Assembly: GCA_018340375.1 (NCBI GenBank)
Contig: JAFFJZ010000007.1
Span: 4,278,001-4,342,000 of the forward strand
DNA: 64,000 nt
Reading direction: 5' to 3'
DNA from: Gonatopus flavifemur
Lineage: Eukaryota > Arthropoda > Insecta > Hymenoptera > Dryinidae
In this document: piece after piece, positions 1-64,000 of the stretch
Position numbering within the stretch: the first letter of the stretch is position 1
Layout: each line of letters opens with the position of its first letter
The notes under the pieces: model-generated
Databases searched by the model: none
Told to the model about the DNA's origin: nothing
The model's input: the letters and a program-made list of their open reading frames with translations, nothing else
Position numbers and translations under genes: made by a program

Positions 1-937
1 ATTCCGATGGAAAATTCACTTTCCCACATACAAGGTTGATAGTAGCATTGTCGAATTCCGCTTAGTTTTCGAGCTTTGTTGAGAAAAAACTAAAAGACGG
101 GCATTTTTACCCCATTTTGAAAAACGCAAGCCTGAATTCAATAGCACCTTGTGATTTTGTCATCTTCAGGTCACCAATGAACGGATGGAACAATAAAACT
201 CCTCGAACGCAATTGTTCCTAACTAAATCACATATCCAATAGCTTATTAAATCTTTGGAAGTAGCAATAGGCTGTAATTCTATCTATTCATATTATAAAA
301 CACTGACTTGAATTATTAGATTAGAATGAAACTGATCGTGGTGTTCAGTGACACTCACAAGTTATGCCTCGACAAATTATGCGAAAAACAGTTCTCTTCA
401 AATCAGATCATTATACTACATAATTCATATGTTTCAAATTCTTCATAGAACATCAGATGAAACTCAACTTCATGACGGGAGTCTATTGATAATGAAAGTT
501 ACATGAAGAAAAATTGCCAATTCATCTGTTTTCCAATCAAAAATTGTATTGAATTTAGCATAGCTTTATGAACAATTGAAAAAGTCGAATATTTTTTAAG
601 TGAAAGGAGTGACACCACTCAATTGTGAGATTTTGGAATTCAAATATCAAGCATTTGGAAGTCAGAGAAAAATGTGATGTTTTTTGAGGTGATTATCAAA
701 CATCAAACTTTCTCTGCAATTTTTGACTTTTGCATTGCTAACTCATAGATGCTCTCCACTGTGTGTCAGATGGAAGTTTAGGCTGTCCAGTTCACTCCAC
801 ATACTCAGAGTATCTAGCAATTGGGAATTCCGGGAAAATCGGGTATCAGGCGGGGATTTTCGAAAATCGAAGAAAATCGAGAATTAGTCGGGGATTTTCC
901 AAATTCCCCTCTCATGACACATCTTATTCGGAATCAT
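1..937. other. No gene seen
   Basis: No coding signal was recognised; short open frames here lack composition or motif support. A block near 820-905 with repeated 'gggattttc' steps resembles a block near 5850-5905, so it is probably part of an old dispersed repeat. Confidence 0.6.
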
Positions 938-1219
938 CCCAGTAAACATTTTTTCCTCGACATTTCAAAAATTCATTATGTTCTCTAAATGCTAACAGGA
1001 AGTTCTCTAATGCGTCGATTTCTGAAATCTTTTTGATGCCTTCCTGATGTAGTCTGGAAGTTATCAGAAAGTTCACTTGGATCACATCCTGATAACTTCC
1101 TGACCTCATGAGAATGGCATGAGAAAGATTTCCGAAATCGACGCATTAGAGAACTTTCTGTTCGCACTTAGAGAACATAATGAATGTTTGAAATGTTGAA
1201 GGGAAAAATGTTCACTGGG
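938..1219. repeat. Inverted-repeat miniature element, CCCAGT family
   Basis: The left end reads CCCAGTAAACATTTTT and the right end is its near complement (AAAAATGTTCACTGGG). The element is 282 bp, flanked on both sides by the dinucleotide AT, which fits a 2-bp target duplication. It has internal self-complementarity (GATGCGTCGATTTC-type arms). No protein is encoded. Related copies with the same ends lie at 4724-5018 and 35186-35472. Confidence 0.85.
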
Positions 1220-1625
1220 ATAAAGAATTTACCATACATTTCGAGAATAACTTCATTGCATGCTCAACCACGTAACACAGAATGTTTCAGTGACGTTCTC
1301 AGAATATTACACTTGAAATATGCAATATTCTGGAAATGACCTCAAGAATATTGTCAAAATGTCTTCAGCATTTCATATATCACCATCTTCTCTGACATTC
1401 TGCAGATATTCTGGAATATTACCGAGATCATTGAAGTAATAGTGAAGTGATATTATGAAATATTGCTAAGATCATCTCAGCAACATTTCATCCAGGAGAA
1501 ATCCAACAATTATGTATTTCAACAGATTCACAAAAAATTGATATATATATATATATAATACAATAAATATTAATTGTCCGAGATAAATCCAAGCAGAGCC
1601 TTCTGTTCCACGATTACGATATCTA
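1220..1625. other. No gene; AGAATATT-rich repeat remnant and TA microsatellite
   Basis: The stretch holds scattered AGAATATT/AATATTCT motifs like those inside the palindrome at 41441-41546, so it may be an old relative. A short (TA)n run lies at about 1542-1558. Nothing coding is seen. Confidence 0.5.
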
Positions 1626-1827
1626 CACTGAGAAAAAATGTAGTAGAGCCAACCGCATATGAGTTTGGATACGGCGAATCTCGCCGCGAGGTTGACTCAA
1701 CGGAATATCGATTGAAGTAAATGCTCATTCGGTCATTCCAATTGATATTCAGTTGAGTTAACCTTGCGGCGAGATTCACCGTATCCAAACTCATATGCGG
1801 TTGGCTCCACTACATTTTTTCTCAGTG
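1626..1827. repeat. Palindromic miniature element, CACTGAGAAAAAA ends
   Basis: Two arms of roughly 80-95 bp are almost perfect reverse complements (CACTGAGAAAAAATGTAG at the left, CTACATTTTTTCTCAGTG at the right). TA flanks both ends. The element is 202 bp and non-coding. A partial relative is seen near 53800-53896, ending CTTTTTCTCAGTG. Confidence 0.9.
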
Positions 1828-3165
1828 TACAATTCTATCATGCGGACAGATGCTTGCCTCGTACGTCACGTTTATCACACCATGCGTATCGTTCAACACG
1901 GATAACTACCGTTCTAAGCCGTTTCGATACATGAAGTGTTACGTTCATCTTCGACTTCAGTTTTTCGTCTCTTCTCTACATGCCGTACGACTTCAATTCT
2001 AGTGTTTCAAGTTTGAATCTCTTAAGGTGGCCACCTTTAACTACAACGTTTAATTGATAGACTATGAGACTCTTTTTCTTCGTGGGTGATGCGTAGATGG
2101 ATGTGTGGTAAGGTTTGAATTCTGGCCAGATTCAAAAGTTTGTGAGCCTATACTCAGATTATAATCGCGGTATCAACTCTTTGAGTTTGATTATTTGATT
2201 CTCACTTTATTTTGTGGAATAAATCGGTTTGGTTGAAATTCATTTACTTCCTTCCTTTGACCTCATTTGCATGTAATTATTGCTAAAGATCTACCTCATT
2301 ACATTGATATGAGCTGAAAATGCATTCCTTCAGAGTTTACTCCTATGAATGTTGCACAAGGCTGACCAGAATGAGCTGGTGAAAGAAAACTCAGATTGAA
2401 ATTGGAAAGGTTGCTCAGTTCCAGTGAGGCTTGAACCCGGGTTTTGCGAGTGAGGAACGTAGTCTGTATCACACCAGCGAATCTCCAATAATACCGTGAA
2501 CTAGGGTTACTTTGTAATACACGTCATGAACTCTGAATCGTTCCCTATGCGGTTGAGGTTTGTACCATTCCTTTTTCCCAGGAAAGATCAATTTCGAACA
2601 GATAAACCCTGTTGAAAAAACCAATGGATTCCAATAGATTCCGATACAACATGATTTTTTATTGGAAAATGATGTGCTTCTATCACAGCATTTATGATCA
2701 TGAAACGATGACAATTTGTTTGACAATTCATTCGCACTTACTGATGCAGTCCAATGAAAATATTTTGTAATATAGCGTTATTAAAAATAATATCCGATCG
2801 TACATAATTTGAAAGTCCTCGAATCTTATCCAGTCACCCATCAATAGTGATTCCCAATCAATCCCGATTGATGAACAAAATTTGGAAATTCTGTCATAAA
2901 GTAATTCATCAATTCTTATGGAACCCCCAATGAATACAGTTAGTATGGATGATCCACAATTGAATCAAATGTATACTATCAATGCAATTCCGATCATGAT
3001 CTCATGTTATGAATGAAGCGGATGAAATCCAATGCATTCTACTCAACTCTATTTTTGCGTTCCAGATCCACCTAATGGAATCCAATGGAATTCGTTGAAT
3101 CTTTTCAACAGAAAAAGCAAAATATATGTAAATAAACGTGGGAATACATGTCACAGAGTATCCCA
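1828..3165. other. No gene seen apart from a tRNA-like segment
   Basis: Apart from the tRNA-like stretch around 2414-2490 nothing is recognisable. A pair of oppositely placed short frames at 3002-3229 are shadows without support. Confidence 0.5.
2414..2490 (-). other. tRNA-like / pol III B-box-like segment
   Basis: On the minus strand GGTTCAAGCC (plus 2428-2437) matches the internal B box of tRNA-type promoters, and TGGTGTGATAC upstream (plus about 2467-2477) is a weak A-box match at plausible spacing. No convincing cloverleaf forms, so it is read as a tRNA-derived remnant and not a gene. Confidence 0.35.
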
Positions 3166-3200
3166 CACGGAAAAGAAATATCGTTGTCATAAAGATACTA

Positions 3201-4523
3201 CACTGAGAAAAAAATAAAAGTGCCATCAACCACCTAGTGTAGTTGAAAAATTTTTAAGTGAATCAATGAATTTTTCGTTGAAACGACTTGGAATTTGTAG
3301 AATCAACTACAACGCGTTTTTCAAACCTTCTTTCAATTGTTTCAAACCTATCACTTGATTGTATGAGCCAACGCGAATGAAATTCAAGGAATCAGAAAAA
3401 ATTCTATTCAAAATCGCAAGTAGTTGAGTCAACCTCCCAAGCAAGAAGTGAATCAACTCACGTGAACAGTTGCATGAACAAAGAATGTTTCCGTTTACAA
3501 ACTTCAGATCATTAATTGAATGAAAATAATTGATTATTCCAATTGATTCAATTGTTTGATTTAATGATACACCAGGAATTAATCAACATTATTCTCGAGT
3601 TCAGGGTATTCAGATGTCCAGTTGATTTTTTTTCTTTTCAATATATCCACAAAACATGACCACAGCATTTGCTTGAAAAGAATTTTACTTCCGTATTCAT
3701 TTTACATATTTTTCAATCTCAGGAGATATTCAATAGAAATAAATTTCAGAAGACACACTGAAGTATTTTATAACAATGTCTTTGAAATTGGTTTTTATTC
3801 CTAATGACGAGGTACAAGATACTAACAGGGTTTGGGAATGACTTGCATTCTGTGTCACGAGAATTGTATATCGTCGTATAGCTACGTCAGTTCAAGCGTG
3901 AATTTGATGAGGTTAGGTAGGCACGTAGGTAGGTAGGTTCGATTCTCGATTAGGGCTCCAAACTCTCTGTTCTGGCTGACAACCTGCTGTACTTCTTTAT
4001 CCGCCGTTGGTGGAGGAGAGAGAGTCTTCATCATCGGTAAAAGAACTCCCCTTCCATTAAATGGTTTGTGTAATCGAAATTTTTTATTTGTTTTTTCTCG
4101 TTATTTGTACATTGGACATCAAATACTATTGGATTCAATGAACTTTTTTGGAAATTTATTGCAACCGAGTGTAGAATTGATTCAACGACTCTTGAAAAAC
4201 GATTAAAAAGAAAATCTGAGTTGATTCAGAAATTTAAAAACTTGGGATCAATTGTTACGTGCATTTGACACAAAAATGTAAGATAGTATGTCAAGCACAT
4301 AATTAGTCTAAACAATTCTGTATCGTTTTATGTCAAATGTATTAAGATACTCGACGGAACCAATTTTTTATTGCTTCAACCATCCACGTAGTTGACTCAA
4401 CGGAGTCGGCCAACTTGGTGAATGATTTAATTCAACTTCCAGAGTTAGTTGAACGTATCTAACCTCCTGGCGTAGTTGAGTCAACTACATTTTTGTTGAG
4501 CTCACAAATTTTTTTTCTCAGTG
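3201..4523. mobile_element. Non-autonomous element, CACTGAGAAAAAAA ends
   Basis: The 1.32-kb element has ends CACTGAGAAAAAAA and TTTTTTTCTCAGTG, flanked by TA on each side, inserted in the GATACT(A) site of the CACGG element. GTTGACTCAACGG-type motifs link it to the small palindrome at 1626-1827. No transposase frame is present. It carries a tRNA-like segment near 3877-3947. Confidence 0.8.
3877..3947 (+). other. tRNA-like segment inside a DNA element
   Basis: TATAGCTACGTCAGTT (3877-3892) resembles an A box and GGTTCGATTCTC (3936-3947) is a good B-box match, 59 bp downstream. No stable acceptor stem was found. Similar A/B-like pairs occur in the elements at 36162-37214 and 37359-38475. Confidence 0.4.
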
Positions 4524-4638
4524 TATAATGGTTCGCTGTCAATACTATCCAAAGTGTAGGGATATCAGTATCATTGCCATGACAAAGCAGATTCTCTGAG
4601 GTACGATATAGATGGCTATGGTAATCATACATAGTCAT

Positions 4639-5092
4639 CCCTAGTAGCACAAGGATGTTTGGAATATTGTATAAATATCCATAGAATATCCAAATATGCG
4701 AAAATATTCTACGGATGTTCATACCCAGTGAACAATATGTTATCATCCGGAGCTCTTAAAGATCTCCTAAATATGTGTAAGAGGTCAGATAGAGTTCCAG
4801 AAGGTTAACATAAAGATATCAGAATGTTATCAGATGCGTCGATTCCTGAGGAAAATAAGAAATCGCCAGAATGTTATCCAAATCTTGTTATCTTTGAGAG
4901 GATTTTTTTTCTGAGATCTCAGGAAAATGATACCATTCAGACATCAATATGATAACATTGACAGAGCTTCTTCAAAAGACCTCCTAAAGAGCTCTTCCTC
5001 TCATGAGTGTTCACTGGGTAGAACATTCGAAACGTATCGACATATTCTGTGCATATTCATAGAATATTCCAAATATTCTTGTGCTATTTGGG
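4639..5092. mobile_element. Inverted-repeat element, CCCTAGTAGCACAAGG ends
   Basis: Left end CCCTAGTAGCACAAGG and right end CTTGTGCTATTTGGG are complementary with few mismatches, and AT flanks both sides. Its ~157-bp core contains GGAATATT repeats and is interrupted by the CCCAGT-family element at 4724-5018. The palindrome at 41441-41546 has the same TAGCACAA end motif. Confidence 0.75.
4724..5018. repeat. CCCAGTGAACA miniature element, nested
   Basis: Ends CCCAGTGAACA and TGTTCACTGGG, 295 bp, flanked by TA on both sides. It aligns over most of its length with the oppositely oriented copy at 35186-35472 (shared GATAACATTCTGAT-type motifs and GATGCATCGATT-like core). It is the youngest layer of this nest. 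Confidence 0.9.
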
Positions 5093-5233
5093 ATGCGGTG
5101 GATGGTCGATGTATCAATCTGGATGGATGGTTAACTATCTATATCGTTATTATAACGATACAGTATTGCCTCTACAGCTATCGCTCCTTACCTAATTTCA
5201 GATTGTTACAATTTACAGATTTTTCTTTCCATG

Positions 5234-5929
5234 CTGCAATCCTCAGCAATCCCAGTTCACGGTATTCTCTTGGAAGGAGGAAAGAATTGATGAGAAATCA
5301 TAATTTTCCCATGAATTCAGTTTCTAAAATTCTGAAATTGAAGCTAGAATTAAGCTTTGAATATGGAATTGGAGTTGCAAATGATTCCTCGAAATCATGC
5401 GAACGATTATGAACATATTAACCTACAAATGACAACAATTTTGAAAACTCGATCCCTCATGTTTAGGAATACGTTTTGAGCTTTGGGTTTATGCTTAGAG
5501 CATCACCCTCGCAGTGCACTTTATGACCGCAAATTTGAAATTTGTAATCATTGCTTAGTTGTACCACGTAAGAAGAAGACTACGTAGCAAAATTTTATCC
5601 GTTCTCTGATGCTCTATCGCCCTTGAGTTACAGCAAACATTATTAATCTATGAGTCGATACATTCAAATCAAATATACTCAAGTCTGATGTTTTGTTCCG
5701 CTAGTAATTATATGTACATTATGGATATAGTATGACAAAATAAATTTCAAAGTCATTGCTGGGGTGATCATGTATTCGTTCAATGCATTATCTTTTCAAA
5801 TGATTATTCATTTGGGAACTGCATGTGATATATATATTCCTTTCCGGAACTCCCATAAAAATTTCGGGGAAAAAGTCGGGAATCAGTCACGGATTTTTTG
5901 AAGAGGAAATACTAGACACTCTGGACACT
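5234..5929. other. No gene seen
   Basis: No motif, splice-like structure or repeat end could be supported. A block near 5850-5905 resembles 820-905. Confidence 0.5.
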
Positions 5930-6010
5930 GACCTTTTTGATAAACCAATATAGTGGACTCAGTATGGCGTCAAATGTCATCAGGGGATGATTGCGGAGAA
6001 GTCATTTAGT

Positions 6011-6304
6011 CCCTAGTAGAAATTTTGGATGGGAAAATACCAGGGCCTGACGAGGCATGCCTGGTTTCCTATTAGGTTCTCATCAGGTTTCATTACGGTT
6101 TTCCCTATTTTGCTCGATTTTAAGGAAATCTCATCCGAACCCTATTGTCCCCCTGCTTTACAACCCTATTTGAATCCTTTTAGGGAAATCAGATAAGTCC
6201 CTTTTCAAGGCCCCATAAGATTTCCCTTATTCACGGTTCCCGGATTCTAACCTGATCAGGATCTTATCAAAAATAGGGAACGCGTGATCAAATTTCTACT
6301 AGGG
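6011..6304. repeat. Miniature element, CCCTAGTAGAAATT ends
   Basis: The left end CCCTAGTAGAAATTT and right end AAATTTCTACTAGGG are perfect complements over at least 15 bp. GT flanks both sides. Length is 294 bp. A reverse-oriented partial relative lies at 24713-24950, sharing CCTGATCAGGTTAGAAT. Confidence 0.9.
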
Positions 6305-6344
6305 GTAGATTATCTATCACAATAAAAAGTGAAATTCACTTCAA

Positions 6345-6629
6345 CCCTCTAGGGATACACTTATAGTTTCCTCATACATGGGATGCACTGGGTTAGTTTG
6401 ACCCAAGTGTTTTTTGATCGCTCATATCTCGACTTTAAAACATTGTAGAGCAATGTTTTATTTCTTCAAATTCATCGCCAAAGTCTGCAGAATACGAATT
6501 CGGAACTTGTTTTGCTCTACAGTCAATATTGTTTCCAATATATGAAGAAATTTAAAGGTGCTTTTCCAGAGATATAGAACTTTTCGGAATGAACGATGGG
6601 TCATTTTGACCCAGTGTACCCCCAGAGGG
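6345..6629. repeat. piggyBac-like miniature element
   Basis: Ends CCCTCTAGGGATACAC and GTGTACCCCCAGAGGG are imperfect complements, each followed inside by a GGGTTAGTTTGACCC-like block. The right flank is TTAA and the left flank TCAA, a one-base departure. CCCTCT ends plus TTAA are typical of piggyBac-group elements. Non-coding, 285 bp. Confidence 0.75.
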
Positions 6630-6652
6630 TTAATTTCCGAATGTCAGCTTAT

Positions 6653-7075
6653 TCCAGGAAAAAATAATCCATATATGGTTGTATACGAGCGTATATAAAT
6701 CATATATGGCACACATATGAACACGTATGGAATACATATGAACATATATAAACATATATGTGATCATATATGAGCATATATTGATTTCCGCCATATATGA
6801 TCATGTATGAATGAGACTTTACGTAGCCATATGTGATCATATTCAATCATACATTATTCTATGTATATATCCATATTTGAAAAAAAATATTCCACCATAT
6901 TTTATGGAACACTATGAAAACCCGAAGGAGAGAGAAATGGGATCAATGCTGATAGATTCCCCGCTTTCGTTTATGTCGATATATGAGCATATATGACCAT
7001 TATCCATATACGGATGCATATATGAATGCATACGTGAATTCATATATGGGGCGAAATATGAAATTTTTCCTCCCG
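6653..7075. repeat. CATATATG-rich repeat block
   Basis: The 8-bp palindrome CATATATG and near variants occur many times on this stretch, in both phases. The ends AGGAAAAAATAATCC and a TTTTTCCT near 7070 are weakly complementary, so it could be a further miniature element. Confidence 0.55.
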
Positions 7076-7389
7076 TGATTTTAAGATGCAGTCAAAACCA
7101 GCCCTTTTTCAACTGAAAGTAGGCACGAAAAAATAACTGCTGATACAATGGAAAACACAGAATTTCAGTCAAGTTTTCAAGTAAGATGCAGCCACATTCA
7201 GTCTGACTTTTCACTGTGATCCACAGAGATTCACGATTTTGTAATCGGTCAGTATCAGGGGGTCTTCCTGGTGACTGATTAAGAATTCGGAGTCAGATTT
7301 TGAGAGTTCGAAATGGCAGATGCAATATAGTGACCAACAGATTCTAAGCGGCCTGATTCGCTCTGAACTAGCTCATTGGGGGTTCCTTG

Positions 7390-8350
7390 AACTCAAAACC
7401 ACTCACAACATGATATTTCGAGTAGTTTGGGTTCCACACTCTTCACAGGAGAAAACATAAGGTGAATCATTCTCAAGATAATGATCCCAACTTTCTGTAG
7501 GAAGATCTGGGGTAGGTCGTACAAGCTCCAGTTTGCCAGAAATTCTAAGGCATTTCGAAGAATAATTTGGAAACAGTTTGCGTCTCCAAAGCTGAAATTT
7601 CATGGGGCGTCGAGCGGCAGCGTCAACATTGGAAGAAAAGGGAGGTCCGATCGGTTCTCTTTTTTCTTCCAATGTTGACGCTGCCGCCATGAAATGTCAG
7701 CTTAACTATCCAATTGAAAGGAATGCAGCGTCAGTTTTTTCATAAAGATACCAATCCACCCTGAATGACGGTGAAGGGTAGTTAGTGGAGATCAAGTATT
7801 TCAAATGCGTCAAGGAATGTCAATATTATGTTCCAATTGGTGTAGGTTCCTAAATCCGCCCTAGAAAAAAATGCAGAGTTAATATGTCTTGAAGTTAATG
7901 ATTCACCCCTCTCCCTTCCCACACAGGAGTTCAGAGTAGATCGTGAAAGCTTCAGGTTTCCAGATATTCTAAGGCACTTCAAGATTTGATCTGGAAACAC
8001 TTTTGGTTCCCAATTTTCCATTGACCGAAATACGGGGTCATTTATTTTTCATGAAAGTAAAGATTCAGAAGGACAAAGGGTTAATGTTAGAGGTCAAGTC
8101 TCTCAGATACCCATGTGGGAGGAATGCCCAAAACTATACATAATAAAATTTTATACATTTTTTGAATTTTTTTTTCACATGATTAGGTCGAAAGACTTTG
8201 GAATATATTTGGATTGGTTTGGGTTCTTAGACTTCCCATTGGAAAAATAATAAGGTGAATTCATTTTGGAAATAATGATTCAACCCCCATAAAGGGTGAA
8301 GGGTAGGTCGTGGTAACTCATCGACCTCCCATTTTGATTTAGCGACTTCG
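7390..8350. repeat. Diverged tandem block, unit about 420 bp
   Basis: Similar strings recur in order: ATTCTAAGGCATTTCGAAG near 7541 and ATTCTAAGGCACTTCAAG near 7966; AAGGTGAATCATTCTCAAG near 7459 and AAGGTGAATTCATTTTGG near 8252. They suggest two to three old copies of a unit within the fold-back region. The frames crossing it are not convincing. Confidence 0.5.
7589..7703. repeat. Palindromic miniature element, GTCAACATTGGAAG core
   Basis: Near-perfect palindrome: AAGCTGAAATTTCATGG at the left and CCATGAAATGTCAGCTT at the right, with GTCAACATTGGAAG / CTTCCAATGTTGAC arms around a GGTCCGATCGG centre. TTAA follows on the right. The element at 62224-62344 shares the core. Confidence 0.8.
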
Positions 8351-8790
8351 AGAAGCCCGAATGATGAGCCAATCCCTAATGAAAATTCTAAAGTGAACAA
8401 AGCGGGTGTTGAACCAAATTAAGCGCGGAAATGTTCCAATTTCCTCCTAAATCACGCCTAGATGACTCTTAGATTACGCTTCTGAAGTGCTTTCGTCGTG
8501 TTTCAACGCTTCAGTTTCACCAGGGGTTCAAAGCGAATTGGGCTGTTTGGAGTCTGGTGGTCGTCATATTGCATCCACCATTTCGAACTTTCACAAACTG
8601 ACTAAATTTTTAACCACCCACCCGGAAGACCCCCTGATACTGACCCATTCCGAAATCGTCGAGCTCTGTAAATAACCCACTATTTCACTTCTCCGCAATG
8701 GTTCCCCGATGACTTTTGACGCCATACTGGGTCCGATATATTGTGTCAAGTGAATTGGACCCTCTAAGCTTCCATATGACACCTTAATTA

Positions 8791-9187
8791 TGGTGTGGAG
8801 ATGAATTATCACTTGTCAAGATCTTTTCCACACTCATAATTACGGGTTTCCTCAATGTCTTCGGTGCACAACAAGTTTCATCAATGTATTGGACATTTCC
8901 CGTTCCAATTAAGTGATGTGGAACAATTTTTGAATAATTGACATAGGTGCTTATGACTCACGTATCTCTTTGCGAGCTGAATGATTCATTGAATGAATCA
9001 ATCATCTTCAAAACTCACAGATATTTGATGTGAAAAATTCACATTCAAAAACATCAGATTGAGAAGTTTCAAGAAGATATGATATGATGTACAATTCTCA
9101 CAGTGCAGCAGGAAAATACCTTCCAGTGAATTATGACATGAGGAACATTTTTTAATGTAATATTATTATCCAAATTTCATGATTTAC
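8791..9187. other. No gene seen
   Basis: No supported feature. This stretch would be intronic or downstream if the candidate exon at 9188-9532 is real. Confidence 0.4.
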
Positions 9188-9532
9188 TGTTTTGAAAGTT
9201 TCAGTGACATTACGTACTGAATCATTGGAGATGCTTTTAGCCAAGTGGTCTGCAGATAATCCTTCTCGATATTCATGATGATCTGTTGTACTCGTTGCTT
9301 TATCCACACTACTTCCTGTGGCATGCATCGCACTGAAGGAACCACAATGAGAGACTGTGCTCGGGAGAGGAGTTTCAGCTGATAAAGGGGTTCCGGTTTC
9401 ATCATATCCGTACCCAGTCCGACTACTTTCAGCTCCACCAACATCCTCGTCATCATCGTCGTCTTCTCTACCGCTATGCCACCAAGCGACACACCACATC
9501 TTCAACCAATTCCAAGAGAATGGTCTATATTT
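9188..9532 (-). CDS. Candidate exon of an unidentified host gene
   Basis: On the minus strand a 345-nt stretch (115 codons, phase 0 at both ends) is preceded by a TTCCAG acceptor (plus 9533-9538) and followed by a GTAAAT donor (plus 9182-9187). The peptide begins near KYRPFSWNWLKMWCV, then has an acidic run (REDDDDDED), then a Ser/Thr/Gly-rich part rich in TSS, STV and TSTTD and no hydrophobic domain. Codon-like composition and lack of resemblance to any element here suggest host sequence. A possible short upstream exon (9576-9603, ending at CAG/GTATG) would imply a 43-nt intron, which is very short. Family not recognised; a processed fragment or chance frame is possible. Confidence 0.4.
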
Positions 9533-9628
9533 CTGGAAATATGCAATATTAAGGCACTGTTATTCAACTTCATACCTGTGTAACATGAGCAAAAAGAGTT
9601 TCCCTACGCGACAGGTTTCATAAACATA

Positions 9629-9859
9629 CACGGAGAAAATTTTGTAGTAAAAATTAACATATTTATATCGTAGCCGTGGGATATACTTCATTGTGGCGGA
9701 AAAAATCATGAGTATGCGACAGATTACCACAACTCTTCTTGAATTCAATATGCAGGGTAATAAGAGAATACAAAGTAATAGTTCCTATCGTCATCATCGA
9801 GTATATCCCACGGGTACGATACTGTGTCTAATAATCTTTGATATAAACTTTTCTCTGTG
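9629..9859. repeat. Miniature element, CACGGAGAAAA ends
   Basis: Left CACGGAGAAAATTTTGTAG, right CTTTTCTCTGTG, TA on both sides, 231 bp. The two inner GTGGGATATAC / GTATATCCCAC blocks form a stem. It is the same length class and end type as 44325-44555. Confidence 0.8.
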
Positions 9860-10501
9860 TATAAGGGTTCACAAGTTTAATGCTCAGGTAGGAATTATGT
9901 TTCATTCCTACCAAATTCCTATCATCTGATACTATTAATGGATTTTTTTAAATAAAATTCGTTCTTAGGTTCATTTGTCATGAATATAGGGGATAAATTT
10001 GGTGATTTGACAGATTATTATTACCAAATCTTATTCAACAGATTTCGTCAAAATGATTACGTCTTACATTTTGAGACTGATTGATGGAATACAAGTTTCT
10101 ATATGACAATCACGAAGCGCGAATATGTAAAAACTAGGAGGAGATTTCATGATTATTTCACTTCATCATTCTGCTGTCCTTTAATTTCCCAACTTTTAGT
10201 TATTCCCGAGGAATCCAATTGATCAACTCGAAATACATATGTTGCCTCATTTACGAATATAAAGGACCCATTGTGGAACTTGATATAGAGATAAGCAAAT
10301 ACAATTTTTCCAATCCAACAAATATGTGTCAGAAAAGTTCAAACAGCGGATTAAAATCGTAGATCGATCATACATATCCGTTCTACCATTCCCCTTATTC
10401 ACATAATATCCCATATCTCAAACAGCTGTTCATGACGCAAGGAGTTACGAAAGATTTAGAGATAATAATATAAGAATTGAGTCTATTAGAGTCCTCATAT
10501 T
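9860..10501. other. No gene seen
   Basis: AT-rich, no motif or repeat end supported. If the two candidate exons belong together, this is intron. Confidence 0.4.
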
Positions 10502-10689
10502 CACTGTTAGAAAAATCTGTCTTAAACTTAACAATAATATTATGAAGTTTTTTACATATACATTTTATTAAATTTCATACGGAATTTTTTATGAAATTTC
10601 ATACAACGTTTCGTATGAAATTTAATAAAATGTTTATGTAAAAAACTTCATAATAGTATTGTCAAGTTTAAGACATTTTTCTAACAGTG
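10502..10689. repeat. Palindromic miniature element, CACTGTTAGAAAAAT ends
   Basis: Left CACTGTTAGAAAAAT and right ATTTTTCTAACAGTG are perfect complements; the arms continue through TTAAACTT..ATTATGAAG and leave only a short centre. TT flanks both sides. 188 bp, non-coding. Confidence 0.9.
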
Positions 10690-11052
10690 TTCCACGTCAT
10701 CACCTCCTGCTCGCAGAGGAAGGATGTAGGAAAATTACTACACTTTACCATAAAATAGGGACTGAATCAATTGTCAGTGTATGTATTATGTTTTGTCATT
10801 AAAATGACTATACTCTCTACCAATGAATGACAGAACTCTGTCACCCTTCACTAGGAAGTACAATGATTTTGATCACAAAATATACTACATAACCACACAA
10901 TGTGATTTTGTCCCCACTTTACTGTAGAGTCTAGTAATTTTTCAGACAACTTCCCTCTGCCTTTGCATTGTCATGACAATCACTGAATTCACAATCAAAC
11001 TTCACAATTCCAGTGGCAACATTGACTATCAACTTGGTAATAATTTTTTACC
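10690..11052. other. No gene seen
   Basis: Nothing recognised between the palindromic element and the candidate exon. Confidence 0.4.
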
Positions 11053-11217
11053 GAACTTGCATGCACTGTGCATTGTCTGATCACGAATACATATTACTAC
11101 TGCGTCTCCCATCGCTACTTCTGTCTGTATACCATAGTCTGTTTTCATTTCAACAACTTCTGCAACATGATGCGCATCATCATCTTTGTCGTATACAAGT
11201 GGCTCTGCATTGCTCAT
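11053..11217 (-). CDS. Candidate 5' coding exon of an unidentified host gene
   Basis: A minus-strand ATG opens a 55-codon frame starting MSNAEPLVYDKDDD and ending at TTCG followed by GTAAAA, a good donor. The peptide is hydrophilic, has acidic runs and a Cys near the end, and shows no resemblance to the transposon proteins of this window. It lies upstream, on the same strand, of the candidate exon at 9188-9532. The phases (1 after this exon) do not join directly to the short exon proposed at 9576, so at least one further exon would be needed. No family recognised. A chance frame cannot be excluded. Confidence 0.35.
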
Positions 11218-11228
11218 GTGCCATTTGA

Positions 11229-11539
11229 CCCTGCTTAAGAAATCCGATTTAAACTTATTAGCTCCTCAATCAGTTTGAATCAGATTTTTGTCCATGAATT
11301 TCTCAATTTGATCTCATCCAAATATAATCGGTTTGAATAGGAAATTTCTACTCAATGGAATATAATCAGTAAATTCAAATGTACATGATCCGAATTTCCT
11401 GATTATATCCCATCGAGTAGAAATTTCCTATTCAAACCGATTAGATTTGAATAAGATCAAATAGGAAAATTCCTGGACAAAAATCTGATTCATACTGATT
11501 AACCAGTTAATAGGTTTGAATCGGATTTTTTAAGCAGGG
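11229..11539. repeat. Miniature element, CCCTGCTTAA ends
   Basis: Ends CCCTGCTTAAGAAATCC and GGATTTTTTAAGCAGGG; long inverted arms (GAATCAGATTTTTGTCC / GGACAAAAATCTGATTC) make a near-palindrome of 311 bp. GA flanks both sides. A larger element with CCCTGCTAAA ends lies at 51109-51542. Confidence 0.85.
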
Positions 11540-12380
11540 GAGGGATGTCATGGTAAAACCAACAATCCTCATTTTCCACGGATTTTCATTCAACCATACC
11601 TCATAGCACTATATTCTCAACTATCATGCAAATTAGTAGATGGGTTAAGAACTCTTGACAATATGAAGCAAGTTTCTGTTGATACTGAAGAATTTGTGGT
11701 AATGGAGATTGTTGGTTCCGCTACGACACCTCTTATTTCCCTTTCTATAAATCACTGACTAATGCACATCACTTTTGTGCATTTATTTTCGTTGACCATG
11801 AACGCATTCAATTTATATTCGGAAACTGTCTATGAGCGAATTTTTCTTGATATTTTTCTATTCCTTTGTGTTTGCTATATTTCTAAGATCATTCCCGTCA
11901 TTTTTCTGAGTCTGGGTGAGAACTCCGAATTGTGAAAAGTTCGAGATCTTGGTTAGAAAGAATAGCAGTATACAACTCCTTTCTTCAACTGGGGCTTGGA
12001 ACCATTCAAGATTCGATCTTTTTACATAGACCCATTTTGTCGACCAATTTCATGCCCAAACAACACACAAGTCCCATATGAATTCGGAATATATTTGACT
12101 TCTTCAATTCTAATAGAATCACATTGAGTGAATTCGTAAAGGAGTCTCATAGAATTCATTTGATTCGAAATGAATTCTGCTGGAATTGTTTTTGAATTAA
12201 TATAAGAATTCTCAGAGTATTCAAACAGGATTCAAAGGCAGTACTCAGAGAATATTCGTTATGTCCGCCTGAAAATATCCATAGCGGTATTCAAACAGAA
12301 TCAGAATTCAATTCAGAAAATGATTGAAATGAATTATTATAAATAGTTCGCAAAGTACACGCTCAGAATTCATCTCTTAC
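11540..12380. other. No gene seen
   Basis: AT-rich sequence with many GAATTC-containing words but no supported coding or repeat boundary before the mariner. Confidence 0.5.
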
Positions 12381-12624
12381 CAGGTGTGTAAGTATGAAAC
12401 TGAAATTTTTGTACAGAAAAAACACGTTTATTGTAATGATATGATAAAAAGTAACTTATTCAAAGTATTGTCCGTCGCTATCTATACATTTTTTCCATCT
12501 TTCTGGCAATTTGTGGATTCCGCGCCAAAAGAACTGTTGCTCTTTTGAGGCAAACCAGTCATCGAGCCATTTTCGTACATCTTCGTAAGAAGTAAAGCGC
12601 TGCTCAGCAAGTGCGTGTCCCATC

Positions 12625-12790
12625 CAGTGATGCCAGATTCGGCCGACCGACTCGATGTACCCCCTCCATCATGCTCCACACAATCAAATTCCTTTTGTCG
12701 GTGGTTTCATTGTGTGTGTGTGAAAGTTCTATACAGATGGGTGTTATGGAGAGGGTAAACCGAGTCGGTCGGCCGAATCTGGCATCACTG
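12625..12790. repeat. hAT-like miniature element in mariner
   Basis: 30-bp near-perfect terminal repeats (CAGTGATGCCAGATTCGGCC...) and an exact 8-bp duplication GTCCCATC (12617-12624 and 12791-12798). 166 bp, non-coding. Removing element and one duplication restores the transposase frame locally. Confidence 0.95.
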
Positions 12791-13631
12791 GTCCCATCGA
12801 TGCAAACAAGTAGTAATCGGATGGGGCAAGGTCCGGTGAGTAAGGCGCGTGCTGAAGAATCTCCCAACGGAACGACTCTATCGTTTCCTGGACCTGTTTT
12901 GCTTTGTGTGCTGGTGCATTGTCATGCAGCAAAATCACCTTATGTTGTCTTTGTTGGTATTCTGGTCGTTTTTCACGCAAAACTCGATTCAAATCGATCA
13001 TTTGTTGTCGGTAGCGTTGAGTATTGACAGTTTCCCAGGTTTCAGCAGCTCGTAGTAGATTACGCCCTTCTGATACCACCAAACACACAACATTGTCTTT
13101 CGTCCGTAGCGGTTTGGTCTTGCCGTCGATGTTGATGGTTCACCCGGAGTAACCCATGACTTTTTGCGCTTAGGATTCTCGAAATATATCCACCTTTCAT
13201 CGCCAGTCACAATTCGATGGAGAAATGACTTTCTTTGGAACCTGGCGAGCAGCATTTCGCATGATGTTTTGCGGTTTTCCTGCTGCCTTTCGTTGAGTTC
13301 ATGTGGAACTTATTTCCCCACCTTTTGTATCTTTCCCATGGCTTTCAACCGCAGGGAGATGGCTTCTCGGGTCACCTTTAGCTAATCCGCCAGTTTTTGT
13401 TGTGTTTGAGCGTCGTCTTCGTCCAATAAGGCTTGCAGGTCAGCGTCTTCAAACTTTTTCGGTGGTCTCCCACGTTCTTCGTTCCTGACGTCAAAATCGC
13501 CACTTTTGAACCGTTTGAACCACTCGAAACACTGTGTTTTACCGAAAGCATGCTCACCAAACGCCTCCACAAGCATTCGATGCGATTCGGCTGCGGTTTT
13601 CTTCAGATGAAAACAGAAAAGTAGTGCTGTC

Positions 13632-13778
13632 CAGTGATGCCAGTATTCCCTAGAAAAATCTTCAGATTTTTTGGCATTGGTCATTTCTTTTCAAATTGAA
13701 AATATGATTGGCCGGTTGTACAAGAAATAACCAATCATCAGATGCCGAAGATTTTTCTAGGGAATACTGGCAACGCTG
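13632..13778. repeat. Second hAT-like miniature element in mariner
   Basis: Ends CAGTGATGCCAGTATTCCCT and AGGGAATACTGGCAACGCTG, flanked by an exact 8-bp duplication GTGCTGTC (13624-13631 and 13779-13786). 147 bp. Only the first 11-12 bp resemble the element at 12625, so this is a different family using probably the same transposase type. Confidence 0.95.
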
Positions 13779-13993
13779 GTGCTGTCCGTAAATCGTAATT
13801 TGTTGGGACAAAACTCGACATGTTTATCTCTAATAAACTGATGCTACTCAATGGAACTCGTGTTATTGTGAGTTGGAAATGTTTGTTGGATATCAATACA
13901 ATAACAAGACACCGCTGACGTGATGTGTCGGTAACTGCATCGACATCTAGCGCCACCTATAGGCAAATTCCGGTTTCATACTTACACACCTGG

Positions 13994-14999
13994 TAGAATT
14001 TTATAGGTTATGTCTTTGAAAGTTGAGATGCATTTATTCTACTCACCCAGATGCTAATCATAATACCATAGACATTTGTTGACATCTATGAAATCTGCAT
14101 ATATGTATGAAATGATTGTAGCAAAGGAATAGATTACAGGGTAGAAATAACTATGAATTGTATTTGCATTGATTGGAAATGGTATCCACTACAAGCGCAT
14201 GATTGATAATTTCCTGTGGATTTTGAGGTTAGGTTTTATACATATTTTGAAGAATGACCTCGATGTAATCTTCGTTATGTTATTTGTGCCTTCTGAAATG
14301 ATTTTCTTCTGAAATCTATGATATTTTTATGGTTTTCAATGGAAGGAATTTTGGTATTTGCATGAAGTTTGTTTGGTACAAAACCTCAAAATCTTGATAT
14401 ATCCTCAATTCGATATGAAGTCTAGGGGTTTAACATACAAAATTTCTCTCCGCCTGAAAGAGTATGAGGAGTTTTGAATATCTTGAACATTTATCCAATA
14501 CATATTCAATTACATACTGTGGAAAAAGCTCATAAAACATTTCAATTTGACATCCGGGAACAATTCATGATGAATTCTAAATATATTTTGATTGGAACTC
14601 AAAATGACTTCTTTCAGAATTGTATGGTGAACACAATTGGTTGTGAAGATCAATTCTTTGCTAACGCATGTGATATGTTGATTGAATACCACTATGAACA
14701 GTTTTAGGCGGACATAACTGGTGTTTTCCTTGAACTTCCTATGAATCCGTTTTGAATACTTCCGATGTTTGTGAAGAACTGTTCCGAAAATCTTGGTATT
14801 CCAAACGAATCCTTATGGAATAACTTGTGCTGTCTGGGTTAAAGAATGCAAACATTGAATAAATGTCTTCCGGAACTTATGAGTTATGATGAAAAATATT
14901 TTTTCCCACACCTGCACGGAAAGTTGATGTTTTCTGACCTATTTTGAGGGGAGAAAGTGCTGAATTCCAAGCGAATGTGTCACAGCGGGAGGAAAATAT
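13994..14999. other. No gene seen
   Basis: AT-rich, no supported frame. A GAATTC/CAAATTG-rich part at 14470-14710 has open frames on both strands but no motif. Confidence 0.5.
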
Positions 15000-15125
15000 G
15001 TTCCGCCCGCTCGCAGCGGGAGGAAAGTACTTTCTGCCCGCTCGCAACGGGAGGAAAGTACTTTCTGCCCGCTCGCAACGGGAGGAAAGTACTTTCTGCC
15101 CGCTTGCAGCGGTAGGAAAATACAA
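15000..15125. repeat. 31-bp tandem repeat
   Basis: About four direct copies of a 31-bp unit containing CCCGCTCGCAACGGGAGG and the palindrome GAAAGTACTTTC. The unit is GC-richer than its surroundings. Copies are contiguous with no unique spacers, so it is a minisatellite. The 143-residue minus-strand frame across it is a translation of the repeat. Confidence 0.9.
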
Positions 15126-15284
15126 ACTATCTTTTCATTCTGAAATATGCATATGAATATTTTATATGCAATTAAACAGATGATTTTCACTTTCCTTGCA
15201 GTTGCGGGAAAAAATAGTATGTTCACCTCGGGGAGAAGTGGGAAATTTCCCCCCTTGATGAACAATATACTATTTCTTCCCTTT

Positions 15285-15487
15285 AGGCAGAAAGTGGCAA
15301 CTTCCTGCCCGCTGACCAAAACGGAGTTGCCACTTTCTGGCTCCGTCGGGGAGAAAAATACTATACACACCTCGGGCAGTGAAAAAGAAAGGCTAAGATC
15401 ACATGTTTGTCGGCCTAGGCGAAGCCGAAATACATGTGATTTCAGCCGTTTCTTATTTTACTGTCCTAGGTGTGTAGAATACTATTT
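15285..15487. repeat. Hairpin pair
   Basis: CAGAAAGTGGCAACT (15288-15302) pairs perfectly with AGTTGCCACTTTCTG (15325-15339). Next, AATACTATACACACCT (about 15357) pairs with AGGTGTGTAGAATACT (about 15467), with GATCACATGT / ACATGTGAT inside, giving a hairpin of about 130 bp. Function unknown. Confidence 0.75.
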
Positions 15488-15987
15488 TCAAACCATTTAA
15501 GGAAAAGAATTTTCGCAATCATAAATTCACTGCCAAGAGAAAAAAATTGACGTATTTTTCCACGTAATTCATGACGTTGGAAATCACGTCGAAAACGAGC
15601 GGTCTTACCCTAAGGAATCGATTCTACAGGATGGACCATTTTAAGTGATATAGTAAAATATTTCGAAAACTAGTGGAGATGGAAGAACATGTTTCCAATA
15701 GAAAGTTTGGGGTTCCAGGGGGGAAGTATGCTGCTGACCTTGAAAAATTCTTCAGAGGTAATTTTGGAAGTCATTCGGGGGTCAAGATGGTTTTTTCGAA
15801 CCGGACCCGCATTTTTTTATCATGGCATGTGGAAGCTGGTTTCAAATCCTTTACGAAACACTGTTCATGGACTTCCCTCCGCCCATTATGGTGCGAGTTA
15901 TGGACCATCGGAATTATTGATTAACCACTCTCAGTGCTACCCAGGAACAACGATGCGGACGTGGTAGTTCTCTGTTCCCTCCGGGAT

Positions 15988-16117
15988 GCTTGATTATTGT
16001 GAGTCCCCTTGCCGCTCACTCGTGTGAGCTTGATTATTGTGAGTCCCCTCGCCTTTCACATATGAGGTGCTTGATTATTGTGAGTTCCCTTGCCTCTCAC
16101 ATGTGGAGTGCTTGATA
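15988..16117. repeat. ~41-bp tandem repeat, 3+ copies
   Basis: GCTTGATTATTGTGAGTCCC recurs three times, followed each time by a TTGCC..CTCAC..GTG block; a fourth copy is cut short at GCTTGATAGTG. It sits just beyond the 3' end of the transposase remnant. Confidence 0.85.
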
Positions 16118-16120
16118 GTG

Positions 16121-16849
16121 TTACAATAATTGTTCGAAGTTGTTTCCCTCCACTTGGATACACAATCTCAATTTCCACCGAAAACTTGAAACAGTTGTCA
16201 GTAACACTGATCGGGGTATTTTTGCACAGACAGTGTGGATACGATCGATTATATCTTCCCTCATTGTTGGTTGGGCTCTGAACACTTCATCTTTTAGGGA
16301 TCCCCACAAGCAAAAGTCGAGGAATGTCAAGTCGGGTGAGCGTGGAGGCCACGCAACTGACCCACCTCGTCCGATCCACCTCCCTGGGAAATGATGATCA
16401 AAGTCGAAGAACTAAGGATCGTCAACTAGCCTTGCCTGCGCCTAGTCGCAGAATCTAATCCGAAGTCTCATGCCGTTTGGGTTGAGAGCTTGGGTTGACG
16501 TCATGTGGTATGGTCGATACTTGACATGCTCCAAGATTCTCAAAATAGTGATCCGGGGTATACCAGTTACTCGTGCCAACGATCTGCTACTGATATGAGG
16601 GTCCAAGTGACTAAATCCCAATGAAGTAAGTGCACGGATATCATTCTGATCGTACTGTTGATGTCTCCTATGGCGCATCAATACTCTTCGTCGAGCCCTT
16701 AATTCGAGTCGACGGATAGCCATGGGATTCACAATGTGGCGGTCGGGATACCGATCCCGGTGAGCTATTGCGGCTTCGTTGTAATCAGTCTAACATTCGC
16801 CAAGCACAAGCAACATGTCAACAATTTCAGAGGGTTGATAGTCATTCAT
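16121..16849 (-). pseudogene. Tc1/mariner-superfamily-type transposase, internally deleted
   Basis: The minus-strand frame starts MNDYQPSEIVDMLL (ATG 16849-16847), meets a stop after LVLGEC, and continues with a helix-turn-helix region (SSRSLARVTGIPRITILRIL, YRPYHM) to RIRFCD. It then jumps directly to PPRSPDLTFLDFCLWGSLKD and a C terminus ending NNFEQLL (TAA at 16121). SPDLTxLDF.LWG is the third catalytic Asp region of insect IS630/Tc1/mariner-type transposases. About 300 nt that should hold the first two catalytic Asp are missing, so no activity is possible. TA flanks of the host element agree with this superfamily. The exact family is not assigned. Confidence 0.85.
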
Positions 16850-17650
16850 TTCTTCGATTGAATCGAATGAAATGAATTAACGAATGTAGGTGATTGGATA
16901 CGCGAAGAAAAATAACGATTGTGATGGCCCAAGTTCAGAACCAGTGTGTGGATGATCATGTATTTCCGTGGTCATCTACATAAGAACCAACCATAATAAA
17001 CAGAGATTCGATATTTCTGTGTGTTTATGAATTCTTGATCGTCGCTTTTCTTCGAAAATTGTGACCGATTTCAATGGATATCAGAGTTAATTTTATTCTG
17101 AAGAAGAACGTCAACATAAACGAACGGGAACACTGAGTCTCAGATCATTATGAATGGTAGTTATGTGTTCGGCTTATTACAATCCACTATTGCATTTGGA
17201 ATCCCTTGAATTATTCCATTTAATTCAATCAGGGCTATGAATGAGTGTCGACCCTCAGAAATTGTTGAAAAGTTGCTTGAAACATTGAAAATATTGACCA
17301 TACCTCATAACGTTGATTGAGATGTGCATTCGAACATACACAAATATCTTCCGAACTTTCAGATAATTGACCAATTCACGGTGGCCCCAGTCCACACGCG
17401 TGGTCATCAATAAACTCCGACGGCCCATAATTTGCACCCTAATGGACGAAAGGGAGTCCGTGACCAGTGTTTCGTGAAGGGTTTGAAACCAGCTTTCACA
17501 TGAATGACTTCCAAAATGACCTCCAAGGAATTTTTCAAGGTCAGCACCATACTTCCCCCCTGGAACCCTAAATTTTTTACTGGAAACATTTTTTTCATCT
17601 CCAGTAGTTTCCAGGATATTCGACTATATCACCTAAAATGGTCCAGCCTG

Positions 17651-18222
17651 TACATTAGGCAGGTGATTTTGGGTAAACTCGCTGGCTCCAGCTGATTCCG
17701 TACTCACTGTTTCAATTCATTGCCCCGATTCTCTATGAGTCAAATTTGTTACTGTTGTGATTCCACTAAACCACCCACCCCCAACACGTGACAGTCTCTG
17801 AGATTCGTGATTTTTTTTCCAAATTCTATAGAATAAGCTTCTGTGTCAATGAATCAATTCATTGGATGGCATATATTATGATAGGGCTATTGAATACTCG
17901 AGGCTGATTTTGAACATATCATGGGAGTGGGTCCAGGAAGGCACACTGAAAAAACAATTATCTTTCTCACTACAAAACTGGATGCTACTCGCAGCTCATT
18001 GCTGTGGTAGCGCGAGGTATAGTTAACACAACGATCCATGCAGATGGGAAATAGGATATGTATTGTTGTAAGACGGATACCAGATTGTTCTCACAACATC
18101 ATTACCGTCGTCACGGAGATACCGTTCATTGTTTCTTCCGAATACTTGTCTTAATCGTACAGCATCTTCATAAGCACTAGACTTTTCTCTTCAGTGTGAA
18201 GCCTTCCTGGCGAGGCGGTTAG
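17651..18222. other. No gene; possible degraded element end
   Basis: CACTGAAAAAACAATTATC at 17944 and CTCTTCAGTG ending 18196 could be ends of an old CACTG-type element, but the flanks do not match. Nothing else is seen. Confidence 0.35.
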
Positions 18223-18716
18223 CCACCTAACACATCACAGTCTCTGTAACGAGAACATTGCTGCAACAAGCTGGTTGCGAGTAATTTCACACTCAAGCAT
18301 GTTACAGGTTACATTACATCGGTTACATAATTATATCATGGTGACTACATTGGTGATATATTGGTGGATATTTGTACAACAGCGAAAACATCAAGAAGAA
18401 CGGAACTCAAAATAGATGCAGAGACGATTCAGCAAGTCAAAGAATTTAAATATCTAGGGAGCATAATTACAGAAAACGGTAAAAGCGAAAGAGATATAAG
18501 AGCAAGAATGGCACAAGGGAAACAGACTTTCCACCAAAAGAAACAGTTACTATGTTCGAAGAATATTAGCTTAGCAGTAAGGAAGAAATTCTTGAAGAGT
18601 TACGTTTATTATATAAAAGATGTAATGTGACCTGTTACATGCTTCAGTGTGGAATTACTCCCACCCAGCTTGTTGCAACAACGTTCTTGTTACAAAGACT
18701 GTGATGTGTTAGGTGG
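18223..18716. mobile_element. Long-inverted-repeat element carrying an RTE-like fragment
   Basis: Left CCACCTAACACATCACAGTC and right GACTGTGATGTGTTAGGTGG are complementary and the pairing extends ~100 bp (GCAACAAGCTGG / CCAGCTTGTTGCA; CATGTTACAGGTTACATT / AATGTGACCTGTTACATG). The loop carries an RTE-like reverse transcriptase fragment. A third copy of the right arm lies directly at 18785-18884. No clear target duplication. Confidence 0.7.
18361..18610 (+). pseudogene. RTE-like reverse transcriptase fragment
   Basis: About 83 codons (from ICTTAKTSRR through VKEFKYLGSIITENG to KKFLKSYV) match the region downstream of the polymerase motifs in the other RTE-like copies here (20200-20450, 62450-62690, 49710-49960 minus). 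It is truncated on both sides and has neither FADD box nor 3' end. Since it sits exactly between the arms of a fold-back element, capture by that element is more likely than independent insertion. Confidence 0.8.
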
Positions 18717-18886
18717 GTACTGGCTGGTATGAGTGTAACATCGCGTCCAGATTTGTGATATACCTACCACAGAATATTGATATAACACATTTAATGTGAT
18801 CTGTTACATGCTTGAGTGTGAAATTGCTCGCAACCATCTTGTTGCAGCAACGCGGTCGTTACAAAGACTGTGATATGTTGGGTGCA

Positions 18887-20961
18887 GTGCTGCCACAATT
18901 AAAACAACGAGCTGTTACGATTTTTGAATTCTAATGTTGCTCAATTTGATCTACGGGGAATGAACACCGGGTCGAATCCAAATCATGATCATTATTCCGA
19001 ACTTTGATTTGGACGCATATTTCAACTTGGATCCACATAACAAGTTGAATGTTATCAAGGTCTTATTTTCATTCGATTTTTGTTAGAACAAAACCAGTAG
19101 ACACTGTGATAGTTCAAGTACACATGCCGACATCTGCGTGCTCAGAGGAAGATATCGAGAAAACGTACGATGAAATAGAAGAGGTGATAGGATATGTAAA
19201 GGGAGAAGAAAATTTTATGATCATAGGCGACTGGAATGCGGTAGTCGGGCAAGGAAAAGAAGGCAATATAACAGGAGATTTCGCGTTGAGGAGAAGAAAT
19301 GAAGGAGGACAACGTTCAATCGAATTCTGTGGAAGCCATAAGATGGTTATTACCAACACATCATTCAAAAATCATCCAAGAAGAATCTATACTTGGAAAA
19401 TGCGAGGAGATACAGCAAGATACCAAATTGATTACATATTAGTGAAACAAAGATTTAGAAACCAAGTGAGAAGCTGTAAAACTTATCCAGGCGCGGATAT
19501 AGATAGTGATCACGATATGTTGCTGATGGAATGTTCTCTGAAATTCAAAGCTCTGAAGAAGGAAAGGGAAATGCAAAAAGATGGAATTTGAAGAATTTCA
19601 AACAAGAACGAACACAAGAGGCATCCAGAGTGATGTTGGACAAAGAATTGGAGTGGATTAAACAGAGAGTAGATTAGCAGAACATCTGTTCGGTTTTAGG
19701 AAGAATAGAGGAACGCGGGAAGCAATATTAGCACTCAGAACAGTAGGAGAGAAAAGTCTAGAGTTGAAAAAGTCTGTGTGTATAGGCTTTGTAGGTATAC
19801 AAAAAGCATTCAATAATGTTGATTGGGAGAAAATGTACAAGATTTCAAAAAAGGTAGGGATCAATTTCAAGGATGGGAGGATGATATATGAATTATATAG
19901 GAATCAAACCGCAATAATAGAAATAGAGGGTCAAATAAGAGAAGCACAAATTAAAAGAGGAGTGAGACAAGGATGCTTACTATCACCATTGATTCCACTT
20001 CGTCTATAGAAGAAGCGATGAACGAAGTGAAGGAGCGAGTACAATTGAAACCACAGATTCAAGGTGGAAATGTAAGCATGTGGAGATTCGTGGATGACAT
20101 AGCTTTATGAGCTACGAGTGGTGCTGGGTTAGAAAATATTCTCAACATTATCGAAACAATATCACTAGGAAACTATTGTATGAATATAAATAAGGACAAA
20201 ACGAAATTCATGATTTGTACAACAGCGGAAATATCAAGAGGAACGGAAATCAAAATGGATGCAGAGACAATTCAGCAAATCAAAGAATTTACATACCTAG
20301 GAAGCATAATTACAGAAAACGGTAGAAGCGGAAGAGATATAAGAGCAAGAATAGCAAACGGAAAACAAGCTTCCCACCAAAATAAACAGTCACTATGTTC
20401 GAGAAATATCAGCTCAGCAGTAAGAAACAAATTCTTGATGAGTTACGTTTGGAGCACAGCATTATATGGTTGCGAAACTTGAAAAATTGGAAAAACGGAC
20501 CAACGAAGGCTTGAAGCTTCAGAAAAGTGGTGTTATAGAAGGATGTTCAGAGTAAAGTGGATAGGGAAAGTAATAAAAAATGAAGAAGTACTTGAGAAGG
20601 TAAATGAAGAAAGAAGTCTTTTGAGAGATGTCGTGAAAAGAAGAAGTAATCTGATAAGCCACACATTAAGGCGTGATAGCTTATTGAAAACAATTTCGGA
20701 AAGAAAAATGAATGGTAAAACTCGAAAAGGTAGACCTAGATTGTGTTATATGAAGCAAATTATACAAGATGAGGTTTGTCATAGATATGTAGAAATTAAG
20801 GGATTCGCGTATGATAGACAGGGTTGGAGGATTCCATCAAACCAGTCATAAGACTGATCACTTCATGATGATTTTGTTACTACGAAGGCATTGATTTCCA
20901 AGTGAATGAAGCTGGAATCTAAAAATCGTGACAGCTCGTTTTGAGGAACGCGGCAACACTA
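18887..20961. mobile_element. hAT-like element with an RTE-like insert
   Basis: Left CAGTGCTGCCACAATT and ACGAGCTGTTACGATTTTT, right AAAAATCGTGACAGCTCGT and CGGCAACACTA, form ~41-bp imperfect terminal repeats. The flanking 8-mers GTTGGGTG and GTTGGCAG agree at 6 of 8. Only ~180 bp on the left and ~90 bp on the right belong to the hAT-like element; the rest is retrotransposon. Confidence 0.7.
19049..20851 (+). pseudogene. RTE-like retrotransposon polyprotein, internally deleted
   Basis: The first part (to 19591) is an endonuclease of the APE-like family: motifs MIIGDWNA, RIYTWK, YQIDYIL and SDHDML are present, though the N-terminal part is missing. A frameshift and a deletion of several hundred bases then join it to the reverse transcriptase (AEHLFGFRKNRGTREA, VRQGCLLSP). 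In motif A the expected Asp is replaced (GFVGIQKAFNN). The FADD box reads FVDD (near 20088). Stops follow at DIAL and near WKIG. The C terminus ends WRIPSNQS with TAA at 20849-20851, then a TGATGAT-type tail. Non-functional. Confidence 0.9.
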
Positions 20962-21975
20962 GTTGGCAGCACCTATATTGAATCGTTCAGTTCCACAACT
21001 GGAATTCGATTCGGAATCAAATTCGAGTTCCAGAAACTCAGTGATTCCTGAGTGAAAGGCCCTTTGGTTGGACTAACATGAAGCATCACAACGTCCCTTC
21101 CGGCGGAGAGCCCATAACGACAAAGCCAAATGTAACATATATAGGAATTTGTCGCTGATTTGTCACCGCATTAAGAATTTTGTCGCTCCCCTAGAAGCCG
21201 GAAAAATCGAGGGTTTTCTAACGGAAGTCTTCCGCTGGAAAGCCCGAAGTGCTGAATTGGGTGGGATGGGTTCAAATTGCCATAGAAATTTGTTGCTCTT
21301 TAGTCGCTGAAATTTGACCCCAATTAGAACACTGTTGGCCCAGTCATTTTCGAGAAAAACAAGAATAACTGAAATTGGAGTGGTGGACATGTCAGAGACA
21401 AGTATAAAGGCGAGTGGCACAGGAAGAATCAATTGACCGCTGTCTAGATTAATACACATGACTATAAGATGCGAGTGGGGATGCGGAAAGAACCTTGTAA
21501 CATACTTCTGACATACTTGTATCATGGATGTAACAAACTTGTGGGGAGGGTGATTGCACGGATTAGAAGAATCGGATGCGGACTGAAATGTACACGATCG
21601 ACTATTGTCTTGATCGACTTGGACTGACTGACTCGATTATATTCTGGATTATATAGAAACGTTTTGGAGTGGATAAGGGTGGAGAGAAGTGTAAGATAAT
21701 GACGGACAAGAGATTGGATGATCAAACATGCACTGAAAGAGTTGAAATGAGTGATTCCTACATTGTGAAGGGTGGATGTGGAATTTTCACCCAGATGTGG
21801 GGGCAGCAAAAATCCCCCCTGAGGTTTAATTCCTCCAAAATATGGGAGGAATGAATCTCCCCAACGTGGGGTACTTTTGCTGCGACCAAACTTTTGAGAG
21901 AACTCCACTTACGTTTTTCTGGGTCCGTAATCAAAATTCTGACTATGTTCTTCAACTGTGTGATCGAATAGGCAT

Positions 21976-24110
21976 CCAACTAACTGAATCCGATGAATAG
22001 AGGAATATTCCAATGAAAAACCGCGAGCGACAGAGTCGCGAATGATAAAAAAAATCAAGGATTTGTTCTTCAGTCGGGACTCATCAGGGTTTCCTGGGTC
22101 TTGGATGAACTTCTCCGATATATTTTTGAGCTTTGTGATTAATTCGCCATCCAATTGAGAGGAACACAGGGGCGACAGATTATTCCATGGAAAATCACCG
22201 AGCGACAAAATCTAAAATCATTGGAAATCCGAAATCGTAGGTCAGAGGTCGATTTAAAGTAGATTTTCTGAACCTGTAATCGATTCTCTCACCCGATTCT
22301 CGGGCTCTCTGGTTCATTGGACTTCTGACAAGTAGGAACCGGCGAGCGACAGAGTATTCCATGAAAATTCACTGAACGACAAGAACGAGGATCATTGGAG
22401 GTCCAGTATCTTAGGTAAGGGGTCATTCAACGTGGGCTCTCCCGGTCTGTAATCAAATTTCCCACCATATTCTTGGGCTTTGAGGTTGATGAGGGTTCTG
22501 ATAAATGGAAACTGATGAGCGACAAAATATTCCATCGACTATGACTGAGCGACAAATTCAAGGGTGATCGGAAATCCCGGTTCCTTGAGAATATGTAACT
22601 TCCATGTGGGCTTCCTGGGTCTCTGCTGGGATTCCTCACTGTATTCTTGGGCTTTGTGGTTGATCATACTCCCTATCAGTGAGAACCGATGAGCGACAAA
22701 ATATCCCATGAAAAATCACTCAGCGACAAATCGAGAATCATTGGGAATCCAAGATCGTAGGTGAGGGGTCGATTCAACGTGGGCTTTCTGGGTCTATAAC
22801 GAAATTTCCCACCATATTTTTGGGCTTTGTGGTTAATGAGGGTTCCAATAAATGGAAACTGATGAGCGACAAAATATTCCATCGACAATGAATGGGCGAC
22901 AAATTCAAGAGTGATCGGAAATCCCGGTTCCTTGAGAATATGTAACTTCCATATGGGCTCTCTGGGTCTTTGCTGGGATTTCTCACTATATTCTTGGGCT
23001 TTGTGGTTAATCACACTCCTCATCAGTGGGAACCGATGAGTGACAAAATATTCCATGGAGAATCACCTAGCGACAAAATCGAGAATCATTGGAAATCCAA
23101 GATCGTAGGTGAGGGGTCGATTCAACGTGGGCTTTCTGGGTCTATAACGAAATTTCCCACCATATTCTTGGGCTTTGTGGTTAATGAGGGTTCCAATAAA
23201 TGGAAACTGATGAGCGACAAAATATTCCATCGACAACGAATGGGCGACAAATTCAAGAGTGATCGGAAATCCCGGTTCCTTGAAAATATGTAACTTCCAT
23301 ATGGGCTCTCTGGGTCTTTGCTGGGATTTCTCACTATATTCTTGGGCTTTGTGGTTAATCACACTCCTCATCAGTGGGAACCGATGAGTGACAAAATATT
23401 CCATGGAGAATCACCTAGCGACAAAATCGAGAATCATTGGAAATCCAAGATCGTAGGTGAGGGGTCGATTCAACGTGGGCTTTCTGGGTCTATAACGAAA
23501 TTTCCCACCATATTCTTGGGCTTTGTGGTTGATAAGGGTTCCAATAAATGGGAACTGATGAATGACAAAATATTCCATCGACTATGACTGAGCGACAAAT
23601 TCAAGGGTGATAGGAAATCCCGGTTCCTTGAGAATATGTAACTTCCATGTGGGCTTCCTGGGTCTCTGCTGGGAGTCCTCACTGTATTCTTGGGCTTTGT
23701 GGTTGATCACACTCCCTATCAGTGAGAACCGATGAGCGACAAAATATTCCATGAAAAATCACTCAGCGACAAATCGAGAATCATTGGGAATCCAAGATCG
23801 TAGGTGAGGGGTCGATTCAACGTGGGCTTTCTGGGTCTGTAATCCAATTTCCCACCATATTCTTGGGCTTCGCGGTGGATGAGGGTTCCAGTAAATGGAA
23901 ACTGACGAGCGACAAAATATTCCATCGACTATGACTGAGCGACAAATTTAAGAGTGATTGGAAATCCCGGTTCCTTGAGAATATGTAACTTCCATATGGA
24001 CTTTCTGGGTCTCTGCTGGGATTTCTCACTATATTCTTGACTTTTGTGGTTGATGAGGGTTCCAATAAATGGAAACTGTTGAGCGACATAATATTCCATG
24101 AAAAATCGTA
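21976..24110. repeat. Tandem array of ~174-bp monomers, ~348-bp higher-order period
   Basis: GAGCGACAAAATATTCCAT (and close variants) recurs about every 172-175 bp, roughly 12 times. Alternate monomers are nearly identical at ~348 bp spacing (for example 22774, 23122 and 23470), giving a two-monomer higher-order unit. Each monomer has CATATTCTTGGGCTTTGTGG and a TTCCTTGAGAATATGTAAC or GATTCAACGTGGG variant. Open frames here repeat with the same spacing and are by-products. Monomer length is close to a nucleosome repeat. Confidence 0.9.
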
Positions 24111-24261
24111 GGTGTAATGGGTGTTACAGCTAACTTTTCTCGGCACAGCTCCAACGAGAATGATGTCGTGAAACAGGGAAATTCCTCATGACGAGACGTG
24201 ATTAACACTGTGGAGATCGATCAGCTACTCCGGGATACTCCTCTATATCATCTCATATAAT

Positions 24262-24368
24262 GGGGCCTGCCGAAATAGCTGACCCGAGCGATCAGGTCAA
24301 CTTCTCAACCAATCAGGAAGTTTGAAAAGTGATCCGGATCACCTAGATCAGCTATTTCGGAAGGGTCC
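24262..24368. repeat. Palindromic miniature element, CCGAAATAGCTGA
   Basis: GGGGCCTGCCGAAATAGCTG at left pairs with CAGCTATTTCGGAAGGGTCC at right; inner GATCAGGTCAACTT is weakly complementary to AAGTGATCCGGATC. 107 bp, no coding. Confidence 0.65.
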
Positions 24369-24712
24369 AGAATAACTTCAGAGAGAGAGAGAGATGTATT
24401 GTCTTCACATATAACATAAAATACACCAATAGTAGACTAATTTGTGACATGTTTATCTAATGCATTGATGACATCGATTTCGTTGTATTTGCAGTGGATG
24501 AATTGATATACAGGGGATGCTCAATTGACGATTGATACATTGGATTTTGTACTGAGCCCCTGGATATACTTTGGAGAGAGGCTACACCAGGTGAATGATG
24601 AAGTGGGGATATTTAATTTGCAATGATTATCGATTTCTCACTTGCTGTGTTCACCTGGTTGTATGTTTCATCGACCAAAAAGCCCGAAAGGATTGTGAGA
24701 AATACTACTACT

Positions 24713-24950
24713 CTAGTGAGAATTTGATCAGGCGTTTCCTATTTGAGATAAGGTCCTGATCAGGTTAGAATTTGGAAACAGTTAATAAGGAGAATCGTAT
24801 GAGGCCCTTACAAGGGACTTGTATGATTTCACCAATGAGATTGGGAGAGGTTTGTAACGCAGGGGTAAAACAGGGCTCGGATAAGATTTCCATGAAATCG
24901 AGTGAATTGGGGAGAACCATCACGAGACTGCATCAGGTCTTACATGCATC
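24713..24950. repeat. Partial copy of the CCCTAGTAG element
   Basis: Starting CTCTAGTGAGAATTTGATCA, this stretch aligns with the reverse complement of 6011-6304 (CCTGATCAGGTTAGAAT, AAGGGACTT, AAAACAGGGCTCGG-like blocks). It breaks off where the right fold-back arm starts, so the far end is missing. Confidence 0.7.
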
Positions 24951-25259
24951 AGATGCCTACTCAATCACACAGTTGAAGAACATAGTCAGAATTTTGATTA
25001 CGGACCCAGAAAAACGTGAGTGAAGTTCTCCCAAAAGTTTGGTAGCAGCAAAAATACCCCACGTTAGGGAAATTCATTTCTCCTATATTTTGGAGGAAAT
25101 GAATCTCAGGAGGGATTTTCGCTGCCATCACATCTGGGTGAAAATTCCACATCCACCCTTCACAATGTAGGAATCACTCATTTCAACTCTTTCAGTGCAT
25201 GTTTGATCATCCAATCTCTTGTCCGTCATTATCTCACACTTCTCTCCACCCTTATCCAC

Positions 25260-25516
25260 TAGGGTGGGCCGAAAAACCAAAATTTTTGAAATCCGGGACG
25301 TAATAGTGCGGAAAAGACGGTCTGGAGGAACACAAATCGAATGAAAAGAAAATCATTCAAATCGGTCAACATTTTACCCTCGCGCATCGAGCTTGGAATT
25401 TTTCAGTTTTAAAATTCTTGGCGAATACAATATATTTTCTCGAAAAAGTTTACATTTCATTATTCAGTGTCAGAAAATGATTTTCAAGCATACAAACATA
25501 GTTAATAATGTTGGAT

Positions 25517-25565
<49 letters not shown>

Positions 25566-26540
25566 CATACATACATACATATACGCAATATAGAAGTTTT
25601 GCGTGTGCACCGTATGCGTAAGTTCTCGGATTCGTTGTGGACACGCTGATCAGAAGTGTACTGCTCAGATATTCGAATCGACTGCTTACCTCACTCACGT
25701 GACGCGAACGGCACAGAAATATACGAGCACAGCAGAGGCGTTGCATTTTTTCCAGCAAGTTTTGTTTCAGCGAGCGGTCATACTGGCGGTTGCTGATTTT
25801 CTTTAGTAAGAGATCCAGAAATTACTACCTCAACAACTTTGTTATTTTTTCACTGATATTCATGGTATTTGGAGCGTAGTAGGCCTTCATTCCATCTGAT
25901 TATATTGGGTACATTTCGTAGTTCCAAGGCTTTCCCATCATTGAAAGATGAAAGCGCCAAGGAAATACATGGGTCGGAAAGTACTTTCTTGTTCAATTTT
26001 CGGGAGTCCAAAGGACCTACCAACTTCCCAACTTCCTACGTACGAGGAAGTTTTGAGATGTTGTTTTGAAGAACGATTCAAGCTGGCTTCAGAAATCAAT
26101 TACGAAACAGTTAGTTTTTCCACTGTAGCTGGAGCAGTTGCACGAGAAATTATGGCTCAGTACGATTTAGTAACTGTCCCTACAGTTACAGAAACAAGAA
26201 TCATACAAATGATAAAATTATACCACGATTCATATATATATATATATATATTTTCATTTATCTATTTATTCATCCATACATTAATTCAACACTATTCACT
26301 ATGTTTGTATGCTTGACAATCATCTTCTGACACTGAATAATGAAATATAAACTTTTTCGAGAAAATATATTGCATTCGCCAAGAATTGTAAAACTGAAAA
26401 ATTTCAAGCTCGATGCGCGAGGGTCAAATGTTGACCGATTTGAATGATCTTTGTTTCATTCGATTTGTGTTTCTCCAGACTGTCTTTTCCGCACTATTAA
26501 GTCCCGGATTTCAAAAATTTTGGTTTTTCGGCCCACCCTA
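25260..26540 (+). mobile_element. hAT-like element in the fold-back arm
   Basis: Ends TAGGGTGGGCCGAAAAACC and GGTTTTTCGGCCCACCCTA; terminal complementarity extends ~170 bp (ATCCGGGAC, AATAGTGCGGAAAAGAC). An exact 8-bp duplication TTATCCAC lies outside both ends (25252-25259, 26541-26548). TAGGG fits the hAT end consensus. 1281 bp with a short coding remnant. Confidence 0.9.
25948..26316 (+). pseudogene. N-terminal-like fragment of a protein encoded by the hAT-like element
   Basis: About 95 residues appear coding: GSPKDLPTSQLPTYEEVLRC, then FKLASEIN, and TVTETRIIQMIKLYHDSY, before the frame runs into a (TA)n tract and low-complexity sequence. The LPT..LPTY.EVL pattern and the helical second part suggest the start of an element-encoded protein, but I cannot name the family. 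No catalytic residues of a transposase are present. The rest of the protein has been deleted between the arms. Confidence 0.45.
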
Positions 26541-27137
26541 TTATCCACTAGAAAACGTTTCTATATAATCCAGAACCCTAATCTCGAGTCAGTCAGTCCA
26601 AGTCGATCAAGGCAATAGTCGATCGTGTACATTTCAGTCCGCATCCGATTCTTCTAATCCGCGCGATCACCCTCCACACAAGTTTGTTACACCCATGATA
26701 CAAGTATGTTACAAGTGTGTTACAAGGTTGTTTCCGCATCCCCACTCGCATCTCATAGTCATGTGTATTAATCTAGGAAGCGGTCAATTGATTCTTCCTG
26801 TGCCACTCGCCTTTATACTTGTCTCTGACATGTCCACCACTCCAATTTCAGTTATTCTTGTTTTTTTCGAAAATGACTGGGCCAACAGTGTTCTAATTGG
26901 GGTCAGATTTCAGCGACTGAATAGCGACAAATTTCTATGGCAATTTGAACCTATCCCACCCAATTCAGCACTTTGGGCTTTCCAGTGGAAGACTTCCGTT
27001 AGAAAACCCTAGATTTTTCCGGTTTCTAGGGGAGCGACAAAATTCTTAATGCGGTAACAAATTAGCAACAAATTCCTATACATGTTACAGTCGGCTTTGT
27101 CGTTATGGGTTTTGCACTTGAAGGGACGTAGCATCAC

Positions 27138-28411
27138 GTGGTACATGATGAAAGAATGGACCTCTAGCCAAAGCTGCAAATCACGTCATTTCATCAAGAT
27201 TTCGCGACAAATGACCTTCAAATGGATGAAGTGGTGCGCAACTATTGAGAATCATGTGCAGTGTTACGTCGAAATCACTTGAAAAACAATATCGAAAATG
27301 ATGTAAGAAATTACATTGTAAATCATGTCATTTGTTGCATCATTGTTGTGAGGATTTTTTGACAAATGAATGGGGCTTTGGGCAACTCTTGAGTGAAAAA
27401 GAAGGTACGGCATTAGTAAGAAAGCTTCCCTCCAACGAGGAAGCAAAACGGTGTGTTATTTATTGAGGAAAAGTACTGTTGCAAGTTCGGTACGCACTCT
27501 TCATAAGAACTTCCGTCGATGGAAACCTGAGGGAATGACATCCTCATTGTTTTTGTAATATTGAGAATCCGGAGTCCAGCAAAGGCCTCGATCGGAAACA
27601 ATTCTTGGTGGTTTTTTCCTTAATTTGGGAAAAAAAATATCATCAGCCAAGAGTAAGGCCAAAGTACATCTCAAAACCGATCCCAGCTAAGATTCACTTG
27701 ACTTGAGGAGAAAGGGTCATTGATCCTTATCAAGCGTTTTAGATAAAATTGCAGTGTAGAATTGACGTCCCAGGTTGCTCTTGATTTTTGTAACAATTAT
27801 GAGGCATTCAAAGTGAAAACAGAAATACAGATGTCCTCAACAACTTTCCATTGACAGTCTCGGAGGAAACACAATTATCGGACAGTCACGCTAGAGTACC
27901 GCTAAATATGGATCCCGTGTGATTTTGGCTCAACTTAAGTGATTGTTCATCAAGGGCACAGAAGAACTACGAGTCAGAATCGATGCCTAGGACTGTTTTT
28001 GACTGTGTAAGAATTCTGAGACATTCACATTAAGCTGAACTTGGAATCAATTGAATCTTCAGAGAGATATAGAAAGATCCTGAAGAAATCAAAAATTTTT
28101 ATCAGCAAAGTTTATAGAGATTCAAAGTGAATTGGAAAGATTTCGAATGCAGCACTATGACAAGTCTCTAACTTCCTCTGAATTACTCTGAAATTGCACT
28201 GTATTTCTCAGAAAAATGTTGAAAAACATGGCGAGATTCAGCATGATTTCAGAGAGATTCAGTGTTATTTCAGAGTGTGTCATAGAGATTTTTTTTTACC
28301 AACGCCAGGTTTCTTGGAATATTGCGTTTTTAGAATATATCATTCACGTGTGGAGCTAGGGAGAGAATAAATCTCATTTGAATACCATATGCGTGAACTG
28401 TTCTAACTGTA
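27138..28411. other. No gene seen
   Basis: Nothing supported. TTCAGAGAGATT-type words recur in 28050-28290 and may be a decayed repeat. Confidence 0.5.
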
Positions 28412-29699
28412 TTGGGTTTGTGGATATGACTCCGCCCTTTTTTTCTTAAACAAAACACATTTGCTTGTTTAGAAAATTGAAGAACAGTTTATCCAAAGTA
28501 TGCTCCATCTGCAGCTACAACCTTTGCCCATCTTTCAGGTAATTCACGTATTCCTTGCTTGGAGGATTCCTGATCTTTTGAGCTGATCCAATTGTCAAGT
28601 CAAATTTTGATACTTTCGTATGAAGTGAACCGTTCTCCTGTGAGATCTGACTGTATTGTCCGAAATGAGTGGTAATCCGACGGAGCTATGTCTGGCGAAT
28701 ATAGCGGGTGGAATAGTGCTCCCCAGTCCTGTCCATCTAAATATTTTTTCACAACTCGTGTGGTGTGCGGTTTGGCATTGTAATGTTGCAGAATTAATTG
28801 ACTGTGTCTATTCATCCATTCTGGTCGTTTGTTCTCCTATGGCTCGCTTTAAATGCATCAGTTGTCGGCGGTAAAGTTCTCCATCAATAGTTTGAGAGGG
28901 TTCGAGCAACTCATAATATACAACACCTCTCTGATCTCACCAAATGCAGCACGTAACCTTGGCACAGTGAATATTTCTCTTTGGCTGTAATGGGCCCGGT
29001 TTACCCAGCTTCACCCAAGATTTTTGGCGTTTCAGATTCTCATAATATATCCATTTCTCATCTCCTGCGACTATCCGATGCAAAGATTCTTTTCGTTGCT
29101 GTCTTTGAAATAGCATTTCACAAGTTGTTTTTCGACGTTCCATGTCTCTTTCTTTGAATTCATGTGGAACCCAGTTACTGATTCTCTGAATCATTCCCAT
29201 TGCTTTCAAACGCTTCGCAACAGTTGATCGTTCAACATTCAATGCTGCAGCCAGTTCTGCTTGAGTCTGGCAAGAATCCTTTGTCAATAATGCTCCCTAA
29301 TCAGCATGTTCAAATTTTTTTGGTGGTTCTCCATGTTCTTTGTCCTCAGAGCTGAAATCATTATTTCGAAATCGTCGAAACCATTCTTTGCAAGTTGTAT
29401 TAGATGGAGCATGCTCCCCGTAAATCCCCACAAGCAAACGATACGTTTCCGCTGCACTTTTCTTTGCAATAAAATAGTGTAACAGGACTTCCTGCAAATT
29501 ATGTTCATTTGGAAGGAAAACCGACATGTTCGAGGAGGTAAAAACTTGTTGCTCACAACCCAAACCAAATGTCGCGTAGTGCGTTCGACAGCTGACAAAA
29601 AGTACTATAGAATACAAATGTTGCCATCTATTAGTACACGTAAGCAATATTAACAACGACGTGTGTTATAAAAGGGCGGAGTCATATCCACACACCCAA
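28412..29699 (-). mobile_element. Second mariner element
   Basis: Inverted ends TTGGGTTTGTGGATATGACT / AGTCATATCCACACACCCAA (one mismatch) continue through CCGCCCTTTT; TA on both sides. 1288 bp, the normal full length for mariner. Its ends differ from those of the copy at 12381, so it is another subfamily. Confidence 0.97.
28489..29527 (-). pseudogene. mariner transposase, inactivated
   Basis: Read from MSVFLPNEHNLQEVLLHYF (ATG 29527-29525) through WFRRFRNNDF and VPHEFKERDM to ADGAYFG (TAA 28491-28489). The third catalytic block SPDIAPSDYH and the first (VAGDEKW) are intact, but the second reads LQHYNAKPH: Tyr where family members have Asp. There are in-frame stops after KKFEHAD, after TCCIW and in the MDE region, plus a frameshift near 28820. 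It is longer-decayed than a recent copy but full length. Confidence 0.95.
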
Positions 29700-29936
29700 T
29701 ATTATGATTGTGAGGCTACCTTCAATGTTGTGACGAGTACTGCATACAGTTCAGTCTCAGTTCAGAATTTCTAATAGGGCTGAAGCGAACAGAAGATTCT
29801 AATCATTCAGAAATGAATTTACGATTCACCGTTGGGTCGAAATGCAGATGATGGAAGATGATAAAAGCAAAGAATCTGATTTGACATAAAATATTTCCAT
29901 GTACTTTTCTACGTATATTTCCATGGCCTTCTTGTT

Positions 29937-30570
29937 GTATGCGGTCTACCGGAAAGTAGTGGTCTACCTGAGCAGAACGCATACGGGAATGCTAAAAAAA
30001 GTCGTATGCGGTCTACTCTGGCAAGCAGAAAAACAAAGAACCCAAAGTGAAATTAGAAAAAGAACATCATCATTGATGAGGAATTGACAATAAGCAATAT
30101 AAAAATAAAGTCATCAATTATTAATTTGAATGAATTATTCATTTAAAACTATTTGAATTATTAATTATTCCAATATGAACCAATTACAAAATGAATAACA
30201 AGTTTGTAAACAGCGTGTAATAAAGTGGCATAGCAAATGGCATATCAAGTGACCTATTAAATCATCCAAACTAACACAATGTACACAGCACATGGCCACA
30301 CGTGTACATACATTTAATCATGTCATATTATGCTGATGAACGTGTGTTAAAATAAAATTCAACAGCAATAAATGATAGAAATAAATGAAGATTGTGTAAG
30401 GTAATGCATTGAAGAAGAAGGGAAGACTCCATACAACAACTGCACAGGAAGCTCCATGCGGCATACCGGGTCAGACCGCATACAACAATCCTACGGACTG
30501 CAGCATGTGATCTAGCCCGGTACACTGCATACAACGATCAAAGGACCCTAGTAGCACGCATACGACAAGA
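29937..30570. repeat. GTTGTATGCGG repeat region
   Basis: GTTGTATGCGGTCTACCGG at 29937 is complementary to CCGGTACACTGCATACAAC near 30517; further GTATGCGGTCT copies occur in both directions at about 30003 and 30475. It looks like an inverted-repeat element with unclear ends and an AT-rich middle. Confidence 0.5.
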
Positions 30571-31449
30571 GTGCCGAATGTTTGTGTTCTAGATCCCATG
30601 GAATATTACGATGACACATGTGTGACGGGTTCAGGCTCAGAGGGAAAAATCCAATTCATTAAAATGTCGTATAGGTGAACAGCTGCACATGTATCATGTA
30701 CATAAATTGGAATGCCTTGTCTTGGAATGAGAATTCAGCGATTGCACAATGATTCTTCGATGTCCAAGAGATTCAATTCCTTCGCATATATCACCTCACT
30801 TATGTGTGCTGGATGTCGGAAATCTGTGAAAAGAAGTATATCGAACACAAAGCATCGAATTTCAGAACGTAACCCACATATTCCGATTCAAATAAGATAT
30901 CGTCGGTGACATGAAAAGACGTACTAAAATACGTTATCAAATAGTTGTCATTTTCATTATGACAAATGTTTCCGATCACAATCTCCCACAAATCTAGTAT
31001 CAAATTGTTCGTCTAACCTATAACTGTTTTGATGGATTCATTCCAAACGATCATTCAACTTGCACAATAATGGAAATTGGGAAGAACCAAAGAAATTATA
31101 ACGTAATTCGTTACGTTTTTTTCAAGTCATCGACGATATGTATTCACGAAAAACTGATCTAAAAATATTAGGAGCCGCAATACACTTTCACAAGAACGAT
31201 GAACGTGATAACATATTTTTCGTTCGAATACTAGAGGTCAATTTTCCTGTTGCCAACAAATGAACTCGCGTTTATCACCATTGTGACACGAAATATCGAA
31301 ACATAATCCCTCAAATTCATAAGTCGTAGTGTACAAACAAAAGCGTGACATCAGTCGTTCAAATGAATCAGCCATCAGAGTGGGAATAAAAGGAGACACA
31401 AATCAAAATGCCCGGAATCTGCGAATGAATTTGAATGAATTTGTTTGAC
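30571..31449. other. No gene seen
   Basis: No supported feature. Confidence 0.5.
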
Positions 31450-31755
31450 ATTTCACCGATCGGATTCAATGAACAATGACAACAAATACATCATCGATTC
31501 CCACATTCTTGACAGTGGTATTGATTGGGAAACACTCAAAAAATCCGATTGAATCAGTCGTCGTGAGTCCGAATGAAGTATAAACATGCGTGCGTTTGTT
31601 TGGCAAATGCCCGCACGAATTCCAATGAATCCATTGAGAATTCCGTGCATTGAATCTGAAGAACAATGGTAGGGGAAACATCATTAATTTCCACATCTTT
31701 GACAACGATATTGATCGGGAAAACATCCATACCATTCGATTGAATCAGTCGTCAT
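31450..31755. repeat. Diverged tandem duplication, ~215-bp spacing
   Basis: CCGATTGAATCAGTCGTCGT near 31550 recurs as TCGATTGAATCAGTCGTCAT near 31737, each preceded by TTGACA.TGGTATTGAT.GG and by a GAACAATG block. Two copies of one unit. Confidence 0.65.
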
Positions 31756-33282
31756 GAGTTTTTTTGAGGTTCATGGCTTGTGAATCTTGAAGATCCTCAT
31801 TATTAGTTTATTATAGAAATCAATACTTCCGATTAACAATGCCTTATTGACTCTGTAGATGAACCAAGATTGTGAATTGGCATATCATCGATGAAATCCA
31901 ATTCGATCCATTTAGATCAAATTCAATTCAATTGATTCCAATTGAATCTAATCGGTAAGTTCCTCAGTCAGCGTGATTGAAAGCGATAGTCTATGGCCAA
32001 TTCAATCCGCAATACATCTTGGTCATGTTCATTGGCCAAATGGTTATTGAATTTGAATAAAAACAACTCCATATCACTCAAGGAATCTGCAGATTGGCGA
32101 TGACAGACGTTAACTTCAACATCTTTCCTTGAGTAAACCGAATCAATGTCAGATGACCAGTTCAATCTCATTCAATCTTATCAACCATTTCCTCAATGAA
32201 TCCGATCCAAAAAATGTATCTCATATTGCATTCCATCTTGTATGTCAGGTATACCATCAATCAGGAAAATACTGATTGATTTTCTTCTTTGTATCGTGAT
32301 ATCATCAACTTAAATCTTATTGGAAATACATCATCCGCATATAGTGGGTTCATACCTCTTCGATCCGAATGAATCAAATTGTCGAGTTCCTTATGTGTTC
32401 CTGTTCTAATGTTCACGAAGACTCAAGAATCTTCTCCCCTTCTGGTGGTGGCAATGAGTCGAAAGCCTGTTCATTTCTGTTCATGGTGTTTGATGATCCG
32501 ACTGATTATTCTCGTATGATCCAATTTGTTTGATAATTGAATTCCACTTTGGAATTGACCTTAATTGATTAGATTATTCAATCGGAGAGTTGGCTTACAC
32601 CTTGTACAATGTTCTAGCCAAATCCCATTCGACTATTGCTACGTTGAAAATGAGTTTCTGTTGTTCATAACCTTATCGAATCTCATTGCTCAAACGAGAT
32701 TATCATTATTAGACTAATGCTACTTCGTTCCCATTTTCATGATTTTTCATAGTGCGTGAACACATTCTGGTTCGTGATCGTGGTCATTTCCTGTATCCGT
32801 TCTGCCAAACTTGTAATCAGTGGAGTACTCATGGGAACTCGTGAAATGAGATGTACTGTCACAATTGAATCTTCACATTTTTTGGCGTCAGAAACCTTAT
32901 CATAATTGATTGAGGAACGATAAACCAATCCTGGCCACCTTTGCCTACCCTGAGACTGTTCGCATAACTGTCCAGCAAAGAACTCGGGAATTGCTCCCTT
33001 CCTCGCTGATTCCCCTCTTCCTATGAGTTCTACATTTCAAAAGTGTTCATCCGTATCCTAACTTCTAGCCCTAGCCGACCCCATTGGATGTCTGTGGACA
33101 GTATGTCAACAGAACACTCAACGCTATGATTCATTTCGAAGGCTCATGTAGGGAAAACCACTGAGCCTTACGACTTTGATTCGATTACCCAAATGGCAGC
33201 AGATAATGTCTTAGTGAAGAAACTGTCTCACCAATCTCATCGGTTAAGCTCAGAAGACAAAATGTCGCACCTTACCTACGCA
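31756..33282. other. No gene seen
   Basis: AT-rich with GAATCCAATT-type words; no motif, splice signal or element end supported. Confidence 0.5.
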
Positions 33283-33455
33283 CACTGTAAAAAAAGCGGT
33301 GTCAAAACGTTAGCCGAATTACCCCAGAATTAATACCACGTGGATTCTATAATAGTCCACCCCAAAATCGTTGTCAAAATAACACCAAACAGTGTTAAAA
33401 TGACACTATACGGTGTGAGAATGACAGCATGTGATGTCAAAAGAACACTGTGTAT
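33283..33455. repeat. Solo end of a CACTGTAAAAAAA element
   Basis: CACTGTAAAAAAAGCGGTGTC at 33283 is followed by repeated TCAAAATRACACYR and ATACGGTGT words. The same words follow a similar end at about 34921-35007 (GTGAAAAAAGCAGTGTC). No right end was found for either. Confidence 0.5.
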
Positions 33456-34510
33456 GAATTTTTTACAGAGCGCCTCCCAATATATCCGTAGAAGAATATT
33501 TCTAATAGCGTGGCAGATGATAGGTAATGGACCGCTTCTCACGTTCCGAGCGGCAACTACCATTTCACGCCAGACCTCCACATGAAGTCGATGTGATGCA
33601 ACAGGTCTGTCCTTTTCCATTTTCTCCGGTCAATGGCACTCTTCATACGTTTCGGAGATAGAGTAACGATCATGAATAACAGATTCCGTTTGTTGTCGAC
33701 TTCCCAAGCAGAAACATTCTATTAAATCCTATTACGAATGGTAGAATTCCTGATTGAATACCATTGAATTTCATTGACATCTATTCATTTTCCAATTAAT
33801 CAACGAGATTTCACTTGGATTACTTGTAACAGGGTTCTCAACTTTATTATTCAAAATAAGGGTCGGCACCAGAGTTAACCATGAATTCTATCAGAACTGA
33901 CATAACAAACGTTCATTGGGAGCATGCTCGTGTTGTTTGAGAAATCAACTGAAAGTTCTTTGATTTCGACTTTAAATGGACTGTTTGAGTAATTGATCCT
34001 AGTTTTCAAGGAGTTTATGGCATTGACAAGAAGTCCAATTATCTCACTAGACAGACTTCGAATTTAACCGCACTCGGATCAGAACTTTATTATGATACCA
34101 GCTGTATCAACATCGGACTTATTTTCATCAATTGGACCTCAGCTCAAATTGTTTCCTCTCACAATTTGATTAAAACTGAATTATGTATCTCATTCCTTGG
34201 AAAATATTCAATTGCACAATCCTTCAAGCCAAATTATTGGTATAATCTTAAGAAACTTACAGACTTATATCCTGGATAACGCTTTTCGATGTAAACGTTG
34301 AAATGAGTGGAGTGTAATTCGTCACCTATGCTGGATTCACTTCTCGGTCTTTTACCCTCTGCCACATCCAAAGTCTCCTCACTAAAAGAAAATTGAATCA
34401 CATATTATTATTATCATCAACTATAATCATTCAAATCAATTTGCAACTATCCTTAGTTGAAATCATTATAGTTATTCTCCAGGCCATTGCTAGGCTTTGC
34501 AAGTTCCTCA
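33456..34510. other. No gene seen
   Basis: Nothing supported. A CCCAAGCAGAAACATTC string at 33707 looks like a CCC-type element end but has no partner. Confidence 0.45.
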
Positions 34511-34754
34511 CACTGAGAGAAAAAGAATCTTGCACCAAGAAAACATTGAATTGACCAAGTTCAATCCGATATTCTCTTGAATCAAGAAAACTTTATTCAA
34601 ACAAAGAAAATGTTTACTAATTTTGAAGCTATACGGCGTGATATGGAGAAAATTTTCTCAACCCAAGTACGTATCTTTTTAGGATGAGGGAAAGATATTT
34701 ATCCTCAGACCAAGAAAATATGTTCTCAGGAATAAGCTGATTTTGCTCTCAGTG
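34511..34754. repeat. Miniature element, CACTGAGAG ends
   Basis: CACTGAGAGAAAAAGAATC and GATTTTGCTCTCAGTG are imperfect complements; CA flanks both sides. Inner CAAGAAAA and TTTTCTTG words repeat. 244 bp. Confidence 0.75.
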
Positions 34755-34920
34755 CAAAAGTGCCTAATGAAGCCGTATAATGACCTGCCCCAGTACACAT
34801 GCTCTAGTTCAGCGTTACATCTTTGTCAATGCCTAGGACATTTTGCCAGGGTGGAGACTGACTAGAGTGTTTTCCACTCGGAATTGAATGAATATTTATT
34901 CAATGAAATTGATGATAGAA

Positions 34921-35007
34921 CGCTGTGAAAAAAGCAGTGTCAAAATTGACACCCCGAAATTCGGTGTTATATCAACTCCAAATGGTGTTGAAATGACATC
35001 ATACGGT
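34921..35007. repeat. Truncated element end (GTGAAAAAAGCAGTGTC)
   Basis: It aligns with 33283-33455 (GTGTCAAAATTGACACC, TGAAATGACATCATACGGTGT-like words), then stops at CCAGAGGCGG. The right end is missing. Confidence 0.5.
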
Positions 35008-35185
35008 GTCCAGAGGCGGACTTTGGTTTTTGCCGCCCCTGCGCCATCTAGCTTGCCGCCCCTTATATGGCAGCAAAAACTAATTTTTCACGAAAATATT
35101 CATTACTAAAAATTGTTTTCCATTGATTAGAATTTATTATTCTCCTCAAAATTATTTTTGAATTATTAACATTTTCGACCTCATT

Positions 35186-35472
35186 CCCAGTGAACACTTA
35201 TGAGAGGAAGAGATCTTCAAGAGGTCTTTTGAAAGGTCAATGTTATCATATTGTTATCTGAATTGTATCATTTTTCGGAAATCTCAGAAAAAAATCCTCT
35301 TGAAGAGTTCGTTTGGATAACATTCTGGCAATTTCTTATTTTCCTCAGAAATCGATGCATCTGATAACATTCTGATATCTTTATGTTAACATTCTGAAAG
35401 GTCTACCTGACCTCTTACACATATTCAAGGAGATCTTCAAGAGCTCCAGATGATAACATATTGTTCACTGGG
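35186..35472. repeat. CCCAGTGAACA miniature element
   Basis: Ends CCCAGTGAACA and TGTTCACTGGG, TT on both sides, 287 bp, opposite orientation to 4724-5018. It splits a GCCGCCCCTGCGCCAT-rich stretch (35030-35060 and 35475-35520) whose two halves look like one older repeat. Confidence 0.9.
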
Positions 35473-36161
35473 TTGCCGCCCTTTGACGGCCTGCCGCCCC
35501 TGCGCCATGGCGTCGTTAGCGCAGGCCATAGTTCCTGTAGAAAATGTGTCCTACTGTCACTCTTAGCTTGCGTTCCAGAGATTCCTCTATATTCATCAAT
35601 TCATGCAAACAGTATAAGAGTGATTTTATTCTGTCAATTCGACTCAAAGAGAATTTTGGATAATGCTGTCTGTTGATGTTTTTTACTTTCCAATTATCGA
35701 TGTGACAAGAACATATTGTAAGTCTATCAAATGTAACATTGCGATTGTTTATGTTACGAATGGAAGAGGTTAATGAATGTGATTTTTCACATCTCAAAGG
35801 ATTCTAAAATTATAACAAAATAAGAAAAGATCAAATCATTGAATTGATGAAATTGAACAAAATTGGATGTAACATGAACCTGGTGAAATATGAGGAGGAG
35901 AAAACCGGGCAGATTTTTCAAAACACATGAGAGAATTCTGTTATAAATTGAAACACATAATCTCATGCTGATATCAATTACCCCAGTAAAAATGGGAGTA
36001 TAGGACTGATCACTGATATCGGATATAGGACTGAATTTGAAAACCATGAGAATGATAAACGTGATGTGATAAGATTACCGCATGCGAGAGGGTTATGTCC
36101 ATTCTTACTAATAAAAAACAGGCACAGAGTAATTAATGAATCAAGCTCCATGCATAACGTA
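35473..36161. other. No gene seen
   Basis: Continuation of the GCCGCC-rich repeat to about 35520, then AT-rich sequence with no supported feature. Confidence 0.45.
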
Positions 36162-37214
36162 CACTGTAAAAAAAAACTGGAAATTTACTGCGCAACTGGA
36201 CTGGAAATTTCCAGTGCTAGTACTGGGATATCGATATTCCAGTACATGTACAGATATTTTGTTGGTACGTTACTGAAAATTTACCAAGCATAACTGGAAA
36301 TTCAGTCCTTGTACTGGAATTTTCAAGTTTGGTATTGTGTACTGAAATTTTGCCATGATTTTGCGAAAATTTTGCTGGCTCGTACTACAATTTCACAGTT
36401 TTTGTGCAACAGAAAAAAGTATCCCCTCAATGAGGACTTGTAAAAAATTTCGAATTTAGAGAAAAAAATTAATCGTGGGTATACTGGAAGTCTACAGGTT
36501 TTGAACTGCAATGTTCGGGTTGTGTGATGGACTTTTCCAGTTTCTATGCAACGAAATTTTCCAGTTATGCTGGAATTTAATCACTGTCGCACTGAAATAT
36601 TCCACTTCTGTTGGACTTCGTCATTTCTGGTGGGAAAAATTTCAAGTCTTTATATTAAAAATTTCCTGATTGAGATTTTGAATAATATTTGTAATTGTAG
36701 CAAATAAAATTGATATATGAGGTTTTTCAAAGATTTATTTTTTTGTGTATTCTAGATATGAAGCATATGTAGTAACCCAAGCTGACCTTCCAATATGTCG
36801 CGCTATAGCTCGTCGGTTAGGTCTTGGGTTTCAGTTGGTAGGCAGATAGAAAAATGTAGGTTCAAATCCCGTTAGGTAGACATGACTTTCTGTCCATCCA
36901 CATGAACGATCCAGTTTCTCAGTCATCTTGAAACACAAGGACCGTGCAAAATCACTTTGTGTGAGCAATTTTTTTTCAATTTTCATGAATATTTCCAGCA
37001 TTAATTTTCCAGTACATGTCCTGGAAAAGTCCAGTTCGTGTACTGAAAAATTCCAGTACTGGGGCTCAGCAAATTTCCAGTTCTGATGCTGAAATTCCAT
37101 AACATTTGTACTGAATTTTTGCAGTACAAATGTGCTGAAATTTTCCGGTACATGCACAGGTTAATAACTTCCAGTACATTTACTGGAATTTTCCGGTGAA
37201 CCTTTTTTACAGTG
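36162..37214 (+). mobile_element. CACTGTAAAAAA element with tRNA-like segment, copy 1
   Basis: Ends CACTGTAAAAAAAAACTGG and CCTTTTTTACAGTG, flanked by TA on both sides; 1053 bp. The outer parts are dense in CCAGTACA / TGTACTGG words in both orientations. The middle carries a tRNA-like segment. No transposase. Confidence 0.85.
36800..36875 (+). other. tRNA-like segment (A/B-box-like) in copy 1
   Basis: TATAGCTCGTCGGTTAGG (36804-36821) matches an A box and GGTTCAAATCC (36859-36869) a B box, 55 bp apart, a spacing compatible with pol III promoters. No acceptor stem closes it, so it is tRNA-derived or mimicking sequence and not a tRNA gene. Confidence 0.5.
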
Positions 37215-37358
37215 TACATGCACTGTGAGTAGTTCTTAAGGTGATACCCCAAGATGTCAGTGGCAACAGCATTTACCCTCACAGTATCGATAAAATTACA
37301 TGCACTGTAAAAAGGGTTACATTATTAGTTGACATATATCGATTTGGGATCTGACCTA

Positions 37359-38475
37359 CACTGTAAAAAAATTTCACCGGAAAATTCCAGTACATGTACT
37401 GGAAGCAATTAACCTGTACATGTACCGGAAAATTTTAGCACATTTGTACTGCAAAAATTCAGTGCAAACGTTATGGAATTTCAGCATCAAAACTGGAAAT
37501 TTTCTGAACCTCAGTACTGGAATTTTTCAGTACACGAACTGGATTTTTCCAGGACATGTACGGGAAAATTAATGCTGAAAATATCCGTGGAAATTGAAGA
37601 AAAATTGCTCGCGCAAAGTGATTTTGCAGGGTCCTTGTGTTTCAAGATGATTGAGGAACTTGATCATTCGTTTGGATGGACAGAAACTCATGTCTACCTA
37701 ACGGGATTTGAACCTACACTTTTCTACCTGTCTATCAACTGAAACCTAAGACATAACCGATGAGCTATAGCGCGACATGTTGGAAGGCTAGCTTGGGTCA
37801 CATATGCTTCATATCTAGAATACACAAGAGAATAAGTCTTCGAAAAACCTCATATATCAATTTTATTTGCTACAATTACGATTATTATTCAAAATCTCAA
37901 GCAGGAAATTTTTATTATAAAGACTTGAAATTTTTCCTGCCAGAAATGACGAAGTCCAATAGGAGTGAAAAATTTCAGTGCAACAGTAATTAAATTCTAG
38001 CATAACTAGAAAATTCCGTTGCATAGCGACTGGAAAATTCCATCACACGACCTGAAAATTGCAGTTCAAAACCTGTATAATTCAATTGCATAGCAACTGG
38101 AAAATTCCATCACAAAACCTGAGAATTGCAGTTGAAAACCTGTATAATTCTAGTATATCAACGATTAGGTTTTTTTTTCTAAATTCGAAATTTTTCGCAA
38201 GTCCTTTTTGAGGGGATACTTTGTTCTGGTCCACAAGAACCATAAAATTGTAGTACAAGCCAGTAAAATTTTCGTGAAATCATGGCAAAATTTCAGTACA
38301 AAATCCCAAACTTGAAAATTCCAGTACAAGGACTGAATTTTCGGTTATGCTTGGTAAATTTTCAGTACCGTACCAAAAAAATCTTTGTACGTGTACTGGA
38401 ATATCCATATTCCAGTACTAGCACTGAAAATTTCCAGCCCAGTTGCACAGTAAATTTCCAGTTTTTTTTACAGTG
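37359..38475 (-). mobile_element. CACTGTAAAAAA element with tRNA-like segment, copy 2 (inverted)
   Basis: Ends CACTGTAAAAAAATTTCACC and CCAGTTTTTTTTACAGTG; left flank TA, right flank TG. It is the reverse complement of copy 1 over nearly all its length, so with copy 1 it makes a ~2.3-kb imperfect palindrome with a 144-bp spacer. 1117 bp. Confidence 0.85.
37700..37775 (-). other. tRNA-like segment in copy 2
   Basis: On the minus strand TATAGCTCATCGGTTAT (plus 37753-37769) and GGTTCAAATCC (plus 37704-37714) repeat the A/B-box-like pair of copy 1 with the boxes conserved while the surroundings differ at several bases. Confidence 0.5.
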
Positions 38476-38578
38476 TGATGTAGCATAACATTGGAGATGA
38501 TCTATTGTCTTAATGTATAATTTAAAACATTAATGGTCAACTGATGATCCATTATTCATAAATATGATGATGTATCTA

Positions 38579-39937
38579 CAGGGTGTCCCATTTTAATCCT
38601 TAAATGCAAATATCTCAAAAACATGCATCTTAAACCAAAAGTACTTCATACCAAAGTTGTTATACAGAGAGGGGGCCACAAAACTACGATATCAGTTTCA
38701 TCATAGATGGCGTTATGATCGATTAAAATGGGGTCAACATCATTTTTTTAAACGGGAACCCCCACTTTTGATCGCATATCTTGATTCTACGCAAAAAACT
38801 GAGTAACTTTTGCTTGAAACGTTTTTCTAAATTTCTGAAGATGGCGCCACAATCGATGAAAAATGAAGTCTATGAAACAATATGCAGATATCTTGAGGAA
38901 TGCATCCAAGAGCCGAAATATCTCATTCGAATGTTGTTGTTAAGAGAGGGGACGACACAATGGCGATATCAGTTCCATAGTAGATGGCGCTGTGGTCGGT
39001 GAAAAGAGATCAACTTCAATTTTTCAAATGGAAACTCTTACTTTTTATCGCATATCATGATTCTACGCGAAAAAATGAGGAAGTTTTGTTTGAAAAATTT
39101 TTCCTAAATTCTTAAAGATGGAAAAGGTGGGAAATGAGGTTGATGAGATAGTTCTACTGCCTTATGTGTAAAGCAACGCTCAACTCTTGAAGGTTTTGTT
39201 TTCATCTTCCGAGGATTGGGGTGTGACAAATTCCCATATTACTCCCACCCCCTCCTCCTCCACTCATCAGTAGGCCGTCGGCATTAGCGTTACCCAATGA
39301 GCACCCCGAGGAGGTTGCGCGATCGGGTTTGTTGAGCGTTGCTTCACACATAATGCAGTAGAACTTTCTCATCAACCTCATTTTCCACCGTTTCCATCTT
39401 CAAGAATTTAGGAAAAATGTTTCAAACAAAAATTCCTCATTTTTTCGCGTAGAATCATAATATGCGATAAAAAGTAGGGGTTTTCAATTGAAAAATTGAA
39501 GTTGACCTCATTTTTACCGACCACAGCGCCATCTACCATGGAACTGATATCGTCATTGTGTCGTCCCCTCTTTCAACAACAGCATTCGAATGAGATATTT
39601 CGGCTCTTGAATGCATTCCTCAAGATATCCGCATATTGTTTCATAGTCTTTATTTTTCATCGATTGTGGCGCCATCTTCAGAAATTTAGAAAAACGTTTC
39701 AAGCAAAAGTTACTCAGTTTTTTGCGTAGAATCAAGATATGCAATAAAAAGTGGGGGTTCCCGTTTAAAAAAATGATGTTGACCCCATTTTAATCGATCA
39801 TAACGCCATCTATGATGAAACTGATATCGTAGTTTTGTGGCCCCCTCTTTGTATAACAACTTGGGTATGAAGTACTTTTGGTTTGAGATGCATGTTTTTG
39901 AGATATTTGCATTTAAAGATTAAAATGGGACACCCTG
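38579..39937. mobile_element. Fold-back element, CAGGGTGTCCCATTTTAATC ends
   Basis: Ends CAGGGTGTCCCATTTTAATC and GATTAAAATGGGACACCCTG, TA on both sides. Arms of about 600 bp are nearly complementary (GATGGCGCCACAATCGATG / CATCGATTGTGGCGCCATC), leaving a ~130-bp GC-rich loop near 39200-39330. 1359 bp. No transposase. Confidence 0.9.
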
Positions 39938-41440
39938 TATATATGATATAATGTAATCTTTCTACAGTGTGGTATGTATGATGTAAAATTACAGATCCAT
40001 ATAAAAAAAAATTACTTCCACTATCATTATGTAAAATTACCTTCGCCGACTGTAAATTTACATGGCCTGCATGGGTAAATTATGTTGCAACCTGCATGTT
40101 TGTGTGAAATTACACCTACATGTTTGTGTGGAATGACACCTACCTACGTGATGCAAAATTACACAGACAGAAAAAAATCATGTTCCCATTGAAGTGATGT
40201 TTGACATCATGTTTGGGGAACATTCCTCCAACGGATATCGAACCCAGTCATAGACCTACCTATATACTATTCTCAACTTACCTAATCTATGCCCTAACAA
40301 TCTCAGCAACGCCGAAAACGCAGATGATTTGTTCAAAAAAGGCTTACATATGTCTGTACTCGTTCCGACTATGTACATTCATAGGATGTAATAGGAATTT
40401 GACTTTGCAAAAATGAAAGCGAAATAAAAACTACACCGTATATGTATATTCACCATTTGGGAAGGGTAATGAGCATCTACTCTGGTAGCATTGTAATTTC
40501 ACCGATGTGAGAGGTAAAATGAACACTACACTGTATATATGAATTTACCGTTCGGGGGAGGTAATCAGCATTTACCCTTACACTGTTAGGTGATTGCGAA
40601 TTACCATTATATTTTGGTGATATCACTTGTATATGATAGCAGTAGATTTACATCTATTTTTCACAGTGTGGATGGTACAAAACTCAAGGAGTGAGTGATT
40701 TTTTTCATCTGTTTGATGCACCAAATACTATTGGGCCGCCAGGAAAACACAATATTCAAAAACATTTCCACTTGAGGTGGTTTTGGTGACCGATTCTGGA
40801 GTGAAATTTAATCATATTCTCATTGGAACGGAATTCACAATTCGAATCGAAAAAAAATTTACTTTGTTCGGATTCGAAGTTGCATCCTTGGGATCCGAGA
40901 GACGACTCTGACGCCACTTTTCTATGGAAACATTAACTTCAGCGCTTTTCAGTGTACTGCAATTTAGAAAATGACATTTTTGTTTAATTGTCCTGTTTTT
41001 TTATCCAGATGAGTAGTAACTTGAATTATTCAGGAACATATGAGAAAAACTACAATCCAGGTGTATAAAACAGTTGAAATATCAGTTCTAACAATATGAT
41101 TCCATGTACAGAAATTTTTATATAGATCTATGTACCGATTACTCAAGAGTAGTTATTTTGAATTTATGATTCCAAAATTGAATGATTCAAAAACATTCAA
41201 GATTCATTTCTCCATATAAGGGCGGGTAAGTCCATACAGATTGGTAGGTGAGTGGGGCTGGAGTCTTCCCTTGGATCTCAAAGATGCAAACTCGAATCCG
41301 AACAAAATGAATTCCTTCCAATTAGAATTATTGACTTTTTGCCCTTTTGTTTCAAGAAAGAAGTTTTTCCTCAGGCGGTAAGGGAAAATTTTCTTCCGAA
41401 ATTTGGAATTCGGGCTCCTTGCTGTATTATATATATGCTA

Positions 41441-41546
41441 CCCATATAGCACAAATGTCTCAGTAATATCTCCAGAATATTCTGACAATATTACAATATC
41501 TCTAGAATATTCTGGAGATATTACTGAGACATTTGTGCTATGTGGG
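41441..41546. repeat. 106-bp palindrome, TAGCACAAATG arms
   Basis: CCCATATAGCACAAATGTCT and AGACATTTGTGCTATGTGGG are complements with one mismatch; the centre is AATATTCTGACAATATTAC. Same end motif as 4639-5092. Flanks are TA and TT, so no exact duplication. Confidence 0.85.
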
Positions 41547-41935
41547 TTTTGTATATATTTAGTATGGAAAAATAATCCATGTGTAACAACAGGAGGATTA
41601 GAGCAGAAGTGGGAAGGAGAAGAATCGTAAATCAAAAGAGGATTCCAGACAGAAGAGACTAGTCAATTGACGCGTCTGGTATACCAGTCGAATTATTTCT
41701 ATAGATCGATGTAACTTGATTCCATTTGATATTATAAATGGGTTTAACGATATTCAAGTATATAACGGGAAAGAAATTGTTCCTAAATTTATTTTGACTT
41801 GCAATTAATTGTTTCTCATCCCCTCTGACCATTCTGTGGAGGACTCATACTCACCAAAAAACAAGGGAACGAACGATTGTCACTATTGCTGCACCGTAAT
41901 GGTATAACCACCTAATGGTAGTTTGATACTCCAAT

Positions 41936-42057
41936 TAGTGACAGTGATGCCAGAAATATTATCCAACGGCCTACATCCAATCGAATACTTCTGTTGGTCG
42001 GAATGATCAATGTATTCCGGTCTTGGTGCTCTTGTTCTCTTGTTTCTGGCATCATTG
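41936..42057. repeat. Small hAT-like miniature element
   Basis: TAGTGACAGTGATGCCAGAA at left, TTCTGGCATCATTG at right, with an exact 8-bp duplication ACTCCAAT (41928-41935 and 42058-42065). The left end seems to hold a 6-bp internal duplication. 122 bp. Confidence 0.85.
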
Positions 42058-42713
42058 ACTCCAATCTCATTATTGTTCGAATTTACATTTTATTAAATCC
42101 TCCGCAGGATACGTTTCTCAGGCTATTCATTACATCTGATCTTTACATGTCGAGTTTGCGGGAACTTCCGAGGAAAAAATTAACGAATTCTTGCCAGAAG
42201 CAAAGGATTTTCCGTGTACAAAATTCAATTGTCTTCACCAAATATCAGTTCATTTAACTGAAAATTCTTGTTTAAACAAACATTATTTCAGTTCGGGCAA
42301 CTTGAATGTTTTATTCAATGACATTTTTAGTTACAGCAACTGAAAATCCTAACAGATACACCCACTGACCTTCACTTCGCATCTTCGTAGATTCTACGTG
42401 CACGGTAAAAAATTTATTTTCAGATTCACAAAAAAGTTTGGAAGTTCTGGACATAACATTTTCTCCAAACTTTTTTGAAAATTTAACGAAGGAAATGTTA
42501 TGTAAAACACTTCCATACTCCTTTTGTGGATCTACAAAGAGATTTTTTGGAGTGTGGATAAATGGTCGGTGAGAAGATGAGGTGGATGAACAAAGATGCC
42601 ACATAAGAGCAACGTAGAGGCAACGTAGAGATGTCTGCTGTTATACGGGGAGTTTGCTCAGTGCAGTGATTCGAAGACAATGTTCCTCAGTTTCACAAAT
42701 TTTAATACAACGT

Positions 42714-42960
42714 ATTGAATCCACCATTTCCAATTTGGGAACTTCAACAACAGATTCTCAATCAGCAACCTCAAAACCTCCTGAATATGAAGTTTAAAGA
42801 AAGACCGATGAATTTTAGAATTTCGGTCAGCCATATTGAATCCACCAATTCGAGTTGGAGAAATTCTGACAATGGGTTCGTAATCAGTGATACCGAAAAC
42901 TTTCAGGTACCGGATTTAAAGCGAATTTGAGAACCCTTTGTGATTTCATCCAATTTTGTG
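42714..42960. repeat. Two-copy tandem repeat, ~121-bp unit
   Basis: ATTGAATCCACCATTTCCAA at about 42714 and ATTGAATCCACCAATTCGAG at about 42835 begin two similar units that both run through TTCT.A..A.....TAATCAG and AACCTC-like words. Confidence 0.6.
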
Positions 42961-43243
42961 TGACTGCTACTAATCTGAAAGACGCTTCTGTCACAAAAAC
43001 ATGGTGAAATTCCTTAGGAGCAGACATTAGCAGCTGTTTTTTTTAATTTTGTAGGTGAGACTTCCATCTACAACCTCTAACAAGTGAAATGATGGAGTTA
43101 TACAACTTTTACTCCAAAAACCAAACGAATTTCCAAATTGAGAGGTATAAACATCACATCCAATCATTGCTCTGCCAGTATTTGCCACTCATTGAATTGT
43201 TATTTCTCTGATTTTTAGTATGTTCTATATACTTTCAGCAGTG

Positions 43244-43473
43244 CACGGAGAAAAAAATATCGCTGTCATAACGATACTGGATAGTTGTGATGACTATCCA
43301 AAGTTTAGTGGTATCAGTATCGTTGCTATGATCATATAAATCATCCGAGGAACGATATAGATCGCCAGCATAGCCATCTGTATCGTCACCATAGCGATAC
43401 AGTATTGTTATTACAGCTATCTCTTCTTAACCATACTCCAGATCATTATAATAGCCATACTTTTTTTTCCGTG
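43244..43473. repeat. Miniature element, CACGGAGAAAAAAA ends
   Basis: CACGGAGAAAAAAATATCGC and CATACTTTTTTTTCCGTG, TG on both sides, 230 bp. It contains multiple ATCG.TAT / CGATAC words and is the intact counterpart of the interrupted element at 3166-5233. Confidence 0.8.
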
Positions 43474-44324
43474 TGGAGTCCGTTTTCCTCTCATTTACTA
43501 TCTTTCATTAACGTGAATGATACCTCAAGAAAGGGTACTTTTGAACCGGTATACAGGGGCAGGAGTAGGGGATCAGACCTTCTCATATATGAATTCTGGA
43601 ACTTTGGATATTACTTTACTCACTCCAATGGTAAAATATCTCGAACCACAAACCTCATTCCTGGGGTTTTGGCCAGCTTTTTGGCATTTGGCCCCACTGT
43701 GTGACTGTTCTGAAGAAATAACGAATTCATTCACGTTGGATTTTTCACAGGACCGAAATTGATAAAGTATCAGAGATTATTCCCTAAACATTTCAGCCCT
43801 TCCATATATTCAGTTTGGAGGGATCTTGCAGATAAAATCTTTACTCGAATTTCATACAGCACATTACACTCTGAAAAATCTTATCTCCCGTAACTACTTT
43901 TTGGGATGTATATGCGCCCTTCAATTCTTGTGTTAGAATTTTATTTCCGATTTGTGATGCTTTCACTTAGATGTGTGTTGCAGTTTGCTAATCAAAACCG
44001 ATTTGAGTATAAGCTTCACACAATCTCGGTGTGTATATGAATCCATCAATTCGGTGTTAATTCTCTTCAATCGTGTAGATCAGAAAGATTTCCTAAAGAA
44101 TACACTTGGAGCTTAGAGAATTCAATATGATTTCTCGAGAATTTTTTTTGAACTCCAGTCCTGTGGGGGATAGTACGCTGGCATTCCGTTGAGCACTGTC
44201 TACACAATTCACACAAACATGAACGCAAAGATGCGCAGATTTCATATATAGTTTTCTGTGCGTTGCACGCGTGCGTTTGCGTAAGCTGTGTAAATTTCAA
44301 ATTTCGAAGGCAAATTCTTTCCTA

Positions 44325-44555
44325 CACGGAGAAATTATCACACAGTAACCAAAACCCGCATATTGATGTTCAATGTGAAACAACAAAACATTTTTTTTAC
44401 ATTGATTTCCAGAGTGAAATACGCCAATAGCTGATATATGAACATTGAAACTTTACGTTGGTGCATTGAAAATTGATGCAAAAAAAACACTTTTTCGCTG
44501 CACGTTGGTCATCAATGTATGAACATTTGATTATCTGTGTGACAATCTCTCCGTG
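44325..44555. repeat. Miniature element, CACGGAGAAATTATC ends
   Basis: CACGGAGAAATTATCACACAG and CTGTGTGACAATCTCTCCGTG, TA on both sides, 231 bp. Internal ATTGATG and CATCAAT words pair. Confidence 0.85.
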
Positions 44556-45612
44556 TATCGGCTGAGATGAAATTTCTTCTTCGAAATTTCAAATTCGGGC
44601 TCTGCACCGCAATTGATAAAGTATCAAACATTATTGCCTGAAAATTTCAGACTTTTTCATGGATTCAATTCGAAGAAATCTTGCAGAGGGAATCGTAACT
44701 CGGATGGTATGCTAGTGTCCCGTTATTGCATTTCATTATGCTGCAATTTAGAAGAACACCACTTGAGGTGATTTTGCTGATGGATTCTGGTTTGAATTCT
44801 GATCATATTTCCATCGGAAAGAAGTCAATAATTCTAATTGGGAGGAATTCATTTTGTTCGGATTCGAGTTTGCATCTTTAAGATCCAAGGAAAGACTCCA
44901 GCCCCACTCGCCTACCAATCTGTATAAATTCACCCGCGCTTATATGAAGACATGAATTTTGAATATTTCATTCAATTGTAGAATCATGAATTCAAAAGAA
45001 CTACTTTTGAGTCATCGGTACAGAGAGTTTTGTTCATAGAATTATGTTGTGAAAACGTATATTTTAATCGTTTCATACACCTGAATTGTGGTTTCTGCAA
45101 TATATTCCCGAATGATTCAAGTTACTACTCATCTCAATGAAAAAATATGACAATTCAACGAGAATGTCATTTCCTAAATTGCAGCACACTCAAGAGCGCT
45201 GAAGTGAATGTTTTTTCGTATATGATGTTGTCAGATGAAAATCTCGGGAAAAACGTTTCACCTGTTTTTTCGTCTCATTAAGACGCATGCAACAAGCATA
45301 TGTAATGGAGACTGTATGCTTCTATAAAACTGTATCATTTAGGAATATTCAAGATTGCTATCAATATATAAAGATGGTTACATTCATATAGATTCACAGA
45401 AGAGTGGCGCTAGAGTTGTCTCTTGGGCCCCAAGGATGCAATTTCGAATCCGAAATAAGTAATTTTTTTTTCGATTGGAATTGTGAATTTCTTTCCAATG
45501 AGAATATGATCAAAATTCATCCCAAAATCGTTCACCAAAGTCACCTCAAGTGGAATTTTTTTGGAATATTGCGTTTTCCTGGAGGCCCAAATAGTATTCG
45601 ATGCATGAAACA

Positions 45613-46663
45613 GGAGAGCAGAAGATAGGAGAAATCGTCCACTTCTCATGTTTCGTATTATCTATATACGTTATGCACATGGTTTGATTTTTCATTCAAT
45701 CTCTGCCTGTTTGTTATTCATGAGAATCGACATATTCCCCTGGCATGCGGTGATCTCATAACATCACATTTGTTGTCTCCATAGTTCCCCAATTCCATCT
45801 GAACCTCCCTTATACCTATTGCACGACATTATATCGTTTCGATGTTTTTCATCCAACGTCTACCATGAATATGGGTCATTCCATGTAAAATTCCCAATCA
45901 AATTTTCAATTTACGTGAAATATTTTTTGCTGCGTTCCTGATGGATGAATATTGGACACGTATTTCTTCATCTCAGCATATTATTCAAAATTCCCGAATT
46001 GTGAATTCTTTAAATTTCAGAATCAAAAAGACCCTCTTTTGTTGCGCGTTTTACAATTCAAACAAAAAATGAACGTATGAAATGCTGTTGAACCATAAAA
46101 GTAACCATTTTTGCCCATCCTCTTCGCAATATATTCGAAGAAAGTATTCTTGTCGTGTCACTACACAAATTGTCCGATTTCAATGAGAAGACAACTCTTC
46201 CCTAAATTTGGACAAGATTTTCCTCCAATGTTTGATTCTTTACATGTTCATCCAAGTTCCAAGACAATACTGTGAAAATTTGAGAATGAACCGTTGGATA
46301 CTTTCCGAGTGATCGAGAAATGAAATCCTTCGCATGCCCCAAACGTATACTATTCTACGGGTCCAGACAGGCATATATACTCTTTGCAGATAAGGTGTTA
46401 TATAATTTTTATTATTGGTTTTATCACAGGAAATATTGTTCACATTTTGGAGTACATAATTTCATAGAGTAAGATTTCATTACAATCGTACAGAGTACGA
46501 ATAAAGGGCTGGTTTCTTGACGAACGAATTAGTATTCAAGAGATTTCGATATTCCTTATTCAATCAATCCATCGAACTTTGAGTCACGTTTCAATCAACG
46601 CTTAGGTTTCTGTTTCAAAAAATTGACTATTCCAAATTCTCCACTAGCAGAATATGTCTTCAC
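45613..46663. other. No gene seen
   Basis: No motif or repeat end supported; it lies 3' of the broken gene that follows on the minus strand. Confidence 0.5.
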
Positions 46664-48330
46664 TTATAATTTTTTATCTTGGGCTGGCTCAACGCTATGT
46701 AATTTATGCATACCTGATACGGCCTTGCAGTTTTCGAAACGGTTCTCTAAGAATTTTGCTGCGATCTCATAATCCTTCGTATCTTTGTAACAAGCCGGAA
46801 TATTCGGTGAAGAAGAATTGCGGTTAACCCATCCATATAGTTCTGATGCCGTAGATATTTGCTCATTACAGCCATTTACACACTCGCTGTACGTGTCATC
46901 CTTTTCAAAGAACTGCTTGCACCATCACGAGCACCTTTTCCGTGGGCTGTTGCTTGAAGATGCCATGTTGTACAACGATCGAAGACTTGTTTGTGCTCAT
47001 ATATATTCGTGAAATGTTTCACATTTTTGAATTGTTGAGGTGCTCCATCAGAAAAATATATACATTCACGTATACTTGGACGAAATGTCAAAAAAAATTC
47101 GTTGACGTCTTGTAAAGAAACGTAAACGGCCACAGAGTCATGTTTGTTACAATCAGAAATAATGGCCAATGTTTCATGTCTAATAAAGCGATTATCTTTA
47201 GAATAGAGAACGATGGAGAATAACGTTGCTTGGTTATTATTCCGATGAGAACCTAGAACAGCGTTTTGTGTCACAAATGCATAATTCTCTGCGAAATCAC
47301 AAACAAGACACTCATCGCTTTGCAGATTCTTCTTCGCCGTTTTGTAATAAGTCACTTGCTGATTCGCAATAAATGAATATATGATTTTCCTGATCCACAC
47401 AGATTTTGAGCAAACCATTTCATCTGTACTTTCGTGGTTCCCATAATTGCCCCAGGCTTTGCAACCCATTGTTTATGAACGATTTCGTTTACATCGTGTT
47501 TTTGGAAAACCGCAAAAACTTTGTTCTGCACGGTTCCATCTTTAGGGCAAGCATAGCATTGTCCACAAAAACCTTCTCCGTTTGGACTGGCGCGAATCAA
47601 TTCCAGTGAAACGTCCTGATAATGACTAACAGAATAGTTTTCATCAATTCAACTATGTGACTGCTTAAAAAAACCAAACGGAATATTTGTTTGAATGTAA
47701 CGTTGAACGCATATTCAATTATTTAGTCAGTGCTTTTCAGAATTATTCATGCAGTCATAGGATGAGTACATCAGTGAATGAACGATTAAGGATTCATCAC
47801 TGGTAATTGCTATTCACATTATTTTATATTATTTGCCTGATGCCATGAGATTCATATCCTCATGAATGGGGCCAACACAAACTCTATGAGTCCCGCCTGA
47901 ACCAGCTAAAACGCAATGAGTTGGTCGAAGAGAACAAAACTTGGAGAATCCAATCTTTGTATCCGGGTTTGCGTCTCTAAGCTTTTCATAAATATTATCT
48001 CAAGTTCCCCATGATTACACGTTTGCCAGGAATAGAAGTTTTGTCATCAATTTCAACAGACTTAGTGTCTTCTTGCTCTGGCATTATAGAACTGATATCA
48101 TCATATTCATAAAACTCTTGTACTTTGTATTGAGTTGCGACTGATATGGCGTTACCTTTAACAACGGAAATACTTAGTGAAAGAGCAGATTCTTCAAATT
48201 CATAACAATTGGCAGATTTCATACGATGAAGAATTTTTAGCTCCCAATAATGAGCTCACCACTTTTTTTTCTGGTACCGAAAAAATTCCTTCTTGCAATT
48301 TAAACTGTCTGGCGATTCGAACTGAACAAC
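46664..48330 (-). pseudogene. Broken gene of an uncharacterised invertebrate protein family
   Basis: On the minus strand segments in changing frames read, in order: VQEFYEYDDISSIMP (48110), KRVIMGNLR, IGFSKFCSLRPTHCVLAG and GTHRVCVGPIHEDM (47860-47950), GFCGQCYACPKDG (47560), DVNEIVHKQWV, IYSFIANQQVTYY, then the longest frame to 46876 with ECIYFSDGAPQQFKN and WHLQATAHGKGARDG, and a C terminus ending VEPAQDKKL (TAA 46664). Cys/His pairs (CGQC.AC; C.LRP..C) suggest metal binding, and the SDG/HGKG blocks hint at an RNase-H-like nuclease fold. From memory this resembles a multicopy family in arthropods and cnidarians, some annotated Cc8L18.2-like; function unknown. At least three frameshifts mean it is dead. 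Confidence 0.65.
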
Positions 48331-48515
48331 ACGTTGTGTTCATCGTTTGAGCAATTTGATTCACGCTCTATAACTCGTTGGAGAAGGGGTCAAGACTTCA
48401 ATTCTCTCTTGTTGACTGATTTGAGAGTTATGGAATTTGCTTTTCAATTCAGAAATCGATTGGGAGTGGTGTTCAGGCTCGTCCTATGAGCGCATGAGAA
48501 ATGATATATGTAGAG

Positions 48516-49340
48516 TAGGGGGTTTTCTGGCCAAAAAAGTTTTCGGCCGAATTTCCTGCATTGGGAAATAACTGGTATTCCCTAGGAATTTGTAGTTACG
48601 TCTATTGAATCTACCAGTGAACAAACTAAATAACCCACTATCATATGTAACTCTTTTGGTTAAAGAGATCCATCCGATATGAAGTAATGAAATTCCATGA
48701 AATTTGACCAGGACATCGCCCAAAATTCATTGAGATTTGGCGGGATTCAATGAAATTGTTGCGAAAATTTGTAAAACTGACCAAATCTCATTGACGGATG
48801 ATTAGACGGAATTTCATCAGACCTTTCTCCGATTTCAATTATATTTGGCAAATTTCAATGGGTGTCTTCCATCAGCGTAGTAATCATAACACTCAAAATG
48901 TGGAAGAAAATAACCAATCTTGTACACTCACTTCGAATTCATCATCATACACTGTGCAAGTATCCTCAGCACCATCCGGAAAATTGTGGTCTGATACAAG
49001 CTCGCTAGCTAACGAATTGATACAAATATGTAACATGATTTTTCGTTACAAAAACTCGTAGGATGGCACCACGCACGACCCCCAAGAAATTCACCTGTAT
49101 GGTTTGAGAACACATTGGTTCACGTGAAGGAACAAAGTTGTCGCTCGCTCAAACGAGAATCGGAAACACATTCTCCCTCCTCATCTATCCCTGTCCTCTT
49201 TCTGATTGTTGAGGATCCCCATCTCAAGGAGGCAGCGCCTCTGATTTATTCATTGGCCGATCCAATGAAAGTAACTACAAATTTTTAGGAAATACCGGTT
49301 ATCCTCCAATGCAGAAAATTCGGCCAAAAGACCACCTGCC
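48516..49340. repeat. Inverted-repeat pair, ~85-bp arms
   Basis: GGCCGAATTTCCTGCATTGG at about 48543 is complementary to CCAATGCAGAAAATTCGGCC at about 49306, with ACTGGTATTCCCTAGGAATT / AATTTTTAGGAAATACCGGT next to it. Probably the ends of an ~825-bp element; flanks unresolved. Confidence 0.6.
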
Positions 49341-49344
49341 GTTT

Positions 49345-49689
49345 AGAGTCAACTCACCCCCTCTCCCCAATCTTTCCCCTTTCCCTGGATGCCACCAAAC
49401 TATCGTGAACAACATACTGCTGTATTTTCCATATATTCCAGGGTTCCCACGGACTAATAGATATCTACGACAGCTGACGAGGGAACATTCCCAACCGTCC
49501 ACTTCCGATTTGCTGCAATTTGAATATGTTGTAGTTCATCGAAGAATAAGAGATACGTATTTTTTGTGTCAGCTGATAAACGGATTTAGGGGGTGAAAAC
49601 AACCCTCAAAAGTCACCTCGAAAAAAAATTAATCAGCAATATCTTCAGAAGTATATATATATACTTCTTCTATATATACATATAATGCT
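49345..49689. other. No gene; TA-rich tract
   Basis: Nothing coding. A (TA)n tract at about 49650-49685 abuts the truncated 3' side of the RTE-like copy. Confidence 0.5.
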
Positions 49690-50701
49690 GTGCTCCAAAC
49701 GTAACTCTTCAAGAATTTCTTCCTTACTGCTAAACTAATATTCTTCGAACATGGTAACTGTTTCTTTTGGTGGGAAGCCTGTTTCCCTTGTGCTATTCTT
49801 GCTCTTATATCTCTCTCGCTTTTACCGTTTTCTGTAATTATGGTTCCTAGATGTTTGAATTCTTTGACTTGCTGAATTGTCTCTGCATCTATTTGGATTT
49901 TTGTTCTTCTTGATGTTTTCGCTGTTGTACAAATCATGAATCTTGTTTTGTCCTCATTTATATTCAGACAATATTTGTCTATTAATACTTTTTTCATAGT
50001 GTTGAGAGTATTCTCTAACTCAGCACCACTCGTAGCTAATGTAGGGGAGAGTGGGGAGACTTGCACCATGGGGTGATATGCACCACAGCAGATATCTCTT
50101 AATTTTCCAAAATTTCTGAACTGTTCTTGCACGTGGCGTTTGCTGAATGGATGACCTAACTCCACACGAGTCCACAGGAATGTGGAATGAATCTCTGTTT
50201 TTTTATTGATATCAAAAGGTTTGGCACTCTCAAAATCGTTTGATTTGTGTCTCCTTAGTTTTTCAGAAAAAGTTTCCCATGATCTGTAAGTGATCCCAAA
50301 CACCACGAAACCAATCTCAATCGAAAGTACAATCGTTGCACAATATTTTCATGATCCACTTTTTGACTGAAAATATCTGGAATTTTTTTGCGAGCATCAG
50401 TAGTCTGTTGATGCCGTGAGGGGTGCAATGCACCACAAATTGCGGGGATACCTGCACCACTTCCGATGTTTCTTTTTTTTTATAGAAACAGGTATTCAAA
50501 ATGATCCGTACACTCGGATGTTCGAATCTGAATGTTCTTCCGAAGAACAGAAGAGAGAAGGAGAGGAAGGAGAGAGAGAGAGAGAAAGATTCTTTTGTTT
50601 GATGAAATACTCTGTGAAACTCTTTGCTATTTCCATGAATGATCTCACTTCATATAAGTCACGGGGGATAAACTCAATGAGAGAATTTTCATAATGAACT
50701 T

Positions 50702-50845
50702 CAGCGCCGCCAAGGGGAAGGCTACTGGAACTAACCTCACATGGATACATTTACAAAAATGCTCAACAAATCATGAAAGTTTGTGACACAGTATCAGTGC
50801 CTTCATGTGAGATTAGTTCAAGTACCCTTCCTCTTGGCGGCGCTG
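50702..50845. repeat. Miniature element, CAGCGCCGCCAAG ends
   Basis: CAGCGCCGCCAAGGGGAAGG and CCTTCCTCTTGGCGGCGCTG pair, continuing to CTCACATG / CATGTGAG (~45-bp arms). 144 bp. No clear duplication. Confidence 0.75.
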
Positions 50846-51108
50846 AAATCAGTCTCAAGAACGTTCAATTGAGTTTATGCCTCCTAATATGAGTTGGTAG
50901 GAGTGACAAATTTCACTTGTTTCCTCCGTTCATAGCAAACACTCTTGTGCAATTAGTTTTCAATAAAAGGTTGTTGCTAGTATCAAACTCTAAACTGCAT
51001 AAAGTCCATCTTGATCGTAAGTTCAGCTATTCACTTGTATATTTGATTATTCATTTCAAATAAATACTGATAAATAGATTTGAAAATAGTGGTTATTATT
51101 CCAAGTAG

Positions 51109-51542
51109 CCCTGCTAAATTATCCCCATGAAGAACGATACAAAACGATAAATTTTCTCTATAGTTTTCAATGAGGTTTCTGAATACGGAATTCACGAAGT
51201 TATATCGTTATCAAACGATAGAACTCTATCGTTCCTTACCGTTTTCTATAAAAATTTGACAGATTGTATAGGGTTTTATCGTGAAATTCGTATTGGAAAA
51301 GTACTACTTATTCTAGAACACATAACTATTTTTTTCCAAATAACTGATACTTCTCCTATACGAATTTCACGATAAAACTCTATACAATCTGTTAAATTTT
51401 TATAGAAAACGATAAAGAACGATAGAGTTCTATCGTTTGATAACGATATTACTTCGTAAATTCCGTATTCAGAAACCTCATTGAAAACTATAGAAAACAT
51501 TTATCGTTTTGTATCGGTCCTTATTGGGAAAATTTAGCAGGG
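51109..51542. repeat. 434-bp palindrome, CCCTGCTAAA ends
   Basis: CCCTGCTAAATTATCCCCAT at left, GAAAATTTAGCAGGG at right, AG on both sides. Arms of ~200 bp are nearly perfect complements (TTATCGTGAAATTCGTAT / ATACGAATTTCACGATAA) around a short centre near 51325. High arm identity suggests a recent insertion or arm correction. Confidence 0.9.
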
Positions 51543-51560
51543 AGAGGATCAATTACTCAG

Positions 51561-51561
51561 G

Positions 51562-51602
<41 letters not shown>
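51561..51602. repeat. GA microsatellite
   Basis: GA dinucleotide run of about 40 bp; similar runs at 50566-50582, 24379-24392 and 59971-60033. Confidence 0.9.
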
Positions 51603-51605
<3 letters not shown>

Positions 51606-52432
51606 AAGAGCTAATTCGCAGGGTGGTGCAAATATCCCCACAGGGTGGTGCAAGTCTCCCGCCATGTGGGGAGAGTTGCACCAAACGCAATGTTTTTGAA
51701 GAACACTTATATCATTGATAGGATGTTAGATTCGACCTTGCTATCATTTGCAACTTAGAAAGGAATGTTTGCCCTGTCAAAATCCCATAAATAATATATC
51801 GAATGAAGTTAACTACGAAAGTTATAACAATGTAAAAAAAAAGTGGTGCAAGTGTCCCCACTCTCCCCTAACTATGTCATCGGCAAATCTCAATATGCTT
51901 ACATTTTCACCTTGAATCTGTAATTTCAATGGCACTTGCTCCTTCACTCCGTTCATTACTCCTTCTATATACAAAGTGAAAATCAGTGGCGAAAGTGAGC
52001 ATCCTTGTCTCACCCCTCTTCTAATTTGTGCTTCTCCTTTTTGACCCTCTATCTCTATTATTGCGGTTTGATTCTTAAATAATTGATATATTATTCTCCT
52101 ATCCCTGAAATTAATCCCTACCTTTTTCAAAATCGTAAACATCTTCTCGCAATCAACATTATCGAATGCTTTTTGTATATCTGAAAAACCTATATACACA
52201 GACTTTTTGAACTCTGGACTTTTCTCTACTACTGTTCTGAGTGCTAATATTGCTTCCCGCGTCCCCCTATTTTCCCTGAAACCGGACTCATCTTCTGCTA
52301 ATCGACTCTCTATTTTATTATCTATTTTTCTGTATATGATTTTTGTCAGTATTTTCGAGGCATGTGAAGTTGGACTAATCGTTCTATAGTTCTCGCATTT
52401 GTCTGCTCCTCTTATATCATCTAAATAAATAG

Positions 52433-53225
52433 TTAATTCCCCCTATTGAAATAACAAATTTATCTGAATCAGAGAAGTTTCATTCCAGTCAAATAAATCT
52501 TGTTCCCATTCAGCAAAGAATGATTCAATCAAAACAAGATGTTTATTCCTTCGCCCAATCAGAATGCTGAGGAAAAAAATGTGTCTTCGGCAACCCCGCC
52601 AAGGATTTGGCAGGTATTCGGTTGAGTCAACAGAATAATGCTTGATATAAATTCCCCGTCATTTGGTACAGAAATCCACGTTTCGTTTATTCAACCCTAT
52701 CGCGATATTGTAACTGAATAAGACGCACGTTTCATTCGATCACCATGTCTTTAATGGAAACACAATAAAATTTGAACGCACCATTTCAAGCAGTTGATTC
52801 GACCTTATACCGAGGTGATTGGAATGCATCAGGTGCGATTGAAAAGGAGGAGCATTTGAGATCATGTTCTCATTCAATTGCTTCTAGAGAATTGGTTGAT
52901 TGAACGAATATTCAATGAGTTTTGCTGAAAAGTGGCGGCGTTGAGACAACCTCATCAATGCGATCGCTTTCGATATGTCATGAAGTTCATCACAACCAAA
53001 GAAAATCAATGCAGATATAGACAAGCGTTCGTTGGGAAAATAATTATTTCTGCATCCTATTCAGATGAGAAAAAAGCACGTGATCTTACATAGAGTAGGA
53101 TCCACTTATATTCACAAATTCGATATGAACTGTCATCCATTTCATAAGACATTACGTCAATTATATCTTCTAGATCGGATGAATCATGTTCAAGATGGCA
53201 TTCTTGGGTTGAGGTTATTTGAACA
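52433..53225. other. No gene; CCCTATTGAAATAACAAATT repeat at the start
   Basis: 52441-52545 is the diverged reverse complement of 60918-61040 (TTATTTCAATAGGG, GGGCGAAG.AATAAA words). The rest shows nothing. Confidence 0.5.
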
Positions 53226-53302
53226 GCCTCCATAGCTCAGTGGGTGAAGCGCTAGTCTTCAATGCTGGAAGTTGTGAGTTCAATTCTCTCCAACTGTGGA
53301 GC
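53226..53302 (+). other. tRNA-like sequence
   Basis: GCCTCCATAGCTCAGTGGGT at the start gives a strong A box, GAGTTCAATTC a B box, and GTGAG/CTCTC forms a 4-of-5 T stem. An anticodon arm with loop CTTCAAT would give anticodon UCA. The acceptor stem is poor and the D stem has a mismatch, so this is more likely a tRNA-derived repeat (SINE-like head) than a working tRNA. Confidence 0.45.
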
Positions 53303-55906
53303 AAAATTTGCATTTCAGAATTCATCTGGACAGCATCGTCTACGCTGAAACACAACTGGTCAAGCATCACGAACGAAAGCAGCAACGACTCCCATCAACA
53401 AAACAGGGAGGAAATGACAGAACATGGTGGGGAGGAGAGGAAAGCCGGTCAATAAACATTCCCAAAACATTGTGTAAATTTATTCGGAAAGTCCACATGA
53501 AAAATCTTTCTTTTTTCCTCATTCGATCATTGCATTGAATTGCTATATTCCATTCAGCGGATAACTCATGAAATTGAATAAATTGAACTACGATATCAAT
53601 GTTATGGTATGTGACATTCAATCAAATGTTACATGTCGTTATTCCAAACTATTTTGGTTCAATACAAATATGTTTCACGCTCTTCCAAAGGAAAGAATCA
53701 ATTGAATCAAATCCATAAAAATTACAATCAATTGCTTAAGGGATTGACTCAATTTCTTACAGGGTTGAGACAACTTCCTTTCCCGAACTCATCAGGCAGT
53801 TCAGTCAATTCCTAGATCCATTTAGCCGTATCCAAATGCGTGGTGGAGTCGAAGCAACTGAAACTCAGTTGAATCAAACTATCCTTTTTCTCAGTGAATA
53901 AAATATGCATTTGAATCGAAGAATAAGTTGGTCTGAGTACAACGGTGACATTCCAAAAAATGATGGGCATGGGATTTCGTTTTAACAGATTCTTATTCAG
54001 AATTTGAGGAATCATGAATACATTATTTAGAATTTCCATTCATTCTTTCATTGTTCAGAAAGAACGCAGCGCAGTTTCATTCGTTTCTTCTTATGTTCTA
54101 GGACCTTCAAGTGGAACAGTGATCAAGCATGGGAGAAACAGTCATTGGAACATCTCGGAGCTCCACTTGTTGGGATTCGGAACTTTTTGTGGTTCGGAGC
54201 TTTTGTTGAAATTTGACGATTCCACTGATATTGCTGACTGAGAATGGCTAAGCCCAAATATGATATCCAAGTGGAAGGAATTTGAATTGAGATTAAGTTA
54301 ACCAACAACAGATGTACCATCGTCCCAGTGTTAACAATAATAATATAATATATTGTGTGAGAACACGACTGGCACAAGTTTGTACCAATGCTGCCAGATT
54401 CGAAGCATACACCGTTCCTTCCCCCTCCATCAAGTCACTCTCTTTTCCCCCACCATGCGGATCAAGTCGGGCGAGCGAGAGAGAAAGTAGGTTACTTTCG
54501 ACATGAAGTTATAAAACTCCCAAAAGATAAATGCAAGTAGAAAGATTGACAAATTGATTCATTAATCAGGATATATTGAATAGTTTAAAAAATACTGAGA
54601 GAACTGACCAATTGAAGCGGTAGCTATAATGAGGGCACGTACCGCTATGTGCCCTTTTTGCAGAGAACGTTAAAAATCAACCACTATTCCTTTCTGAACA
54701 TACCCTCAGAATTTGGTTTCGATATCTTGTGTCTTGGGGTCGGTACACCTGTTTTTGTTTCAATGAGTCTGTTTGATTTTTGTGTCGCGCTGGTCAGGCT
54801 GCCTCACTTGAGAATTTCAGTTTGTTCACTGATGGTTTGTCAACAAGCTCATAGATGAAGAGAGTGTTGCTTGGATAGAAATGCTTTCCGAAGAAATGGC
54901 TGCGAAAGAAACACCCTGTGAAACCGTGGGAGAGATTAGTGATGGAGAGTCTGACGGCGAATGACTGACGACATCTACTAAAAGCTTCAATAAATATGAA
55001 TACTCTTTCTTCTTGAATTATATTAAATATGTGCAATTTTTTGATACTGATTCATCAATGTTGATTAAAATATCTTTCCTCAGTGTGATAATGAATTTTT
55101 ACTTTAATAATTTCACACTTACCCTAATAAAATTATCGTGGGATGTAAGAAGGGCACATAACGTATTTTGAAAAAATTGTATTATTCAACCTTTCATGGC
55201 ACTTTTCACGTCATTTCACGGTCAAATCTTGAACAAAAAGGATGAATCTGGTTGGTTTCAACATTTCAGAATCTTCAAACAATGCTTAACCCATTTTAAT
55301 TATATTTTAGAACTTCAACTGCTGTTCCTGAAATTTGAGTTTTCAGCTATGTGCCCTCCTCAATCCTTATAGCTAACGGGTCAATTACGCATGTGATGAT
55401 GGCTAACATTTGTGCCCCATTAACTTTGCGATTGGATATGAAAATTCCTAATTCAATGGAATCTATCTTGATACAAAACTGAAATAATACAGCTTGAGAA
55501 CCGCAGTATAGTTGTGTCAACGTTAAATGTTCCGCTCTGTACAAAATTTCGTATTTGAATGATTTATCGTGCACACTTAATTCTTATTTCTTGTTATATT
55601 GTTGCTCGTTCCATTAGTAAGCTCATTGTGTAAATTTCTCCGAACGACTGGGTTTTTGCACGCGATTTTCAGTAAATCTATTCCTAATACATCGGTTTAT
55701 TCACTCGTCGTTACATATTGTTTCCACGAGGTCTATCCTATTTGTTGATACTTATACATATTTCATGTACTCACGTATGATAAGACACTCTTCCTGTGTG
55801 CGTGTGTGTTTACCTCGGTACAGTGGATCTCATACTTGCCGTTTATTGGAATTCAAAAATTTTTGTATTATCATATGAACTTAAGAATACCTAAAAAAGT
55901 GTGTAA
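53303..55906. other. No gene; possible 5' region of the jockey-like element at the end
   Basis: A CACTGAG-type right end (CTTTTTCTCAGTG) lies at 53884-53896. CAATGCTGCCAGATTCG at 54388 looks like a solo hAT-like end. GAGGGCACGTACC near 54634 and GCTATGTGCCCTCC near 55349 are weakly complementary. The last ~300 bp may be the 5' UTR of the retrotransposon. Confidence 0.45.
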
Positions 55907-56933
55907 ATGATGTTCCAGAGTTGTGGATAAACCGGTATCTTGTGCTTCATGCAGTGTTATATCTCATCCTAGTTCGCCGTTTTTAGCGAGAAGTTACCAT
56001 CCATGGCATGATGGAGTACTGATTGACTGCAAGGGGCCTCTTCCGTCTTCTGATACTTCTGTTGATCTTGCGGAAAAATTTGGTGGGGTGTTGGATCAGT
56101 CAGATTTTTTATCGGAAATTCAGAGCATCGTTGATTCTGCTTGTTCGAAACTCAGCAACCAGCTCAACGCGTTTGGGATCAAATTAAATTCTTTATCCAA
56201 CACTGTGGCGGAATTATCCACGAGATTACCCACCTTGAAATCGTCTGCCCCTTCTTCTTCACAAGGTTTCCACAATGAAGAAGATTTGATAGATGAGCTG
56301 AATGAACGACATCGAAGAGCATGTAACATTCTACTCTTCAACGTTGAAGAATCTTCGAGGAATGGGTCTCCTGATCATGTTATAGTTACTGATCTTCTTC
56401 AAAAAATCAGACCTGATACTTACGACAATGTGCAGATTGGCCGTATCGGTGAAAAGAAGGATGCTTCTAAAACTCGTCCGATCTGTGTCACATTTGCATC
56501 ACGGAACATACCCATTGCGATTCTTCGTAACAAATTGTTGTACAATGGTTCAATTAGAATATCGCAAGATCGTACCTTGAAGCAACGGAATTATCCGTCG
56601 AACTTACGTGGAGAGTTGAAGAATCTGAATGACCCTTCAAGGACTATTCGCTATTTCAATGGGATACCTAAAATAGTTCCTGCTCACCAAAGAAAAAACG
56701 CTCAATCGACCCTTTGGTGTATTATCAGAATGTTCGTGGCTTGGGAACTAAACTTGATCAACTTCATTGCTCTGTTGCTATATCAGATCCATGTTATGAT
56801 ATTATTATCTTATCTGAAACCTGGCTGCGCGAGGATATTCTATCTTCTGAAATTGATTTACATGGCTATGCAGTCTATCGTATGGATAGAAACGTACTCA
56901 CCAGTCAATTTTGACGGAGAGGTGGTGTCTTAA
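55907..56933 (+). pseudogene. ORF1 protein of jockey-like element
   Basis: Starts at the double ATG (55907, 55910; reading MMFQSCG), then needs a one-base shift near 55925 to continue DKPVSCASC. CxxC motifs resemble the zinc-finger/PHD-like start of CR1/jockey-group ORF1. Residues ~55-105 look coiled-coil (FLSEIQSIV, NAFGIKLNSLSNTVAELS), followed by an RRM-like part (CNILLFNVEESS, TRPICVTF) and a basic C-terminal part (RTLKQRNYPSNLR). The family's role is to bind element RNA and help integration. The frame overruns into ORF2 to 56933 without its normal stop. Confidence 0.8.
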
Positions 56934-59729
56934 TCGCCGTTGAGGATACCCATCGGAGCTGTGTCATCTCATCTTCTTATTCCAAAGTTGAACATCTTTA
57001 CGTCAAAGTTTATTTTGGTTCTTTGTCGTTATTGTTCGGGGCTGTCTACACTCCACCTGCTTCGGATTCTTCAATATACTTGGACCATTGTCAAAGCGTT
57101 GGCGAAATCCTCCTCAAGGAGAACTTTAACTCCTTATACTTATACGGGGATTACAGTTCACCTCATATTTCCTGGAGCAATATTGATTTCAAATTATCTT
57201 TCTCAGTGTTACCTGGTTCGACTCTCAATTAAATGACTCCTGCGCAATATGTTCTCGAATATTCCAATGAATTGAATTTGTTTCAACTTAATACTTTCAG
57301 AAATTCTCATGGTAACATACTTGATCTTATTTTTTCTGATAACGATCGTATTGATGTCAATATTGCTTTGGATCCTTTCTTCGCGTGTTACAACTTTCAT
57401 CCTTCTCTTGTATCTAAGCTCAACCTACGTGAAAGTGTTTGACTGGTCCCGAATCAAATCATCAAATATAATTTTAATAAGGCGAATTACAGTGCAATTT
57501 GTGAATATTTAGGTTCTATCAACTGGAACAATGAATTGCGTAATTTTAATGTTATTGGAGCTGTTGATTTCTTGTATCTTCATTCATATAATGCAGTTGA
57601 TTCATCTGTACCCAAGTATGTATTAAGGAATAGTTCTTATCCAAAATGATTTTCTTCGGAATTAATTGAACTTATTTGTCAAAAGAAAATTGCTCACAAT
57701 AGGTACAAAGAGTCAAATTGCTTTGGAGATTACTTAATCTTCAGTCACTTGCGAGCTCAATGTGAAGTTCTGACTCGCCAAAGTTACTTGTCTCATCTTC
57801 ATGACGTTCCAGGGTCCTTTCCCACAAAAGCTCCTGGAACTTTGTTAATAGTAAGCGGGATCAGAACGGTATACCCCTGGTGATGCATTTAGACGGTACT
57901 ATTGGCAATACTGGTAATGGTATTTCGAACTTATTCGCATCTCGTTTCAGATCAGTTCATCAAAATCATCCCGTTGTTCCTTGTAATTCACCAGAATCTA
58001 CTCTCAATGTCAATCTTTCCGATTTATCCATCAATATCGGTGAAGTGTTCAATAAAATCTCATTCTTGGAAACTTCTTCAGGTCCTGGTGATGATGGTAT
58101 TCCTCCTAATTTTCTAAAATCTTGCAAGTTCGTCATTTCTCGGCCTTTGTGGTTGATCTTCAACAGCTCTTTATCCTCTGGAATATTTCCTCCTCAATGA
58201 AGATCCGGCCTAATGACTCCTATCTTCAAATTTGGGGACCGTTCTGAAGTGAGAAACTATAGACCAATTAGTATCATGAATGTTATGCCGAAAATTTTTG
58301 AAGATATAGTTACTGATAAAATAACACCACTATTCTCCGATATAATTTCTGATTTCCAGCATGGCTTCACTTCTGAAAAATCTACCGTAACTAACTCGTC
58401 TATTTTTTCTCATGTCGTGTCCTCTGCGCTTGATCAAAATGCCCAGGTGGATACTATATATACAGACTTCTCAAAGGCTTTGGACAGAGTTGATCATAAT
58501 ATATTGTTGAATAAATCAAGTAATTTAGGTATTCGCAGCAATTTTTTGTCGTGGTTACAGAGTTATATTCTGAATCGTACGCAATCAGTTTGTGTCTCTC
58601 AATATTTTTCTGATTCATTTTTTGTATCCTCAGGTGTACCGCAAGGCTCACATCTAGGTCCTCTATTATTTATTATTTTCATTGATGATATCTCTATGAT
58701 TTTCAAGTACTGCGCACATGTTCTTCTTGCTGATGACCTGAAACTTTTCATGATTATAAGAACTCACAGAGATGCTCAAAATCTGCAATCTGATTTGGAT
58801 CGGTTACAATCTCGGTGTGTGCTATCTAATATGTCATTAAATCTCACTAAATGCTATGTGATGAGATTTTACAGAGGTGAAAATGCTATTCATTCCCCTC
58901 ATAACTTGTCTCATTCCTTGTTATCACCTATAAATACTGTTCGTGATCTTGGAGTTTCATTTGACTCTCGTTTCAACTTCTCAGATCATTAAAATTACAT
59001 AGTTGGTACTTCCATGAAATCTCTTGAATTTATCAAGCGCGTTTGTGAAGATTCTCGTGATCCTGTTGCACTTCAAACACTGTATTGTACTTTAGTCAGA
59101 CCTCATCTTGAGTACGCGTCTCAAATTTTGAGCCAGAGCTGCCAGATGAGCTCCAACGCTCAGGGGAAGAGTACCCCTACCATCACTTCATGCATATAAT
59201 AGTCGTGAGTATTGGTAAGTAACACTTATAACACATACATATATGAGGTGATGGTGGGGGTACATTTCCCCTCAGCGTCGGAGCTCATCTGGCAGCTCTG
59301 TTCGAAGCCCTCATTTAATTCGGGATTGTACAGACTTGGAAAGAGTTCAGCATAAGTTTCTGCGTCTCGCTGCCTATCAGATAGGCCGTCCGTTGAGCGT
59401 CACTTGTCATGATTACTCATTGATTATGTTTCTACTTAACTTGCCTTCCTTGGGATCACGTCGTTTATTCAATGATTTTCCATTTTTGTATGAAATTGTT
59501 AATGGGGAAATTCGCAGCCCTCAACTGCTTGGACTTGGACGTTTTAATGTCCCTTCTCGTTTATTGAGACGCCCTAAATTGTTCAATCCAATTTCTTACA
59601 AATCGAGATACGGTTACTCTGATCCGGTAAATCGGATATCTATGCTAGCTAATTCTTAGTGATGTGCTTGAATTAGTTTCATCCCATTCTGATCTTAGAA
59701 ATTCTCTTCCTCTTATTTGTCAAGTTTAA
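56708..59729 (+). pseudogene. ORF2 (endonuclease and reverse transcriptase) of jockey-like element
   Basis: Begins VYYQNVRGLGTKLDQL and LSETWL (endonuclease). The usual GDFN box reads GDYSSPHISW, so the catalytic Asn is lost. Stops follow MDRNVLTSQF, PGSTLN and LRESV. The reverse transcriptase has RNYRPISIMN, YTDFSKALDRVDH (motif A), SSGVPQGSHLGPLLF and LLADDLKLF (Leu where Tyr or Phe is common before ADD). A stop follows RFNFSDH. The C-terminal part resumes after the 59134-59300 insertion at SPHLIRDCTDLERVQ and ends LPLICQV with TAA at 59727. Inactive. Confidence 0.9.
59134..59300. repeat. hAT-like miniature element in jockey ORF2
   Basis: CAGAGCTGCCAGATGAGCTC and GAGCTCATCTGGCAGCTCTG are exact complements and the arms run ~60 bp. 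167 bp. Flanking 8-mers TTTTGAGC and TTCGAAGC agree at five positions; both differ only slightly from TTTGGAGC, which would keep the expected coding phase. Confidence 0.85.
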
Positions 59730-59925
59730 TATCTAATTATCCATTCTATCCATAATTATACACATGACCTGTTGTTGTAATATAAGATGCATGTAGTCGA
59801 GCTTGACATGATGCCTAATGCTTTGATGCATGATATATATTATATGGTTCAAATAATGTATATTCTATGTACCAAAGAGTCTTTTATACCCGTATAAACA
59901 AAATAAATGAATAAATAAATACAAA

Positions 59926-60580
59926 ATTGTAGTAAGTCCGAATTTAAATAGATCTTAATCGATAGGAGAAGATGGAGAGAGAAAGAGAGCGAGAGAGAGA
60001 GGGAGAGGGGGAGGGAGAGAGACAGAGAGCACATTCCTCGCAGTGCGAATTAATAAATTCCGAGATGAGTCAACTTATCTGAATTTCGTCGAACCAATGT
60101 GGTGCTTCAGATTCTCTTAGGATATCCACGGTTCCAGTATGTCTTTTATCTTCTCAATGGATTCTCTTGGATTGATTATTAGACCGCTCTCCTCTGTGTC
60201 GATTGTGAATGGTGGGTTTTCGTTCGAAATTGTATTTTTGGATTCTCAATTAGGTCTCCGACGAGAGACGTGTCACGTGTTTTCTCAAATCCCAGAATTA
60301 CGTACGTATAACGTGATCGTTCAACGATTGTCCGCCAAGTGAGGTGTCTTATATATTCTCCTTTTCCTTCCCCTTCTCCTTCTCCTCACCACTCTATTCT
60401 CCTTCATCCCTTCCCTATCATTCTCCTCTCATTCACTATTACAGTTTCATAACAAAAGTTCCATCTTGATCAACTATTACAAAACGATTCGAACGAACAA
60501 CACTGGAAGGACATTGTTTGGAAATTACCGTGGTAAAACAGATTTGGAGATAAAATTTTACTTACCAGGATATTCATTGT
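59926..60580. other. No gene; GA microsatellite and CT-rich tract
   Basis: A GA-rich tract at 59971-60033 and a CCTTCTCC-type tract at 60358-60430. Nothing coding supported. Confidence 0.5.
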
Positions 60581-62221
60581 ACCCTACACTGAAAAAAAAA
60601 TCAGCGACTACGTATTTATATACTTAGCGGCAAAATATTTAGTTACCAGCTTTGGAATGAATTAAGAAAACAATGTCATGGATTATCAAAAATGTGATTG
60701 TTGTATGAAAATTATTTTTTTGGAGGAACTAGATCATATGGATGGATTCTTTTCGGGCGTTGTATTTGTATTACGTCCATCCGTTCATGAAATCCTTAGT
60801 AGAAATCACTTGAGTCGTTCTCTAGGCGATGACAAGCCATGACTCGATTCTTTGAGATGTCACTGTTGTATACAAACCGAAGTGTTCTTTGATTCGATGG
60901 CATATTTTATTCCAATAGGGCGAAGAAATAAATATTTTGTTCCGATTGAAACATCCTTCGCTTAATAGAGACAAGATTCATAATATTTGACTGAAATGAA
61001 TCTTCTTTGATTCAAATGAATTTGTTATTTCAATAGGGAGAATTAACTAAGGAAGAATTTATGAAGTTGAGTGAATCGATGTTCCAATTCACAAGATTTG
61101 ATTGGAGGCGTATAAAAGAATGTCTGTGATTATTGGGACCGACTTTTCTATGGTTCTGATGAATTGCACTCAAATCGATCCAGATTTTCAAAGCATTTCT
61201 TATGTTTCCTAAATCCATCATAAAATTTGTCCGAACACGAGGACACTATTATTTAACATAGAATCAGTGCACAATCAAATGTGAGTACATGCTTCTAATA
61301 AAGTTATTCGAAACAAATATGATCCCAAATTGAAAGACTCGATTCCATATGAACGATTTTTGTGATTTCTATAATTCCCTAGCACGTATGAAGTCTGGCC
61401 CACTTTTGACCCATATTGGCAGGATGGGGCCCACGCTGGGATGGAGTGGGCTCCATGGTACATACGTGCTAGGGTTTATTAAGATGTCATTCGCATTAGA
61501 GAATATTTCCCAGTACAAATTATTCTAGTCATTCTCTGAGTTATTGCAAGGGCTTTACAGACCTTGTAAGTCCCTCACATGGACGTGGAGCCTAGGGAAT
61601 AACCAGAGTGATTTCTACATGGGAGTGATCTAGATACTTTAGTCATCATTCTTCGAACGGTTATCGTGAACTCTGGAATCGTTTTAGAGTGATGATCGGT
61701 ATAAGGTATTCCAGGATGCATCATTCGGATTCCTGAGGCATATTCTGCAACCAAAATGAAATAGTCTTTTGATCAGGCGAAATTCAATTCGATGCCTGAT
61801 TTTGAGAACATCAGCGTTTTTAGATTTCTTAAGAATTGGAATGATGCAGAAGTACTTCGTATTACTTGAGCTTCACAACACTCACTGGGTTAGAGAACGA
61901 CTGTTCTTCGAAAAGAAAACCAAACTACCTTCTTCTGAACGATAGGGTGATCCGATTTCTTTCAGAGATTTCCAAGTTGGTCAATGATTTGGAGCTTAAA
62001 TTAGGGGGAATATAGTGGACTCCCACTTGAGTCATAAATTCTGTGCATTTTTGCGCTCATTCCGAATTCCCCAATGAAAAATGTAAAAACGCTTATTTTC
62101 GAAAATATGGTGGAAAACATCCACGGAAATAAAACCAGTTCATACACACGAAAAAAATGTTCTCTCCCAGCTTCCTTCCGCAGGAATGTATTGAAAAGAA
62201 AATTGAAGAAATATTTGAATT
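60581..62221. other. No gene seen
   Basis: CACTGAAAAAAAAATCAGCG at 60586 looks like a left end without partner. 60905-61042 is a repeat related to 52441-52545 (AATTTGTTATTTCAATAGGG). A short inverted pair (TAGCACGTATG at 61380, CATACGTGCTA near 61460) spans ~90 bp. No gene. Confidence 0.5.
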
Positions 62222-62223
62222 AA

Positions 62224-62344
62224 GGCACCATTTCATGAGATTTTCTGCATGAAGCGTCAACATTAGAAGACACGAAAGGTCCGACAGTTGTCTCTTTCCT
62301 CCTTATGTTGACGATTGATGCTCAAGCTCTCATGGAATGGTACC
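62224..62344. repeat. Palindromic miniature element flanked by TTAA
   Basis: GGCACCATTTCATGAGA and CTCATGGAATGGTACC pair, with GTCAACATTAGAAG / CCTTATGTTGAC arms around GGTCCGAC. TTAA lies on both sides (62220-62223, 62345-62348), pointing to a piggyBac-type integration. Relative of 7589-7703. Confidence 0.8.
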
Positions 62345-62411
62345 TTAAAAGGAGGCTTTCTTTCTGCTAATCATCATCTTACATTTCTAATATTCACGAA
62401 TTTTATTAGAA

Positions 62412-63120
62412 GACTATTGTATGAATATCAATGAGGAAAAAACAAAATTCATGATTTGTACAACAGCGAAAACATTAAGAAGAACGGAGATCAAAATAGA
62501 TGCAGAGACAATTCAGCAAGTCAAAGAATTCAAATATCCAGGAAGCATAATTACAGAAAACGGTGAAAGTGGAAGAGACATAAGAGCAAGAATAGCCCAA
62601 GGGAAACAGGCTTCCCACCAAACGAAACAGTTACTATGTTCGAAGAATATTAGCTCAGCAGGAAGGGAGGAATTCCTAGAGAGTTACGTTAGGATCACAG
62701 CATTATATGGTTGCGAAACTTGGACAATTGGAAAAACGGACCAAGTAAGACTTGAAGCTTTTGAGATGTGGTGTTATAGGAGGATGCTTTGAATGAAGTG
62801 GATACAGAAAGTAAAAAATGGAGCAATACTTGAGAAGGTCAATGAAAAAAGAAGTCTTTTGAGACATGTCGTGAAAAGAAGAAGTAATTTGATAGCACAC
62901 ACATCAAGGCATGATAGCTTATTGAAAACAATATTCGGAGGAAAAATGGATGGTAAAACTCGACAAGGTAGACCTAGATTAAGTTATATGAAGCAAATTA
63001 TACAAGATGAGGGTTATCGTAGATATGTAGAAATTGGGCGTCTAGCGGATAATAGACAGGGTTGGAGGATTCCATCAAACCAGTCATAAGACTGATTACT
63101 TCATGATGATAAGAATTTCA
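62412..63120 (+). pseudogene. 3' end of an RTE-like retrotransposon
   Basis: Starts at NINEEKTKFMICTTAKT and reads through VKEFKYPGSIITENG, ALYGCETWTIGKTDQ, MWCYRRML, one stop (TGA after RRML), then RRSNLIAHTSRHDSLLKTI, KTRQGRPRLSYMKQII and the terminal WRIPSNQS (TAA 63087-63089). The 3' tail (AAGACTGATTACTTCATGATGAT) matches the copy ending at 20851. The polymerase motifs are absent through 5' truncation, the usual outcome of incomplete reverse transcription. Confidence 0.9.
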
Positions 63121-64000
63121 TATTTTCATATTGTTTTTTGTGAGTGAATTTATAAATGATCTCATCACCCCCACATCCTATTCGTCCTATGCCCATCATG
63201 ATAGTGGAAGAAATGCATATAAAAGTGAAAAGAAACACCTGATCTACTCAGAAGAATTGATTATGTATTTGAATTTGCGTTTATCAAGTATGAATAAGTT
63301 GCATGGAAACTATTTTGAACATCCTCGTGATTCAATAAATCTTCAAAACTTCAAAGAGTTGAAAGTTCGAAAGTTTCTCACTAAAAATGGAAAGAATCAC
63401 AGATGCTTAGAATTCTGATTTTTGAATTTCATGTTTCGAAGCCACCCAGTCATCACAAAGAATGAATTAGAATTCATAAATCCTTCCCAAAGACCTCTCG
63501 AATAGTTCTCGTTATGCGATCAATGATGAAATTAATAAGAATTCAATGAATTCAGAATGAGCACGTATTGAATGTACGCAGAATCCATTATGAAATCACG
63601 ATACGAATTTTTCCTGAGAATTCTTTCACAAATTCAATGTATGCAAAACGCATAAAAATATTCAACGTCGTGCATCATTGGATTCACTCCCGCGCACCGT
63701 AGAAGACGCGAGAATAACATTAACTGCCGGACTGGATGATGAAGGATCGATTCGGTGATGAAAAAATGATAAAACCACAGGTTACTCACGAGCACACTTT
63801 TATTCAAGAATTTGTTCTCACAATACGCTGTGACAAGCACTGGTGATAGTTATATTCACGCTTACACTTGTTAATCAACTCCCTTCTCAATCGAATACAA
63901 GAAGGAATGATGCTCTAGATGATCGAACAGATACAAGAGAGCGGTGCTTTAATGATCGAAATCACAAACTTCGTTTAATGATAACATCAATCTGTTGTAT
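63121..64000. other. No gene seen
   Basis: Short frames at 63131-63418 and 63634-63840 have no recognisable motif. No repeat end is supported. Confidence 0.5.

What the first reader, a model, noticed from the sequence alone, without database searches (positions are those of the whole stretch)
21090..27129. Six-kilobase fold-back element carrying a satellite-like array with an 8-bp target duplication
Two ~885-bp inverted arms, an identical 8-mer AGCATCAC just outside both ends, and a loop made largely of ~174-bp monomers with a two-monomer (~348-bp) higher-order period. This links a mobile fold-back structure to nucleosome-length tandem repeats, a route by which satellites could be spread. No transposase is inside, so it needs one in trans.
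Basis: partly seen in the sequence, partly recalled or inferred. Interest (0 to 1): 0.75.

Follow-up and report, generated by a model that had tools for sequence, protein, structure and literature searches.

The report
Foldback transposon with satellite-like inverted arms
This is one copy of a foldback transposon family, with no transposase gene seen in it, whose long inverted ends are partly built of satellite-like 174-bp repeats; it is a new member of a known kind (like Tetris of Drosophila virilis), and a second element of the same design but unlike sequence turned up in the same genome.

Summary
(1) The target duplication is 9 bp, not 8: 6 of 9 two-ended copies match at 7-9 of 9 bases at that offset; 72 mismatched end pairs reach at most 6. 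(2) The 174/348-bp array is not cargo in a loop. It is the inner part of the inverted arms: the 9 other two-armed copies carry it on both sides in opposite orientation. The window copy lost its right-hand array, and a hAT-like insertion (25260-26540) splits its right arm. (3) Copies at three loci with unlike flanks share one core-to-monomer junction, so the element spread as a unit. No transposase was seen in the cores read. Layout and duplication size fit non-autonomous Mutator/foldback elements, closest in design to Tetris. The motif CGACAA is enriched near the ends and in the monomers, a candidate transposase-binding site. A foldback of unlike sequence at C88 has a perfect 9-bp duplication and 177/356-bp dimeric arm repeats; the motif test fails there. 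The genome search answered once and then no more, so the transposase source and free satellite arrays stay untested.

The parts
21082..21090 (+). left target-site duplication AGCATCACA (9 bp)
   Evidence: 8 of 9 with the right flank; 9-bp offset shared by 6 of 9 two-ended copies
21091..21976 (+). left arm (outer inverted repeat, begins ACGTCCCTTCC)
   Evidence: Inverted match to the right arm; 50 match rows in the own genome, window included, 71-95% identity in the rows other than the query itself
21916..24107 (+). left-arm array: 13 monomer matches (some partial) of ~174 bp, inner ones as 348-bp A/B dimers
   Evidence: nhmmer, identity matrix of the 11 longer ones, TRF
24108..24931 (+). core type A (824 bp; longer relatives have about 1.5 kb)
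   Evidence: blastn among cores; no open frame above 112 aa in the L014, L015 and L009 cores and none of 110 aa or more lying wholly inside the window core; left junction shared with L013 and L010
24932..25259 (-). inner piece of right arm; starts in a diverged first monomer, right array missing
   Evidence: nhmmer partial hit 25012-24932; junction compared with L013
25260..26540 (.). nested hAT-like insertion, ends TAGGGTGGGCCGAAAAACC, 309-bp inverted ends (90%), 8-bp duplication TTATCCAC at 25252-25259 and 26541-26548
   Evidence: class by end sequence and 8-bp duplication only (recalled), no Pfam family in its ORF 25945-26316
26549..27129 (-). outer piece of right arm, ends GAAGGGACGT
27130..27138 (+). 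right target-site duplication AGCATCACG (9 bp, last base differs)

Best explanation
A non-autonomous, probably Mutator-type foldback transposon. Each arm is a terminal inverted repeat made of an outer part (~0.9 kb) and an inner array of ~174-bp monomers; a short core without a transposase gene separates the arms. A transposase made elsewhere would bind motifs near the ends and in the monomers (candidate CGACAA), cut the element out and paste it in with a 9-bp duplication. The two arms of one copy are kept alike by exchange between them. Unequal exchange in 348-bp steps changes array length. Shown: family of dispersed copies, 9-bp duplication, arrays on both arms, shared core junction at three loci, arm pairing in the tree. 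Inferred: the transposase, its binding site, Mutator ancestry, and the exchange steps.
For: 9-bp duplication in 6 of 9 copies against 0 of 72 cross-pairs at 7 or more. Ten two-armed copies including the window; opposed arrays on the two arms in the 9 others. In an arm tree holding both arms of 8 of the 10 copies, left and right arm of one copy are sisters in 7 of 8 (5 with full support, L013 and L014 without); the window pair is unresolved. Window, L013 and L010 share one core junction while their 200-bp flanks share no 11-mer; L014 has further core there. CGACAA: 4.4 per 250-bp end (16 ends of 8 copies), 1.33 per monomer (141 monomers); product score of the best shared hexamer 4.0-8.0, null 99th percentile 3.13, maximum 4.17 in 1600 shuffles. 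Duplications of 8-11 bp are given for Mutator-like elements (PMC6446971, passages).
Against: No transposase gene with these ends was found. 3 of 9 copies (L010, L012, L014) lack the duplication; L010 has an inverted copy of its flank, the other two are unexplained. The left end of the C343 copy is degraded and I placed its boundary by hand; without it the count is 5 of 8. By plain identity the window's left arm and the two C343 arms are closer to another copy than to their partner (93.3 against 94.2; 90.6 against 91.1 and 92.2). The motif score of the window's right end (4.0) lies below the null maximum; a first score did not separate from shuffles (1.33, null maximum 1.38); the most conserved 8-mer of the monomers is TATTCCAT, not the motif (1.74 against 1.61 and, for the other motif copy, 1.30 over six bases); the motif test fails in the second foldback. 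The 16 ends are related, so they are not independent tests. Mutator ancestry rests on duplication size and arm design; P-type Galileo shows that such arms occur in other superfamilies.
Confidence: 0.8

Rival explanations
1. The same foldback design but moved by a transposase of another superfamily (P/Galileo-like or hAT-like).
For: Galileo is foldback-like yet belongs to the P superfamily (abstracts of PMC3688188, and PMC3573991). A hAT-like element is nested in this very copy.
Against: At 8-bp offset the own pairs match 0-4 of 8, at 7-bp 1-3 of 7; among offsets 7-11 only 9 gives matches of 7 or more.
Confidence: 0.12
2. A pre-existing satellite was captured between the arms of a foldback and carried as cargo.
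For: The window copy alone looks so: one array between two arms.
Against: The 9 other two-armed copies carry monomers in opposite orientation on the two sides (in L014 the left array is short); the first monomer lies partly inside the arm; where the window copy has no right array, L013 has further core and a full array.
Confidence: 0.05
3. A segmental inversion or inverted duplication, not a transposon.
For: At C8 the inverted repeat runs about 1.57 kb past both ends.
Against: All ten two-armed copies have the ACGTCCC terminus at one end at least, with differing 30-bp flanks from copy to copy, and 6 of 9 tested have the 9-bp duplication. The C8 case can be read as later fold-back copying.
Confidence: 0.02

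Closest known systems
Tetris, foldback transposon of Drosophila virilis (PMC4079207; parts 1-2 of 6 and passages read)
   Same: Outer flanking domain up to 866 bp (here 886), then a variable number of tandem repeats inside the inverted repeats, non-coding middle of variable make-up, 8-10-bp duplications, transposase not found, Mutator assignment by inference; a short stretch shared by outer domain and monomers.
   Different: Repeat is ~220 bp there, 174 bp with a 348-bp dimer here. Repeats outside the element were shown there, not tested here. Sequence relation not tested (no Tetris sequence at hand).
Galileo, P superfamily, Drosophila (PMC3688188 and PMC3573991; abstracts read)
   Same: Long internally repetitive inverted ends; [quoted passage not shown]
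   Different: P-type transposase; the 9-bp duplication here points elsewhere (the shorter duplication of Galileo is recalled, not from a call).
Tm1, Mutator/foldback family of root-knot nematodes (PMC3169594; abstract and one section read)
   Same: 9-bp duplications, composite inverted ends with variable numbers of a repeated motif; some members code a transposase like the Phantom subclass of Mutator.
   Different: Repeated motif is mostly 14 bp, not 174 bp; no higher-order period mentioned in what I read.
Rehavkus (PMC6446971, passages); its link to FB-NOF is recalled
   Same: 9-bp duplication; repeats next to a terminal inverted repeat.
   Different: Minisatellite before the 3' end only, as described; coding element with a PHD-finger transposase; not found here.

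Membership tests
Foldback-type elements (structural class) | Long inverted arms with internal tandem repeats, short middle | tested here: met
Foldback-type elements (structural class) | Dispersed copies bounded by target duplications | tested here: met
   6 of 9 two-ended copies
Mutator superfamily (MULE) | 8-11-bp target duplication | tested here: met
   9 bp; range from PMC6446971 passages
Mutator superfamily (MULE) | Mutator-type DDE transposase in a relative with the same ends | not tested
   The genome search unanswered. Pfam on 7 ORFs of fetched stretches gave no Mutator domain, but those ORFs lie in other insertions or outside the element.
Rehavkus | PHD-finger transposase and minisatellite beside one end | not tested
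   no coding copy was found to test
Tetris | Sequence similarity to Tetris inverted repeats | not testable with these tools
   no Drosophila collection at hand; only the architecture was compared
hAT superfamily | 8-bp target duplication (recalled) | tested here: not met
   own pairs 0-4 of 8 at that offset
P superfamily (Galileo) | 7-8-bp target duplication (recalled) | tested here: not met
   own pairs 1-3 of 7 and 0-4 of 8
Satellite DNA | Long arrays independent of the element | not tested
   monomer search of the genome did not complete

The most novel reading that the evidence does not exclude
Foldback transposons of this genome repeatedly build their arms from nucleosome-length repeats (174 and 177-178 bp) set in two-monomer dimers (348 and 356 bp), in two families whose monomers share no detectable sequence. 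Repeat length and dimer would then be selected, for example as spaced transposase-binding platforms or as nucleosome-phasing arms, and the elements would be factories of new satellites.
Probability: 0.12. Interest if true: 0.65.

Novelty: new member of a known kind. Interest (0 to 1): 0.4.

Why it matters
It extends the Tetris-type link between foldback transposons and satellite-like repeats to another element; the text searches listed no paper that I recognised as describing it, but a sequence cannot be looked up that way, so it may be held elsewhere under a name I do not know. It offers a testable reason for the repeats (binding sites that also occur near the ends). Two foldbacks of unlike sequence with nearly the same monomer length and a dimer period in one genome make convergence a question that can be counted. 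The pairing of arms and one fold-back-copied flank (C8) show how such elements may rearrange chromosomes.

Tried and rejected
Partner gene: I looked for coding relatives among four hits that match only part of the outer arm (C395, C88:3.39 Mb, C57, C323:35.0 Mb; L031-L034). They gave relics, a 707-aa open frame in L031 that looks like a LINE-type reverse transcriptase (by eye, not searched) and the second foldback in L032; no transposase with these ends was seen. Four further places with hits (C176, C328, C359, C381:2.5 Mb) were never fetched. Seven ORFs from L014, L018, L019, L021 and L023 were put to Pfam: DUF7869 in one L014 ORF, three HTH-type families in the L023 ORF, nothing in the other five.

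Open frame in the arm: the reverse strand of the outer arm is open for 157 and 147 codons in the two window arms and 162 in L018, but only 56-141 codons in the other arms where I could recognise it, and it was not recognised in the two L014 arms; no Pfam match up to E 1. Read as a chance frame.

Shared-motif test: a first score (minimum of the two counts) did not separate from shuffles (1.33; null maximum 1.38); the product score did. In the second foldback the test is negative (1.75; null means 1.79 and 1.76).

Two foldbacks as distant kin: local alignment of the two dimers scores 22 (plus) and 18 (minus) against null means 21.6 and 20.9, maxima 28 and 26, and the monomer profile of the second does not hit the window; kinship of the monomers not supported.

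Rows dropped: C346 (L016) from the duplication count because its right end lost the outermost bases; the L015 right arm and both L016 arms from the arm tree because interrupted; single-arm hits were not tested for duplications. One search timed out without output and was redone in simpler form. Papers looked into but not used: passages of PMC13359780, PMC12910113, PMC12628747.
Full report
What is there. The window lies in a 636-Mb, 402-contig genome (C370:4278001-4342000). Its open frames include mariner-type and LINE-type fragments; the species was not identified. The reported structure exists: two inverted arms bound 21091-27129, with a tandem array of ~174-bp monomers and a 348-bp period between them. 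A- and B-type monomers alternate; like types are 90-100% alike, unlike types 67-72%.

Right arm and nested element. The right arm is in two pieces because a 1281-bp element sits at 25260-26540. Its two ends are identical over the 31 bases printed and it is flanked by an exact 8-bp repeat TTATCCAC, which fits a hAT-type insertion (recalled features). It entered after the foldback was in place.

A family, not a single structure. A genome search with the left arm gave 50 match rows; 40 of 204 first-look candidates were scored, so counts are lower bounds. I fetched 20 stretches over most of these rows and six later; hits on C176, C328, C359 and C381:2.5 Mb were not fetched. Ten two-armed copies, the window's included, were recognised: C370 (window), C352, C8, C88:0.125 Mb, C186, C323:36.5 Mb, C397, C1:0.51 Mb, C346:1.13 Mb and C343. 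I take the C343 copy as one element split by about 43 kb of inserted DNA in its right array: its two arms are sisters in the tree (98/97) and its flanks match 8 of 9, though its left end is degraded and I placed that boundary by hand. Other hits are single arms or relics, many at 71-78% identity, so the family is old.

Target duplication. Nine copies were compared, last bases before the left end against first bases after the right end. The match is 9/9 in L011 and L013, 8/9 in the window, L015 and L018/L019, 7/9 in L009, and 1-3 of 9 in L010, L012 and L014. Offsets 7, 8, 10 and 11 give at most 6 matches (L014, 6 of 10). The 72 cross-pairs average 2.4 of 9 and never exceed 6.

The array belongs to the arms. 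In the 9 other two-armed copies the monomers run inward from each arm in opposite orientation. Along the arm the first monomers are diverged and the inner ones form uniform dimers: same-arm identity of rank 3 with rank 5 averages 82% (18 arms) and of rank 4 with rank 6 91% (9 arms), against 63-71% for neighbouring ranks. The window copy keeps the left array and lost the right one: next to its core the sequence jumps into a diverged first monomer, where L013 has further core and a full array.

Spread as a unit. Two core types occur: type A (window, L010, L013, L014, L015, L018, L020), up to about 1.5 kb, and type B of about 465 bp (L009, L011, L012); L016 has almost none. Window, L013 and L010 have the shorter form of core A, joined to the same place in a monomer; L014 has further core there; the 200-bp flanks of the three share no 11-mer. 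The same three group in the arm tree (99/95). The simplest reading is one progenitor with a deletion copied to three places; that the long form is the older one is my assumption. In L010 and L015 the core is inverted relative to the others, as expected from recombination between arms. The L014, L015 and L009 cores hold no open frame above 112 aa.

Arms kept in step. Within-copy arm identity (gaps not counted) is 93.3-100% in seven copies and 90.6% for L018/L019; between copies it averages 92.9% (145 pairs, 89.0-95.9). The left arm's partner is closer than any other copy's arm by 1.5-4.1 points in L009, L010, L011, L012 and L014 and by 0.1 in L013; in the window and in L018/L019 an arm of another copy is closer. 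In the tree, both arms of a copy are sisters in 7 of 8 copies tested (5 starred), the window pair being unresolved. Gene conversion or repair between folded-back arms would give this; so would equalising of arms when a copy moves. The C8 copy goes further: about 1.57 kb of flank is present inverted on both sides, at 98.6-98.8% over the whole inverted stretch, and there is no duplication, best read as fold-back copying after insertion.

A candidate binding motif. CGACAA occurs 4.4 times per 250-bp end (16 ends of 8 copies), mostly at about 28 (plus) and 59, 70, 101, 211, 222 (minus) from the end, and 1.33 times per monomer; its core CGACA is 30 bp apart in 54 of the 95 spacings listed. The product score of the best shared hexamer is 4.0-8.0, against a null 99th percentile of 3.13 and maximum of 4.17 in 1600 first-order shuffles; the best hexamer is CGACAA at 13 ends and its overlap GACAAA at 3. 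The closely related strings GCGACA and CGACAAA are at chance level in the rest of the window and absent from the core, where less than one is expected. Against it: an earlier score did not separate, another 8-mer (TATTCCAT) is the most conserved in the monomers, the ends are related to each other, and the second foldback shows no such signal. In Galileo the transposase binds about 70 bp from the end and again in the tandem repeats (abstract of PMC3688188); the Tetris paper proposes the same reason for its repeats (passage). Here this is inference: no protein is known.

A second foldback of the same design. L032 (C88:3380900-3389900), next to a relic of this family, holds an element at L032:2567-6454 with ends ATGAAGTGGAAGC and a perfect 9-bp duplication AACTCTGAG. 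Its arms (97% over 942 nt and 99% over 191 nt) consist of about 190 bp of outer sequence and monomers of 177-178 bp in 356-bp dimers, five on the left and nine on the right by profile hits over 80 bits, the outermost ones diverged. Monomers of the two families do not align above chance. One copy is known; other copies were not sought because the search did not complete. Nearly the same length and a dimer in two unlike sequences could be chance.

Comparison with the known. Tetris matches closely in layout: outer domain up to 866 bp, tandem repeats in the inverted arms, non-coding middle, 8-10-bp duplications, presumed Mutator kinship (PMC4079207, parts 1-2 and passages). The repeat is about 220 bp there. 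Tm1 and Rehavkus share the 9-bp duplication and repeats at the ends. I therefore file this as a new member of the foldback kind, probably Mutator superfamily, with the superfamily unproven because no transposase could be sought genome-wide; the genome search answered once and then not again.

Verdict. Ordinary in kind, well supported in structure, with two points of interest: the motif shared by ends and monomers, and the second foldback with nearly the same repeat length and a dimer.

Noticed in passing
L032:2567-6454 (C88:3380900-3389900): Second foldback of unlike sequence, perfect 9-bp duplication AACTCTGAG, arms of 177-178-bp monomers in 356-bp dimers; sits inside a further inverted-repeat structure L032:2043-6908.
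   Followed up: partly
C8:146090-154714 (L029, L010, L030): The foldback copy sits in a larger palindrome: about 1.57 kb of flank inverted on both sides, 98.6-98.8%, no target duplication; looks like fold-back copying.
   Followed up: partly
L018:6140 to L019:7158 (C343): About 43 kb inserted into the right array of one copy; inserted DNA starts TAGTGCTTCC and ends GGAAGCACTA beside a repeated CGTTGAA (by eye), hAT-like by recall; the middle was not fetched.
   Followed up: no
L021:1426-6472: Arm interrupted by DNA beginning CACAGTGG with a 729-aa open frame (2819-5005) without Pfam match; Transib-like by recall.
   Followed up: partly
L014:561-5296: Left arm interrupted by an element with about 872-bp inverted ends (95.9%) and open frames, one with a DUF7869 match.
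   Followed up: partly
window 36161-38476 and 38573-39943: Two further large inverted-repeat structures (arms 730 bp at 90% and 613 bp at 95%); the second begins TATCTACAGGGTGTCCCA.
   Followed up: partly
window 24692-24918 and 6097-6323: A 228-bp part of the core has a 77.6% copy elsewhere in the window on the other strand, so the core contains or shares a dispersed repeat.
   Followed up: no
window 21785-21900: Small imperfect hairpin inside the arm (fold z-score -2.4), interrupted or missing in several relatives; possibly an old small insertion.
   Followed up: partly
window 21163-21636 (-) and 26569-27012 (+): Open frames of 157 and 147 codons in the two outer arms; shorter or broken in most other arms, no Pfam match.
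   Followed up: yes
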